Assembly: GCA_017462755.1 (NCBI GenBank)
Contig: JAFTQM010000039.1
Span: 1 to 45,030 of the forward strand
DNA length: 45,030 nucleotides
DNA from: Lachnospiraceae bacterium
GTDB lineage: Bacteria; Bacillota; Clostridia; Lachnospirales; Lachnospiraceae
Reading direction: 5' to 3'
Under the pieces are notes generated by a model, which worked only from the letters and a program-made list of their open reading frames with translations, was not told the DNA's origin and ran no database searches. A program made the translations under genes and the position numbers. Below are positions 1 to 45,030 of the stretch, piece after piece; within the stretch, counting starts at the first letter, position 1, and every line of letters starts with the position of its first letter.

Positions 1-2
1 AT

Positions 3-257
3 TGAACTAGACATGATTCTGCTTGAATACTTTTGACAGGCTAACAGCTTACTTTCAAGTGTGAAGTTTTCAAGAATCTTTAGAAAATCCAAATTACTAT
101 GAACCAAATTTTCTTCCAAACAATCTCCCCCTCTCCATATTTTTGTATTCTCTACACGTAACAGAAACTTCAAATTTCCAGAACTAATCCTCCTACAATT
201 AAACTGCACTCCATTGTCATCGCCCGCAAAAGAGCTCGCTTCATTCCAAGTGATTAT
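3..257 (-). other. Open frame without a start codon, running off the left edge
   Basis: Reading the minus strand, the frame is open from just upstream of position 257 to the window edge (about 85 codons). It translates to a mixed, protein-like composition (for example ITWNEASSFAGDDNG and later SNLDFLKILENFTLESK). A stop codon lies in frame at 258-260 and I see no ATG, GTG or TTG with a Shine-Dalgarno site at its beginning. It therefore looks like a 5'-truncated remnant or a gene whose start I cannot place. It begins directly after the lipoprotein gene stop. I recognise no family, and chance openness in AT-rich DNA is possible. Confidence 0.3.
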
Positions 258-260
258 TTA

Positions 261-2126
261 TTAATATACCAGACCAACTGCTTTACAGGCCTTTTTTAAA
301 CTGCCATATGTATCACCATCGGCATTCTTCTTTTCGGATTTACAATCCTTTAATACTTCTTCAAGGGCTGCGTCGGCTTCTTCCTTGCTTACAGCATCTT
401 CTTCACTCCAACCATCATTCCAAGATACGGTAATATAATATGTCATCGTTTCCGGTACTGTTGAAAAATCGCAGTTATAATGTCTTGTAATTACAGGTAC
501 TTTCTCGCCGTCATCCAACTGATAAACGGTAGTGTAACCGGATTCAGCCCAACGGTTATAAGCATCTACATATAAGCCGTCTCTTTCATAATAACAAAAG
601 CTGCCGCCCGACAAAGAAAGTTCACAAACCTGACCTTCGGAATAGGTTAATAAGGTTTTGTTTCCCCATTCATTTTCTATATATAACTCCGGTGTATCGT
701 TATCGTCGATATAGATAAACGAATAGTAATAGTCACTGCCATCGTAGTCCTTTTCTTCTATGTATTCTTCATATGCCTCAATAGCTGCGCCGACTGACTG
801 CTCATATTCTACCTTGACAGCCTCGACCTCTTTCCAGACATCTTCTAAGTTAAGCTTATAATCTAAAGAAATAGGAAAATAGGTATCACTCTTCGATTTT
901 GTTTCAACCCAATACTCATCGCTTATCTTATAACCATACAAATCTTTAGGCAAGTCATCCTCTGTATAACCATAATCAAAAGCATAGACATAAGCGATTC
1001 CTTCATCAATTACATAATAAATACCATCCCTCCAAACAAAAACTCGTAAATGCTTGGCATCTTCTTTGGTACTATCAATCAAGTAGTTCGAATGACAAAC
1101 TCTCAGATCAATATTATTCGTAATCTCCTGTTCTGCCAGATAATCAAGATATTTCTTGAAGCTTGTACTAAAGAAGAAATCTTCTTCCTCTTCAAAATCA
1201 ATCGCATCACTTACAAGCTGATAATTTAATAAAGCATAATCAATTTCTCTATCATGCTCCCAATATAATAAATAGTTTCCATCATTCGCAGAGCTACCTA
1301 AACCTGTTTTAAAAAAGATACACTCACCCTCACTGGAAATTCCATAAGAAAGTTCATTATCTACAACTTCATCAAAGCTATCATACTTAAGCCACTTATT
1401 ACAAGCATATTTTATATATTTATCCTCGGTATCTACGATTTCGCTTTTCGCTTCATCACAATATACAGCATAATACTCCTCGTCAAGCAGCGTACAATAT
1501 TCATCAAGCTCTGCTGTTACAAACTGTCCCTCTTTATCATAATAGCTCATAAAGAGCTTGTCCTGCATAGGAATCAAATAAACCTCTGCATCCGAAGTCT
1601 GTACATTCGTGTATTTCGCGCGCTCCTTCACTTCTTTTCCACTATACTCATAAAGATAAAGGTCAGCCGTAACAACTTCATTTGTAGCATACTCTTCATC
1701 CTGTTCATTATAATATGAGTAGTCTTCAAGCTTGAGAATATCTAAAACAGCCATAACCGGCTCATTCTCTATCATGTAAATATTGGCAAAGCAATCCCAA
1801 GTTTCTTCATATGTTCCATTGAAACGATGCTCCTCATAGAACGTATCATAGAACGCCTTGAATGCTTCCATTGTTTTAGCAAAATCCTTTGCTTCCCCCT
1901 GCTCATCCTTATTAGCATCCTCTTTTGTTTCTTCTTTTGTCTCGTCCTTTACCTCTTCTTTCACTTCTTCATTGCTCTGCGTTTCCTCAGTCGGTTGCTT
2001 CGAATCAGACTCATTGCTTTCCTTTGTAGCTTGGTTCGATTCAGAATCACTGCTTTCGCCGCAACCTACTAACATCGCTGCAACCATACAACCCATAAAT
2101 AATTTGCTGAACATTTTCTTTTTCAT
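261..2126 (-). CDS. Hypothetical lipoprotein, acidic
   Basis: The start is placed at the ATG at 2126, 8-12 bases after an AAGGAAAG-like ribosome binding site. The longer frame would run into the preceding gene. The product (621 residues) starts MKKKMFSKLFMG, then a hydrophobic stretch ending in the lipobox LVGC, so it should be a lipid-anchored, surface-exposed lipoprotein. After the Cys comes a Ser/Asn/Glu/Lys-rich linker with repeated K-E-E-V/T units (about residues 25-80), then a Tyr- and Asp/Glu-rich globular region with no family I recognise. A segment near the C-terminus (YYSFIYIDDNDTPELYIE) resembles a repeated element in clostridial lipoproteins, which is from memory. The gene is more AT-rich than the rest of the window, suggesting recent acquisition or relaxed selection. 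It follows a Dabb-domain gene by 31 bp and may be cotranscribed. Confidence 0.8.
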   Translation of the reverse strand: MKKKMFSKLFMGCMVAAMLVGCGESSDSESNQATKESNESDSKQPTEETQSNEEVKEEVKDETKEETKEDANKDEQGEAKDFAKTMEAFKAFYDTFYEEHRFNGTYEETWDCFANIYMIENEPVMAVLDILKLEDYSYYNEQDEEYATNEVVTADLYLYEYSGKEVKERAKYTNVQTSDAEVYLIPMQDKLFMSYYDKEGQFVTAELDEYCTLLDEEYYAVYCDEAKSEIVDTEDKYIKYACNKWLKYDSFDEVVDNELSYGISSEGECIFFKTGLGSSANDGNYLLYWEHDREIDYALLNYQLVSDAIDFEEEEDFFFSTSFKKYLDYLAEQEITNNIDLRVCHSNYLIDSTKEDAKHLRVFVWRDGIYYVIDEGIAYVYAFDYGYTEDDLPKDLYGYKISDEYWVETKSKSDTYFPISLDYKLNLEDVWKEVEAVKVEYEQSVGAAIEAYEEYIEEKDYDGSDYYYSFIYIDDNDTPELYIENEWGNKTLLTYSEGQVCELSLSGGSFCYYERDGLYVDAYNRWAESGYTTVYQLDDGEKVPVITRHYNCDFSTVPETMTYYITVSWNDGWSEEDAVSKEEADAALEEVLKDCKSEKKNADGDTYGSLKKACKAVGLVY

Positions 2127-2157
2127 AATCTTCTTTCCTTCCATCGTGGTTTTAATG

Positions 2158-2448
2158 CTAAAATTCATAATCAATACATGCTCTGTCAATTCTAACAGAA
2201 TATACAAATTCGCCGAATTCCAGATGTTGTGGTGACTTCTGGTATTGATTCAATGTTTCTACTGTATCAAAGTCAAAAATTAGAGCTACATCATAATTGG
2301 AGTCCGGAGTTTTCTCTGCATTTTTAACTACTTTAAATTTTTTTATTATATCTAATTCCTTGAGTTTTTCGGCTCTCTTGAAAAACTCGGAAATGGTTTT
2401 CTCTTTGTTGGCTTCCTGTAATGTAAACATGCATATATGTCTTATCAT
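2158..2448 (-). CDS. Dabb (stress-responsive A/B barrel) domain protein
   Basis: This 96-residue protein has the hallmarks of the small Dabb family of dimeric alpha-beta barrels. It starts MIRHICMFTL (typical 'M-hydrophobic-H-hydrophobic' beta strand), has a central helix rich in Lys/Glu, then DVALIFDFDTVETLNQYQ and SPQHLEF, matching the usual 'D..L...F.s.e.l..Y..hp.H' signature. In plants and bacteria the family is linked to stress; its bacterial substrate is generally unknown, so no reaction is proposed. The start ATG at 2448 is preceded by a GGAGGTATTAT ribosome binding site. It lies 31 bp upstream of the lipoprotein gene and shares its AT-rich composition. Confidence 0.8.
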   Translation of the reverse strand: MIRHICMFTLQEANKEKTISEFFKRAEKLKELDIIKKFKVVKNAEKTPDSNYDVALIFDFDTVETLNQYQKSPQHLEFGEFVYSVRIDRACIDYEF

Positions 2449-2541
2449 TATAATACCTCCGCAAATTTGAATTCATATAGCTTATTATAAAATACCCTCG
2501 CAACTTACACAACTATATTTTATTTGTTTGCTCCCTCTCCT

Positions 2542-2800
2542 CTTCGCGCGAACGCCACCTCGAAAATGCTCCGCATTTCCTCGGTGTTCGTTTGACTCAC
2601 ATGGAACAAAATAAGGAATCATATGCCAGCAAGCTGTCAATGCCTCCTTATATTTTTTCCGCATCCCTCTCCTTCGCGCGAACGCCACCTCGAAAACGCT
2701 CCGCATTTCCTCGGTGTTCGTTTGACTCACATGGAATAAATATAAGGAGACATATGCCAGTAAACTGTCAATGTCTCCTTATATTTATTCCGCGTTCGCG
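2542..2800. repeat. Two tandem copies of a ~130-bp hairpin-rich intergenic repeat
   Basis: Copy 1 begins at 2542 and copy 2 at 2672 (period 130). Each copy carries a first stem (CGAACGCC pairing with GGTGTTCG, one G-T pair) and a second, longer stem. In copy 2 the second stem is a perfect 21-bp inverted repeat, 2733-2753 against 2771-2791, around a 17-nt loop. In copy 1 the same stem (2603-2622 against about 2640-2660) is imperfect. The start of a third copy (CGCGTTCGCG) is visible at 2791-2800. It fills the gap between prfA and the Dabb gene. There is no T-run after the long stem, so it is not a classical terminator; a dispersed MITE/REP-like element or an mRNA 3'-end stabiliser are options. 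Confidence 0.8.
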
Positions 2801-3871
2801 CTATTCGTTCATATTTGCCAATTTCGCTGCCTGATCTGCCGCGATGCACGCGTCGATAATCTCCTGAATGTCACCATCCATTACTTTATCTAACTTGTAA
2901 ATGGTCAGACCGATGCGATGGTCGGTCAGACGTCCCTGTGGGAAGTTGTAGGTACGAATCTTTTCAGAACGGTCTCCGGTACCTACCTGCGACTTTCTGG
3001 CTGCTGCCTCTGCATCATGTGCCTTTTCCAGCTCTAATTCGTACAGACGGGAGCGCAGTACCTTCAACGCCTTGTCACGATTCTTCAACTGTGATTTTTC
3101 ATCCTGACAGGAAATTACAATACCGGTCGGGATATGGGTCAGACGAACCGCGGAGTCCGTCGTATTAACACACTGACCTCCGTTTCCGGACGATCTGAAC
3201 ACATCAAATCGGCAATCGTTCATATCCAGCTGTACGTCTACTTCCTCTGCCTCCGGCATGATGGCTACCGTAGCCGTAGAGGTATGGATACGTCCGCCGG
3301 ACTCGGTTACCGGAATACGCTGTACACGATGTACGCCGCTTTCATACTTCAATTTCGAATATGCTCCGGCACCGTTAATCATAAAGATAACTTCCTTGCA
3401 GCCGCCGATTCCGTTTTCATTCATATTCATCATATCAATCTTCCAGCGCTGGGTTTCCGCATATTTGCTATACATACGGAACAACTCTGCTGCAAACAAT
3501 GCAGCCTCGTCGCCGCCGGCACCGGCACGAATTTCTACGATTACGTTCTTACTGTCGTTCGGGTCCTTCGGCAGAAGCAAAATCTTTAACTCCTGCTCAA
3601 TAACCTCTACATTCTGCTTGCTCTCCGAAAGCTCCTCCTTCGCCAATTCGCGCAGTTCTTCGTCGCTTTCCTCCTCAAGCATCATCAGACTGTCCTCAAT
3701 GTTCTGCTTCGTCTGCTTGTATTCCTTGTACTTCTCTACAATCTCAGTTAAGTCGTTCTGTTCCTTCATCAGCTTGCGGAATCTCGCCTGGTCGTTAATG
3801 ACCTCCGGCTCATTCAGCTCTGCCTGAAGCTCCTCAAAACGGATTAACAAATCCTCTAATTTATCAAACAT
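2801..3871 (-). CDS. prfA: Peptide chain release factor 1 (RF1)
   Basis: RF1 reads UAA and UAG in the ribosomal A site and triggers hydrolysis of peptidyl-tRNA. The 356-residue length is normal for the family. The GGQ catalytic motif lies at residues 231-233 within [16 protein letters not shown]. The stop-codon recognition tripeptide is PVT at 187-189 (the RF1 P-x-T type rather than the SPF of RF2). The N-terminal domain (about 1-105) is a charged helical region. The start ATG at 3871 is preceded by GAGG with 7-nt spacing. prmC, encoding the enzyme that methylates the GGQ glutamine, lies 55 bp upstream on the same strand, so enzyme and substrate are made together. Confidence 0.97.
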
Positions 3872-3926
3872 ATTATTACCTCATTTCTTCCCTGCTTCTT
3901 AACTTCTATTTGCAATCCATATCAGA

Positions 3927-4754
3927 TTATTCTAACGTGCCATAAACCACCCGATCGAGGCCTGCGTAATCTTTTTTTACTACGATATTCCCGAAGCCCT
4001 GCTTTTGCATCAGCCCATGGACTGCCTCCGCCTGTTCACATCCGATTTCAAAAAACAGCATTCCCTGCGGCTTCAGATACCGTCTTGCTTCCGCCGTAAT
4101 TCTCCGGTAAAAGGTTAGGCCGTCTTCTGCGCCGTCCAGCGCCATCCACGGCTCATGCTCCCGCACCTCCGGCATCAGGCGTCTGACCTCTGCCGTACAG
4201 ATGTATGGTGGATTCGATACAATGATATCGTAAATCTCCTCGATTGGCTCAAACAAATCTCCTTGCTTAAAAGCAATCTCTGCTTCTAAAAGCTTAGCAT
4301 TTTCCCTTGCCACAGCAAGTGCCGCCTCCGACAAATCACACGCCGTTACCTGCTCCGGCTTTGCTAACTTTGCAAGACTCACGGCTATACATCCAGAACC
4401 GGTACACACATCCAGAATCCGTTTGCCGGATGCGTATTTCATGACCTCCTCTACCAAGCACTCGGTATCCTGTCTTGGTATCAGTACCGCCGGATTGACC
4501 CGAAAGGTCAGTCCCATAAACTCCTGCTCTCCAGTTAGATACTGCAACGGCTCATGTGCCGCTCTGCGCACAAGTAACTGCTGATACCTGCTATACTGCA
4601 CTTCCTCAAGCTCCTCCTGTCCGTACAGCAGCAGCTCCATCTGATTCAGTCCGGTTACATGAAAAAACAAATATTTTGCATCCAAGGCAGCTTCCGTAAT
4701 CCCCGCTTCACGAAGCATACGCTCCGCTTCACGAACCGCCTCAGCCCTTCTCAC
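3927..4754 (-). CDS. prmC: Release factor glutamine methyltransferase PrmC (HemK)
   Basis: PrmC transfers a methyl group from S-adenosylmethionine to the glutamine of the release factor GGQ motif. The C-terminal part is a Rossmann methyltransferase: LIPRQDTE at about residues 91-98 (substrate-binding region), ILDVCTGSGCIA at 113-124 (SAM motif I), and the catalytic NPPY at 181-184. I start it at GTG 4754, which follows an AGAGGGAG ribosome binding site and overlaps the end of the DUF1385 gene by 14 bp. This gives 275 residues, normal for the family; the longer open frame only adds out-of-family sequence that shadows the DUF1385 gene. The overlap implies translational coupling. It sits directly upstream of prfA, its substrate gene. 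Confidence 0.95.
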   Translation of the reverse strand: MRRAEAVREAERMLREAGITEAALDAKYLFFHVTGLNQMELLLYGQEELEEVQYSRYQQLLVRRAAHEPLQYLTGEQEFMGLTFRVNPAVLIPRQDTECLVEEVMKYASGKRILDVCTGSGCIAVSLAKLAKPEQVTACDLSEAALAVARENAKLLEAEIAFKQGDLFEPIEEIYDIIVSNPPYICTAEVRRLMPEVREHEPWMALDGAEDGLTFYRRITAEARRYLKPQGMLFFEIGCEQAEAVHGLMQKQGFGNIVVKKDYAGLDRVVYGTLE

Positions 4755-6057
4755 GGGAACGCTCCCTCTTGGTTGGCTGTACCGTTTCAATGACCGTCTT
4801 TTCTCCCTCATATACGAAATAGCGGTCCAGCGCACGCAGTACTTCGTCCTCCTCCTCGTCTCCGGAAGCTCCCATGGAATCCACATCCATGTCAAAGCCT
4901 GCACGCACCTTTTGCTTCAAATCTGCCTGCTTCTCACGCGCAGCAGCAGCCTCTAACTCTGCCATATCCTGCATTCCTGCACGCCCGGTCTGCTCCGGCA
5001 TTGCAAATACCTTATCAAGAGAAGTCAGCTCATCCAATTCCTCCGAAACATTCTCTTGCAATACTGCCTTTTGCTCGCGCATTTTTCTTCCTTTGGAAGC
5101 ACGCTTGTTTGTATTCTTTTCCTCATTTGCCTTTGTCGTAGCCTTGTATCTCGCAATACCTTCCTTGGTCTGATACTCTCTCCAATCAAAGACTGCCTCA
5201 ACCGAAGCAATGGCAACCTCAATCATGGAATTGTCCGGCTCTCTGGTCGTCAGGCTCTGCATCAGCATTCCCGGCTTACTCAGAATATCTACCAGCTTAT
5301 TATCACTGTTGCCCGCCAGACGAATAAATTCATAGGAAATACCGGAAATTACCGGAATCAGCACGATACGAAGTACATATCGCAGCCATACCTCTTCTAC
5401 ACGGATAAACATAAACAATACAAAGCTTACCAACATTACCAGCAGCATGAAGCTGGTTCCGCAACGCTTATGCGCTCTGGACTGCTTTCTGACATTTGCC
5501 ACCGTAAGCTCGTAGCCGCGTTCGATGCAGTTGATACACTTGTGCTCTGCACCGTGATACATAAATACCCTGCGGATATCCTCCATTTTCGAAATCAAAA
5601 GCACATAGCCGATAAACATCACAATACGAAGTACACCCTCCAGCACCAGCTGTAACGTCTGTGACTCAATTACCTTGCCTAACAAATTCGATATAAACAA
5701 CGGAAACAAAATGAATATTACAATCGCCATCACCACCGACAATACCATAACTCCAGCATCCATCAGGCTTTCCTTCGTCTTGGAGGTTTCCTTCTTTTTC
5801 GAATCCTCTTCGTCTTCATAAAAGCTCGCAGAATAATTCAGCGTTCTCATACCGAGCACCAAGGACTCTACAAAAGCTGCTACGCCACGAAAAATCGGTA
5901 GCTTAAACAAGCTGATTTTTTCTTTCCAGCTTGTAAACGTATCTTTCTTTATCTCTATTTCCTGATCCGGCTTTCTTACTGCCACTGCATACTGGCTGCC
6001 GTTCTTCATCATTACGCCTTCCAGCACTGCCTGTCCGCCAATTCCTGATGATTTCAT
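4741..6057 (-). CDS. DUF1385 family membrane protein (YqhQ-like) with long C-terminal tail
   Basis: The N-terminal 300 residues match the DUF1385 family: GGQAVLEGVMMK at the start, several membrane segments (about 105-160 and 205-245), MYHGAEHKCINCIERG and SRAHKRCGTSFML in the middle, and the conserved LSKPGMLMQSLTTREP. The biochemical role is unknown. The start at ATG 6057 follows GAGG with a 6-nt spacer; a GTG at 6069 is an alternative. About 120 charged residues (KANEEKNTNKRASKG... to the end) extend beyond the usual family length, are rich in Lys/Glu/Ala and look disordered. Place: 93 bp after rpmE and overlapping prmC, the order seen in many Clostridia. Confidence 0.9.
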   Translation of the reverse strand: MKSSGIGGQAVLEGVMMKNGSQYAVAVRKPDQEIEIKKDTFTSWKEKISLFKLPIFRGVAAFVESLVLGMRTLNYSASFYEDEEDSKKKETSKTKESLMDAGVMVLSVVMAIVIFILFPLFISNLLGKVIESQTLQLVLEGVLRIVMFIGYVLLISKMEDIRRVFMYHGAEHKCINCIERGYELTVANVRKQSRAHKRCGTSFMLLVMLVSFVLFMFIRVEEVWLRYVLRIVLIPVISGISYEFIRLAGNSDNKLVDILSKPGMLMQSLTTREPDNSMIEVAIASVEAVFDWREYQTKEGIARYKATTKANEEKNTNKRASKGRKMREQKAVLQENVSEELDELTSLDKVFAMPEQTGRAGMQDMAELEAAAAREKQADLKQKVRAGFDMDVDSMGASGDEEEDEVLRALDRYFVYEGEKTVIETVQPTKRERSREKG

Positions 6058-6090
6058 CCCCGACCTCACTTCCGAACTAATTTACAAATC

Positions 6091-6125
6091 GAAAAATAGG
6101 TTGAGATTAATCCTAACCTCAACCT
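6091..6125 (-). terminator. Rho-independent terminator after rpmE
   Basis: On the minus strand AGGTTGAG pairs with CTCAACCT (8 bp, 12-nt loop), followed by ATTTTTCG. It lies between rpmE and the DUF1385 gene, so it can make rpmE a largely independent unit, with read-through feeding the prmC-prfA genes. Confidence 0.7.
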
Positions 6126-6150
6126 GATTTTTGTGCATTTATTCAATATG

Positions 6151-6357
6151 CTAGTTGTTACCCAGACCGTACTTACGATTGAACTTCTCAATCGCACCAC
6201 GAGCTGCAGCAGCCTTCTGCTGACCAGTGTAGAATGGATGGCACTTGGAGCAGATTTCTACGTGAATCTCTGGCTTTGTAGAACCTGTTACGAACTCATT
6301 ACCGCAGTTGCAGGTAACCTTTGCCTGATAATACTTTGGCTGAATGGACTCTTTCAT
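6151..6357 (-). CDS. rpmE: 50S ribosomal protein L31, zinc-binding type
   Basis: L31 is a small protein of the large ribosomal subunit that helps bridge to the 30S head. The product is 68 residues, of family length, and starts [16 protein letters not shown]. Four cysteines in the C+ pattern (CNCG at 16-19 and CSKC at 37-40) should bind zinc, as opposed to the zinc-free paralogue made on zinc starvation. HPFYTGQ is the conserved family signature. The ribosome binding site GAGAGGTG precedes the ATG. It has a promoter just downstream of rho and a structured leader, so expression is likely separate from rho. Confidence 0.97.
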
Positions 6358-6453
6358 CTTTTTTCACCTCTCGTTATCCTATTATGCAGCGATTTCTAAC
6401 CGATGCACTTGATTATCTCTGACAGAAATCGAACCTCTTGTCAGATAAACAGC
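6358..6453 (-). promoter_or_regulatory. Structured 5' leader of rpmE, candidate L31 leader element
   Basis: About 95 nt separate the promoter from the rpmE ATG. The RNA can form a stem CTGACA/TGTCAG (around 6416-6441), whose loop contains GATTTC, which can pair instead with GAAATC near 6395. The two pairings exclude each other or form a pseudoknot. Ribosomal protein leaders that bind their own product, including L31-type leaders in Firmicutes, are known. Whether this belongs to that class is inference. Confidence 0.45.
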
Positions 6454-6459
6454 TTGCTT

Positions 6460-6488
6460 AGTATAACATATTATTGTTTGGTTTGCAA
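6460..6488 (-). promoter_or_regulatory. Sigma-A promoter of rpmE
   Basis: On the minus strand, -35 TTGCAA (6483-6488) and -10 TATACT (6460-6465) are separated by exactly 17 bp. It starts inside the 3-base-wide gap after the rho stop codon, giving rpmE its own transcript. Confidence 0.75.
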
Positions 6489-6491
6489 GCC

Positions 6492-8048
6492 CTAATACGC
6501 AATTTTCGTCTTTTTTATCTGTTCGATGAATTCTTTGTTGTTTTTGGTACTCGAAAAAATCTGAATAATCTTCTCTACTGCATCCTCTGATTTCATTCCG
6601 TTAAAGGCTCTGCGCATCAGGAAGTTCGCCTCTGCTTCTTCTTTTGTCAGCAGCAAATCATCCCGTCTGGTACTGGATTTTGGCAAATCAATTGCCGGGA
6701 ATACTCTCTTTTCGGAAAGGTTGCGGTCCAGCACCAGCTCCATGTTACCGGTTCCCTTAAATTCCTCAAATACTACATCATCCATACGGCTGCCGGTCTC
6801 AACAAGTGCAGTCGCAAGAATCGTCAGACTGCCGCCCTCGCGCATATTTCTGGCCGCACCAAAAAATCGTTTCGGCATATGCAAAGCTGCCGGGTCAAGA
6901 CCACCGGACAGAGTACGTCCGCTTGCCTGTACCGTCAGGTTGTAAGCTCTCGCCAGACGTGTAATACTGTCAAGCAGAATAATCACATCCTTGCCATGCT
7001 CTACCAGACGCTTCGCACGTTCAATTACCATTTCGGAAACTCTTTTGTGATTGTCCGGCAACTCATCAAACGTAGAATAAATTACCTCTACATTATCTCC
7101 CTGAATGGATTCCTTCATATCCGTTACTTCCTCCGGACGCTCGTCAATCAACAGAATAATCATATGCATGTCCGGATGATTGCGGTTTACTGCTTTGGCG
7201 ATTTGCTTGAGCAATGTCGTCTTACCTGCCTTCGGCTGGGATACAATCATACCTCTCTGTCCCTTGCCAATCGGCGATACCAAATCCACCATACGCATCG
7301 CCGGTCCGCAGCCCGGTGTCTCCAAATGAATCCGGCTATTCGGGAAAATCGGTGTCAAATCCTCAAAGCGCGGGCGTCGAAGTGCTTCTGCCGGCGGTAA
7401 TCCGTTAATCGACTTTGCGTAAAGCAACGGACTGAATTTTTCATTCTGACCGCGTATTTTGGTATTTCCTACAATAATATCTCCGGTCTTTAAATTCATC
7501 CGGCGAATCTGCAAATGGGATACATATACGTCATTCTCTCCCGGAAGGAAATTGTCACAACGGATAAAGCCATAGCCCTCCTGCATAATCTCCAAAATAC
7601 CCTCTTTGGTCTCGCCACTGTCCAACTGCTCTAATTCTGCCTGTGTATAGCTCTGCTGTATCGGTGTTACCTGTCTTTGTGGCTGTTCCTGCTCTCTGCG
7701 CTCATAGCCGCCGCGGTTGTTATTGTTGTTATTGTTGTTATCTCTGCGCTCCATCGGTCTGCGGTAGCCCTCCTGACGATATTGCGGTGTTCTTCTTTCT
7801 TCGGTATTATTTGTATACACATCCGCACGCACTGCCGGTGCCTGCTGGCGTACCTCCGCTACCGGTTCATTCTTCGGCTGTGCCGATGGTACCGGTGTCG
7901 GTGCCGGAATAGCGGTATCCTGCCCCGCCTGTTCCTGCAGCAGTTCTACCAATTCCTGCTTCTTCTTTCCGCTGATTCCACTAATTCCTTTTTCCTTCGC
8001 CGCTGCTCTTAATTCTGCTAACGACATTGCTTCATACTTGTTTTCCAT
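6492..8048 (-). CDS. rho: Transcription termination factor Rho
   Basis: Rho is a hexameric RNA helicase that ends transcription of untranslated RNA. The protein starts MENKYEAMSLAELRAAAKEKG, the SAP-like Rho N domain. A low-complexity insert follows (about residues 45-135: Gln/Pro-rich, then eight consecutive Asn and Arg/Gly/Gln), typical of Rho from some Clostridia and Actinobacteria. Then come the RNA-binding cold-shock-like domain (GILEIMQEGYGFIR), the Walker A PKAGKTTL, Walker B VIILLDSITRLARAY, and the arginine-finger and Q/R-loop region. The ATG at 8048 fits homologues and has GAGAGG 4 nt upstream; an ATG at 8099 is also possible and would add 17 residues. The 1557-bp gene is downstream of the 6S RNA. 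Confidence 0.95.
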   Translation of the reverse strand: MENKYEAMSLAELRAAAKEKGISGISGKKKQELVELLQEQAGQDTAIPAPTPVPSAQPKNEPVAEVRQQAPAVRADVYTNNTEERRTPQYRQEGYRRPMERRDNNNNNNNNRGGYERREQEQPQRQVTPIQQSYTQAELEQLDSGETKEGILEIMQEGYGFIRCDNFLPGENDVYVSHLQIRRMNLKTGDIIVGNTKIRGQNEKFSPLLYAKSINGLPPAEALRRPRFEDLTPIFPNSRIHLETPGCGPAMRMVDLVSPIGKGQRGMIVSQPKAGKTTLLKQIAKAVNRNHPDMHMIILLIDERPEEVTDMKESIQGDNVEVIYSTFDELPDNHKRVSEMVIERAKRLVEHGKDVIILLDSITRLARAYNLTVQASGRTLSGGLDPAALHMPKRFFGAARNMREGGSLTILATALVETGSRMDDVVFEEFKGTGNMELVLDRNLSEKRVFPAIDLPKSSTRRDDLLLTKEEAEANFLMRRAFNGMKSEDAVEKIIQIFSSTKNNKEFIEQIKKTKIAY

Positions 8049-8188
8049 TTTGCCTCTCGTTCTGCCATCTCTCTGGCGAAATTCCTTTTGATTTTGCATT
8101 AATTCAATAATTCCTACTTATGGGGCTTCCTCTGAATAATCCGATAAAAAGATAATAAATGTATTGCTATTTCAGAATTTCTTTTCCT

Positions 8189-8216
8189 ATTATACAACAG
8201 ATTTTCCAAAAAGAAA
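8189..8216 (-). promoter_or_regulatory. Possible rho promoter
   Basis: A good -10 TATAAT (8189-8194, minus strand) lies about 140 bp upstream of the rho start, just after the 6S terminator. The matching -35 region is T-rich and weak. A long leader would fit autogenous control of rho, but I see no defined element in it. Confidence 0.35.
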
Positions 8217-8229
8217 AGGTCTAATCCAA

Positions 8230-8258
8230 AAGAAGAGCCCTTGCTTACGCAAAGGCTC
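8230..8258 (-). terminator. Terminator of the 6S RNA gene
   Basis: On the minus strand GAGCCTTTGC pairs with GCAAGGGCTC around a GTAA tetraloop, followed by TTCTTTT. One G-T pair is included. It closes the 6S RNA transcript. Confidence 0.8.
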
Positions 8259-8449
8259 CTTTTATCCTTCTTTTCCTCCCAAAATGCCGGTTCCTGTATT
8301 TTGACTCCTAGCTAAGCTAGGTGGGTAACCGCAAATAAGCTTCTGCCTTCCACTGCAAACGGAGGCCTGACATCCACTTAAAAATATAGGAATCCCTTTT
8401 AAAGTAATGTAGGTTCAAAATAACAGGAGTATCGAACACCCCAGGAATT
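8259..8449 (-). ncRNA. ssrS: 6S RNA
   Basis: 6S RNA folds as an open promoter mimic and sequesters the housekeeping sigma-RNA polymerase. The minus-strand sequence has the organisation of Firmicutes 6S: a 5' segment containing GGGGTGTTCG and TTTTGAACCTACATT, a central GGATGTCAGGCC block, and a 3' segment (TCAAAATACAGGAA) that pairs with CTCCTGTTATTTTGA near the 5' end to form the closing stem. A consensus promoter and a terminator frame it, giving about 215 nt of transcript including the terminator. The gene lies between the histidine kinase gene and rho, in a gap with no open frame. Identification rests on remembered sequence character; a covariance search was not possible. The exact ends are estimates. 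Confidence 0.75.
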
Positions 8450-8455
8450 AATTAT

Positions 8456-8484
8456 AGTATACCCTAAATTGAACAAATAATCAA
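8456..8484 (-). promoter_or_regulatory. Promoter of the 6S RNA gene
   Basis: Minus strand -35 TTGATT (8479-8484), 17-bp spacer, -10 TATACT (8456-8461). A start about 7 nt downstream would be near 8449, matching the closing stem. Confidence 0.75.
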
Positions 8485-8548
8485 GTGGTTTTTCATATTT
8501 TTTCAGTAAAGTCTTGGTAAGCTTGTCTGATTTAACCTAATTATTCAT

Positions 8549-10045
8549 TCAATTAGAACATTTTAGCTCTTCTGGTAAAAGTACCGGGAAACGGAAGATA
8601 AATTCGGTTCCTTTGCCGATTTCACTAGATACTTCAATGTTTCCATTATGCTTTAACGCAATCTGCTTTGCAATCGCCAGTCCCAAGCCGGTTCCCTTCG
8701 CATTCTGACGAAGCTTTGACTTATAAAACTTTTCAAAAATATTCGGAAGCTCTTCTGCCGAGATACCGATACCCTCATCACGGATGGATACCTCCAGCTC
8801 TTGCTCCTGTTCGCGAATCCTTACATGCACCACGGAATTTTCCGGTGAAAATTTTACCGCATTATCAAAGATAACCAAAAACATCTGGCGAAGTCGGTCA
8901 TAATCTCCCATCATCAGATAAATATCCTTCTCATGCTCAATTCGAATGCTTATATTCTTAGCAGTTCCGATGGCATCTGCACTTCGCGTAATTTCTCCGA
9001 ATATCTGCACCAGATTAACCGGCTCTTTTTCTACCATAAAGTCCGGATTCTGCATCTTAGAAAGCAGAAGCAAATCTCCCACCAGACGTTCCATACTCTT
9101 ACACTCCGAAAGCATACGGGTATAATACTGATGTACCTTTTCTTCTTCTGTTACCACACCGTCCACCAGCGTTTCCGTATAAGCACGGATGACAGTAATC
9201 GGAGTACGCAGCTCATGCGATACATTCGCAAAGAAATCCATTCGCATCTGCTCCATACCTGCGCGAATCCGCTCATTCTCCGTCAGCTTATCTGCCAGAA
9301 AGTCGATGGTTTTTGCCAATTCACCAATCTCATCCTTTCGCTTGATACCGGTCTTTTCATCGTAGCGCCCCTCTGCTAACAGTATCGCGGTGTCACGAAT
9401 CTCACGCACCGGTCTGGAAAGCTGCCCTGCAAAGCCGAGTGCCAACACAAAGGATACACCTAACGCTACAAGAATACTGTAAAGAATCATGTACTTACTA
9501 CGCTCCAACACGATGTCCTGCGTTTCCATTGAGGTACTAATCAACAGCGCACCACAGACCTCCCCGTCTAAGTCCCAGATCGGCACACCCACCGACATCA
9601 TTGTACAGCCGTGAATCTCACTGTAGCTTGCCAAAAAGCGTTCCTTTCCCATAAACGCCGAATAAATCAGATTCGTAAAATTAGCCTGTCCGATGTCCTG
9701 AAACTCAATATTTGCCATCGCTGATTTCATTGGCTTTTCTGCGTATGGATTCTGCAAAGACCACACCTCATAATCCCGCGTCTCACCCAAAATCTCCAAA
9801 TATCCGAGACAATTCTCATAATCTTTATTTGCAATAAATTCCTGAAAACGCGCCGATACACTGCTTGCCTGTTCTTCCAGCTGCTCACGGTACTGTCTCC
9901 TTGTAGCCTGTTGATACATATTTAAGAAAAGCACACCGATAATGCAGGCTACCACAATTCCAAGAACCGCATAATAAAGGTATGCCTTGACAAACAGCCT
10001 ACCCGGTACAACACGTTTCTTTTTTTCTTGTTTCGGCTCTTCCAC
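8549..10045 (-). CDS. Two-component sensor histidine kinase
   Basis: The 498-residue membrane kinase pairs with the response regulator encoded 19 bp upstream. Order of parts: a basic N-terminus, membrane helix 1 (about 20-43), an extracellular sensor region of about 140 residues (45-183) with a CACHE/dCache-like end (MSVGVPIWDLDGEVCGALLIS), membrane helix 2 (about 184-207), HAMP domain (208-262), HisKA dimerisation domain with the phosphorylated His 277 in FFANVSHELRTP, and the HATPase domain with N box FDNAVKF, G1 DEGIGIS, F box and G2 GTGLGLAIAK. The signal it senses cannot be read from the sequence. The order regulator then kinase resembles WalRK/PhoPR-type pairs; no further assignment is made. 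Confidence 0.95.
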   Translation of the reverse strand: MEEPKQEKKKRVVPGRLFVKAYLYYAVLGIVVACIIGVLFLNMYQQATRRQYREQLEEQASSVSARFQEFIANKDYENCLGYLEILGETRDYEVWSLQNPYAEKPMKSAMANIEFQDIGQANFTNLIYSAFMGKERFLASYSEIHGCTMMSVGVPIWDLDGEVCGALLISTSMETQDIVLERSKYMILYSILVALGVSFVLALGFAGQLSRPVREIRDTAILLAEGRYDEKTGIKRKDEIGELAKTIDFLADKLTENERIRAGMEQMRMDFFANVSHELRTPITVIRAYTETLVDGVVTEEEKVHQYYTRMLSECKSMERLVGDLLLLSKMQNPDFMVEKEPVNLVQIFGEITRSADAIGTAKNISIRIEHEKDIYLMMGDYDRLRQMFLVIFDNAVKFSPENSVVHVRIREQEQELEVSIRDEGIGISAEELPNIFEKFYKSKLRQNAKGTGLGLAIAKQIALKHNGNIEVSSEIGKGTEFIFRFPVLLPEELKCSN

Positions 10046-10064
10046 TTTTCTTCACCTCACACCA

Positions 10065-10769
10065 TCAGACTCCTGATGTATTCTTTAATTCAAATTTGTA
10101 TCCTACTCCCCAGATGGTTTCAATCGACCAGGACGGATGCTGCACCGCATTCAGCTTTGCACGCAGTCTCTTGATATGCGAATCCACGGTACGGCTGTCT
10201 CCGTAGTAATCAAACCCCCAAAGGCTGTCTAACAGGTTGTCTCTGGTAAAGACCTTGTTCGGGTTGCTTGCCAACGTCCACATCGTTTCGATTTCCTTTT
10301 TGGTCAGCGATACCTTCTGTCCGTCAATGCTCAGCGAATATTCATCCAGATTAATCATCAAATCTGCAATCGTAAGAATATTCTTCGAAGCCGGTCCTAT
10401 TTCCTTCTTCGTCATTCGGCGCAGAATCGCGCGTACTCTTGCCATAACCTCACTCGGACTAAACGGCTTTACGATATAATCGTCCGCACCGATATCAAGT
10501 CCCATGATTCGCTCAAAATCCTCGCCTCTGGCGGTAATCAGAATGACCGGCACCTCCGATACCTCTCTGATTTTTCGGCAAACTGCATAGCCGTCTAATT
10601 TCGGCATCATCACATCCAGCAAAATAATCTCCGGAGAATACTGCTCAAACTTTGTCAAAGCTTCTTCTCCATCGGAAGCAATCACCGGCTCGTAGCCTTC
10701 CTTGGCAGCATATGCCGCCAACACATCTGTAATATCCGGGTTATCATCTGCAATCAATATGTATTGCAT
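10065..10769 (-). CDS. OmpR/PhoB-family response regulator
   Basis: A 234-residue DNA-binding regulator. The receiver domain has acidic D8/D9, the phosphorylation site D52 in LLDVMMPKLDG, a conserved Thr in VILITA and Lys in IVKPF. The C-terminal winged helix (about 135-230) has LTKKEIETMWTLASNPNKVFTR and the family-typical RTVDSHIKRLRAKL. The start at 10769 has GGAGG with a 5-6-nt spacer. It is first in an operon with the sensor kinase. The region upstream carries a recurrent CGTTCTCGGAATGGAGG motif (see findings) and a consensus-like promoter. Confidence 0.95.
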   Translation of the reverse strand: MQYILIADDNPDITDVLAAYAAKEGYEPVIASDGEEALTKFEQYSPEIILLDVMMPKLDGYAVCRKIREVSEVPVILITARGEDFERIMGLDIGADDYIVKPFSPSEVMARVRAILRRMTKKEIGPASKNILTIADLMINLDEYSLSIDGQKVSLTKKEIETMWTLASNPNKVFTRDNLLDSLWGFDYYGDSRTVDSHIKRLRAKLNAVQHPSWSIETIWGVGYKFELKNTSGV

Positions 10770-10773
10770 AAAG

Positions 10774-10794
10774 TTCCTCCATTCCGAGAACGCT
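10774..10794 (-). promoter_or_regulatory. Recurrent ribosome-binding-site motif, copy 1 (response regulator gene)
   Basis: Minus strand reads AGCGTTCTCGGAATGGAGG plus AA directly before the start of the response regulator gene. The same motif occurs before clpC, the VWA lipoprotein gene and, weaker, the hydrolase gene. It includes the Shine-Dalgarno GGAGG. Confidence 0.6.
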
Positions 10795-10841
10795 TATTTC
10801 TCTATTCAAAAACAACTATTCTGCTTCTTCAATCCTATCTC

Positions 10842-10870
10842 ATTATATAAAATCTTTTCTTCAAAAACAA
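10842..10870 (-). promoter_or_regulatory. Promoter of the two-component operon
   Basis: Minus strand -35 TTGTTT (10865-10870), 17-bp spacer, -10 TATAAT (10842-10847). A leader of about 65 nt would precede the response regulator gene. Confidence 0.55.
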
Positions 10871-11045
10871 CCCATTTCCCTATCTTTTTCCCCGATTCCC
10901 GTGGGAACTGCTGGAATCGCGGAAATCTGCATACAGCTCTGGTAAATAATAAAGATTTTCGCAGAATCTGCCATTATTCTGACATAAAGAACATATATAT
11001 TATAAGCGGATGTGACGCAAAGAAACCTAATCAGGAGGCACTACA

Positions 11046-11801
11046 ATGAAAAGTTTATTCAAAAAATGTATCGTTGTCCTTGGTTTTGTTCTTTTCTTTG
11101 CTTTGTTTCCGTCTACCGGTGAGTTGATTTCCGCAAATGCAAAAGAAATCGACGAGCCTGCGACCGAAACAGCGGTGCTGACGGAAACGCAAGCTGAAAT
11201 TAAGCTTAGTGTAAAAACAAAGTCTTTAGTAAAAGACCTGCAGTATGAGTTAAAGGTTTATAACCTCTCCGAGTCCCAGAAGGCCTATTTTAAGTCCAGC
11301 TTCCCTAGAGTTGCTTCCGTCGATGACAATGGTATCATCTACGGCAATTCCAATGGTGTTACGGTAATTACGGTAACCATCAAGGAGGGTTCCAAAACAG
11401 TGGAAACACTTTCCTGCGAGGTTACGGTCGGACCACCTGCCATCAATGTGAAGTGGATTAAGTCTGAGGTTGTTTTAGTGGTTGGAAAGCGTGTTACCTT
11501 AAAGAAGATTATTCTTCCTTACAACACTGCAGAATCAGCGAAGTTCTTCTCTGCTGATACCGATGTCGTTACCGTAAACAGTTCGGGACGAATTACCGCT
11601 AAGGAGATCGGTGTAACCTACGTCTTTACCGCAATCGACAACGGCAAGTTTGACTTTTGTAAGGTTACAGTCGTAGATGAAGAGACCTATCAGAAGATGT
11701 TAGAGGAAGCGGAAAAGGCCGGTACTCTCATTGAGACCGTTCCGGACGAATCCGAAGATCCTGATGACAAGGCTTTGGTAAATGTTACTGAAGAGGAATA
11801 G
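11046..11801 (+). CDS. Secreted protein with two Ig-like (BIG2-type) domains
   Basis: The 251-residue product begins MKSLFKKCIVVLGFVLF, a signal peptide ending near residue 30 (ANA). Two bacterial Ig-like domains follow (about 53-130 and 135-218). Each shows the BIG2 pattern: a hydrophobic beta strand, then SVDDNGIIYGNSNGVTVITVT in shortened form, respectively V-T-V-N-S-S-G-R-I-T-A-K. The C-terminal 30 residues are acidic (ESEDPDDKALVNVTEEE), with no LPxTG or membrane anchor, so it is probably secreted or wall-associated by an unknown contact. The start follows a strong AGGAGG. It is transcribed alone, away from the divergent two-component operon, and ends in a clear terminator. Confidence 0.85.
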   Translation: MKSLFKKCIVVLGFVLFFALFPSTGELISANAKEIDEPATETAVLTETQAEIKLSVKTKSLVKDLQYELKVYNLSESQKAYFKSSFPRVASVDDNGIIYGNSNGVTVITVTIKEGSKTVETLSCEVTVGPPAINVKWIKSEVVLVVGKRVTLKKIILPYNTAESAKFFSADTDVVTVNSSGRITAKEIGVTYVFTAIDNGKFDFCKVTVVDEETYQKMLEEAEKAGTLIETVPDESEDPDDKALVNVTEEE

Positions 11802-11815
11802 GTTCCAAACGTTTT

Positions 11816-11851
11816 AAAAAGCTGTCTGCTTCATTGCAGACAGCTTTTTTT
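11816..11851 (+). terminator. Rho-independent terminator
   Basis: GCTGTCTGC pairs with GCAGACAGC around TTCATT, followed by seven T (preceded by five A). It ends the Ig-like protein gene and can also act on the facing strand. Confidence 0.9.
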
Positions 11852-11890
11852 CATGCATTCGGAACGACGACCGCCTTCCTTTGATATTGT

Positions 11891-12262
11891 TCAGCTTACC
11901 ATTCCTCCAATCATACCTCCGACTGCCATCACAAGTAGAGACTTTATCATAGCTCCGACTTCTATCTCGATGCCGTTCATCAAAAACACAAGCATCAGAT
12001 AAATCAAAAAGTATATTCCTCCAAAGAGCAGTCCCCACAAAAATTTCTGTTTTCCCGATTTTCTCCCTATGTACACTCCTCCGGCAAACGTTGCCACCGC
12101 ATCCACGCCCGCGACTAAGATTGCAAGCACCTTTTCCTCTATTCCGGTCTTTAACATGAGAAATGCGCAAACAAACAATAGCAGAACCGTAATTAATGCA
12201 GCAATCACAATCGCCTTTGCAAAGTGCATTGGCTGTAGTCCTTCCGACCTGTTTTTTTCCAT
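11891..12262 (-). CDS. TIGR04086-type small membrane protein
   Basis: The 123-residue product has four predicted membrane helices (about 17-40, 45-65, 74-95, 104-123) with basic loops (GRKSGKQKF) and an N-terminal short basic stretch. The combination of length, the GGVYIGRKSGKQK motif and its position near yajC and tgt matches the TIGR04086 (YrzE-like) membrane protein family of Firmicutes. Its function is unknown. The start is ATG 12262, which has GGGGAGG with 5-nt spacing; a GTG at 12268 is less likely. It is divergent from the PHP phosphoesterase gene. Confidence 0.7.
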   Translation of the reverse strand: MEKNRSEGLQPMHFAKAIVIAALITVLLLFVCAFLMLKTGIEEKVLAILVAGVDAVATFAGGVYIGRKSGKQKFLWGLLFGGIYFLIYLMLVFLMNGIEIEVGAMIKSLLVMAVGGMIGGMVS

Positions 12263-12394
12263 ATACACCTCCCCATAATTTATGATATAATAGCTTCAGA
12301 CAATTCCATATATATGACATGCTGTTCTATTTTATGTATGGAACCCTGCCATAAAGCGGTGTCTATGAAATTATATATGAACGGAGAAAATATA

Positions 12395-13285
12395 GTGAAT
12401 AATTTAAATAGCGCAAATAATTCAAATTACATCGATTTACATGTACATTCTAACAAATCCGACGGAACCCTGTCCCCTACCGAGGTGGTACAGCATGCTA
12501 TCCGCCGCGGACTTGCGGCAATTGCCCTGACCGACCATGACTGCATTTCCGGAATTTCCGAAGCGGTCGCAGAGGCAGCACGCGCTGCTGCACCAATCCG
12601 CATCGTACCAGGTATTGAAATTTCTGCCGAGTACAAAGACAGAGATATCCATATCCTGGGACTTTTGATTGATTCCGAGCATCCCGACCTGCGCGGAGCG
12701 CTGAATGCAGCCATCCTCGCCCGTGATACCAGAAATGAAAAAATGGTACAAAATCTGCAGCGTGCCGGACTCGATATTACAATGGCGGATTTGCTTTTTG
12801 ATGCCAAGGATACAGTAATTACCCGTGCGCACTTTGCCCGCCACCTGATTGCCAAAGGGTACGTAAAGGACCGTCATGAGGCATTCAAACGCTATCTGGA
12901 CAGCACGACTCCTTATTATGTCTGCCGGAAATACATCAAGCCGGAGCAGGCCATTCAGCTGATTTTACAGGCGGGTGGTATTCCTGTGCTGGCTCACCCG
13001 TTACTCTATCATTTAAAGCTGACGGAGCTGGAGGAATTGTTGACCGAGCTTGTGGGCTATGGACTCTGCGGCATTGAAACCCTTTATTCTGCCAACAGTG
13101 CTGCCGATGAAGCATTGGTGCGAAGCCTTGCCGGAAAATACAAGCTGTTGATGACCGGCGGCTCCGATTTTCACGGTGCCAACAAACCGGAAATCGAAAT
13201 CGGTACCGGTCGCGGCAACCTGCGGATTCCAATGGAGCTGTTGGACAAGCTGGATGCATTCCAAAAGGAGAAGCAACACAACTAA
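12395..13285 (+). CDS. PHP-domain phosphoesterase, YciV/RNase AM-like
   Basis: A 296-residue PHP protein. The metal-binding motifs are visible: IDLHVHSNKSDG near the N-terminus (two His and Asp), LTDHDCISG, GIEISAEY, HILGL, LAHP, and TGGSDFHG towards the C-terminus. The protein resembles the family acting on nucleoside 3',5'-bisphosphates and RNA 5' ends. The exact substrate cannot be told. The start is a GTG at 12395 with GGAG eight bases upstream; the longer open frame has no ribosome binding site. It is divergent from the TIGR04086 gene and faces yajC, with a shared terminator between them. Confidence 0.85.
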   Translation: MNNLNSANNSNYIDLHVHSNKSDGTLSPTEVVQHAIRRGLAAIALTDHDCISGISEAVAEAARAAAPIRIVPGIEISAEYKDRDIHILGLLIDSEHPDLRGALNAAILARDTRNEKMVQNLQRAGLDITMADLLFDAKDTVITRAHFARHLIAKGYVKDRHEAFKRYLDSTTPYYVCRKYIKPEQAIQLILQAGGIPVLAHPLLYHLKLTELEELLTELVGYGLCGIETLYSANSAADEALVRSLAGKYKLLMTGGSDFHGANKPEIEIGTGRGNLRIPMELLDKLDAFQKEKQHN

Positions 13286-13301
13286 CTGCTTCCTTTCATA
13301 C

Positions 13302-13349
13302 AAAAAGTTCTCCATTACGGGAAAGAATACCCATCATGGAGAACTTTTT
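13302..13349. terminator. Bidirectional terminator between the PHP gene and yajC
   Basis: AAAAAGTTCTCCAT pairs with ATGGAGAACTTTTT around a 20-nt loop that itself can pair. It lies between the facing 3' ends of the PHP gene and yajC, so it serves both. Confidence 0.85.
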
Positions 13350-13398
13350 ATTTTCTTACTTTTCTACTTAAACGTAATATTTATCCGCTTTTACCTGA

Positions 13399-13743
13399 TT
13401 ATGCCTCCGCACTCTCCGGCTTCTCTACCTCTACGATAGCAGTCTTCTTCATCGGAATACGGCAGTTCTTATTGTTACCGAACTCTACTACGATTACCTC
13501 GTCCATGATATCAATGATAACACCATAGAAGCCTGCAGTCGTCAATACGCTGTCGCCAATTTCCAAGGAGCTTACCAACGCATCCATCTGCTTCTGCTGC
13601 TTCTTCTGCGGACGAATCAGCATAAAATAAAATACAGCACCAATCACTACAATGTAAATAATCATTGTGGTAAGTCCCATGCCACCGGCATTCGTCGGTG
13701 TAGCCGCTGCTGCACCCTCTGTTAAAAACGGTAATAAATTCAT
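13399..13743 (-). CDS. yajC: Preprotein translocase subunit YajC
   Basis: YajC is an accessory subunit of the SecDF part of the Sec translocase. The 114-residue product has a short polar N-terminus, one membrane helix (LTTMIIYIVVIGAVFYFMLI, about 23-42), then the family signature RPQKKQQKQMDALVSSL and GDSVLTTAGFYGVI. Start ATG 13743 is preceded by GGAGG with an 8-nt gap. It is downstream of tgt, with 23 bp between the genes, the tgt-yajC pairing common in many bacteria, and ends at the shared terminator. Confidence 0.95.
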   Translation of the reverse strand: MNLLPFLTEGAAAATPTNAGGMGLTTMIIYIVVIGAVFYFMLIRPQKKQQKQMDALVSSLEIGDSVLTTAGFYGVIIDIMDEVIVVEFGNNKNCRIPMKKTAIVEVEKPESAEA

Positions 13744-13766
13744 TTCTCTTTCCTCCAAAAATTTTT

Positions 13767-14900
13767 TTACTCTTCCCCGCACGCAAAGCCATCCAGCTTA
13801 CGCTTTTTGTATGCGGCATATTCCTGCTTTTCGATTGCTTCCCGAATCTCCTCCATCATTTTATTATAGAAGTAAAGATTGTGCGTCACAATCAGTCGCA
13901 GTCCAAGCATTTCCTTCGCCTTCAGCAAATGGCGAATGTATGCTCTGCTGTAATGCTTACAGGTCGGACACTGGCAGCCCTTTTCAATCGGCTCCGAATC
14001 CAGCTCGTATTTTGCATTCAACAGATTCATCTTACCATGGTTGGTATAGGCATGTCCGTGTCTTCCGTTTCGTGCCGGATAAACACAGTCAAAGAAATCG
14101 ACTCCGCGTTCAACTGCCTCCAAAATATTGGCAGGCGTACCGACACCCATCAGATAAACCGGTTTTGCCTCCGGCAGATACGGTACGGTCTCCTCTATGA
14201 TGCGATACATCTCATCATGTGATTCGCCGACCGCCAAACCACCCAATGCATAACCATCCAAATCAAATTCTGTAATTCGCTTCGCGTGCTCAATTCGGAT
14301 ATCCTCAAAGGTACCTCCCTGATTGATACCGAACAGCATCTGCTGCTTGTTAATCGTATCCTCCAGCTGATTCAAGCGATTCATTTCCTTCTTGCAACGC
14401 TCGAGCCAACGAGTGGTTCTGGCTACGGATTTCTCCATATAATCTCTGGTCGCCGGATGCGGCGGACATTCGTCAAATGCCATCGCGATCGTTGATGCCA
14501 GATTGGACTGAATCTGCATACTTTCCTCCGGTCCCATAAAAATCTTGCGACCATCGACATGCGAATTGAAATATACGCCCTCTTCCTTGATTTTACGCAG
14601 ACCCGCAAGCGAAAACACCTGAAATCCGCCGGAGTCTGTCAATATCGGTTTGTCCCAAACCATGAATTTATGAAGACCACACAGCTGCTTGACAATCTTA
14701 TCGCCGGGTCTGACATGCAAATGATAGGTATTGGAAAGCTGCACCTGTGTTCCGATCTGCTGCAGGTCCGTCGTGGCTACCGCACCCTTTATGGCTGCTA
14801 TTGTACCTACATTCATAAAGACCGGCGTCTGTATGGTACCATGCACCGTCGTCAGCTGTCCGCGCTTTGCTCTTCCATCCTTACATATAAGCTTGTACAT
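13767..14900 (-). CDS. tgt: Queuine tRNA-ribosyltransferase (tRNA-guanine transglycosylase)
   Basis: TGT exchanges guanine 34 of GUN-anticodon tRNAs (Asp, Asn, His, Tyr) for preQ1 in bacteria, the entry step to queuosine. The 377-residue protein has the substrate region VWDKPILTDSGGFQVFSL with the catalytic Asp, the MAFDECPPHPAT block with the second Asp, the GGLAVGES loop, and the C-terminal zinc site CQCPTCKHYSRAYIRH plus THNLYFYN. Start ATG follows AAAGGA. It has its own promoter and is transcribed together with yajC downstream. Confidence 0.97.
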   Translation of the reverse strand: MYKLICKDGRAKRGQLTTVHGTIQTPVFMNVGTIAAIKGAVATTDLQQIGTQVQLSNTYHLHVRPGDKIVKQLCGLHKFMVWDKPILTDSGGFQVFSLAGLRKIKEEGVYFNSHVDGRKIFMGPEESMQIQSNLASTIAMAFDECPPHPATRDYMEKSVARTTRWLERCKKEMNRLNQLEDTINKQQMLFGINQGGTFEDIRIEHAKRITEFDLDGYALGGLAVGESHDEMYRIIEETVPYLPEAKPVYLMGVGTPANILEAVERGVDFFDCVYPARNGRHGHAYTNHGKMNLLNAKYELDSEPIEKGCQCPTCKHYSRAYIRHLLKAKEMLGLRLIVTHNLYFYNKMMEEIREAIEKQEYAAYKKRKLDGFACGEE

Positions 14901-14941
14901 TCTGCTCTTATCCTTTCTGCAACAAAAAGTGTGCTTTGGTT

Positions 14942-14970
14942 AGTATAACTGTTCCGCCCACGTTTTTCAA
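14942..14970 (-). promoter_or_regulatory. Promoter of tgt-yajC
   Basis: Minus strand -35 TTGAAA (14965-14970), 17-bp spacer, -10 TATACT (14942-14947), 42 bp upstream of the tgt start. Confidence 0.75.
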
Positions 14971-14999
14971 GGTATATCTTCTAAGTTTATAAAAATTTT

Positions 15000-16346
15000 T
15001 CAGTTTTTCTTCGGGATGGTTTTCTCTTTTCGCCACGCAAACACCAGACAAGGAATCTGGACCAGCATCATGACTGCCCAGCCTGCCACACAGGCATAAG
15101 CCGCACCATTCATGCCAATCTCAGGCACCAGCACATAAATCATTACGGCACGCACCGAAATCTGCAAAAAGGTACCAAGCAGCGTCATCTTCATCCATCC
15201 CAGACCGCGAAAGCAGCCCTGCACTCCATTGGTTACCGACGGAATGATATAAAAAAACGCCATATGAGCCAGATAACTGCTGCCCACCGCAATCACTCCC
15301 GGCGAGCTCTCTTCGACAAAGAGCGATACCAGCGGTTCCCGGAAAATATATACGACCAAGCCGATGAATACACCATAAATCAGCTCCAGACCCATACCAA
15401 TCCTCGCGCCCTGACGCATCCGTTCCTTTTTCCCTGCGCCCTTGTTCTGCGCAATAAAGGTCGTCATTGCATTCGCTATGTTCTGCTCCGGTGTAAATGC
15501 ATAATCATCAATTCTTCCGACCGCATGAAAGGCTGCAATGCCGTCCACACCCAAGGTGTTGATGCCACTTTGAATAAACAGCTTGCCGATGGGCTGGCAT
15601 GCCTGCTGCAATGCAGTTACCATGCCGTATTGCAATGTCTGTCTCAACAGCTCCTTTTCTACCCAAAGCTCTGCTCTTCCCAAGGACAGCTGCGGTACCT
15701 TCTGGTAGACATAGCGGATGCACAACAATACGGATACCAGCTGTGCCACTACCGTAGTCAGCGCCGAGCAAACCACACCCAAACGCAGTCCGCCTATCAA
15801 AATCAAGTCCAGCACCGCATTCAGCACCGAAGCAAAGGCGAGATATTTTAGCGGTGTCTTTGAATCTCCGATGGCTTTGAGTGCAGCCGCATACGCATTG
15901 TACAAAAAGGTAAACGGTAAGCCAAGAAATACCAAACGAAGATAAACGGTGGTCAGTCCCAGAATTTCCGACGGTACCCGAATCAACCGCAAAAGCGGTG
16001 TTGCTAACAGGATTCCCACCACCGCAAGCAGCATAGAAAATACAAAGCCGGATACCGCAGTCGTAGCCATTTCCTTTTTTACCTTTTCGGCATCTCCCGC
16101 ACCAAAAAAACGGCTCATCAGAACCGATGCGCCAATACAGATACCGGAAATTCCAAGTATCATCATGTTCATAACCGGACTGGCAGTACCGACTGCCGCC
16201 AGTGTTTCCTTTCCGATGAACTGTCCTACAATCATGGAATCAACTACATTGTAGGTCAGCTGAAAAAAGTTTCCTAAAATCAACGGAACAGAATACCGAA
16301 TCAACTGCTTCGGTATCCTGCCCTCTGTCATATTTACTGCCGCCAT
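15000..16346 (-). CDS. MATE family efflux transporter
   Basis: The 448-residue protein has twelve predicted membrane segments. It begins MAAVNMTEGRIPKQLIRYSVPLILGNFFQLTYNVVDSMIVG, the MATE family start with the conserved substrate-entry region, followed by TAVSGFVFSML, PLRYLAF-like and PSVTNGVQGCFRG in the C-terminal half, typical for NorM/DinF-like drug:cation antiporters. The true substrate is unknown. The ATG at 16346 follows GAGGAG at a short 3-nt gap; 16331 is a second ATG candidate with the family-like MTEGR. It lies 8 bp after the EID-motif gene and ends the minus-strand run that begins at radA. Confidence 0.9.
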   Translation of the reverse strand: MAAVNMTEGRIPKQLIRYSVPLILGNFFQLTYNVVDSMIVGQFIGKETLAAVGTASPVMNMMILGISGICIGASVLMSRFFGAGDAEKVKKEMATTAVSGFVFSMLLAVVGILLATPLLRLIRVPSEILGLTTVYLRLVFLGLPFTFLYNAYAAALKAIGDSKTPLKYLAFASVLNAVLDLILIGGLRLGVVCSALTTVVAQLVSVLLCIRYVYQKVPQLSLGRAELWVEKELLRQTLQYGMVTALQQACQPIGKLFIQSGINTLGVDGIAAFHAVGRIDDYAFTPEQNIANAMTTFIAQNKGAGKKERMRQGARIGMGLELIYGVFIGLVVYIFREPLVSLFVEESSPGVIAVGSSYLAHMAFFYIIPSVTNGVQGCFRGLGWMKMTLLGTFLQISVRAVMIYVLVPEIGMNGAAYACVAGWAVMMLVQIPCLVFAWRKEKTIPKKN

Positions 16347-16354
16347 ACACTCCT

Positions 16355-16924
16355 CTAATCCGTCAGATGCTGAATCAGCTGGTATGCCGTCGGCATAAAA
16401 ATTGCCGGTATATGCTGCATACTGCCTTTTCCGTAGACGATGTCCACATATCTCTGACATACCTCATCAAAGGTCTTTTTGGTATATTTAATTTTCAGCA
16501 ATGCTGCAATCTTATCGAACATTACCGGAGGAATCATCATGCCCCATTCACTCCGATCTTCGGCGGTATAGTACATCCGCTCGATACATGCCGGAGTAAT
16601 GCGGAATCTTCTTCCGGTCATCTGGTTTGCACAGTATACAGCCACAAAGCCACTTGCGGTTACCTCACATTCCAGCAGACACTCATTCTGTGCTTCTCTG
16701 CTCTCTTCGATAATCATAAGCGGTATCGCAGTATCGTCCTTAACCTCCGGTACATCCGTATCAAACCGAAGACGTCGTTCTCCACCGGTACGAAGCAATG
16801 CAATCAGCTTATCAATGCTCTCCTGATCCATTACCTCCATGCCTACTTCGCTTTTTCTTTCCAAGAGAAATTCCAAAAGAATGTCTATCTCCTCTTGTGA
16901 TAATAATGCCTTGTTGTCTGCCAT
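16355..16924 (-). CDS. Hypothetical protein with FliM/FliY-like EID motifs
   Basis: A 189-residue cytoplasmic protein that I do not recognise as a whole. Its N-terminus (MADNKALLSQEEIDILLEFL) strongly resembles the CheY-binding LSQEEIDALL motif found at the N-terminus of FliM, FliY and some FliN proteins. A second, weaker copy (MDQESIDKLIALL) follows about 25 residues later. The remainder (about 50-189) contains beta-rich and helical stretches, including ECEVTASGFVAVYCANQMTG and GSMQHIPAIFMPTAYQLIQHL. No SpoA or CheC domain is visible, and no flagellar gene lies in the window. The start follows GGGATGGG. It is preceded on the same strand by the M14 peptidase gene (17 bp). Confidence 0.7.
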   Translation of the reverse strand: MADNKALLSQEEIDILLEFLLERKSEVGMEVMDQESIDKLIALLRTGGERRLRFDTDVPEVKDDTAIPLMIIEESREAQNECLLECEVTASGFVAVYCANQMTGRRFRITPACIERMYYTAEDRSEWGMMIPPVMFDKIAALLKIKYTKKTFDEVCQRYVDIVYGKGSMQHIPAIFMPTAYQLIQHLTD

Positions 16925-16941
16925 AGTACACCCATCCCTTC

Positions 16942-17895
16942 TTATTGTTCTGTTGTATATTTTGCCAGTGCAGCCCATATCATTGCATTCCGCTTCCAGA
17001 TTGCTTCGTATTCACTGATTGCCATTGGCGCAGCACCTACTCCGATTTCGATGGTTGCCGACGGAATCTGCTTTACCATAACACACCAGTCTCCGTAGCC
17101 TGCCGCATCCTGCTGATCCGTTGCTGCATATTTTATCTCATTGTCATTGATCGAATGAATCACATCAACCATCTGCTTACAGGCCGTCCGCAATTCTCCT
17201 GTCTGACCGTAATCCCAATAAATCACACTGCCTGTCGCATGATAGCTGATGGTCAAAGCCGGCTGTATCTTCTCCGTCAATCTTACCAACGCCGTAGCCT
17301 CTGCCTCAGAGGCAGCTGCCGTTCCTTTATATTTTTGCGCTCCCGGTGCCGCAGCCCCTTGATACGCCTCAAAGCCATAATCAAAATTGCGGTTCAAATC
17401 CACACCGCGCGCATTTGCCTTCCAGTACTTCAGATAATTTTTGAAAGAATAGCTTGTCGCTCCGGATGTCTTATCTCTATCATACCATTCCTCTATCTGT
17501 TGCCGGATGGATGCACTCGTAATTCCTTCCAGCCCAAACTGACTGATGCTGATTCCGTCCGGATTTACCATCGGTACCAAATGGACACCAACCTGTTCAA
17601 ACAGCTCTGCAAAGGTGGTTCCGCCATAGCTGCCCTCCTCGAGATATTCCAGATAAAATTCCAGTTGGTTCATAACCAGCATACAGGTCATATATTCTCT
17701 TGCATGAATTCCTGCATGAATCAGTATCTGCGTCTTAGCCTCCGGATTGCCGAACACGGCTTCCTGTACCTCTCTGCCGTCTGCTGTGGTCGCAAGCACA
17801 TTAAGCTGCAGCTTTTCCGGATACTTTCTTTTTAACTCCTGTAAATCTTCACACAGCTCATCGTAGGAGTAAATCTGCTCACTTGTATCTACCAC
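16942..17895 (-). CDS. M14 family zinc carboxypeptidase domain (fused to SH3 lipoprotein by possible frameshift)
   Basis: The open frame (317 codons) begins with GTG 17895 and is an M14 metallocarboxypeptidase, likely cleaving peptides or cell-wall cross-links (gamma-D-Glu-diamino acid endopeptidase type). Zinc ligands: HAREYM (H and E near residue 65-68) and SYHATG further on; catalytic Glu in ATIEIG near the C-terminus; NPDGI and DLNRNFD are the conserved substrate motifs. It has no signal peptide and no ribosome binding site before GTG. A -1 slip on an A9 run just upstream (17902-17910) would join it to the SH3 lipoprotein in a 512-residue protein, which would supply the export signal. The same strand has the lipoprotein stop at 17889, overlapping this gene. 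Confidence 0.85.
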   Translation of the reverse strand: MVDTSEQIYSYDELCEDLQELKRKYPEKLQLNVLATTADGREVQEAVFGNPEAKTQILIHAGIHAREYMTCMLVMNQLEFYLEYLEEGSYGGTTFAELFEQVGVHLVPMVNPDGISISQFGLEGITSASIRQQIEEWYDRDKTSGATSYSFKNYLKYWKANARGVDLNRNFDYGFEAYQGAAAPGAQKYKGTAAASEAEATALVRLTEKIQPALTISYHATGSVIYWDYGQTGELRTACKQMVDVIHSINDNEIKYAATDQQDAAGYGDWCVMVKQIPSATIEIGVGAAPMAISEYEAIWKRNAMIWAALAKYTTEQ

Positions 17896-18479
17896 ACTAA
17901 GTTTTTTTTTGCGTCCGCAAGCAGCTCCTGCTGATTGTACGGCTTTTCTGTCGTCAGCTTTTTCGTGGTCAGAAATTCTGCATAACCATATACCACCTGA
18001 CCTTCATATAACAGCTTGTCCCAACCGTTGCTGCCTTTGGCAAGGCGCGTAAATGAATCCCCGTATACTGCCTTTCCTACCACCTCGGTATCGGTCGATG
18101 GTCCGGAACGAAGATTCATAACCGAAGCTGCTACATATACCGTATCGTTGGTTTCCTCAAAGCCGCCATCCTTCGCATCTGAAATACCGGTGCTTCCGGA
18201 GCCTTCCGTACCACCCGTATTGCCGATTTCCCCGGTATTATCTGCTTCGCCCGTCTGTCCGCCTTCTACGGAACCACTCTGACCGGACTGCTCACCATCC
18301 TCACCGGTTGTATCCCCAACAGGACTCTGAGGTATATTCACTTCTGTTTCTACCTTTACCTGATGCTCTATCTGCTTGGCAGTTTCCATCGACACCTGCT
18401 CTTCCTGCTTTTCTTCTTTTCCGCAGGCTGTCAGCAGAAGCACCAAAACCAGCATCCATATTCCTCTTTTTTTTCTCAT
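17889..18479 (-). CDS. SH3-domain lipoprotein, N-terminal partner of the M14 peptidase
   Basis: The 196-residue product starts MRKKRGIWMLVLVLLLTACGK with a lipobox TAC, so it should be lipid-anchored outside the cell. Then comes a low-complexity linker (about 30-110) rich in Gly, Ser and Thr, and one bacterial SH3 domain (about 115-175: VYVAASVMNLRSGPSTDTEVV ... WDKLLYEG). The final codons read K-K-N-L-V-W-stop. Directly before them lies an A9 run whose last seven bases form A AAA AAC in the correct frame for a -1 slip, and a -1 slip leads straight into the M14 peptidase. The start ATG is preceded by AAGGGAAGG. It is 22 bp after the coiled-coil gene. Confidence 0.85.
   Translation of the reverse strand: MRKKRGIWMLVLVLLLTACGKEEKQEEQVSMETAKQIEHQVKVETEVNIPQSPVGDTTGEDGEQSGQSGSVEGGQTGEADNTGEIGNTGGTEGSGSTGISDAKDGGFEETNDTVYVAASVMNLRSGPSTDTEVVGKAVYGDSFTRLAKGSNGWDKLLYEGQVVYGYAEFLTTKKLTTEKPYNQQELLADAKKNLVW
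17901..17910 (-). promoter_or_regulatory. Candidate -1 frameshift/transcriptional slippage site (A9C)
   Basis: Minus strand GCAAAAAAAAACTT: codons GCA AAA AAA AAC in the lipoprotein frame contain the classic heptamer A AAA AAC. Shifting back one base gives GCA AAA AAA AAA CTT AGT GTG GTA, which enters the M14 frame. An AGGAG sits 14 bases upstream of the run (17925-17929), like the stimulatory site in dnaX, though further away. Indel mutation or phase variation at A9 are alternatives. Confidence 0.6.
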
Positions 18480-18501
18480 ATACCTTCCCTTCTGCCGTCT
18501 G

Positions 18502-18927
18502 CTATTCGGCTTCCAGTCCGTCAAAATACTCCTGCACCTCTGCTACCGCATCCGCAGACAATGCTATTTCCTCTTCCATTCCATGAATCACTTCACTGCT
18601 ATATTCGGCTTTTTCCAGAACATCATTTACCAGCTGCATCAGCTGTGCCAGCATGCTTTCGTTCTGTTCCAGCATCTGCCCCAAAAGCTCCACCTGCTCA
18701 GAACAAACACCCGCATCATTGATGCACTGCAGAGCAGAATGAACCTCAAACGCGAACATATCATACCCGTTTCCCATTTCTTCAATCTGTTCTGCCGCCT
18801 GCCGCACACCTCCCAGAAGCTTATCCTGTTCGTTGATTGCATCAAACGCACGCTGCTCTAACTTCTCCTGTGCCTGCAGCAGCTTCTCTACAATATGTCC
18901 ATAGCCTTTACTGTCCCCCTGCACCAT
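18502..18927 (-). CDS. Hypothetical coiled-coil protein
   Basis: A 141-residue protein, mostly heptad-like: GHIVEKLLQAQEKLEQRAFDAINEQDKLLGG, then EQVELLGQMLEQNESMLAQLMQLVNDVLEKAE and ALSADAVAEVQEYFDGLEAE. There is no signal peptide or membrane helix. I do not recognise a family. The helical repeats resemble cytoplasmic parts of chemoreceptors in composition only. The M2 ATG (18927) has GGAGG with 4-nt spacing and is preferred over the overlapping ATG at 18930. It lies 24 bp after radA and 22 bp before the SH3 lipoprotein, so one transcript is likely. Confidence 0.7.
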   Translation of the reverse strand: MVQGDSKGYGHIVEKLLQAQEKLEQRAFDAINEQDKLLGGVRQAAEQIEEMGNGYDMFAFEVHSALQCINDAGVCSEQVELLGQMLEQNESMLAQLMQLVNDVLEKAEYSSEVIHGMEEEIALSADAVAEVQEYFDGLEAE

Positions 18928-18954
18928 CATGCCTCCTTCCGTACTTCTCAGCCT

Positions 18955-20334
18955 TTAATCGAGTAGTGAAAATAATTCCTTAACATTACGCACTCCAATC
19001 AGCTTTATTCCTTCCTGTTTGCTTTGGAGCTTTTTCATATGCTCTAAGTTCGCTGCCGGCAAAATACAATTCTCATAGCCAAGCTTCTTCGCCTCTGCTA
19101 CCCGCTGCTCTGCCTGACTTACGCCTCGTACCTCTCCGGTCAAGCCTACCTCACCAAAAACAATCGTTCCGGATGCAACCGGCCGATTCTTGTAGCTGGA
19201 CAAAAGCGCCATTACAATCGCCAAATCCAGTGCCGGTTCATTGATTCGCATACCTCCGGCCACATTCAGATACGCATCACAAAACGACAGCTGAATCCCC
19301 AAACGCTTTTCTAACACTGCCATCAACAGATTTACACGATTATAATCCGTACCTGCCGCAGTCCGCCGCGGCATATTAAAATTGGTCTGGCACACCAGCG
19401 CCTGTACCTCCACCAGTAAAATTCTGCTGCCCTCTAACATCGCCGTAACTACCGAACCTGCCTCGCCCTCCGGCCTGCCCTGCAACATATACTCCGATGG
19501 ATTATGTATTTCCTCCAAGCCGGTCCCGCGCATTTCAAAAACACCGATTTCGTTCGTTGAACCGAAACGGTTTTTTACCGCACGCAAAATCCGGTAAGAG
19601 GCATTGGAATCGCCTTCAAAATAAAGCACCGTATCCACCATGTGTTCCAGCACTCTCGGTCCGGCGACTACACCCTCCTTGGTCACATGACCTACGATAA
19701 ATATGGTAACACCCAGTCCCTTTGCCAAACGCATCAGACTGGAGGTCGTTTCCCTAACCTGACTGACACTGCCCGGAGAAGCTGCGATATCCTCCCGAAA
19801 CATAGTCTGTATCGAATCGATAACCACCAGCTGTGGCTTCTTTTCTTCGATTACCTTCTCAATGGCATCCAGACTGGTCTCGGACAAAAGCAGCAGATTG
19901 CCGCTCGCCTTTTCCAATCGGTCTGCACGCATCTTAATCTGATGCAGCGATTCCTCCCCCGAAATATATAGAATCTGTTCTCTTTCTGCCAGTCTGCTGC
20001 ACATCTGCAGCAAAAGCGTGGATTTGCCGATACCCGGATCTCCGCCAACCAATACCAGCGAGCCATTCACAATACCACCGCCAAGCACCCGGTCGAGCTC
20101 CGTAAGTCCGGAGCTTAACCGCGCCTCTGTCGCAGAGCTGACCTCATCCAACCGCTGCGGCTCTGTTCTTTTTCCGGACAGCACACCGGCGGTATATACC
20201 GGCGCCGCTGTCTTTTTTACCGGCTCCTCTACAAAGGTGTTCCACTCCTTGCAGCCCGGACACTGTCCCATCCATTTCGTCGATTCCTGACCGCATTCCT
20301 TACAGAAAAAGACGGTTTTAGCTTTCCCTGCCAT
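18955..20334 (-). CDS. radA: DNA repair protein RadA (Sms)
   Basis: RadA is a RecA-like helicase that extends D-loops during homologous recombination and branch migration. The N-terminal zinc finger (CKECG ... CPGCKEW, residues 11-29) is followed by the RecA-like core with Walker A GGDPGIGKST, Walker B VVIDSIQ, and the RadA-specific KNRFG motif in VKNRFGSTNEIG. The C-terminal part is a Lon protease-like domain without catalytic function (GGMRINEPALDLAIVMALLSS). Length 459 is typical. The start has GGAG 8 bases upstream. It is 15 bp from the preceding gene and in the common clpC-radA order. Confidence 0.96.
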   Translation of the reverse strand: MAGKAKTVFFCKECGQESTKWMGQCPGCKEWNTFVEEPVKKTAAPVYTAGVLSGKRTEPQRLDEVSSATEARLSSGLTELDRVLGGGIVNGSLVLVGGDPGIGKSTLLLQMCSRLAEREQILYISGEESLHQIKMRADRLEKASGNLLLLSETSLDAIEKVIEEKKPQLVVIDSIQTMFREDIAASPGSVSQVRETTSSLMRLAKGLGVTIFIVGHVTKEGVVAGPRVLEHMVDTVLYFEGDSNASYRILRAVKNRFGSTNEIGVFEMRGTGLEEIHNPSEYMLQGRPEGEAGSVVTAMLEGSRILLVEVQALVCQTNFNMPRRTAAGTDYNRVNLLMAVLEKRLGIQLSFCDAYLNVAGGMRINEPALDLAIVMALLSSYKNRPVASGTIVFGEVGLTGEVRGVSQAEQRVAEAKKLGYENCILPAANLEHMKKLQSKQEGIKLIGVRNVKELFSLLD

Positions 20335-20349
20335 ATAAATCTCCGCAAA

Positions 20350-20757
20350 TTAACACTTTACCACACGCACCGCTGCAGGCTCTGCATCCTTAAATTCCAC
20401 ACTCAATACAAGCTTTCCACCGAGATTGGTCTTCATCTTGCCTACATTGGTATCGTCAATAAAAATCTTGTACTCCTTCTCCGGCTCCAGCTCCAGTGTA
20501 ATCTGTGTATCCTCTGCCGCACGCACCTGAAAGCTCACGGTATTTTCCGTTGCCTCAAAATGCTCTACTGCAGTACCCGGCACCGACTCATACACGAACA
20601 TACCGTTCTTTTCCAACTTCGTTACTTCCCAAAAGGTCTTAACTTTATATAAATCCCCGTTAAACTCAAAATCACTTGCCTTCGATTTCGTCTCTAAGGT
20701 GTAGTCTCCAAAGCTTAACGTTCCGTCTGTCTCTTTGCGAATTAATTCTGCGCTCAT
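20350..20757 (-). CDS. Hypothetical small beta-rich protein between clpC and radA
   Basis: A 135-residue acidic protein, MSAELIRKETDGTLSFGDYTLETKSKASDF onward, with alternating beta strands and no signal or membrane region. Family members in Lachnospiraceae that I recall carry a similar sequence, and some databases label them 'endosialidase', a label that nothing in the sequence supports. The start ATG 20757 follows AGGAGG with 8-nt spacing. It is directly upstream of radA and about 160 bp downstream of clpC. The high conservation of the YKVKTFWEVTKLEKNGMFVY-type segment suggests a real function, unknown here. Confidence 0.75.
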   Translation of the reverse strand: MSAELIRKETDGTLSFGDYTLETKSKASDFEFNGDLYKVKTFWEVTKLEKNGMFVYESVPGTAVEHFEATENTVSFQVRAAEDTQITLELEPEKEYKIFIDDTNVGKMKTNLGGKLVLSVEFKDAEPAAVRVVKC

Positions 20758-20915
20758 TTCCGTATCCTCCTGTTTTTTCCAGTTGCACAATACTTCTGTA
20801 CCTGCTACTTACAAATATTCTACCATAACTTGGTTTGTTTTTCTACTGATTTCTGTTACTTTCTGCGAAAATTCCATAAAATTCTCACAAATCCGCCATA
20901 AAAAACGGCTGCTTT

Positions 20916-23393
20916 TTATTCTTCCGGCTGCTTTACTGCTTCTTTTTTGTGACGTACCGCTATTTTCAGCTTCTCCTCCTTGAAGCTCAACGTAACGGTA
21001 TCCTGCCGTCTGACACGTCCCTCCAAAATTTCCTCCGCCAGCTTATCCTCTACCTCTGTTTGAATTGCCCTGCGCAGCGGTCTTGCACCATACTTTTCGT
21101 CAAAGCCCTTCTCAGCAAGATAATCCAACAGGGAATCCTCTGCCTTCAGGCGAATCTGCATCTGATTTGCAGAACGCTTCGCAATCGCACCAAGCATAAT
21201 CTTGACAATCTCACGAATATGCTCCTTCGTCAGCGAGTGGAATACGATGGTTTCATCGATACGATTCAAAAATTCCGGCTTGAACAGACGCTTCACCTCA
21301 TCCATAACGCCTTCCTTCATCTTCTTATAATCCGCCTCTGCATCCGCCTGATTTGAAAATCCCAAACGCTTCGGAGCTATGATGCTCTGTGCGCCCGCAT
21401 TGGAGGTCATGATGATAATGGTGTTTTTGAAGCTGACCTTTCTTCCCTGCGCGTCCGTCACATGTCCGTCATCCAGAATCTGCAGTAAAATATTAAAAAT
21501 ATCCGGATGTGCCTTTTCGATTTCGTCAAACAATATGACAGAATATGGATTGCGTCGTACCTTCTCACTCAGCTGACCACCCTCATCGTAGCCCACATAG
21601 CCCGGCGGCGAACCAATCATTCTGGATACGCTGTGCTTCTCCATAAACTCCGTCATGTCCACACGAATCATCGCATTTTCATCTCCGAACATTGCCTCTG
21701 CCAAAGCCTTGGACAGCTCCGTCTTACCAACACCGGTCGGTCCCAAAAACAGGAACGAGCCTATCGGACGATTCGGGTCCTTCAAGCCCACACGACCGCG
21801 ACGAATCGCTTTTGCTACCGCCGTTACGGCTTCCTCCTGTCCAATCACACGCTCATGCAAAATCTTCTCCAGTGCCAGCAGACGTTCACTTTCCTCTTCT
21901 TTTAATTTCTTCAGCGGAATCTTCGTCCACTGGGAAATCACATCCGCAATCTCATCCTCGCCAACCACAAGCTTTGCCTGCTCCTTCGCTTCTTCTCTTT
22001 CCTGCTTTAAATGCTCTAACTGCTTGCGGGTACGCTCCTGCTTTTTCTTGATGCTTCCGGCACGCTCATATTCCTCTGCCTTGATTGCCTCTTCCTTTTC
22101 CTGCTCTAACTGTGCAATCTTTTCCTCAAACTCCTTCATCTTCGGAGATGGCGCGAAAATTCCGAGACGCACCTTGGATGCTGCCTCGTCCATAACATCA
22201 ATCGCCTTATCCGGCAGGAAGCGGTCATTGATATAACGGCTCGCCATACGCACTGCCGCATGCAACGCTTCGTCCGTAATCGTAACTCTGTGATGTGCCT
22301 CGTAGGTAGCACGCAAGCCATGCAATATGCGGATTGCCTCTTCCTCGTTCGGCTCTTCGATGATGACCGGCTGGAAGCGCCGTTCCAGCGCTGCATCCTT
22401 TTCGATATGCTTCCGGTATTCTTCTCGCGTCGTCGCTCCGATTAACTGAATCTCGCCTCTCGCAAGTGATGGCTTTAAAATATTGGAGGCATCAATAGCC
22501 CCCTCGGCTCCGCCGGCTCCGATAATCGTATGAAGCTCGTCAATAAAGAGCAAGACATTGCCATCCGCAATAACCTCACCGATAACCTTTTTGATGCGCT
22601 CCTCGAACTCACCGCGGTACTTGCTGCCCGCTACCATGCCGGACAAATCCAGCGTCATCACGCGCTTATGTGCGATAACCTCCGGTACATCTCCTTCGAC
22701 AATCTTCTGTGCCAGCCCTTCCGCTACTGCGGTCTTTCCGACACCCGGCTCGCCGACCAGACACGGATTGTTCTTGGTACGACGGCTCAATATCTGAATT
22801 ACTCTCTGAATCTCTACCTCTCTACCAATGACCGGGTCGAGTCTGCCCTCTCTCGCAAGACCGGTCAAATCCCTGCTGTATTGGTTCAGCGTCGGAGTCT
22901 GCACACGGGTCCGAAGCTTCCCTTTGGCACCGCCTGCTTCATTTTTTAAATTGCTTACATCGACCCCGCCGGCTGCCAAAATATCCGTATACAGCTTCTG
23001 CAGATTGACTCCGAGGGTATTTAACAACCGCACTCCGATACAGTCTGCTTCCTTAATCAGCGCAATCAATAGATGCTCCGTACCCACCTTTTCTGCTTTT
23101 AAACGCAGGCTTTCCTTGTACGCTGCCTCCATAATCTTCGCTGCACGCGGAGTAAAATTATCCCGCTCCATAATCTTGATGCCGTTGGTTGGTGCAATCA
23201 GCTGGTTTACCAGCTCAAGCAGCTTCCCTTCGTCCACATCATGTTCTTCTAACACTCTGCCCGCTACACCATCTGCCTTTGCCAATCCGATGAGCAGATG
23301 CTCAGTACCGATATAATTATGCGCCAGCCGGTATGCAGCCTCCTTAGCATACCGAATTGCTTCCTGCGCATTTCTGGTCAATCTGTCGTCCAT
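20916..23393 (-). CDS. clpC: ATP-dependent Clp protease ATP-binding subunit ClpC
   Basis: ClpC unfolds proteins and feeds them to ClpP; in Firmicutes it recognises phospho-arginine marks placed by McsB. The 825 residues contain the two N-terminal Clp repeats (about 1-145), AAA+ domain 1 with Walker A GEPGVGKT and the sensor-like FIDELH, a linker/middle domain with coiled coil and UVR-like motif (about 410-470: [17 protein letters not shown]), and AAA+ domain 2 with Walker [10 protein letters not shown] ClpP-contact loop of the LGF type ([12 protein letters not shown]) is visible, so it should dock on ClpP. Start at 23393 follows the recurrent GGAATGGAGG-like motif. Upstream genes are mcsB and mcsA. 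Confidence 0.97.
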
Positions 23394-23403
23394 AGATTAT
23401 ATA

Positions 23404-23424
23404 TTCCTCCATTCTGAGAACGTT
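23404..23424 (-). promoter_or_regulatory. Recurrent ribosome-binding-site motif, copy 2 (clpC)
   Basis: Minus strand reads AACGTTCTCAGAATGGAGG plus AA, 10-30 bases before the clpC start. It contains the palindrome TTCTCAGAA. Same motif as before the response regulator and VWA genes. Confidence 0.6.
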
Positions 23425-23431
23425 TTCCTTT

Positions 23432-24475
23432 TTACTCTTCTCTCAAGCCGGCCTCCCACATACGCCGGTTCAGATATTCTGCCCGCTTGGCTGCCCGCTC
23501 TCCCGCATCCATACTGCGTCCGCACAGCTTCTGCAGATTGGCAGGCTGAATCCGTATCATAAGCTCATACAGGTTCATCTCTTTTGCAAATGAAATCAAT
23601 CCCATGTCTCTTCCAAATTTTAATTGTGCCAGTAACAGCGTCGCATCCTCTTTTGTCATGCGCTTTGCGTGCCGCAGCACTCCGTAAGAACGGTACACCT
23701 TATCCATAATTTCTGCTGCACTGACATTGCCCAGATGCTCACGGTATTTTTGCTCCTGCTGCACAATCTGATTTAATATCAGCTTCAAATTATCTAAAAT
23801 CTCCCGCTCCGTCGTACCTAAGGTTTTTTGATTGGATATGCGGTACAAAAAGCCCTGTGTCTTTGTACCCTCCTCCGAAATGCCTCGAATCAGTATCCCA
23901 TAACGAGCCACCTCGTCTGCCAGCTTCTGTATCTTTCCTGCCATCGTCAGCGCAGGCAGAAATACCAGAAACGAAGCACGCATTCCGGTACCTGCATTCG
24001 CCGGAGAGGTCGTCAGATAACCATAGCGTTCATCAAAGGCATAGCTTAGCTGCTCCTCTAAATAATTGTCTACCCGGTCTGCCCGGTAGTAAGCGCCATC
24101 AATATCGGCTCCCGGAGCAACCGACTGAATCCGCAGATGCTCCTCCTCATTTACCATGATGCTGATGCCCTCATCCTCTGCCAGTACCAGCGCAGTTTCC
24201 TGTTCCTTTCCGATAATCAGGTCGCTGATGATGTACCATTCCTTCAATGAGAGCTTCTCTGTTTCGGTCAGCTTGTTGATGCTGCAGGAATAATACTTCA
24301 GCCCCTCCTTCTGCTCCAGTCCCGGCACGCATTCTCTCACGCGCCGAACCAGCTCTGCGCATTCCTTCTCCTTCATCTTACCCGGAAAATGATATTCCGC
24401 TACATTTCGCGCCAGTCGTACTCTGCTGGAAATCACAATTTCCTCTTCGCCCTGTTTTTCATACCATTTACTCAT
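23432..24475 (-). CDS. mcsB: Protein arginine kinase McsB
   Basis: McsB phosphorylates arginine residues on damaged proteins, targeting them to ClpC. The ATP:guanido phosphotransferase fold is clear: VISSRVRLARNVAEYHFPGK near the N-terminus, NEEEHLR at 109-115, and the active-site segment YGYLTTSPANAGTGMRAS at 151-168. In this segment the usual Cys of McsB and guanido kinases is a Ser (residue 157). The C-terminal phospho-Arg receptor RDxxRA also appears as RAAKRA. The start ATG at 24475 follows AAGGAGG and overlaps the stop of mcsA by 8 bp (ATGAGTAA), so translation is coupled. 347 residues, usual length. Confidence 0.95.
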   Translation of the reverse strand: MSKWYEKQGEEEIVISSRVRLARNVAEYHFPGKMKEKECAELVRRVRECVPGLEQKEGLKYYSCSINKLTETEKLSLKEWYIISDLIIGKEQETALVLAEDEGISIMVNEEEHLRIQSVAPGADIDGAYYRADRVDNYLEEQLSYAFDERYGYLTTSPANAGTGMRASFLVFLPALTMAGKIQKLADEVARYGILIRGISEEGTKTQGFLYRISNQKTLGTTEREILDNLKLILNQIVQQEQKYREHLGNVSAAEIMDKVYRSYGVLRHAKRMTKEDATLLLAQLKFGRDMGLISFAKEMNLYELMIRIQPANLQKLCGRSMDAGERAAKRAEYLNRRMWEAGLREE

Positions 24476-25031
24476 GCGCAGCCTCCTTCGCCCGGCATTC
24501 CCGTATCCGGTCTCGCAGCACTGCCGCAGTCTCATAATCCTCCTGCTCCAATGCCTGCTGCAGACGCATCGAAAGCCGCTCTGCCTCACTTAATTCCGGC
24601 AGTTCCTCCTTGACCGGCTCTCTTGGTCCATCCATATGCTTTGGCTGCTTCCCTGTATGCAAATCCGCACCGTGTATCTTTTTGATGCTTCTCTCTAAGC
24701 GTTTTCCAAAGCTCTGATAGCAGCCGGCACAGCCAAACTGTCCCTTTTGACGAAACTCCCCATAGGTCAGCCCGCAATGCGGACATGCCAGTACCGCCGT
24801 ACCTTCGCTTTCCTGCTCATTCTTTTGTTTTTCGAGCGTTTCCTCCAACAGACCGGAAAGCAGACCGCCGAGCGACAGCTCCTGATCCGCAAACGGTGTT
24901 TTTATCCGGAAATGCGTATTTTTCGCCGCACATTCCTCACACAAATACTGCTCATTTTTTTCTCCGTTGATAATCTCTGTATAAAAAATTCGTGCCTCAC
25001 GCACCTTACAAATTCCACATATCACAAGCAT
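24468..25031 (-). CDS. mcsA: McsA, zinc-binding activator of McsB
   Basis: McsA is the zinc-binding partner that activates McsB. The 187-residue product shows paired zinc motifs: CGIC near residue 5-8 with CEEC around 33-36, and CPHC around 83-86 with CAGC around 100-103. The C-terminal UVR motif (RLSMRLQQALEQEDYETAAVLRDRIRE) can contact ClpC/McsB. The start at 25031 lies 13 bp after the GntR gene, so it belongs to the same transcript. The zinc layout and gene order leave little doubt. Confidence 0.94.
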   Translation of the reverse strand: MLVICGICKVREARIFYTEIINGEKNEQYLCEECAAKNTHFRIKTPFADQELSLGGLLSGLLEETLEKQKNEQESEGTAVLACPHCGLTYGEFRQKGQFGCAGCYQSFGKRLERSIKKIHGADLHTGKQPKHMDGPREPVKEELPELSEAERLSMRLQQALEQEDYETAAVLRDRIRECRAKEAAHE

Positions 25032-25044
25032 CCCTCATTTCTGC

Positions 25045-25413
25045 TTACATAAATTCATGATAGGTTTCTTCTACTACCCGGCTGATTTCGTCATAGGAAA
25101 GATTTTTGCAAATCGCCCGCGCCATCAGTACACGGAGCTGCTGTCTGAATTCCTCTATCGCAACTGCCTTATCGCAATTTAACGCAATGACCGCTCCCTG
25201 TCTCCGGTTCAGCTTCACATAGCCCTCCTGCCTCAAAATAGAATATGCTTTATTAACGGTATGCATATTGATTCCAATATCATCCGCCATTTCACGCACA
25301 GACGGCAGACTATCTCCATCCCGAAGCTCCGCCATGGCTATCCTAAGAATAATCTGATTTCTCAACTGTATATACAATGCTTCATCACTGTCAAAGTCAA
25401 TCGAAACAATCAT
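25045..25413 (-). CDS. GntR-family (YtrA-like) transcriptional regulator heading the mcs-clp operon
   Basis: A 122-residue regulator with a winged-helix DNA-binding domain (about 10-80: YIQLRNQIILRIAMAELRDGDSLPSVREMADDIGINMHTVNKAYSILRQEGYVKLNRRQGAVI, given here only in outline) and a short helical dimerisation tail, the YtrA layout. It sits where ctsR is normally found in Firmicutes (ctsR-mcsA-mcsB-clpC), and I find no ctsR. It likely controls its own operon through a palindrome over the -10 box. The start ATG 25413 has GGAGG with 7-nt spacing. What signal it answers to is unknown. Confidence 0.88.
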   Translation of the reverse strand: MIVSIDFDSDEALYIQLRNQIILRIAMAELRDGDSLPSVREMADDIGINMHTVNKAYSILRQEGYVKLNRRQGAVIALNCDKAVAIEEFRQQLRVLMARAICKNLSYDEISRVVEETYHEFM

Positions 25414-25442
25414 GCCCTCACCTCCACACAACCATGTCATCT

Positions 25443-25461
25443 GTTATATATATCTTATAAC
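25443..25461 (-). promoter_or_regulatory. Candidate operator over the -10 box of the gntR-mcsA-mcsB-clpC operon
   Basis: GTTATA-N7-TATAAC is an imperfect palindrome of 19 bp, with GT at one end and AC at the other as in GntR-family operators. It overlaps the -10 box TAAGAT (25452-25457). Confidence 0.5.
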
Positions 25462-25480
25462 AAACAACAAGAAATGTCAA
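25452..25480 (-). promoter_or_regulatory. Promoter of the gntR-mcsA-mcsB-clpC operon
   Basis: Minus strand -35 TTGACA (25475-25480), 17-bp spacer, -10 TAAGAT (25452-25457). It is squeezed between the terminator of the cohesin-domain gene and the GntR start. Confidence 0.75.
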
Positions 25481-25486
25481 CAAAAC

Positions 25487-25511
25487 GCAGCAGGAGAAAC
25501 CTTCCTGCTGC
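25487..25511 (-). terminator. Terminator after the cohesin-domain gene
   Basis: GCAGCAGGA pairs with TCCTGCTGC around a 7-nt loop, followed on the minus strand by GTTTTG. It separates the surface protein gene from the gntR promoter. Confidence 0.75.
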
Positions 25512-25543
25512 GCCTTATTTTATCTTATTGTGTTTACTTGTTT

Positions 25544-26794
25544 TTAATCGTCCTCATCGCCGTATCTTGAGCGGATTGCAACTCGTATGGCAATAATCAG
25601 CAGCAAAAGCACTGCGCCTCCCAACGCTCCTGCAATCAGGCTCATCCGATTGAGATTTTCTTCATATTCCTTCGTCTTTACCAACAGTTCGTTCAGCTTT
25701 TGCGAATTTCCGCCGTCTGACGTAACGACAATCGTCTCCGCCTGATATCGCTGAACCGTATATTCTGTCCGGTCAAATCGGTAAAGTGCCGCTTCATTCG
25801 CTGCACCCTCCAGTACAATCAGACAAAATTCCTCCTGTCCCGCCTTCTGATATACCGTTACCGCGCTTCCGTTAATAAAAAGCTCAGTCTGCTCATAGCC
25901 CTCCGGTATTTCCACTGCGCTCACATCCTCTGCAAGCTTATAGCGGTAATCGGCACACAAAAAGGTTCCCTCACCGTCTACCGATTCCAAATAAAGCTGC
26001 CGCTCCTTCTCCTGCTTCGGTTCATCCGACGGCTGTCCGGCTTCGGTTTCTTTTTCTACCGTCGCAAAAATACGGTATATTTGTTCCTCTCCGTTTTCTG
26101 CCGTAACAAGAATCTTTACTTCATTGATGCCGGTTACTAACTTCTCATTCCCTGACACCTGCACCTTTGCAATCAAATCCTGCGGCACCGCGCTAACCAC
26201 CAGACAATCCGTTCCGCTCTCCAGCGTTACCTCATACTCTGTTGTTTCCGAAGAAAATTCCGGTGTCAGTCTTCCCGGACTGATGCGCAAGGTTTCAAGC
26301 TTTGCATTGGAGGACGCAGACTGCGCTGCCGCAATCCGAAAGGAAAACGGCTCTGCCTTTACCGACATCGAGCTTCCGTTCTCATATGCATATACCATCG
26401 GTGTCCGACTGGTTCCAAACTGACACACACCCGGATTGATTGCAGTAAATTGCAGCACATAGCTCCGCAAATAGTCCGACGGCTTCGCATCCATATCGTA
26501 GACTCTCAAATAACCGTCACTGCCACTCACACAGGAGGGTCCCGAGGTATATTCTAATAAATTCGAATCATAAACCAGATATCCCTCAAAATCTCCTATC
26601 GTTGCATCTGCCGTAATCTGCAGCAATACTACTACCGTATCTCCGACACTGACTGCCTCCTCTCCTTCCAGAGAGAAGGTAATGTCCGCACTCGCTGCCC
26701 ACACCTTGGTCGTTCCTGCAAGCATGGTCAGCATAAATGCCAGTGTCAGTACCAGTCCGAGCTTTTGTAATAAATGTTTCCCGGTAATTCTCAT
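25544..26794 (-). CDS. Cell-surface protein with cohesin-like and cadherin-like beta-sandwich domains
   Basis: The 416-residue protein (start ATG 26794, GGAG 6 bases upstream; 26806 is an alternative) has a signal peptide ending near AAS. A cohesin-like beta-sandwich follows (about 35-150: DITFSLEGEEAVSVGDTVVVLLQI ... FEGYLVYDSNLLEY), then a cadherin-like domain of the PF12733 kind (about 165-250: LETLRISPGRLTPEFSSETTEYEVTL ... EQIYRIFATV). The C-terminus has a membrane anchor (about 380-405) with a basic tail. No LPxTG is present. It lies 46 bp downstream of the SH3 glucosaminidase gene, which carries the same cadherin-like domain, so the two may act together on the wall. Confidence 0.8.
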   Translation of the reverse strand: MRITGKHLLQKLGLVLTLAFMLTMLAGTTKVWAASADITFSLEGEEAVSVGDTVVVLLQITADATIGDFEGYLVYDSNLLEYTSGPSCVSGSDGYLRVYDMDAKPSDYLRSYVLQFTAINPGVCQFGTSRTPMVYAYENGSSMSVKAEPFSFRIAAAQSASSNAKLETLRISPGRLTPEFSSETTEYEVTLESGTDCLVVSAVPQDLIAKVQVSGNEKLVTGINEVKILVTAENGEEQIYRIFATVEKETEAGQPSDEPKQEKERQLYLESVDGEGTFLCADYRYKLAEDVSAVEIPEGYEQTELFINGSAVTVYQKAGQEEFCLIVLEGAANEAALYRFDRTEYTVQRYQAETIVVTSDGGNSQKLNELLVKTKEYEENLNRMSLIAGALGGAVLLLLIIAIRVAIRSRYGDEDD

Positions 26795-26840
26795 TCTCAT
26801 CTCCATCTAATCTATTCTTTATTTCCGAGTAGCCTGCCAT

Positions 26841-29800
26841 CTACTCTTCTCGCGCTATCGTCAGCTTATATTCTCTGATATCGCCGTTCTCTGCCGTAAC
26901 AAAAACATAAAATACATTATTGCCAGGACTTAAGACATACCAGCCGGTACCCGTGATTGTCGCCTTGCTGCTGACTGCCGTCGCCTGCAATTCGATAAAA
27001 TCATAGGTATTATCTACAACCAGATAATATTCCTGATCCACCGACATATTAAACGTTGGTGTCAGTGACAACGCCTTACCTGACGCATCCTTTACCTCCA
27101 GAGTCTTCAGCCAGTTGTTTGGATTGCTTGCATTCTGCGGCTTTGGACTCACCTCCTCCGGCATATTCAGATACACCGGAATCGAGAATACCAATGGCAG
27201 CTCGCCAAATTCTGCATATGCCGCTGCTACCTTTCTTCCCTCCGAATACGGAGCCTCTACGTTCGCCATATATTGATGCGAATAGGTCGAGGTCGAGGTC
27301 ACATTGAACTTCTGAAGATAAATGGTATTCTGTCCGCGATTGATGTAGGAATAGCCGATATAATATGCACCACCCAAAATCGCACGGTACGGACTGGTCC
27401 ACGGAATCAGCATACTGACATTCAGCGCCGCATTCGTGCTTCCATTTTTCGCATACTTCAAGCCGTTCGCAATCGCACCACCGGCAACCGTACTATGGTA
27501 AGCTCCAATGTTGTAGAAATTGTACAAGCCCTCAAAGCCGGATACCTTACCCGATACACTATTACTCATCGTTGTAGTACCGGTCACTACCTCCTGCTTT
27601 ACACGCGAAGCCAGATGGAACGGGCTGACACCGGAATAGGATGCCGCCTCCATAAAGATTTCACCGTAGCTCATACTCTTCTTTTCGCCATTTTCCGTAA
27701 AATCGACCACATTCTGAGACATCGCCGTATTCTTCAAAATACGCTCTACGCCCTCCAGATTCTGATAGGTCGGCTCATAGGTAAGCAGCTCGAACTGGAA
27801 AATATTCGTGCTGTCGAGGAAATTTCTCGGGTCCATATAATATCGTATTGCTGCCTCCGAAGCGGTTACCCAGCTCGAACCATCGTATACGACAAAGCTG
27901 TCCGTCTTCCAGTTGTACGCATTGTTCTCTAACGACTTCCATGCCAGATTCTTGGAATTGGTAATCAAATTCTTTCCTACCAGACTTTCATTGGCAATGA
28001 CCTCTTCCCAATCCAGTCCGGTATGATATGCTACAAACTGCCAGGTCGGATGCTCCTCATGAATCTGACGCAGCATTGCCTTGTAGCTCTCCGGGAAATT
28101 CTGAGCCTCCAACATTGCCTCAAAATCCTCCGGATTTACCGTAGGCTCCGGATTCTCCGGAGTCGGTGTTGCATCCGGTTCGCCCATGCTTCCGCTGTTC
28201 TCTACCAGCACAACATATTCCGCATTGATATAACCATAGTATTCTACCTCATCCTTTACTACATGGATGTGGCACCAATTCATATCATCGCCGCTCTCAA
28301 AGCCCAAAACATCAAATACCGTATCCGGATTTACAACTACCGCAAATCCGCTCGCGTCCTTTACGAGCTTACTGCGGTACTTCGGCTCCAGCTTCAGCGC
28401 CAATGCCGAAACCTCCTGAATCGTACCGGACTGTGGCGGTACGGTCGGGGTCGGACTTGCCGTCGGCTCCGGTGCTGCCGTCGGAGTCGGTGTTGCACTC
28501 GGCTTTGGTGTTGCTGTCGGGGTCGGAGTCGCCGTCGGACTCGGCGTTGCTGTCGGCGTTGGCGTTGCCGTCGGGGTTGGTGCTGCTGCCAGATTCAAAC
28601 GATTCGACAGCGTATAGCCCTCATAATCCGTTCCGCTACTAGTATAACGCACCTTAAACCACTTATCCGAATCCTTCGTAATCTCCTCTAAAATCAGCAC
28701 ACGCTTGCCTTCCGCAATTGATAAAATATTGCCATTCTCTTTGGTCAAATAGGTAGACTTCGAATCTGCCTTCTTACGCAGCTTCAGGCTGCCGCCGGTT
28801 ACCGTCGCATAAATCGTATCCTTACAATCCAGCTTCACATACGGTGCTATCGCATAACCGATTACGGTTTTGCCATCCACCGTGACTGCCAGACGATACC
28901 AGGTATAATCCTCCTTGTCCGATTCATTCAATACCTTGACCGAAACATCCTTCTTTAAGGTTTCCAGCACCTTCGCCGTAGTGGTTGCATCCTTGCGCAA
29001 ATTCAGCGAATTTGCCGTTACGGTTGCTGAATACTGAAAATCCTCATCCGCGTCAATCGGAAGCGGGGTCGGGGTCGCCGTCGGTATCGGACTCGGGGTC
29101 GGAGTAGGCGTTACCGTATAAGTATTTCGCAAACCCAGTATCTTGATATCTGTCAGCTTCACATAGCCGTTATACTTCGTTCCCGACAATGTCACGCGCA
29201 CATAAAACCACTTTTCACCGTCCACCGTTTTTTCTTCGGTTGCATAGAGAACCTTTTCATCCGGTACGGTCACCGCCTTGCCGGAGGAATTCGTTACCTT
29301 CTTGCTGCCACCTGCCTTCGTATAAAGATTTATCTTTCCGTCTGCCGCAGCATAAAATGCCTTTTTCATCGTAAATGCCACATAATCACTCAGCAGATAA
29401 CCCTTCTTGGTCTTACCATCCACCTTAACCGAAACATGGTACCATACCTGCTCATTTACTCTCTCTTCACCGATTACCGTAACAGAGGTCGCATTGGACA
29501 ACGTAGCGAGCACTCCCGAGGTGGTATTCGGCTCCTCGCGCAGACGCAGAGAAGTCGCTGTTACCGATGCCGCCAGCTTCATTTCATACTCTACCTTGGT
29601 AATCAGAATCGGAGTCGGGGTCGCCGTCGGACTCGGGGTTGGCGTAGGTGTCGGGGTTACCGTCGTCGTAATCCGCTCACCCACCAGCGTCACATTGCTT
29701 GCGCGCATATAGCCGAAGTACTTGGTTCCGCCGACTGTTACTTTAATGCCAAACCACTTCTCGCCGTCAATCGTCTTTTCTTCTGTTACGTTAAGATACT

Positions 29801-30569
29801 TGCCCTTCGGTACTACCACCGATTCTCCGGCAGAATTTTTTACAAAGCCGCTGACGCCGGCTGTCTTATGTATATTGATTTCTGAATTTGTACTAACATA
29901 AAAGGTTTTCTTCAAATCAAATGCTACATAGTCACTCAGAACATAACCCTTTTTGGTCTTTCCGTCAATCTTGGTCGAGACATAGTACCACTTCTGACCG
30001 TCTACATCCTTTTCTCCGAGCACCTTCAGCGCCGTACCTTTTTTCAGCGTCTTGACTACCGATGCCGAGGTACCTGCGTCACTTCGCATATTCAGCTCGC
30101 CCTCCGTTATCTTCGCCGCCATCTGCAGCTTGTACTCTACTGTCGTGATGACTGCTGGAGTCGGGGTTGCGGTCGGAGTCGGAGTCGCCGTTGGGGTTGG
30201 CGTTGCGGTCGGAGTCGGGGTCGCTACTGCCGTAACCTTGATATAAGTACCAAGACAATAACCGGTTACCGTCTCCCCTGCAAAGGTTGCCTGAATCTTG
30301 TACCAGCCATTTTCCTGACCTAATATCTTAACCTCCTGATCCTTTACCAGATACGCATCCACGCCGTTTGCCGAAACCTTTGCATAGGTCGTCCCCGGAC
30401 CACTGCGGATATTCAGTTCATAGGCAGTACAAATACCTGCCACCGGCTGTGCCTGCACCGCAGCCATGACCGGAATACATTCCTGTAAAATCGTCGTTAC
30501 ATAGGGGCACAAAAGTGCTATACAAAGCAGCATCACAAGGTGTTTGCGATACAACGTTTTTTTCAACAT
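26841..30569 (-). CDS. Multi-SH3 cell wall hydrolase with glucosaminidase-like and cadherin-like domains
   Basis: A 1242-residue secreted protein. After a signal peptide (about 1-40) come eight SH3 domains, each with a recognisable ELNxRSGPGT, KINLYTKAG or related core and a W-Y/F-x-I/V hallmark. They are arranged as one single, three pairs and one single, separated by TPTPTAT-type linkers. A catalytic region follows (about 835-1140): YGEIFMEAASYSGVSPFHLASRV, TTTMSNSVSGKVSGFEGLYNFYNIGAYHS, close to N-acetylglucosaminidases of clostridial wall hydrolases. A cadherin-like domain ends the protein. The linkers make the DNA locally repetitive. Role: wall binding and glycan-strand cleavage outside the cell. 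Confidence 0.85.
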   Translation of the reverse strand: MLKKTLYRKHLVMLLCIALLCPYVTTILQECIPVMAAVQAQPVAGICTAYELNIRSGPGTTYAKVSANGVDAYLVKDQEVKILGQENGWYKIQATFAGETVTGYCLGTYIKVTAVATPTPTATPTPTATPTPTATPTPAVITTVEYKLQMAAKITEGELNMRSDAGTSASVVKTLKKGTALKVLGEKDVDGQKWYYVSTKIDGKTKKGYVLSDYVAFDLKKTFYVSTNSEINIHKTAGVSGFVKNSAGESVVVPKGKYLNVTEEKTIDGEKWFGIKVTVGGTKYFGYMRASNVTLVGERITTTVTPTPTPTPSPTATPTPILITKVEYEMKLAASVTATSLRLREEPNTTSGVLATLSNATSVTVIGEERVNEQVWYHVSVKVDGKTKKGYLLSDYVAFTMKKAFYAAADGKINLYTKAGGSKKVTNSSGKAVTVPDEKVLYATEEKTVDGEKWFYVRVTLSGTKYNGYVKLTDIKILGLRNTYTVTPTPTPSPIPTATPTPLPIDADEDFQYSATVTANSLNLRKDATTTAKVLETLKKDVSVKVLNESDKEDYTWYRLAVTVDGKTVIGYAIAPYVKLDCKDTIYATVTGGSLKLRKKADSKSTYLTKENGNILSIAEGKRVLILEEITKDSDKWFKVRYTSSGTDYEGYTLSNRLNLAAAPTPTATPTPTATPSPTATPTPTATPKPSATPTPTAAPEPTASPTPTVPPQSGTIQEVSALALKLEPKYRSKLVKDASGFAVVVNPDTVFDVLGFESGDDMNWCHIHVVKDEVEYYGYINAEYVVLVENSGSMGEPDATPTPENPEPTVNPEDFEAMLEAQNFPESYKAMLRQIHEEHPTWQFVAYHTGLDWEEVIANESLVGKNLITNSKNLAWKSLENNAYNWKTDSFVVYDGSSWVTASEAAIRYYMDPRNFLDSTNIFQFELLTYEPTYQNLEGVERILKNTAMSQNVVDFTENGEKKSMSYGEIFMEAASYSGVSPFHLASRVKQEVVTGTTTMSNSVSGKVSGFEGLYNFYNIGAYHSTVAGGAIANGLKYAKNGSTNAALNVSMLIPWTSPYRAILGGAYYIGYSYINRGQNTIYLQKFNVTSTSTYSHQYMANVEAPYSEGRKVAAAYAEFGELPLVFSIPVYLNMPEEVSPKPQNASNPNNWLKTLEVKDASGKALSLTPTFNMSVDQEYYLVVDNTYDFIELQATAVSSKATITGTGWYVLSPGNNVFYVFVTAENGDIREYKLTIAREE
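28435..30235 (-). repeat. Proline/threonine linker repeats within the SH3 protein gene
   Basis: Four low-complexity stretches (about 28438-28585, 29065-29118, 29611-29664, 30155-30232) encode TPTPTATP-type linkers. They are near-perfect short tandem repeats at DNA level (GTCGGGGTCGGAGTC-like), so copy number can change by recombination or slippage. Confidence 0.8.
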
Positions 30570-30659
30570 AATTCAAGTCCTTTCTACTACATTCTGCGGA
30601 TATGTTACAATCGAACTATGGCATCTATGTGTCACTTTTTGCAACAATTCCGCAAAAAG

Positions 30660-30711
30660 AAGCGGAAAAAAGTACCAGAGTATCCTGTTGTCTGATTCCT
30701 TCTTTCCGCTT
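30660..30711 (-). terminator. Possible terminator after pheT
   Basis: Minus strand AAGCGGAAA (30703-30711) can pair with TTTCCGCTT (30660-30668) across a 34-nt loop, followed by CTTTTTGC. The loop is long, so this is less certain. Confidence 0.45.
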
Positions 30712-30743
30712 TACTTTTATCTGTTGTCTTCTATCACAATCGC

Positions 30744-33107
30744 CTACAGCTGCTTTAAGTTGATTCCCTGAGCCTTCAAGGTCTCAATAATCGAATCAGC
30801 CACTGCCATAACCTCTTCGCGCGTCAGAGTTCTGTCGTTCTGCGAGAAAATCAGACGCACCGTAATCGACTTACCGTTTTCATCCTCATAGGTATCAGTC
30901 ACAAATACCTTCTTAATCAGCTTGGAATTTGCAGCCTCGATTGCCTTTCCGATCGGCTCAAAGCGGTCTACCACGAAGGACAAATCCACTTCAACCGACG
31001 GATACTTCGACGGCTCCTCATAAGCAATCCGTTCCTTGCTGACTGCGGTAAATGCAGCCATATCGATTTCTGCGTATACCACTGCTGCCTTCTTGTCAAT
31101 CTTCTTCGATACGGTAGGATGTGCCACGCCCATCTCACCGATTACTTCGCCATCGCAAACAATCGCATTCAGATTCTTCGGATGCTGGTAGGAATGAGTC
31201 GCCTCCATCTTCTGATAAGACAGATTCTGATGACGGATATCTGCTGCCAGAACTGCTATCATATCTCTCAATTCAAAATACAACTGCTCTAAGGACTTGG
31301 TCTTGCTGAACAAGGTAATTGCCAGCTTCTTCGATTCGGCACACAGATTGTTCTCATCCACACCGTTTACGACACGTCCAATCTCAAAGATACCGAAATC
31401 CGGTGCATATCCGGTGTTCGTCTTAATCTGACAGAACTGGGTCGGAATGATGGATTTACGAATCGTCTCAATGTTCGGGTTGGTCGAATTGAGCAGCTTG
31501 ATATTGTCCTCTACTTCGATACCGAGCTTCTTGTACTCATCACTGTATGCCCATACATAGGAATGCAGCTCATGCAGCGAGAATCTCTTAACCAAAATAT
31601 CCTTCATCTTCTCCTCAACACTCTTGGCTGCTGCCACACGAACCGGATACAGCGGTGCTACTGCGGTATGCACATCAAAGTTGTCATAGCCGTAGATACG
31701 GGTAATCTCTTCGATGATATCAGCCTTAATCGTAACATCCTTGGTTGCTCTCCAGCTTGGTACTACTACCTTGAACCAGTCATCGTTCAAAATCACACCA
31801 AAGCCCAGTGCCGACAAGGTCTTTACAATCGTATCGTTTGCAATCTCAATACCGGTATAACGATCTACAAATGCCTTATCAAATTCCAGCGTTACATCCG
31901 GATAACGGAATGCATACTCGTCAGTCAGAGAAGAAATAACCTCTGCCTCACTGTCAATATCGGTCAACAGCTTTACAAAACGTGCAATCGCCGGCACGGT
32001 CATCTCAGGGTCCAGACTCTTTTCGTAACGTGCCGAAGCATCGGTACGATGTGCCAGACGAACGGTGGACTTACGAACGGAAGACGCATCAAAGGTCGCA
32101 GACTCCAGCGTCAGCTCCGTCGTATCCTCTACGATTTCCGAATCCAGACCACCCATGATACCTGCAATCGCTACCGGAGTATTGTCGTTGCAAATCATCA
32201 GTGTATTCTCGTCAATGTTACGGTCCACACCATCTAAGGTCTGGAATACAAACGGCTTATCAAATCTCTTGATACGAATCTTTTCTACCTTTCTGGAGTC
32301 AAATGCGTGCATCGGCTGACCCATCTCTAACATCAGGTAGTTCGTTAAGTCCGCAAGCAGATTGATGCCTCTCATACCACAATAGAACAGACGGATACGC
32401 ATATTCATCGGGCTGACATTCTTCTTGATATTTGCCACCTGCAGACAGGAATATCTCTGACAAAGCGGATCCTCAATCTTCATATCAATCTTTGGCAGAT
32501 TATCATATTTCGACAAATCTACCGTTTCCATCGGCTTTAACGGACGACCTGCCAGCGTTGCAAACTCACGCGCAATACCGTAATGTCCCCAAAGGTCCGG
32601 ACGGTTTGTCAGCGACTTGTTATCTACCTCGAAAATAATATCGTCAATCTCATACAACTGCTTCAAATCAGTACCGTTTGCCACATCCTCGGTAATATCC
32701 ATGATACCGGAATTGTCATCGCTAAGACCCAATTCCTTTGCCGAACAGCACATACCGTTCGAGGTATAGCCTGCCAGTGCGCGAGGTGCGATGGTAATCT
32801 CACCCACCTGTGCTCCTAACTTTGCAAATGCGGTCTTCATACCCACGCGGACATTCGGCGCACCGCAAACAACATCTGCAAGCTCTGCCTCGCCGCAGTC
32901 TACCTTTAACAAATGCAGCTTCTTCGATTCCGGATGCTCCTCCACCGACTTAATTTCGCCGACTACCACACCGGAAATATCACTTCCCTTGTAAAAAATC
33001 TCATTCTCTACCTCTGCCGTAGATAATGAAAACTGATGAATCAATGCAACCTTGTCCAATCCGGAAAGATCAACAAAATCAGAAATCCAATTTAATGAAA
33101 TAAACAT
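30744..33107 (-). CDS. pheT: Phenylalanine-tRNA ligase beta subunit
   Basis: The beta subunit of the alpha2-beta2 PheRS. The 787-residue protein (start ATG 33107, preceded by AAAGGAG) has the N-terminal tRNA-binding OB domain (about 42-150: VVVGEIKSVEEHPESKKLHLLKVDCGE), the B3/B4 editing domain, the B5 domain, a catalytic-like core, and the C-terminal ferredoxin-fold anticodon-binding domain (about 690-785: YPSVEVDLSFVVDRF ... TLTREEVMAVADS). It lies 16 bp downstream of pheS and is controlled by the shared T-box leader. Confidence 0.96.
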   Translation of the reverse strand: MFISLNWISDFVDLSGLDKVALIHQFSLSTAEVENEIFYKGSDISGVVVGEIKSVEEHPESKKLHLLKVDCGEAELADVVCGAPNVRVGMKTAFAKLGAQVGEITIAPRALAGYTSNGMCCSAKELGLSDDNSGIMDITEDVANGTDLKQLYEIDDIIFEVDNKSLTNRPDLWGHYGIAREFATLAGRPLKPMETVDLSKYDNLPKIDMKIEDPLCQRYSCLQVANIKKNVSPMNMRIRLFYCGMRGINLLADLTNYLMLEMGQPMHAFDSRKVEKIRIKRFDKPFVFQTLDGVDRNIDENTLMICNDNTPVAIAGIMGGLDSEIVEDTTELTLESATFDASSVRKSTVRLAHRTDASARYEKSLDPEMTVPAIARFVKLLTDIDSEAEVISSLTDEYAFRYPDVTLEFDKAFVDRYTGIEIANDTIVKTLSALGFGVILNDDWFKVVVPSWRATKDVTIKADIIEEITRIYGYDNFDVHTAVAPLYPVRVAAAKSVEEKMKDILVKRFSLHELHSYVWAYSDEYKKLGIEVEDNIKLLNSTNPNIETIRKSIIPTQFCQIKTNTGYAPDFGIFEIGRVVNGVDENNLCAESKKLAITLFSKTKSLEQLYFELRDMIAVLAADIRHQNLSYQKMEATHSYQHPKNLNAIVCDGEVIGEMGVAHPTVSKKIDKKAAVVYAEIDMAAFTAVSKERIAYEEPSKYPSVEVDLSFVVDRFEPIGKAIEAANSKLIKKVFVTDTYEDENGKSITVRLIFSQNDRTLTREEVMAVADSIIETLKAQGINLKQL

Positions 33108-33123
33108 AATGCTCGCTCCTTTC

Positions 33124-34176
33124 TTATTCATCCTCCGTAAACTGGGACATACTTGCCAGACTGCCGCCGTTCAAATCACGGATATCCTTGATACCATACT
33201 TCATCATTGCCAGTCGGGTCAGACCAAGACCAAACGCAAAGCCGGTATACTCCTCCGGATCAATGCCACCCGCCTTTAATACCTCCGGATGAATCATTCC
33301 GCAAGGACAAAGCTCCAGCCAGCCGCTGTGCTTACAGGACGGACAACCTGCACCACCACAAATCTCACAATTAATATCCAACTCAAAGCCCGGCTCCACG
33401 AATGGGAAGAAGCCCGGACGCAGACGTACCTTAATATCACGGTTAAATACACCGGAAAGCATCGTCTTCATAAAGAAAATCAGGTTACTGATGGAGATAT
33501 TCTTGTCCACCATTACACCCTCCATCTGGAAGAAGGTATTCTCGTGGCAGGCATCCGTTGCCTCGTTACGGAAGCAGCGTCCCGGGAAGATTGCCTTAAT
33601 CGGCACTCCGTCCTCTACCAGTGCTTTCTTGTACTTCTTGTAAATCGCATTCTGCGCTGCGGAGGTATGGGACTTCAACAGCTGTCCGTTCTCCAAATAA
33701 TAAGTATCCTGCATATCACGCGCCGGATGGTACTTTGGAATATTGAGTGCCTCAAAGCACTCATAATCCGTTACTACCTCGCTGTAATCCTCTACCGCAA
33801 AGCCCATGGACTTAAATACCGCCTCACACTGGCGCTGTACCAGCGTAATCGGATGATACGAACCGCGCTCTAAGGTCGGTGGCATCGAAATATCAATTTC
33901 CGGTGCTGCGTTAATCTCCTTCTCTAACTCCAGACGTGCAAACTCTTCCTTCTTTGCTGCTAACTTCTCTGCTGCCTCATCCTTCAATACATTAACCTCC
34001 TGACCCAGCGCTCTACGCTCTTCGTCAGAAAGCTTGCCCATATCCTTCAAAATCGCAGTAATACTACCCTTCTTGCCCAAATATGCAACACGCATATTTT
34101 CCAGCTCTGTGTCGTTTTGTACGCTTCGAAGCTCTGCTTCAAATTGGTTTCTCAATTCAGAAATCTTCTCATTCAT
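33124..34176 (-). CDS. pheS: Phenylalanine-tRNA ligase alpha subunit
   Basis: The catalytic alpha subunit. The 350-residue product has the N-terminal coiled coil (about 1-90), then the class II core with motif 1 (HPITLVQRQ), motif 2 (GRCFRNEATDACHENTFFQMEG) and motif 3 (GFAFGLGLTRLAMMKYGI). A Cys-rich insertion typical of many Clostridia is present (CEICGGAGCPSCKHSGWLELCPCGMIHP), which may bind zinc. Start ATG follows AGGAGG with a 9-nt gap. It is first in the pheST unit, behind a Phe T-box. Confidence 0.97.
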   Translation of the reverse strand: MNEKISELRNQFEAELRSVQNDTELENMRVAYLGKKGSITAILKDMGKLSDEERRALGQEVNVLKDEAAEKLAAKKEEFARLELEKEINAAPEIDISMPPTLERGSYHPITLVQRQCEAVFKSMGFAVEDYSEVVTDYECFEALNIPKYHPARDMQDTYYLENGQLLKSHTSAAQNAIYKKYKKALVEDGVPIKAIFPGRCFRNEATDACHENTFFQMEGVMVDKNISISNLIFFMKTMLSGVFNRDIKVRLRPGFFPFVEPGFELDINCEICGGAGCPSCKHSGWLELCPCGMIHPEVLKAGGIDPEEYTGFAFGLGLTRLAMMKYGIKDIRDLNGGSLASMSQFTEDE

Positions 34177-34199
34177 TTATAAATGCCTCCTTTTTCACA

Positions 34200-34452
34200 A
34201 AAAAATCCGTCTCATAATTTTCATTATGAGACGGAATATCTCCGCGGTACCACTCAATTTGTGACTAAGTCACCACTCGATTGCTTTAATGCAGCAAATA
34301 CATCCTGCTTTTCACAGGAAGCTCCTGAGTCGAACTTCGTATAGCATATATTCTGCGGCTTCTCAGCCCCCGCCGCTCTCTGGAAGAATCGTTCTGCTAC
34401 CTACTCTGTCATATGATATGACGCTCAATCATAGCCTTTAATTTATACACTA
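34200..34452 (-). promoter_or_regulatory. T-box riboswitch controlling pheST
   Basis: The minus-strand leader contains the T-box sequence TGGTACCGCGGA (34241-34252) just before an intrinsic terminator, with AGTA and a Stem I-like fold upstream. The specifier loop shows GAAGTTCGACTC, where TTC (34332-34334) would be the phenylalanine codon. Uncharged tRNA-Phe binding would stabilise the antiterminator and allow pheST expression. The T-box core is directly visible; the specifier is read from its context. Confidence 0.9.
34207..34234 (-). terminator. Terminator of the T-box leader
   Basis: CCGTCTCATAAT pairs perfectly with ATTATGAGACGG around GAAA, followed by a run of T on the minus strand. 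It is the regulated terminator of the T-box. Confidence 0.9.
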
Positions 34453-34458
34453 ACTTAG

Positions 34459-34487
34459 ATTATAGCACACCTCCCGGCGGTTTACAA
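34459..34487 (-). promoter_or_regulatory. Promoter of the pheST leader
   Basis: Minus strand -35 TTGTAA (34482-34487), 17-bp spacer, -10 TATAAT (34459-34464). Confidence 0.75.
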
Positions 34488-34538
34488 GAATTAATTTTCT
34501 CAAACTTCTGTATTTCTATTTACCAAAGGAATGCCAAA

Positions 34539-35942
34539 TCAGCTCTTCGCTATCTCATCCACCCACGCAAACAGCTCTTCCAAATCATAGTCCCCTGCAT
34601 GCAGCACATTCCAAGGCGAATGATAATCCACCTCACAGGAAATCTCCTTCAGCTTCAATGCAAGCATTGCTGATATTGCCAGTGAGGTATCCCGGTCACA
34701 TTCCCCATGCCTAATACGCCAGTGACGAGCTTTTACAGCCGCATTATCCTCCAGATACTTCATCGGGTTCATCCGCTTTACAGCACCATCCTCCGCCATT
34801 TCTCCGCCGGTCAGGCTATTCAATCTGCTGTACTCGGTAAAATGACGCATATTCGTCTGTCCACTGCCAAACAAATCATTTTCCGGACTATCCATGGATA
34901 ACGCATCAAATGCCGGTGCGGATTTCATTCTTGTAATATCCCTGACATATTCCTGCCAGTCCATTGCAACCGCCACGCCATCCCGAATAATCAGCCACTT
35001 CTTATCCGAAAGCTCTGCGCCAAAATCCAGCGCCCGCTGCGCAGAAGCCAACACAACACGCTTCATATACTCCTTAAACGAACCGTTTCCTTCCGCATCC
35101 AGCTCCAACAAAGCTCCGTTTTCATCCCGCAGCTTCAAGCTGTTTACATAGTCCGGGAATCTCTTCGCCAATTCCTCCGATGCCTTTATCTGTAACTCAG
35201 ACATTTGACCATCCTCCTGGGTAAATGCCGGTCTGCCGCCCTCATCCATCCTCATATGCATCCGGTGGTAGTGATTCACATGCAGAAACTGCCATTCATG
35301 AGCCATATCCGCATGCTCCAGATTCGTAATCGGGCAATAGCAGGACGCCGCAAAAATATCATCCCGTTCCTTGGCTGCCCCGATTTCCTCCAGATAACCT
35401 TCGTAATCCGGATGATTTCCGGTAGCTCCCATCAAAGAGGACAATGCACCACCCGCACTGGTTCCGTTCGTAATGATTTTTTCCGTATCACCCGGCAGTT
35501 CTTTGGCAAAATGACGAAGATACCGCACAGCTGCCTTATAATCCACCACGCATGCCGGAGCCTTACCGATGTATTCTCCGGATGCATTCTGTAGTACACG
35601 TCCGCGAATCGCAGGCGTTGCAACCACATATCCATGCTGCAATGCCCGAAAAATAGTATTCGGTATTCCTTCCTGCTCCCAAGGCATTCCTACCGGTTCC
35701 CCCGCCATTCCCGGCATATAACCTCCTACCAGATTCGGCATAAAAATAGGGGCTGTATGCAGCGAATAACCATGAATCGTCCCACCTTGATAATACGTCT
35801 CAGGGGCAAAAACATTCATCTGCTGAAATTCTTCCTGTACCGGCTTGTCTACATATATCCTGTTTCGAAACGCTCGTACCTCAATCGTATCGTTTCCTAC
35901 CGTAATCTTCTCTACCTGATATAGCTCCTTCTCAAATCTCAT
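34539..35942 (-). CDS. Alpha/beta hydrolase of the subtype B tannase-like family
   Basis: A 467-residue protein with no signal peptide, so probably cytoplasmic. The nucleophile elbow is GTSAGG with Ser 162 (ITNGTSAGGALSSLMGATGNH). The C-terminal W-N-V-L-H-A-G-DYDLEEL supplies the probable His, and the long lid (about 215-400) has FLHVNHYHRMHMRMD. This layout matches tannase-like esterases (subtype B) from Firmicutes. Substrate: an ester, possibly of aromatic acids or another carboxylic ester; not readable. The start is ATG 35942, with GGAG 6 bases upstream in a weaker copy of the recurrent motif. It is divergent from the AGCS symporter. Confidence 0.85.
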   Translation of the reverse strand: MRFEKELYQVEKITVGNDTIEVRAFRNRIYVDKPVQEEFQQMNVFAPETYYQGGTIHGYSLHTAPIFMPNLVGGYMPGMAGEPVGMPWEQEGIPNTIFRALQHGYVVATPAIRGRVLQNASGEYIGKAPACVVDYKAAVRYLRHFAKELPGDTEKIITNGTSAGGALSSLMGATGNHPDYEGYLEEIGAAKERDDIFAASCYCPITNLEHADMAHEWQFLHVNHYHRMHMRMDEGGRPAFTQEDGQMSELQIKASEELAKRFPDYVNSLKLRDENGALLELDAEGNGSFKEYMKRVVLASAQRALDFGAELSDKKWLIIRDGVAVAMDWQEYVRDITRMKSAPAFDALSMDSPENDLFGSGQTNMRHFTEYSRLNSLTGGEMAEDGAVKRMNPMKYLEDNAAVKARHWRIRHGECDRDTSLAISAMLALKLKEISCEVDYHSPWNVLHAGDYDLEELFAWVDEIAKS

Positions 35943-35945
35943 GCT

Positions 35946-35965
35946 ACACTCCATTCTGAAGCGTT
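35946..35965 (-). promoter_or_regulatory. Recurrent ribosome-binding-site motif, copy 4 (hydrolase, degenerate)
   Basis: Minus strand reads AACGCTTCAGAATGGAGTGT before the hydrolase start. It agrees with the other three copies except that GGAGGAA has become GGAGTGT. Confidence 0.45.
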
Positions 35966-36141
35966 TTTTGTTCCTGCGTGACGCTTCCGCACACCTATCA
36001 CTATATCACATTCTGCTTATTTTAACCATGCAAACTCAAGAATTTTTACAAGGGATAATATTCTCCCCTCTCTCATATACTATACCAACGACAATACTAG
36101 CTTCCGGCATCCTTCCTTGGTGCTCGAAGCGGAGATTCCCC

Positions 36142-37536
36142 ATGCATACCCTCGAACAGCTATTATCTCAACTCAACTCCTTCTTTTGGAACGGTCCAAT
36201 GCTGGTATTACTTCTTGCCACGCATCTGTATTTTACCTTTCATCTGAAAATCATTCAGAAACGGCTGCCGGATGCTCTGCGGCTTTCTATCGGACTGCCT
36301 CCGCGTCATCACTCCTCCTCTGCGTCATCCGCTCAAACCAAAGCCGATGCACATCCCCACAAAACAATATCCAAAGACAACTCCACCTCTGCCCGTACCG
36401 CACCCAGCAGCTTTATGGCACTGACCACAACCCTTGCCGCTACACTCGGCACCGGCAATATCATCGGCGTTTCCTCTGCGATTGCCGTCGGTGGTCCCGG
36501 TGCCTTATTTTGGTGCTTTCTGACCGGCTTGTTCGGTATGGCAACCACCTATGCCGAATGCTACCTTGGCATCCGTTACCGCCGCAAACTACCGGACGGC
36601 AGCTTCGCCGGCGGACCGATGTACGCTTTGGAGCACGGCTTACATAACAAAAAGCTTGCCGGACTTTATGCGGCTGCCACCATCTTTGCCGCCTACGGCA
36701 TCGGCTGTTCGACACAGGGACGCGCCTTTGTAGACGCTGCCGCCTCGCTCGGACTCTCCCGGATTCCCACCGGCATCCTGCTCTCACTGCTGGTCGGATT
36801 GGTTATCCTCGGGGGCGCTGCCCGGATTCATCGTTTTTGTATGCGTCTCGTGCCTGCCATGGGCGGCATTTTTATTTTTTGCTGTGTCCTAATCCTATTC
36901 CGCAATCTTCCATACTTACCGAATGCTGTTTCTCTCATGCTGCGCTCTGCCCTTTCCCCGAAAGCAATTACCGCAGGCTCCCTCTCCGGCTGCCTCATGA
37001 ATGCCCTCCGCTATGGGATTGCCAGAGGCCTTTTTACCAACGAAGCCGGGCTCGGTTCGGCTGCCATTGCTGCCGCCGATGCCGACCATCCGGAGCCATC
37101 CGCACAAGCACTGGTTTCTATGACTGCCACCTTCTGGGACACCATCGTCATGTGTTCCCTGACCGGCTTCGCTATTTTGACCACTGCCCTTGCTTCGCCC
37201 GAAGCATTGAACGGCCACAGCATGAACGACTTGACCCATGCCGCTTTTCTGCGTTTGTCTGCCAACGGTCCCGATTTGCTAAACCTATGCCTGATGGCGT
37301 TTGCCTTCGCCACATTAATCGGCTGGTCCTATTTCGGCGAAAAAGCCACGCATTACCTGACCGGTACGCGTGGCATTCTTCTCTACAAAATCGTATATTT
37401 GATTATGATTTTCCTCGGCTCCGTGCTCTCCATGAGCTTTATATGGGAACTCACCGATTTCGCCAACCTTTGCATGGCACTCCCGAACCTGTTTGCATTA
37501 TTCGCACTTCGCAAAACCATCCCGCCGCCCAAGTAG
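36142..37536 (+). CDS. Sodium:alanine symporter (AGCS family)
   Basis: The 464-residue protein imports alanine or glycine with sodium. Family motifs: ATLGTGNIIGVSSAIAVGGPGALFWC near residue 95-120, TTYAECYLGIRYRRKLPDGSFAGGPMYALEHGL, and FTNEAGLGSAAIAAADADHPEPSAQ, all conserved in AGCS. About ten membrane segments are visible. The chosen ATG (36142) is preceded by GGAG with 7-nt spacing. The longer open frame would add 67 residues without family character. It is divergent from the tannase-like hydrolase. Nothing shows a regulatory RNA in the 200-bp intergenic region. Confidence 0.9.
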   Translation: MHTLEQLLSQLNSFFWNGPMLVLLLATHLYFTFHLKIIQKRLPDALRLSIGLPPRHHSSSASSAQTKADAHPHKTISKDNSTSARTAPSSFMALTTTLAATLGTGNIIGVSSAIAVGGPGALFWCFLTGLFGMATTYAECYLGIRYRRKLPDGSFAGGPMYALEHGLHNKKLAGLYAAATIFAAYGIGCSTQGRAFVDAAASLGLSRIPTGILLSLLVGLVILGGAARIHRFCMRLVPAMGGIFIFCCVLILFRNLPYLPNAVSLMLRSALSPKAITAGSLSGCLMNALRYGIARGLFTNEAGLGSAAIAAADADHPEPSAQALVSMTATFWDTIVMCSLTGFAILTTALASPEALNGHSMNDLTHAAFLRLSANGPDLLNLCLMAFAFATLIGWSYFGEKATHYLTGTRGILLYKIVYLIMIFLGSVLSMSFIWELTDFANLCMALPNLFALFALRKTIPPPK

Positions 37537-37592
37537 CCGCCACACTATGCCAAAGGTTTTTCTGTCCAAATACACCTTTCCTCTCGTTCCTG

Positions 37593-38843
37593 CTACTTCG
37601 ACATCGTTTGCGCCCATTGAATGATTTGCCATGCATCCTCTGCATCCACTCCTGCCCCAAGATAAATCGCACCATAATACTCATCCCAAAAGAAGCCCCG
37701 ACTGCCATCCTCCGAAAACGCGGCAATCACCTGCTCCCTCGTCAACTCCGGCAATGCTCCCAGACTATCTCTTCTCTCATAATAATCCGGCTCGGCATTC
37801 AGATACCATGACACATAACCGCTTCCATTCTTCACATAGCTGCCGCCGAAGTAAACCGCCTCTCCGTTTTTTAAGCTAATATGCTCCTCCTGCACCTCAT
37901 AGCCTAGGGCTGCAAAATCCGGAATATACGCCGCAAATGCCTCCGGATAAGCTTCACAAGAAATATACTCCATCGTATCTCCACCGCTTAAAAACCGCTC
38001 CAAATCTAGCGGATGCGCCCAAAACCACTCAAACAGCGATACCACCGTTTCGTAGCTATCGTTCCAGGAACCGCTAATCTGATACCAGCCGCTCTCCGTT
38101 TGATAGGTCATCGTTTTGTCGCGATTTTCATTTCCCTCCGCGACAATCCGGACACCATCCCGCTCCGTTACCGTCACACGAGGCGTAACGATATTGCCCC
38201 GCTCATCCAGCTCAATAAAAATGCAGTCCGAGATTTCCTCAATCTCCTGATAGCCAGCCTTGATTCCGATATCACTATAGCTTTCCATATCATCTCTGCA
38301 ATGCCACGACATTTGGAGGCTATGCAGGCTGCCATCCTCATTGAAATGCACCGCCGCATCAAACAGCGGATGGGTTTCTATCACCGGAATCCTTCCCTCC
38401 TGCTCCAACAGCTCCCGCTCATCCGAAAAATAACGCGTCTCATAATAAGGCGCCCGCAGAGCACTTTTGTCCTCTGCCCTTACCAATACATCCTCTCTCG
38501 TAATCTTACTATTCACAAAATAATCCCCTGCCGCAAAGTCCTCTGCCCACTGCTGTATCCGGTTACTATCACTTCCAAACGGCAGGCTTTGACTATTTCC
38601 GCTTCCAATGTACTTTCCAGCCAATCCTCCCCCTACCAGCATAGCGCAAACCGCTGCCGCTACCGATGCCTTCTGCCATCCGCGCAGTTTCCGCTTTCCT
38701 TTCCTCTTCTCGGACAAGCTTATCGTCTCCGGCTTTTCGTCCACCGGCTTTCTTTCCTCCTCTGCTGTTTCTCCCGCTGCATCCAAAACAAAATCGTCCC
38801 TGATTTCTCCAATCGCATCCAACAATCCAACTGCTTTCGTCAT
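37593..38843 (-). CDS. Putative anti-sigma factor (membrane protein partner of the ECF sigma factor)
   Basis: The 416-residue product begins MTKAVGLLDAIGEIRDDFVLDAA, a short helix often seen in clostridial anti-sigma factors. One membrane helix follows (about 60-80: WQKASVAAAVCAMLVGGGLAGKYIG). An extracellular domain of about 330 residues comes after it (DSNRIQQWAEDFAAGDYFVNSK onward), which I do not recognise. The reading as anti-sigma rests on topology and the 4-bp ATGA overlap with the ECF gene. It may sense an envelope signal. The C-terminal region is Trp- and Tyr-rich. Confidence 0.75.
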   Translation of the reverse strand: MTKAVGLLDAIGEIRDDFVLDAAGETAEEERKPVDEKPETISLSEKRKGKRKLRGWQKASVAAAVCAMLVGGGLAGKYIGSGNSQSLPFGSDSNRIQQWAEDFAAGDYFVNSKITREDVLVRAEDKSALRAPYYETRYFSDERELLEQEGRIPVIETHPLFDAAVHFNEDGSLHSLQMSWHCRDDMESYSDIGIKAGYQEIEEISDCIFIELDERGNIVTPRVTVTERDGVRIVAEGNENRDKTMTYQTESGWYQISGSWNDSYETVVSLFEWFWAHPLDLERFLSGGDTMEYISCEAYPEAFAAYIPDFAALGYEVQEEHISLKNGEAVYFGGSYVKNGSGYVSWYLNAEPDYYERRDSLGALPELTREQVIAAFSEDGSRGFFWDEYYGAIYLGAGVDAEDAWQIIQWAQTMSK

Positions 38844-39400
38844 AGTATCATCCCCTCCTGTTCTAATCTGCTGCGAAGACGCAGCCGCAACCGATAAAGC
38901 ATGGATTCCACCTTACTCTTGCGAAAACCAAACCGCTCGCTTATCTCCTTGATCGAATCCATATACCAGTACCTGCGTACAAATACCCGCCGTTCTGTTA
39001 CCGGAAGCTCCTCCAAAAAACGTTCCATGCTTGCCGTCAATTCCTTTTGCAGCAGTTCCGTTTCCACATCCTCGTTCGACGCAACACATTCCGCAAGCTC
39101 CTCTAACACCAGCTCCGTTTCACCGCCACCACGCTTTTTTGCATCCTTGTATCGCCATCTTTTTAATGCCAGCCGCCGTGTCAGCTTCCCCAAAAATCCC
39201 GCAAGCATCTCCGGTCGGTGCGGCGGTATACTGTTCCACGCATTCAGGTAGGTATCATTCACACATTCCTCCGCATCCTCTGCATTATAAAGGATGTGAT
39301 ACGCAATCGCATAACAGTAGTTCCCGTACTTTTGGGCTGTTTTTTCTACCGCCTCTTCCTTGCGCGACCAGTAAAGCATTACGATTTCTTCATCACTCAC
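38840..39400 (-). CDS. ECF-type RNA polymerase sigma factor
   Basis: A 186-residue sigma factor. Region 2 spans about 10-80 (AIAYHILYNAEDAEECVNDTYLNAWN, the promoter-melting and -10 contact helices), region 4 about 120-180 (LPVTERRVFVRRYWYMDSIKEISERFGFRKSKVESMLYRLRLRLRSRLE) has the helix-turn-helix for the -35. The start is GTG 39400 with AAAGGGGG at 7-nt spacing; a GTG at 39418 has no binding site. It overlaps the anti-sigma gene by 4 bp (ATGA). The promoter region carries an 11-bp tandem direct repeat that may be its own -35 zone. Confidence 0.93.
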   Translation of the reverse strand: MSDEEIVMLYWSRKEEAVEKTAQKYGNYCYAIAYHILYNAEDAEECVNDTYLNAWNSIPPHRPEMLAGFLGKLTRRLALKRWRYKDAKKRGGGETELVLEELAECVASNEDVETELLQKELTASMERFLEELPVTERRVFVRRYWYMDSIKEISERFGFRKSKVESMLYRLRLRLRSRLEQEGMIL

Positions 39401-39462
39401 CTGTTTGCCCCCTTTCACCTATCTACTACCCAAAAAAATGATTTGCTTGCAAAGTTTTCATA

Positions 39463-39484
39463 AAACTGTTGTCAAACTGTTGTC
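39463..39484 (-). repeat. Tandem 11-bp direct repeat upstream of the ECF sigma gene
   Basis: GACAACAGTTT occurs twice in tandem on the minus strand (39463-39473 and 39474-39484). Its position 60-85 bp upstream of the ECF start and the AAC-containing core make an autoregulated ECF promoter or a regulator site possible. Confidence 0.5.
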
Positions 39485-39490
39485 AAAATG

Positions 39491-39521
39491 CAAAAAATCC
39501 TCCGGATTTCTCCGAAGGATT
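39491..39521 (-). terminator. Terminator after tRNA-Leu
   Basis: AATCCTTCGGA pairs with TCCGGAGGATT around GAAA (one G-T pair), followed by TTTT. It ends the tRNA-Leu transcript. Confidence 0.85.
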
Positions 39522-39550
39522 CCTCGCAAAGCCTTTATTTAAGCCATTAA

Positions 39551-39630
<80 letters not shown>

Positions 39631-39634
39631 AGAT

Positions 39635-39653
39635 GTGCCGTAAAATACGGCAC
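39635..39653 (-). promoter_or_regulatory. Perfect hairpin in the 5' leader of tRNA-Leu
   Basis: GTGCCGTA pairs with TACGGCAC around a 3-nt loop, in the leader between the promoter and the tRNA-Leu 5' end. It ends near the predicted transcription start. Confidence 0.6.
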
Positions 39654-39658
39654 TATGT

Positions 39659-39687
39659 ATTATAACCTTTCCTATTCACTTTGTCAA
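39659..39687 (-). promoter_or_regulatory. Promoter of tRNA-Leu
   Basis: Minus strand -35 TTGACA (39682-39687), 17-bp spacer, -10 TATAAT (39659-39664): full consensus. Confidence 0.9.
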
Positions 39688-39690
39688 AGC

Positions 39691-40413
39691 TTATCTGAAA
39701 TCGTATACACCCTCTCCGCTGATTTCCGTTGCCTGCATCATGCTGTCAATATCCACAAAATACTCATTCATTGCATCCGGATTGACATATACCTTAATCT
39801 GCCTTCCGACATACAAATCCGGATCCTCCCACATATAATCACTGCGGAACATATAAATACTTCCCGAATAAACATCCTCGTACTTACAATCCAGCTTGTA
39901 CGGGTGTCTGCCGTTTACCGTAATATTGGTGCAAAGCATACCGCCGGTAACCTCTGCATATACTGCTCTGCCGGTTTCGATGATTTTTCTTTTCTTTCTT
40001 TTGCGCATGCCGGAAGCCACCATCAAGGCAATACCGATTCCTGCCGTAAGTCCGCCTACTACTATCGCAATACCGGCACCTTTTCCTGCGCCGTCGGCTG
40101 ACATTGCCCGATTCCCATCCAGCAAAATCTCAATCATATCACCCTCACGCATGGAGCTGTTATAATCGCTCAGCTCTACCTCGTATTCTTTCCCATCCTT
40201 GACATATGTTACCGTCACGTCATGCCAACGGTCACCGTCACTATCCCGATAAGTAGATATATCGCTAATCAGCGCTTTCGTCTTATCCGCATTTTCAGCA
40301 AATCTTTTGGTCGTAGTATTTATCAACACTCCTACCGCCAGAAAAATAATGCCTACCAATGCAAATATCAATCCTACCATCTTGTCTGCTCCAAAGCCCG
40401 ATTTCCTCTTCAT
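39691..40413 (-). CDS. Membrane protein, DUF3592-like
   Basis: The 240-residue product (start ATG 40413, AGGGGG at 5-nt spacing) has a membrane helix near the N-terminus (about 13-30: MVGLIFALVGIIFLAVGVLI) and another at about 105-130 (GIAIVVGGLTAGIGIALMVAS). Between them a beta-rich region (AENADKTKALISDISTYRDSDGDRWHDVTVTYVKDGKEY) resembles DUF3592. The C-terminal region (HPYKLDCKYEDVYSGSIYMF) is a second beta domain. Function unknown. It is followed by tRNA-Leu and lies after tRNA-Lys. Confidence 0.75.
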   Translation of the reverse strand: MKRKSGFGADKMVGLIFALVGIIFLAVGVLINTTTKRFAENADKTKALISDISTYRDSDGDRWHDVTVTYVKDGKEYEVELSDYNSSMREGDMIEILLDGNRAMSADGAGKGAGIAIVVGGLTAGIGIALMVASGMRKRKKRKIIETGRAVYAEVTGGMLCTNITVNGRHPYKLDCKYEDVYSGSIYMFRSDYMWEDPDLYVGRQIKVYVNPDAMNEYFVDIDSMMQATEISGEGVYDFR

Positions 40414-40522
40414 CATTTCCCCCTTTTTGAGTCGCACAATATTCCCGACCCATTTTCTCAGTACACATACAGCGGAGTCCTCGCACTTCACTGAACTCCG
40501 CCGTTACATCTACTTTCGTTCC

Positions 40523-40595
40523 TGAGACACGCGGGAATCGAACCCGCGACAACTTGATTAAAAGTCAAGTGCTCTACCGACTGAGCTAGTGTCCC
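40523..40595 (-). tRNA. tRNA-Lys (anticodon UUU)
   Basis: Cloverleaf on the minus strand: acceptor GGGACAC with GTGTCTC, D arm AGCTCAGTCGGTAGAGC, anticodon arm CTTGA-CTTTTAA-TCAAG (anticodon TTT), T arm CGGGTTCGATTCCCG, discriminator A, no encoded CCA. A promoter and leader hairpin lie upstream. Confidence 0.96.
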
Positions 40596-40612
40596 AAATA
40601 TTTTCCGCAAAA

Positions 40613-40642
40613 ATCAGTGCCGCACTCTCGTACAGCACTGAT
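40613..40642 (-). promoter_or_regulatory. Hairpin in the 5' leader of tRNA-Lys
   Basis: ATCAGTGC pairs perfectly with GCACTGAT around a 14-nt loop, between the promoter and the tRNA-Lys 5' end, in the same position as the tRNA-Leu leader hairpin. Confidence 0.55.
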
Positions 40643-40671
40643 ATTTTAACACAGAACATTCTATTTGACAA
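40643..40671 (-). promoter_or_regulatory. Promoter of tRNA-Lys
   Basis: Minus strand -35 TTGTCA (40666-40671), 17-bp spacer, -10 TAAAAT (40643-40648). Confidence 0.8.
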
Positions 40672-40677
40672 GTCTAT

Positions 40678-42249
40678 TTACTGATAGTACTCCTGCACCA
40701 GACGCACAATCAAATCGTTCAGTGCCTCCACCTCATACTCTCCAATCGTAGGCTCCAGATGACTTCCGCCGATTCCGCTGTCGTTGGTTAAGAAGGTATA
40801 TGTGCCGCCCGTCATCATCGCTAAATTGCGCAGAAACGCTTCCGAAGTAGCATCTACACCACTCGACGCAATCGGGATGATACGGATTCCCTGTCTTGCT
40901 GCTTCTTCCACGACCTCTTCCAAATTCGCACGAACCTCTGCCGTATCATGTGGCGGTGCATCCAGAATCAGGAACATCAGCTTTACACTATCCGCTTCCC
41001 AGCTATGTCCAAACACTGCATCCTTCAACGCCAAATCTACCGCTTCCTCATAGTCTCCGCCACCGTTTGCCGACTCTCTGTTAATCAAAGCACCAACCTC
41101 TTTGATATCCTGCATAAACGGATAAGCGTTTACGATATATTCATCCCCCTCGTCTCTGTAAAAATTCACAGAAATGCGCGTACTCTGGTCTGCTACCTTT
41201 TCCGCAATATCCTCAAACTCCCTCTGAAGATAACGCAGTTCATCCCCCATCGAACCAGTTGTATCAAACACAAACATCAAATCCAGCTTCTTTACCGGTG
41301 CGGTATAATCCGGTACTTCTACCGTAAGCTCATGTGAAATCACTGCAGTAATTCCCGGATTCATCACCTGCTCAATATACCAATCACCATAATATATCTC
41401 CTGCTCCTGCGGATTCTCCTGATTCGGTTCCTGTTGCTCTTCCTTCGGCTGCACCGTCACAATCTTGGTTTCTGCCGTACTCAAATCAGCCGTAATCAAC
41501 GCACCGGTCTGCACTGCCACCGTCATCGGTTCTGCTGCTTCGCCCTCTGCGGTATTATAATACAGGTACGCCATGCCGTCCTGATTTGTTACCGCAGTCG
41601 CAATCGTTGCTCCCTGCGCATCCAACAGTACCACCTGCGCCTGCTTTACCGCTACTCCGTTTGAAACAGCCTGCACTGCTACACGCTGATATGGCATCAA
41701 ACCAAACACCTGAAAATTAAACCGCTCTGTCGCAATCAGGTTGGCAAAGAATTCCCAATTTTCATTGTCACACCATTCTCCTGCGGTCAACAATCCTGCC
41801 GCCGGCTGAATGTCAACCCAGCCTTCTGCCGGTACTTCCATTTCTCCAGCTTCTATTTCTCCGATAACCGCATCATCATACCACCCATCTGCTCCCGCCG
41901 TTTCCTCGGTTGCGATACTTCCGCCTTCCCAAAACGAATCCTCGCTTACCGACATATCCATATCACTCATTCCGTACGAATCCTTTGCTATCGCAGAACC
42001 TGTTCCTTCTGCAAACTCACCGGACATTCCTCCGGCACTTTCGCTTGCACTTCCTGAGCTTATCGTACTACTGCCGGTGCTTTCCGATTCCTTCGCATCA
42101 CTCGTCGGCTTTGACGTTGTTCCTGTACTGTCTGCCGCCGTCCCCTTCTCCGGGGTCCCTTCTCTTAAGCCATCCTCTGCTTTCTGCGCTCCGCAGCCGG
42201 TCACTAACATTGCCGACACCAAGCCCATTGCAATCCATCTTTTTTTCAT
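40678..42249 (-). CDS. VWA-domain lipoprotein
   Basis: The 523-residue product begins MKKRWIAMGLVSAMLVTGCG with a lipobox (TGC), so it is an external lipoprotein. A Ser/Gly/Glu-rich linker (about 25-120) follows. Then a beta-rich region (about 150-260: AAGLLTAGEWCDNENWEFFANLIATERFN; ATAVTNQDGMAYLYYN) that may be a carboxypeptidase regulatory-like domain. A von Willebrand factor A domain runs from about 325 to the end: MIDAS DTTGSMGDE (a variant of DxSxS, with Thr at position 2), then ANGGGDYEEAVDLALKDA and LILDAPPHD. It may bind a ligand through a metal ion. The ATG at 42249 follows GGAGG. Confidence 0.85.
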   Translation of the reverse strand: MKKRWIAMGLVSAMLVTGCGAQKAEDGLREGTPEKGTAADSTGTTSKPTSDAKESESTGSSTISSGSASESAGGMSGEFAEGTGSAIAKDSYGMSDMDMSVSEDSFWEGGSIATEETAGADGWYDDAVIGEIEAGEMEVPAEGWVDIQPAAGLLTAGEWCDNENWEFFANLIATERFNFQVFGLMPYQRVAVQAVSNGVAVKQAQVVLLDAQGATIATAVTNQDGMAYLYYNTAEGEAAEPMTVAVQTGALITADLSTAETKIVTVQPKEEQQEPNQENPQEQEIYYGDWYIEQVMNPGITAVISHELTVEVPDYTAPVKKLDLMFVFDTTGSMGDELRYLQREFEDIAEKVADQSTRISVNFYRDEGDEYIVNAYPFMQDIKEVGALINRESANGGGDYEEAVDLALKDAVFGHSWEADSVKLMFLILDAPPHDTAEVRANLEEVVEEAARQGIRIIPIASSGVDATSEAFLRNLAMMTGGTYTFLTNDSGIGGSHLEPTIGEYEVEALNDLIVRLVQEYYQ

Positions 42250-42252
42250 ATT

Positions 42253-42272
42253 TTCCTCCATTCCGAAACGCT
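42253..42272 (-). promoter_or_regulatory. Recurrent ribosome-binding-site motif, copy 3 (VWA lipoprotein)
   Basis: Minus strand reads AGCGTTTCGGAATGGAGG plus AA before the VWA gene start. One base is missing compared with the clpC copy. Confidence 0.55.
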
Positions 42273-42450
42273 TTGCGTTCAAAAGTATTTATTACGCTTC
42301 TATACAATAGACGAAGCTCAGAAAAGAATGGTTGCATTATTTCAAAAAAATTTTTATTTTGTTTACAGCATCCCTCTCTCTAGGGTACAATAAAGAAGAT
42401 AATTCACTCAAAACAAGATGCCGGATCGACTTCGGCAGGAAAGGACTTTT

Positions 42451-43002
42451 ATGAAAAAGATTTATTTGTTTTTAGCCGATGGCTTTGAAGAAATCGAAGG
42501 ACTGGCTGTGGTCGATTTGTGCCGTCGTGCCAAGTTAGAATGCATTACTGTCTCCATTACCGACAACACCGAAATTACCGGTTCCCACGGCATTCGCCTG
42601 TACGCAGACCGTACCTTTGCTGACGGTTCTTTGGACGATGCAGATATGCTTGTTCTTCCGGGCGGTATGCCGGGTACGAAGCACCTGCTTGCTCATGAGG
42701 GCTTAAAGGAACTGCTTTGCCGTTACGCTGCCAACCAAAAATATCTCGCTGCCATCTGCGCCGCACCAAGTGTACTCGGCAATCACGGACTGCTTCAAGG
42801 CAAAAAAGCAACCTGCTTCCCGGGCTTTGAGGAGAAGTTACTCGGTGCTACTGCTTTGGATGCTCCGGTTGTCATCGACGGAAACATCATCACCAGCCGC
42901 GGCTTCGGTACCGCGATAGATTTCGGTCTCGCAATCGTAGAAACACTGCTGGATACCCCTACCGCCGCAGAGCTTGCTGCTACCATACAGTACAAAAAAT
43001 AA
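42451..43002 (+). CDS. DJ-1/PfpI family protein (putative glyoxalase III/deglycase-type)
   Basis: A 183-residue protein of the DJ-1/ThiJ/PfpI superfamily. Key residues: Glu in ADGFEEIEGL near residue 15 and the nucleophilic Cys in LAAICAAPSVLG at about residue 105, with the following His in GNHG. YajL-like members protect against oxidative or carbonyl stress, but no reaction is assigned here. The start follows AGGAAAGG. It stands alone on the plus strand between the VWA and LPKTG genes, and ends in a strong terminator. Confidence 0.9.
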   Translation: MKKIYLFLADGFEEIEGLAVVDLCRRAKLECITVSITDNTEITGSHGIRLYADRTFADGSLDDADMLVLPGGMPGTKHLLAHEGLKELLCRYAANQKYLAAICAAPSVLGNHGLLQGKKATCFPGFEEKLLGATALDAPVVIDGNIITSRGFGTAIDFGLAIVETLLDTPTAAELAATIQYKK

Positions 43003-43063
43003 ACCGGCATCTGCTATTTACGCGATGTGCAGCCAAAATTTACCCAACTCTTGACAAAGAGCC

Positions 43064-43100
43064 AAAAAAGGAAGATGAGCATTTCACTCATCTTCCTTTT
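43064..43100. terminator. Bidirectional terminator after the DJ-1 gene and the LPKTG gene
   Basis: GGAAGATGAG (43070-43079) pairs perfectly with CTCATCTTCC (43087-43096) around a 7-nt loop. Six A precede and four T follow, so it can end both facing genes. Confidence 0.9.
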
Positions 43101-43137
43101 ATCATCTTATTTTCGATTCACTGTCGGTTTTCAGAAA

Positions 43138-43779
43138 TTAGTCTTCCTTCTTACCCTTTACAGCTGCACCAGCTGCTACTAAAGCAGAACCTACTGTTAA
43201 GAATGCAAGGCCGGATACAAGACCAGTCTTTGGAAGCTCTGCTGCAGGTGCATCAGTAGTATCCTCTGCCGGAGCTTCTGGAGTAGTATCCTCAGCTGCT
43301 GCATTTGGATCATCAAATACTAAATCAATCTTATCTACAGTAATGTAGGAAGTGGAACCCCACCACCAGCCAACCTGAACGATAGACTCTGGATCAAATG
43401 TTACATTAACACCATCCGGAATTTCAATAACGATATCTGCAGTATTGGTAGCACCATCTACGAACTGATGCTCGAAATCAACCTGCTGCCAGTCACCATC
43501 GGTGCTGTAGCCGATTGCTCCGCCACCACCTACCCAGCCTAATGCTGTGGTCTGATCAAAGGTAACGGTTACGATAATCTTCTCCACAGAACCATTTCCT
43601 GCATAATCTGCCAATGGAAGCTTATACATCTTGGAAGCCTCATCAGCGCTATCCAGTACTGCATTAACCTCTGCGGTCTTAGTAACCTCTGCTGCCTTAG
43701 CCTCTGCAACCGGTGCAAGAGTAGCCATCATGCAAAGTCCTGCTGCAAAAGCAGCTGCAAATAACTTCTTCAATTTCAT
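43138..43779 (-). CDS. Sortase-anchored LPKTG surface protein
   Basis: The 213-residue precursor has a signal peptide (MKLKKLFAAAFAAGLCMMATLAPVAEA, given in parts: cleavage near AKAAE), a beta-sandwich domain (about 35-155) with YKLPLADYAGNGSVEKI, GGGGAIGYST and a Trp-rich VGWWWGST, which looks like a carbohydrate-binding module, then a Pro/Glu/Ala-rich stem and LPKTG with a hydrophobic tail ending in KGKKED. It is covalently attached to peptidoglycan by sortase. The sugar-binding role is inferred from the exposed Trp residues only. The ribosome binding site is AGGAGG. It has the balanced codon usage of a well-expressed gene. Confidence 0.88.
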   Translation of the reverse strand: MKLKKLFAAAFAAGLCMMATLAPVAEAKAAEVTKTAEVNAVLDSADEASKMYKLPLADYAGNGSVEKIIVTVTFDQTTALGWVGGGGAIGYSTDGDWQQVDFEHQFVDGATNTADIVIEIPDGVNVTFDPESIVQVGWWWGSTSYITVDKIDLVFDDPNAAAEDTTPEAPAEDTTDAPAAELPKTGLVSGLAFLTVGSALVAAGAAVKGKKED

Positions 43780-43959
43780 AAATATGTACCTCCTAAAAAT
43801 TTTGATAGAGATAGTTTATCAAATCATTCCAATAAAGTAAATAGAAATACCGACGATAATTGCCTTGTATTTTTGTACAATTTACACAATCCGTCGCAAA
43901 TTTTCATCTTCTTTTTACACTCTATGCACAAACACAAACAATTTTTTACCTTCTCACAC

Positions 43960-43989
43960 AAAAAAAGCGCAGTGCTTTTTTACACTGCG
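43960..43989 (-). terminator. Terminator after the tRNA cluster
   Basis: CGCAGTG pairs with CACTGCG around TAAAAAAG, followed by CTTTTTTTG on the minus strand. It ends the Arg-His-Gln tRNA transcript. Confidence 0.9.
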
Positions 43990-44001
43990 ACCTTCCCTGA
44001 G

Positions 44002-44073
44002 CTGGGCTAGCTGGATTCGAACCAGCGTCTGCAGGAGTCAAAGTCCTGTGCCTTACCGCTTGGCGATAGCCCA
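44002..44073 (-). tRNA. tRNA-Gln (anticodon UUG)
   Basis: Minus strand cloverleaf: acceptor TGGGCTA with TAGCCCA, anticodon arm CAGGA-CTTTGAC-TCCTG (anticodon TTG), T arm CTGGTTCGAATCCAG, discriminator G, no CCA. Last tRNA of the Arg-His-Gln cluster. Confidence 0.95.
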
Positions 44074-44147
44074 ATAATATTTTATTTTTGATGTAGGTAC
44101 AACAGCACCCTGTAGAACAAAAAAGAGCCGCCTGCGACTCTTGAAAG

Positions 44148-44222
44148 GGTGGATATAGGGATTCGAACCCTAGGCCTCCAGAGCCACAATCTGGCGCGCT
44201 AACCAACTGCGCTATACCCACC
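44148..44222 (-). tRNA. tRNA-His (anticodon GUG)
   Basis: Minus strand: acceptor GTGGGTA with TATCCAC, encoded G-1 opposite discriminator C, anticodon arm CCAGA-TTGTGGC-TCTGG (anticodon GTG), T arm TAGGGTTCGAATCCCTA. The encoded G-1:C73 pair is the histidine identity element. Confidence 0.96.
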
Positions 44223-44257
44223 ATCGTATTCACTTTACAGCATTTGCCGTAAAGAAA

Positions 44258-44331
44258 TGTGCCAGAAGGGATTCGAACCCCCGACACCCGGCTTAGAAGG
44301 CCGGTGCTCTATCCAACTGAGCTACTGACAC
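44258..44331 (-). tRNA. tRNA-Arg (anticodon UCU)
   Basis: Minus strand: acceptor GTGTCAG with CTGGCAC, D arm AGCTCAGTTGGATAGAGC, anticodon arm CCGGC-CTTCTAA-GCCGG (anticodon TCT), T arm GGGGGTTCGAATCCCTT, discriminator A. First surviving tRNA of the cluster. Confidence 0.96.
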
Positions 44332-44395
44332 ATACAGAAAATCTTCTGTCCTTAAACCCAAAGAAAATCTCTACAGACTCGCCTTGAATTTAAAA

Positions 44396-44415
44396 AGCGG
44401 GTGATGGGAATCGAA
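44396..44415 (-). other. 3' fragment of tRNA-Gly, likely attachment site (att) of an integrated element
   Basis: Twenty bases on the minus strand, from the T loop TTCGATT through CCCATCACCCGCT, match the 3' end of a tRNA-Gly as I recall it (acceptor GCGGGTG/CACCCGC), but the 5' half is missing. Beyond the T loop the sequence diverges. This is the usual crossover segment for tyrosine integrases. The rest of the tRNA-Gly, or the element, should lie past this point or elsewhere. Confidence 0.65.
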
Positions 44416-44473
44416 TTCCCTACTTACCGCTCAAATACTGATAAAAAGGAGGTTTTCAATACTTCATCCGCCT

Positions 44474-44495
44474 ATCGTACCGAAATCGTACCGAA
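44474..44495. repeat. Tandem 11-bp direct repeat next to the att-like fragment
   Basis: ATCGTACCGAA occurs twice in tandem (44474-44484 and 44485-44495). It lies 60 bp outside the tRNA-Gly fragment, at the expected position of an integrase 3' end or accessory arm sites. Its origin is inferred. Confidence 0.5.
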
Positions 44496-44519
44496 GCACT
44501 CAATCAATCAGCGAGTTCT

Positions 44520-44670
44520 ATATTAGCATAGTTTTGATTTTATGTCAACCACTTTTTTATCATTCTTGAAGAAATTTTTATATTATTCAAATTATTCCAA
44601 AAATTCCTATACTCTTTATTTTTTTCAACTCGTTTTTATTTTTCGTATTACTTTTCATCTTTGACTTATA
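44520..44670. other. AT-rich intergenic stretch with no recognised feature
   Basis: About 150 bases, strongly AT-rich, with no open frame and no fold I can name. It separates the att-like region from the terminator of the gene at the right edge. Confidence 0.5.
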
Positions 44671-44678
44671 TGAATAAA

Positions 44679-44702
44679 GGCTACCCCATTTCTGAGATAG
44701 CC
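44679..44702 (-). terminator. Terminator of the right-edge gene
   Basis: GGCTATCTC pairs with GGGGTAGCC (two G-T pairs) around AGAAAT, then TTTATTC on the minus strand, 50 bp after the stop codon of the edge gene. Confidence 0.65.
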
Positions 44703-44748
44703 TTCGCTTGTACGCCTTGTATCACTTTGCCAACCTGACCGATGTGGG

Positions 44749-45030
44749 TTAGTTTGCCCACATGAAGATTTCGCAAGAATCATCAAAAAGTACGAAATCA
44801 CTAACACTGATTACCTTACCCCAATCTTCGAAATTGAAGTGAGGAGCTGTACCACACACGATACCATCGTAATCAGACGGAACTGTAATTGTGAATACCT
44901 CGTAATCATTAGAAGCACCTGAACTTGATACCTGCTCCTGATATACTGTAATGGTAACTTCTCTACCATCTTCAAGAGTAACTGTGAAGTTTTCAGTGAG
45001 CTTGTAATCAGATACTGTATAAGCTGTACC
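44749..45030 (-). CDS. C-terminal end of a hypothetical protein, cut by the window edge
   Basis: The last 93 codons of a minus-strand gene are visible, with a stop (TAA) at 44749-44751. The reading frame is unbroken to the edge and gives beta-rich protein: TAYTVSDYKLTENFTVTL, then DYEVFTITVPSDYDGIVCG and FNFEDWGKVISVSDFV. The C-terminal D-S-C-E-I-F-M-W-A-N has no anchor signal. I do not recognise a family. Codon usage (GCT, GAT, GTT) resembles that of the LPKTG gene. It lies on the far side of the att-like fragment and may belong to the integrated element. Confidence 0.75.
   Translation of the reverse strand, partial: GTAYTVSDYKLTENFTVTLEDGREVTITVYQEQVSSSGASNDYEVFTITVPSDYDGIVCGTAPHFNFEDWGKVISVSDFVLFDDSCEIFMWAN

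Follow-up and report, generated by a model that had tools for sequence, protein, structure and literature searches.

A conserved run of A residues between the SH3 and M14 peptidase frames of a Lachnospiraceae lipoprotein gene: a candidate site of polymerase slippage

Does a gene that is interrupted at a run of A residues encode a single truncated protein, or two products of different length? The question is raised by a locus on the minus strand of a 45,030 nt stretch of Lachnospiraceae bacterium DNA (contig JAFTQM010000039.1; here called the window), in which translations place the stop of an SH3 lipoprotein frame just past nine A residues and a C, with an M14 peptidase in the -1 frame across the same run. 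The features of the locus are as follows.

17889..18479, minus strand: zero-frame ORF for the SH3 lipoprotein, the short product, 196 aa (translation; PF08239 SH3_3, E 6.9e-08)
18423..18479, minus strand: signal peptide with the lipobox LTAC at residues 16-19 (translation; lipobox judged by eye)
17970..18122, minus strand: SH3_3 domain, residues 120-170, the whole domain lying before the run (Pfam)
17902..17910, minus strand: A9 run, followed by a C at 17901, candidate slippery site (sequence; A9 or A10 at the same place in genomes G001-G004)
17925..17929, minus strand: AGGAG, 14 nt upstream of the A9 run and not shared by the four other species (sequence; scan for Shine-Dalgarno-like sites)
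17889..17891, minus strand: TAG ending the short product, inside the M14 frame (sequence, translation)
16942..17910, minus strand: -1 frame from the run to a TAA (16942-16944), M14 peptidase part, 322 aa counted from KKK (translation)
17110..17847, minus strand: Peptidase_M14 domain PF00246 (Pfam, E 2.4e-33; PDB sequence matches to carboxypeptidases B, A and T)
17695..17706, minus strand: HARE, an HxxE zinc motif (alignment with carboxypeptidase B 7eqx)
18502..18930, minus strand: upstream neighbour of 142 aa without a family (Pfam, NCBIfam; similar-looking ORFs at the same place in G001-G004)
18955..20334, minus strand: radA, used as the marker of orthologous loci (TIGR00416 for the window copy; relatives by eye on translations)

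At the junction the zero frame reads GCA AAA AAA AAC TTA GTG TGG TAG, and the -1 frame across the run continues as KKKLSVVDT. An earlier note on this DNA had described an SH3 frame that ends after the A9C run and a -1 slip that leads into the M14 frame to give a lipoprotein of 512 residues; the window sequence and its translations bear out both the arrangement and the length (190 + 322 aa, with 196 aa for the short form). The stop, which the note put 11 bases after the run, does follow closely, its last base being 12 bases after the C. The slippery heptamer that it named, A AAA AAC, is in the right phase, and so equally is A AAA AAA, formed by the first seven A residues of the same run, which on our inference should re-pair better. 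The peptidase has both the Pfam domain and the HxxE zinc motif of the M14 family, to which we assign it, and the HARE residues presumably serve as zinc ligands. Among NCBIfam models the closest are MpaA for the peptidase and Ent proteins for the SH3 part, with scores well under the respective cut-offs, and neither Pfam nor NCBIfam has a model that matches the 142-aa neighbour lying between radA and the lipoprotein gene. A second A run, of eight residues (18467-18474), lies at the start of the lipoprotein gene, where it encodes part of Met-Arg-Lys-Lys-Arg; judged from translations, it is not common to the relatives.

The genus sample comprised six genomes, five of which gave the peptidase gene, with no match in G005 (68% complete). 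All five sequences come from drafts of 80 to 490 contigs and are related by descent. Every one carries an A run at the junction, A9 in the window and G001 and A10 in G002, G003 and G004; the window, G001, G002 and G004 have the gene split in the same way, each with the -1 offset, and in G003 the A10 run lies inside one open frame that joins both parts. The comparison of homologues proposed in the earlier note, a conserved A run with the same two frames, is thus positive in four of the five members that yielded the gene, the fifth being single-framed with the run kept. The stop of the SH3 frame begins 19, 10, 10 and 19 nt past the run start in the window, G001, G002 and G004 and is TAG, TGA, TGA and TAG, respectively; the bases after the run also differ, and the splits are therefore not copies of one error. 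All five genes encode an SH3_3 domain and place the conserved VD of the peptidase 18 nt past the run start, and each of the four split genes has A AAA AAA or A AAA AAC in the correct phase, an X XXY YYZ heptamer read in its zero frame. Transcriptional slippage is expected at runs of at least nine A or T where two ORFs meet, which is the arrangement seen here, and the conservation used in PMC1088944 (of ORF organisation and run in non-identical homologues) is seen here with four of the five genes split alike and the run in all five.

The M14 parts share 54-73% protein identity over the ten genus pairs, and synonymous divergence is high, with dS beyond calculation in eight pairs and 3.7 and 1.65 in the other two. 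At such divergence a run of nine identical bases has not been kept through lack of time. The fraction of Lys codons that are AAA near the loci is 0.29 in the window, 0.37 in G001, 0.44 in G002, 0.66 in G003 and 0.44 in G004 (29-66%), from which the chance of AAA AAA AAA is 0.024, 0.052, 0.087, 0.283 and 0.084, respectively; the product of the five is ~3e-6 if the genes are treated as independent and KKK as fixed. Although four of the five genus members use AAG more often than AAA for Lys, the run is unbroken by AAG in all of them. Runs of eight A number three in the window against 5.2 expected from shuffles, a difference that is not significant.

All of the sources are draft assemblies and homopolymers are error-prone, and the split could be attributed to a sequencing or assembly error in the run, or to plain decay of the gene. 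We consider either very improbable: the same split is found in four genomes with different flanking bases, and the A9+ loci examined showed no other split gene. There are 11 runs of at least nine A on both strands of the window's 2.73 Mb genome, and 8, 17, 73 and 38 in G001-G004. We fetched 41 such loci, all 11 from the window's genome and 30 of the 136 from G001-G004, a set to which the same-gene runs of G002-G004 do not belong. Only the window gene and its G001 orthologue show, on the A strand, a long ORF that ends and another that begins in a different frame. Homopolymer error is therefore unlikely, and assembly noise was rejected as the cause of the split on these 41 loci, which cover only part of the runs in the relatives. 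The G003 genome is unusual in its 73 runs (8 to 38 in G000, G001, G002 and G004); either such runs are less avoided there or the base make-up differs. Decay is countered by the M14 parts of G002 and G004, both from split genes, which differ with dN 0.196 and dS 1.65 over 186 codons; the dN/dS of ~0.12 argues that the part beyond the stop, as judged from these codons, is under purifying selection.

How the M14 part would be translated is a separate matter. The peptidase could be restarted after the SH3 stop as a second, cytoplasmic protein, and there is an ATG at the run end in G002 and G004, overlapping or near the SH3 stop; in G001 a second possible start, a GTG at +36 behind GGAGGA (-9.3 kcal), could restart translation. 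Against this, the start codon is not conserved, and none of the four split genes has an M14-frame ATG, GTG or TTG ahead of the run. The best Shine-Dalgarno-like match before the first possible M14 start is -0.1 kcal in the window, where the earlier note had likewise seen a GTG without a ribosome binding site, -2.6 kcal in both G002 and G004, and +0.8 kcal in G001, compared with -3.5 to -9.3 kcal at five window genes. For the M14 part, three of the four split species offer no credible independent start, and the orthologues outside the genus are fused, with an N-terminal lipoprotein-like signal. We give a separately restarted, cytoplasmic peptidase very little credence.

Relatives outside the genus were collected by a family-wide search, in which 68 of 397 genomes matched, those of the window and G003 included, with further loci from the genera of G246 (1 genome) and G166 (3 genomes) and from 395 relatives (31 matches at 1e-60). 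A scan of named genomes gave two loci, one from an uncultured Lachnospiraceae and one distant (24% identity). Of 56 non-genus M14 loci read, 55 were interpretable, among them three that are partial at one end (L095, L096 and L100); L025, whose match starts at query residue 75 and is out of register, was left out. The junction reading also leaves aside L039 (G402, partial), L007 (the second half of the G004 gene) and family-wide matches that were not fetched. Between -100 and +60 nt relative to the match start, none of the 55 loci contains an A run of seven or longer, the nearest being an A8 at -101 in L022. Ten of the non-genus loci have another open segment of at least 100 aa ending nearby, and no Pfam family was found in any of these at E 0.01. 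An order-wide search of 392 genomes gave 14 matches, all in the same family; the new genomes among them (G699, G712 and G715) lie outside the loci read.

As in the window, the gene in G246, G166, G193 and G049 adjoins radA or is one short ORF away, and clpC lies within the fetched stretch of the first three (both genes recognized by eye on translations); because of this neighbourhood we take the four loci as orthologues. All are single-framed and lack the run, as does the gene in G401. SH3_3 and M14 domains are both found by Pfam in G246, G166 and G193, and M14 alone in G049. The earlier note had regarded relatives with one uninterrupted frame and no run as evidence against programmed slippage; such relatives do exist in G246, G166, G401, G193 and G049, outside the genus and not within it, and they probably represent the ancestral state and are not a sign of a recent indel. 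G003, the only genus protein in the alignment that spans the linker, has extra residues relative to the out-group orthologues, with KKK just before the peptidase part. Given these extra residues and the lack of a run in the non-genus orthologues, the run was probably added in this genus.

In a tree of 13 M14 domains the five genus members form one group (100/98), and G003 is placed beside G001 (83/86, below the mark for strong support). The tree fits a split in the ancestor with a return to one frame in G003, and other orders are possible. The single frame of G003 among four split relatives could also reflect phase variation, in which the length of the run changes in the DNA, so that any one cell makes only the short or only the long protein; A9 and A10 runs are mutable, and PMC1088944 leaves the same question open for mapW of Staphylococcus aureus. 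In our sample of one genome per species, free switching should scatter the genes over the three phases, whereas the four split genes agree both in phase and in the length from run to domain. The agreement in phase is a weak argument, at least four of five being alike with a chance of ~0.14, and taking the evidence together we regard phase variation as improbable.

If the run acts at the level of expression, either the ribosome or RNA polymerase could slip on it. Programmed -1 ribosomal frameshifting at A AAA AAA or A AAA AAC would leave the mRNA unaltered, as in dnaX and insertion sequences, and the heptamer is correctly phased in all four split genes. Frameshifting in dnaX is helped by a Shine-Dalgarno-like site and a stem-loop, and we searched for equivalents of both. 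The AGGAG pointed out in the earlier note is present in the window, 14 nt before the run; a role as stimulator is not borne out, since the window alone has it and no Shine-Dalgarno-like site is shared upstream among the five genus members. In G002 a G-rich match (-9.2 kcal) lies 27 nt ahead of the run, and the matches in G001, G003 and G004 are weaker than -4.6 kcal. No downstream structure is shared by the five species (z -2.4 to +1.2 in folds without pseudoknots), with only G004, over 50 nt, below -2 (z -2.4). The possible aids are thus each confined to a single species, namely the AGGAG in the window, the upstream match in G002 and the downstream fold in G004. A Shine-Dalgarno-like stimulator is not an absolute requirement in the family of -1 programmed ribosomal frameshifts, and PMC4066793 describes an Escherichia coli insertion sequence cluster with a proven A_AAA_AAC site and no established stimulator. 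The efficient A_AAA_AAG motif that it also describes is used in none of the five genes, however, and the run exceeds the length that a ribosomal shift needs. Programmed ribosomal frameshifting seems to us rather unlikely, while being the most serious of the alternatives considered.

A stem-loop just before the run was considered as a common aid to polymerase slippage and is unsupported: no upstream structure is shared by the five species (z -2.5 to +1.5; over 40 nt, -2.3 in G003 and -1.7 in G004). We nonetheless prefer the polymerase to the ribosome by a clear degree, and both could act. The only element common to the relatives is the homopolymer itself, with no common Shine-Dalgarno-like site or structure beside it, and the run is longer than a heptamer requires, with no AAG interruption in any of the five genes. 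PMC1088944 takes an uninterrupted homopolymer as its mark of polymerase slippage.

The conserved run suggests that slippage is used to obtain a short and a long protein from one gene. We propose that an ancestral SH3-M14 lipoprotein gene gained nine or ten A residues in its linker, in or before the ancestor of the genus, and that the run now serves for recoding, most probably through slips of RNA polymerase. Transcripts with the templated run would give the short protein, with signal peptide, lipid anchor and SH3 domain followed by the stop, and a fraction of mRNAs slipped on the run would enter the M14 frame and give the long, anchored peptidase, the ratio between the two being governed by the slipperiness of the run. 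In G003, with its uninterrupted frame, the long protein would be the unslipped product and slippage would instead yield the short form. The split, its offset, the conserved run and the constraint on the M14 part are plain from the sequences; we infer that slippage happens, with the polymerase and not the ribosome as its agent, that both proteins are made, and that the cell wall is the target of the peptidase. As a whole, this explanation (an ancestral fused gene, a genus-wide run as recoding site, two products, and the polymerase as the most likely agent) is one that we hold to be reasonably probable from the sequence comparisons. The notion of two products from one gene, put forward in the earlier note, remains the best reading, without the AGGAG as its stimulator.

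The closest precedent is, by analogy, the pair tssM1 of Citrobacter rodentium and tssM3 of Yersinia pseudotuberculosis, chromosomal genes described in PMC4256274, in which poly-A near a stop codon gives two length variants by slippage. Slippage produces the long form in one homologue and the short form in the other, which has a parallel, on paper, in the four split species and G003. The tssM1 run has eleven A residues, and its slippage (~20-25%) was proved experimentally, with RT-PCR products analysed by mass spectrometry and with blots and reporters, whereas the A9 and A10 runs here are known from sequence; the window gene also encodes another protein in another phylum. For its own genes and the Shigella genes cited there, the same paper gives slippage of 15-55%. 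The S. aureus slippage candidate mapW is similarly a non-mobile Firmicute gene with two ORFs joined at nine A residues and with some uninterrupted relatives. In the survey that reported it (PMC1088944), seven cases had conserved ORF organisation and run, six being insertion sequences and one, mapW, non-mobile. The mapW comparison concerned strains of one species, and the present one five species with saturated synonymous sites in eight of the ten pairs. With dnaX, as presented in PMC5009743, the gene shares the making of two products at one slippery site, where the ribosome slips in one of Escherichia coli and Thermus thermophilus and the polymerase in the other; the long dnaX product is in the zero frame, whereas the zero frame here gives the short one in four of the five genes. 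The gene would belong to a known class of slippage genes and would stand out as an ordinary chromosomal gene whose site is conserved between species. In the open-licence literature we found no report of an M14 or SH3 gene with such a slippage site.

SH3_3 domains often bind the cell wall and M14 enzymes include wall peptidases, and an anchored wall peptidase with an enzyme-free SH3 partner is a natural guess. The Pfam Peptidase_M14 domain and the HARE motif are shared with the M14 carboxypeptidases A, B and T, from which the window peptidase differs in being joined to an SH3 domain and a lipid anchor. The more specific reading, in which an envelope enzyme is dosed against its enzyme-free SH3 anchor partner by RNA polymerase slippage at a run kept by selection throughout the genus, with the default product swapped in G003 and both products retained, we put at slightly short of an even chance. 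The window gene would provide a chromosomal case in gut Firmicutes, conserved across species, of an anchor and binding domain made with or without an enzyme; automatic annotation would probably label it a frameshifted pseudogene. Because the frames are naturally swapped in G003, the two-product idea can be tested directly. The peptidase parts of two of the non-genus orthologues have unusual sequences. G193 (L114, 2935-4407) and G049 (L115, 2792-4171) have CGAE and SGCE in place of HARE, with loss of the zinc-motif His; both have also lost the Glu before IG near the end, and G049 additionally lacks the later His. The orthologue in these two genera seems to encode an inactive peptidase domain.
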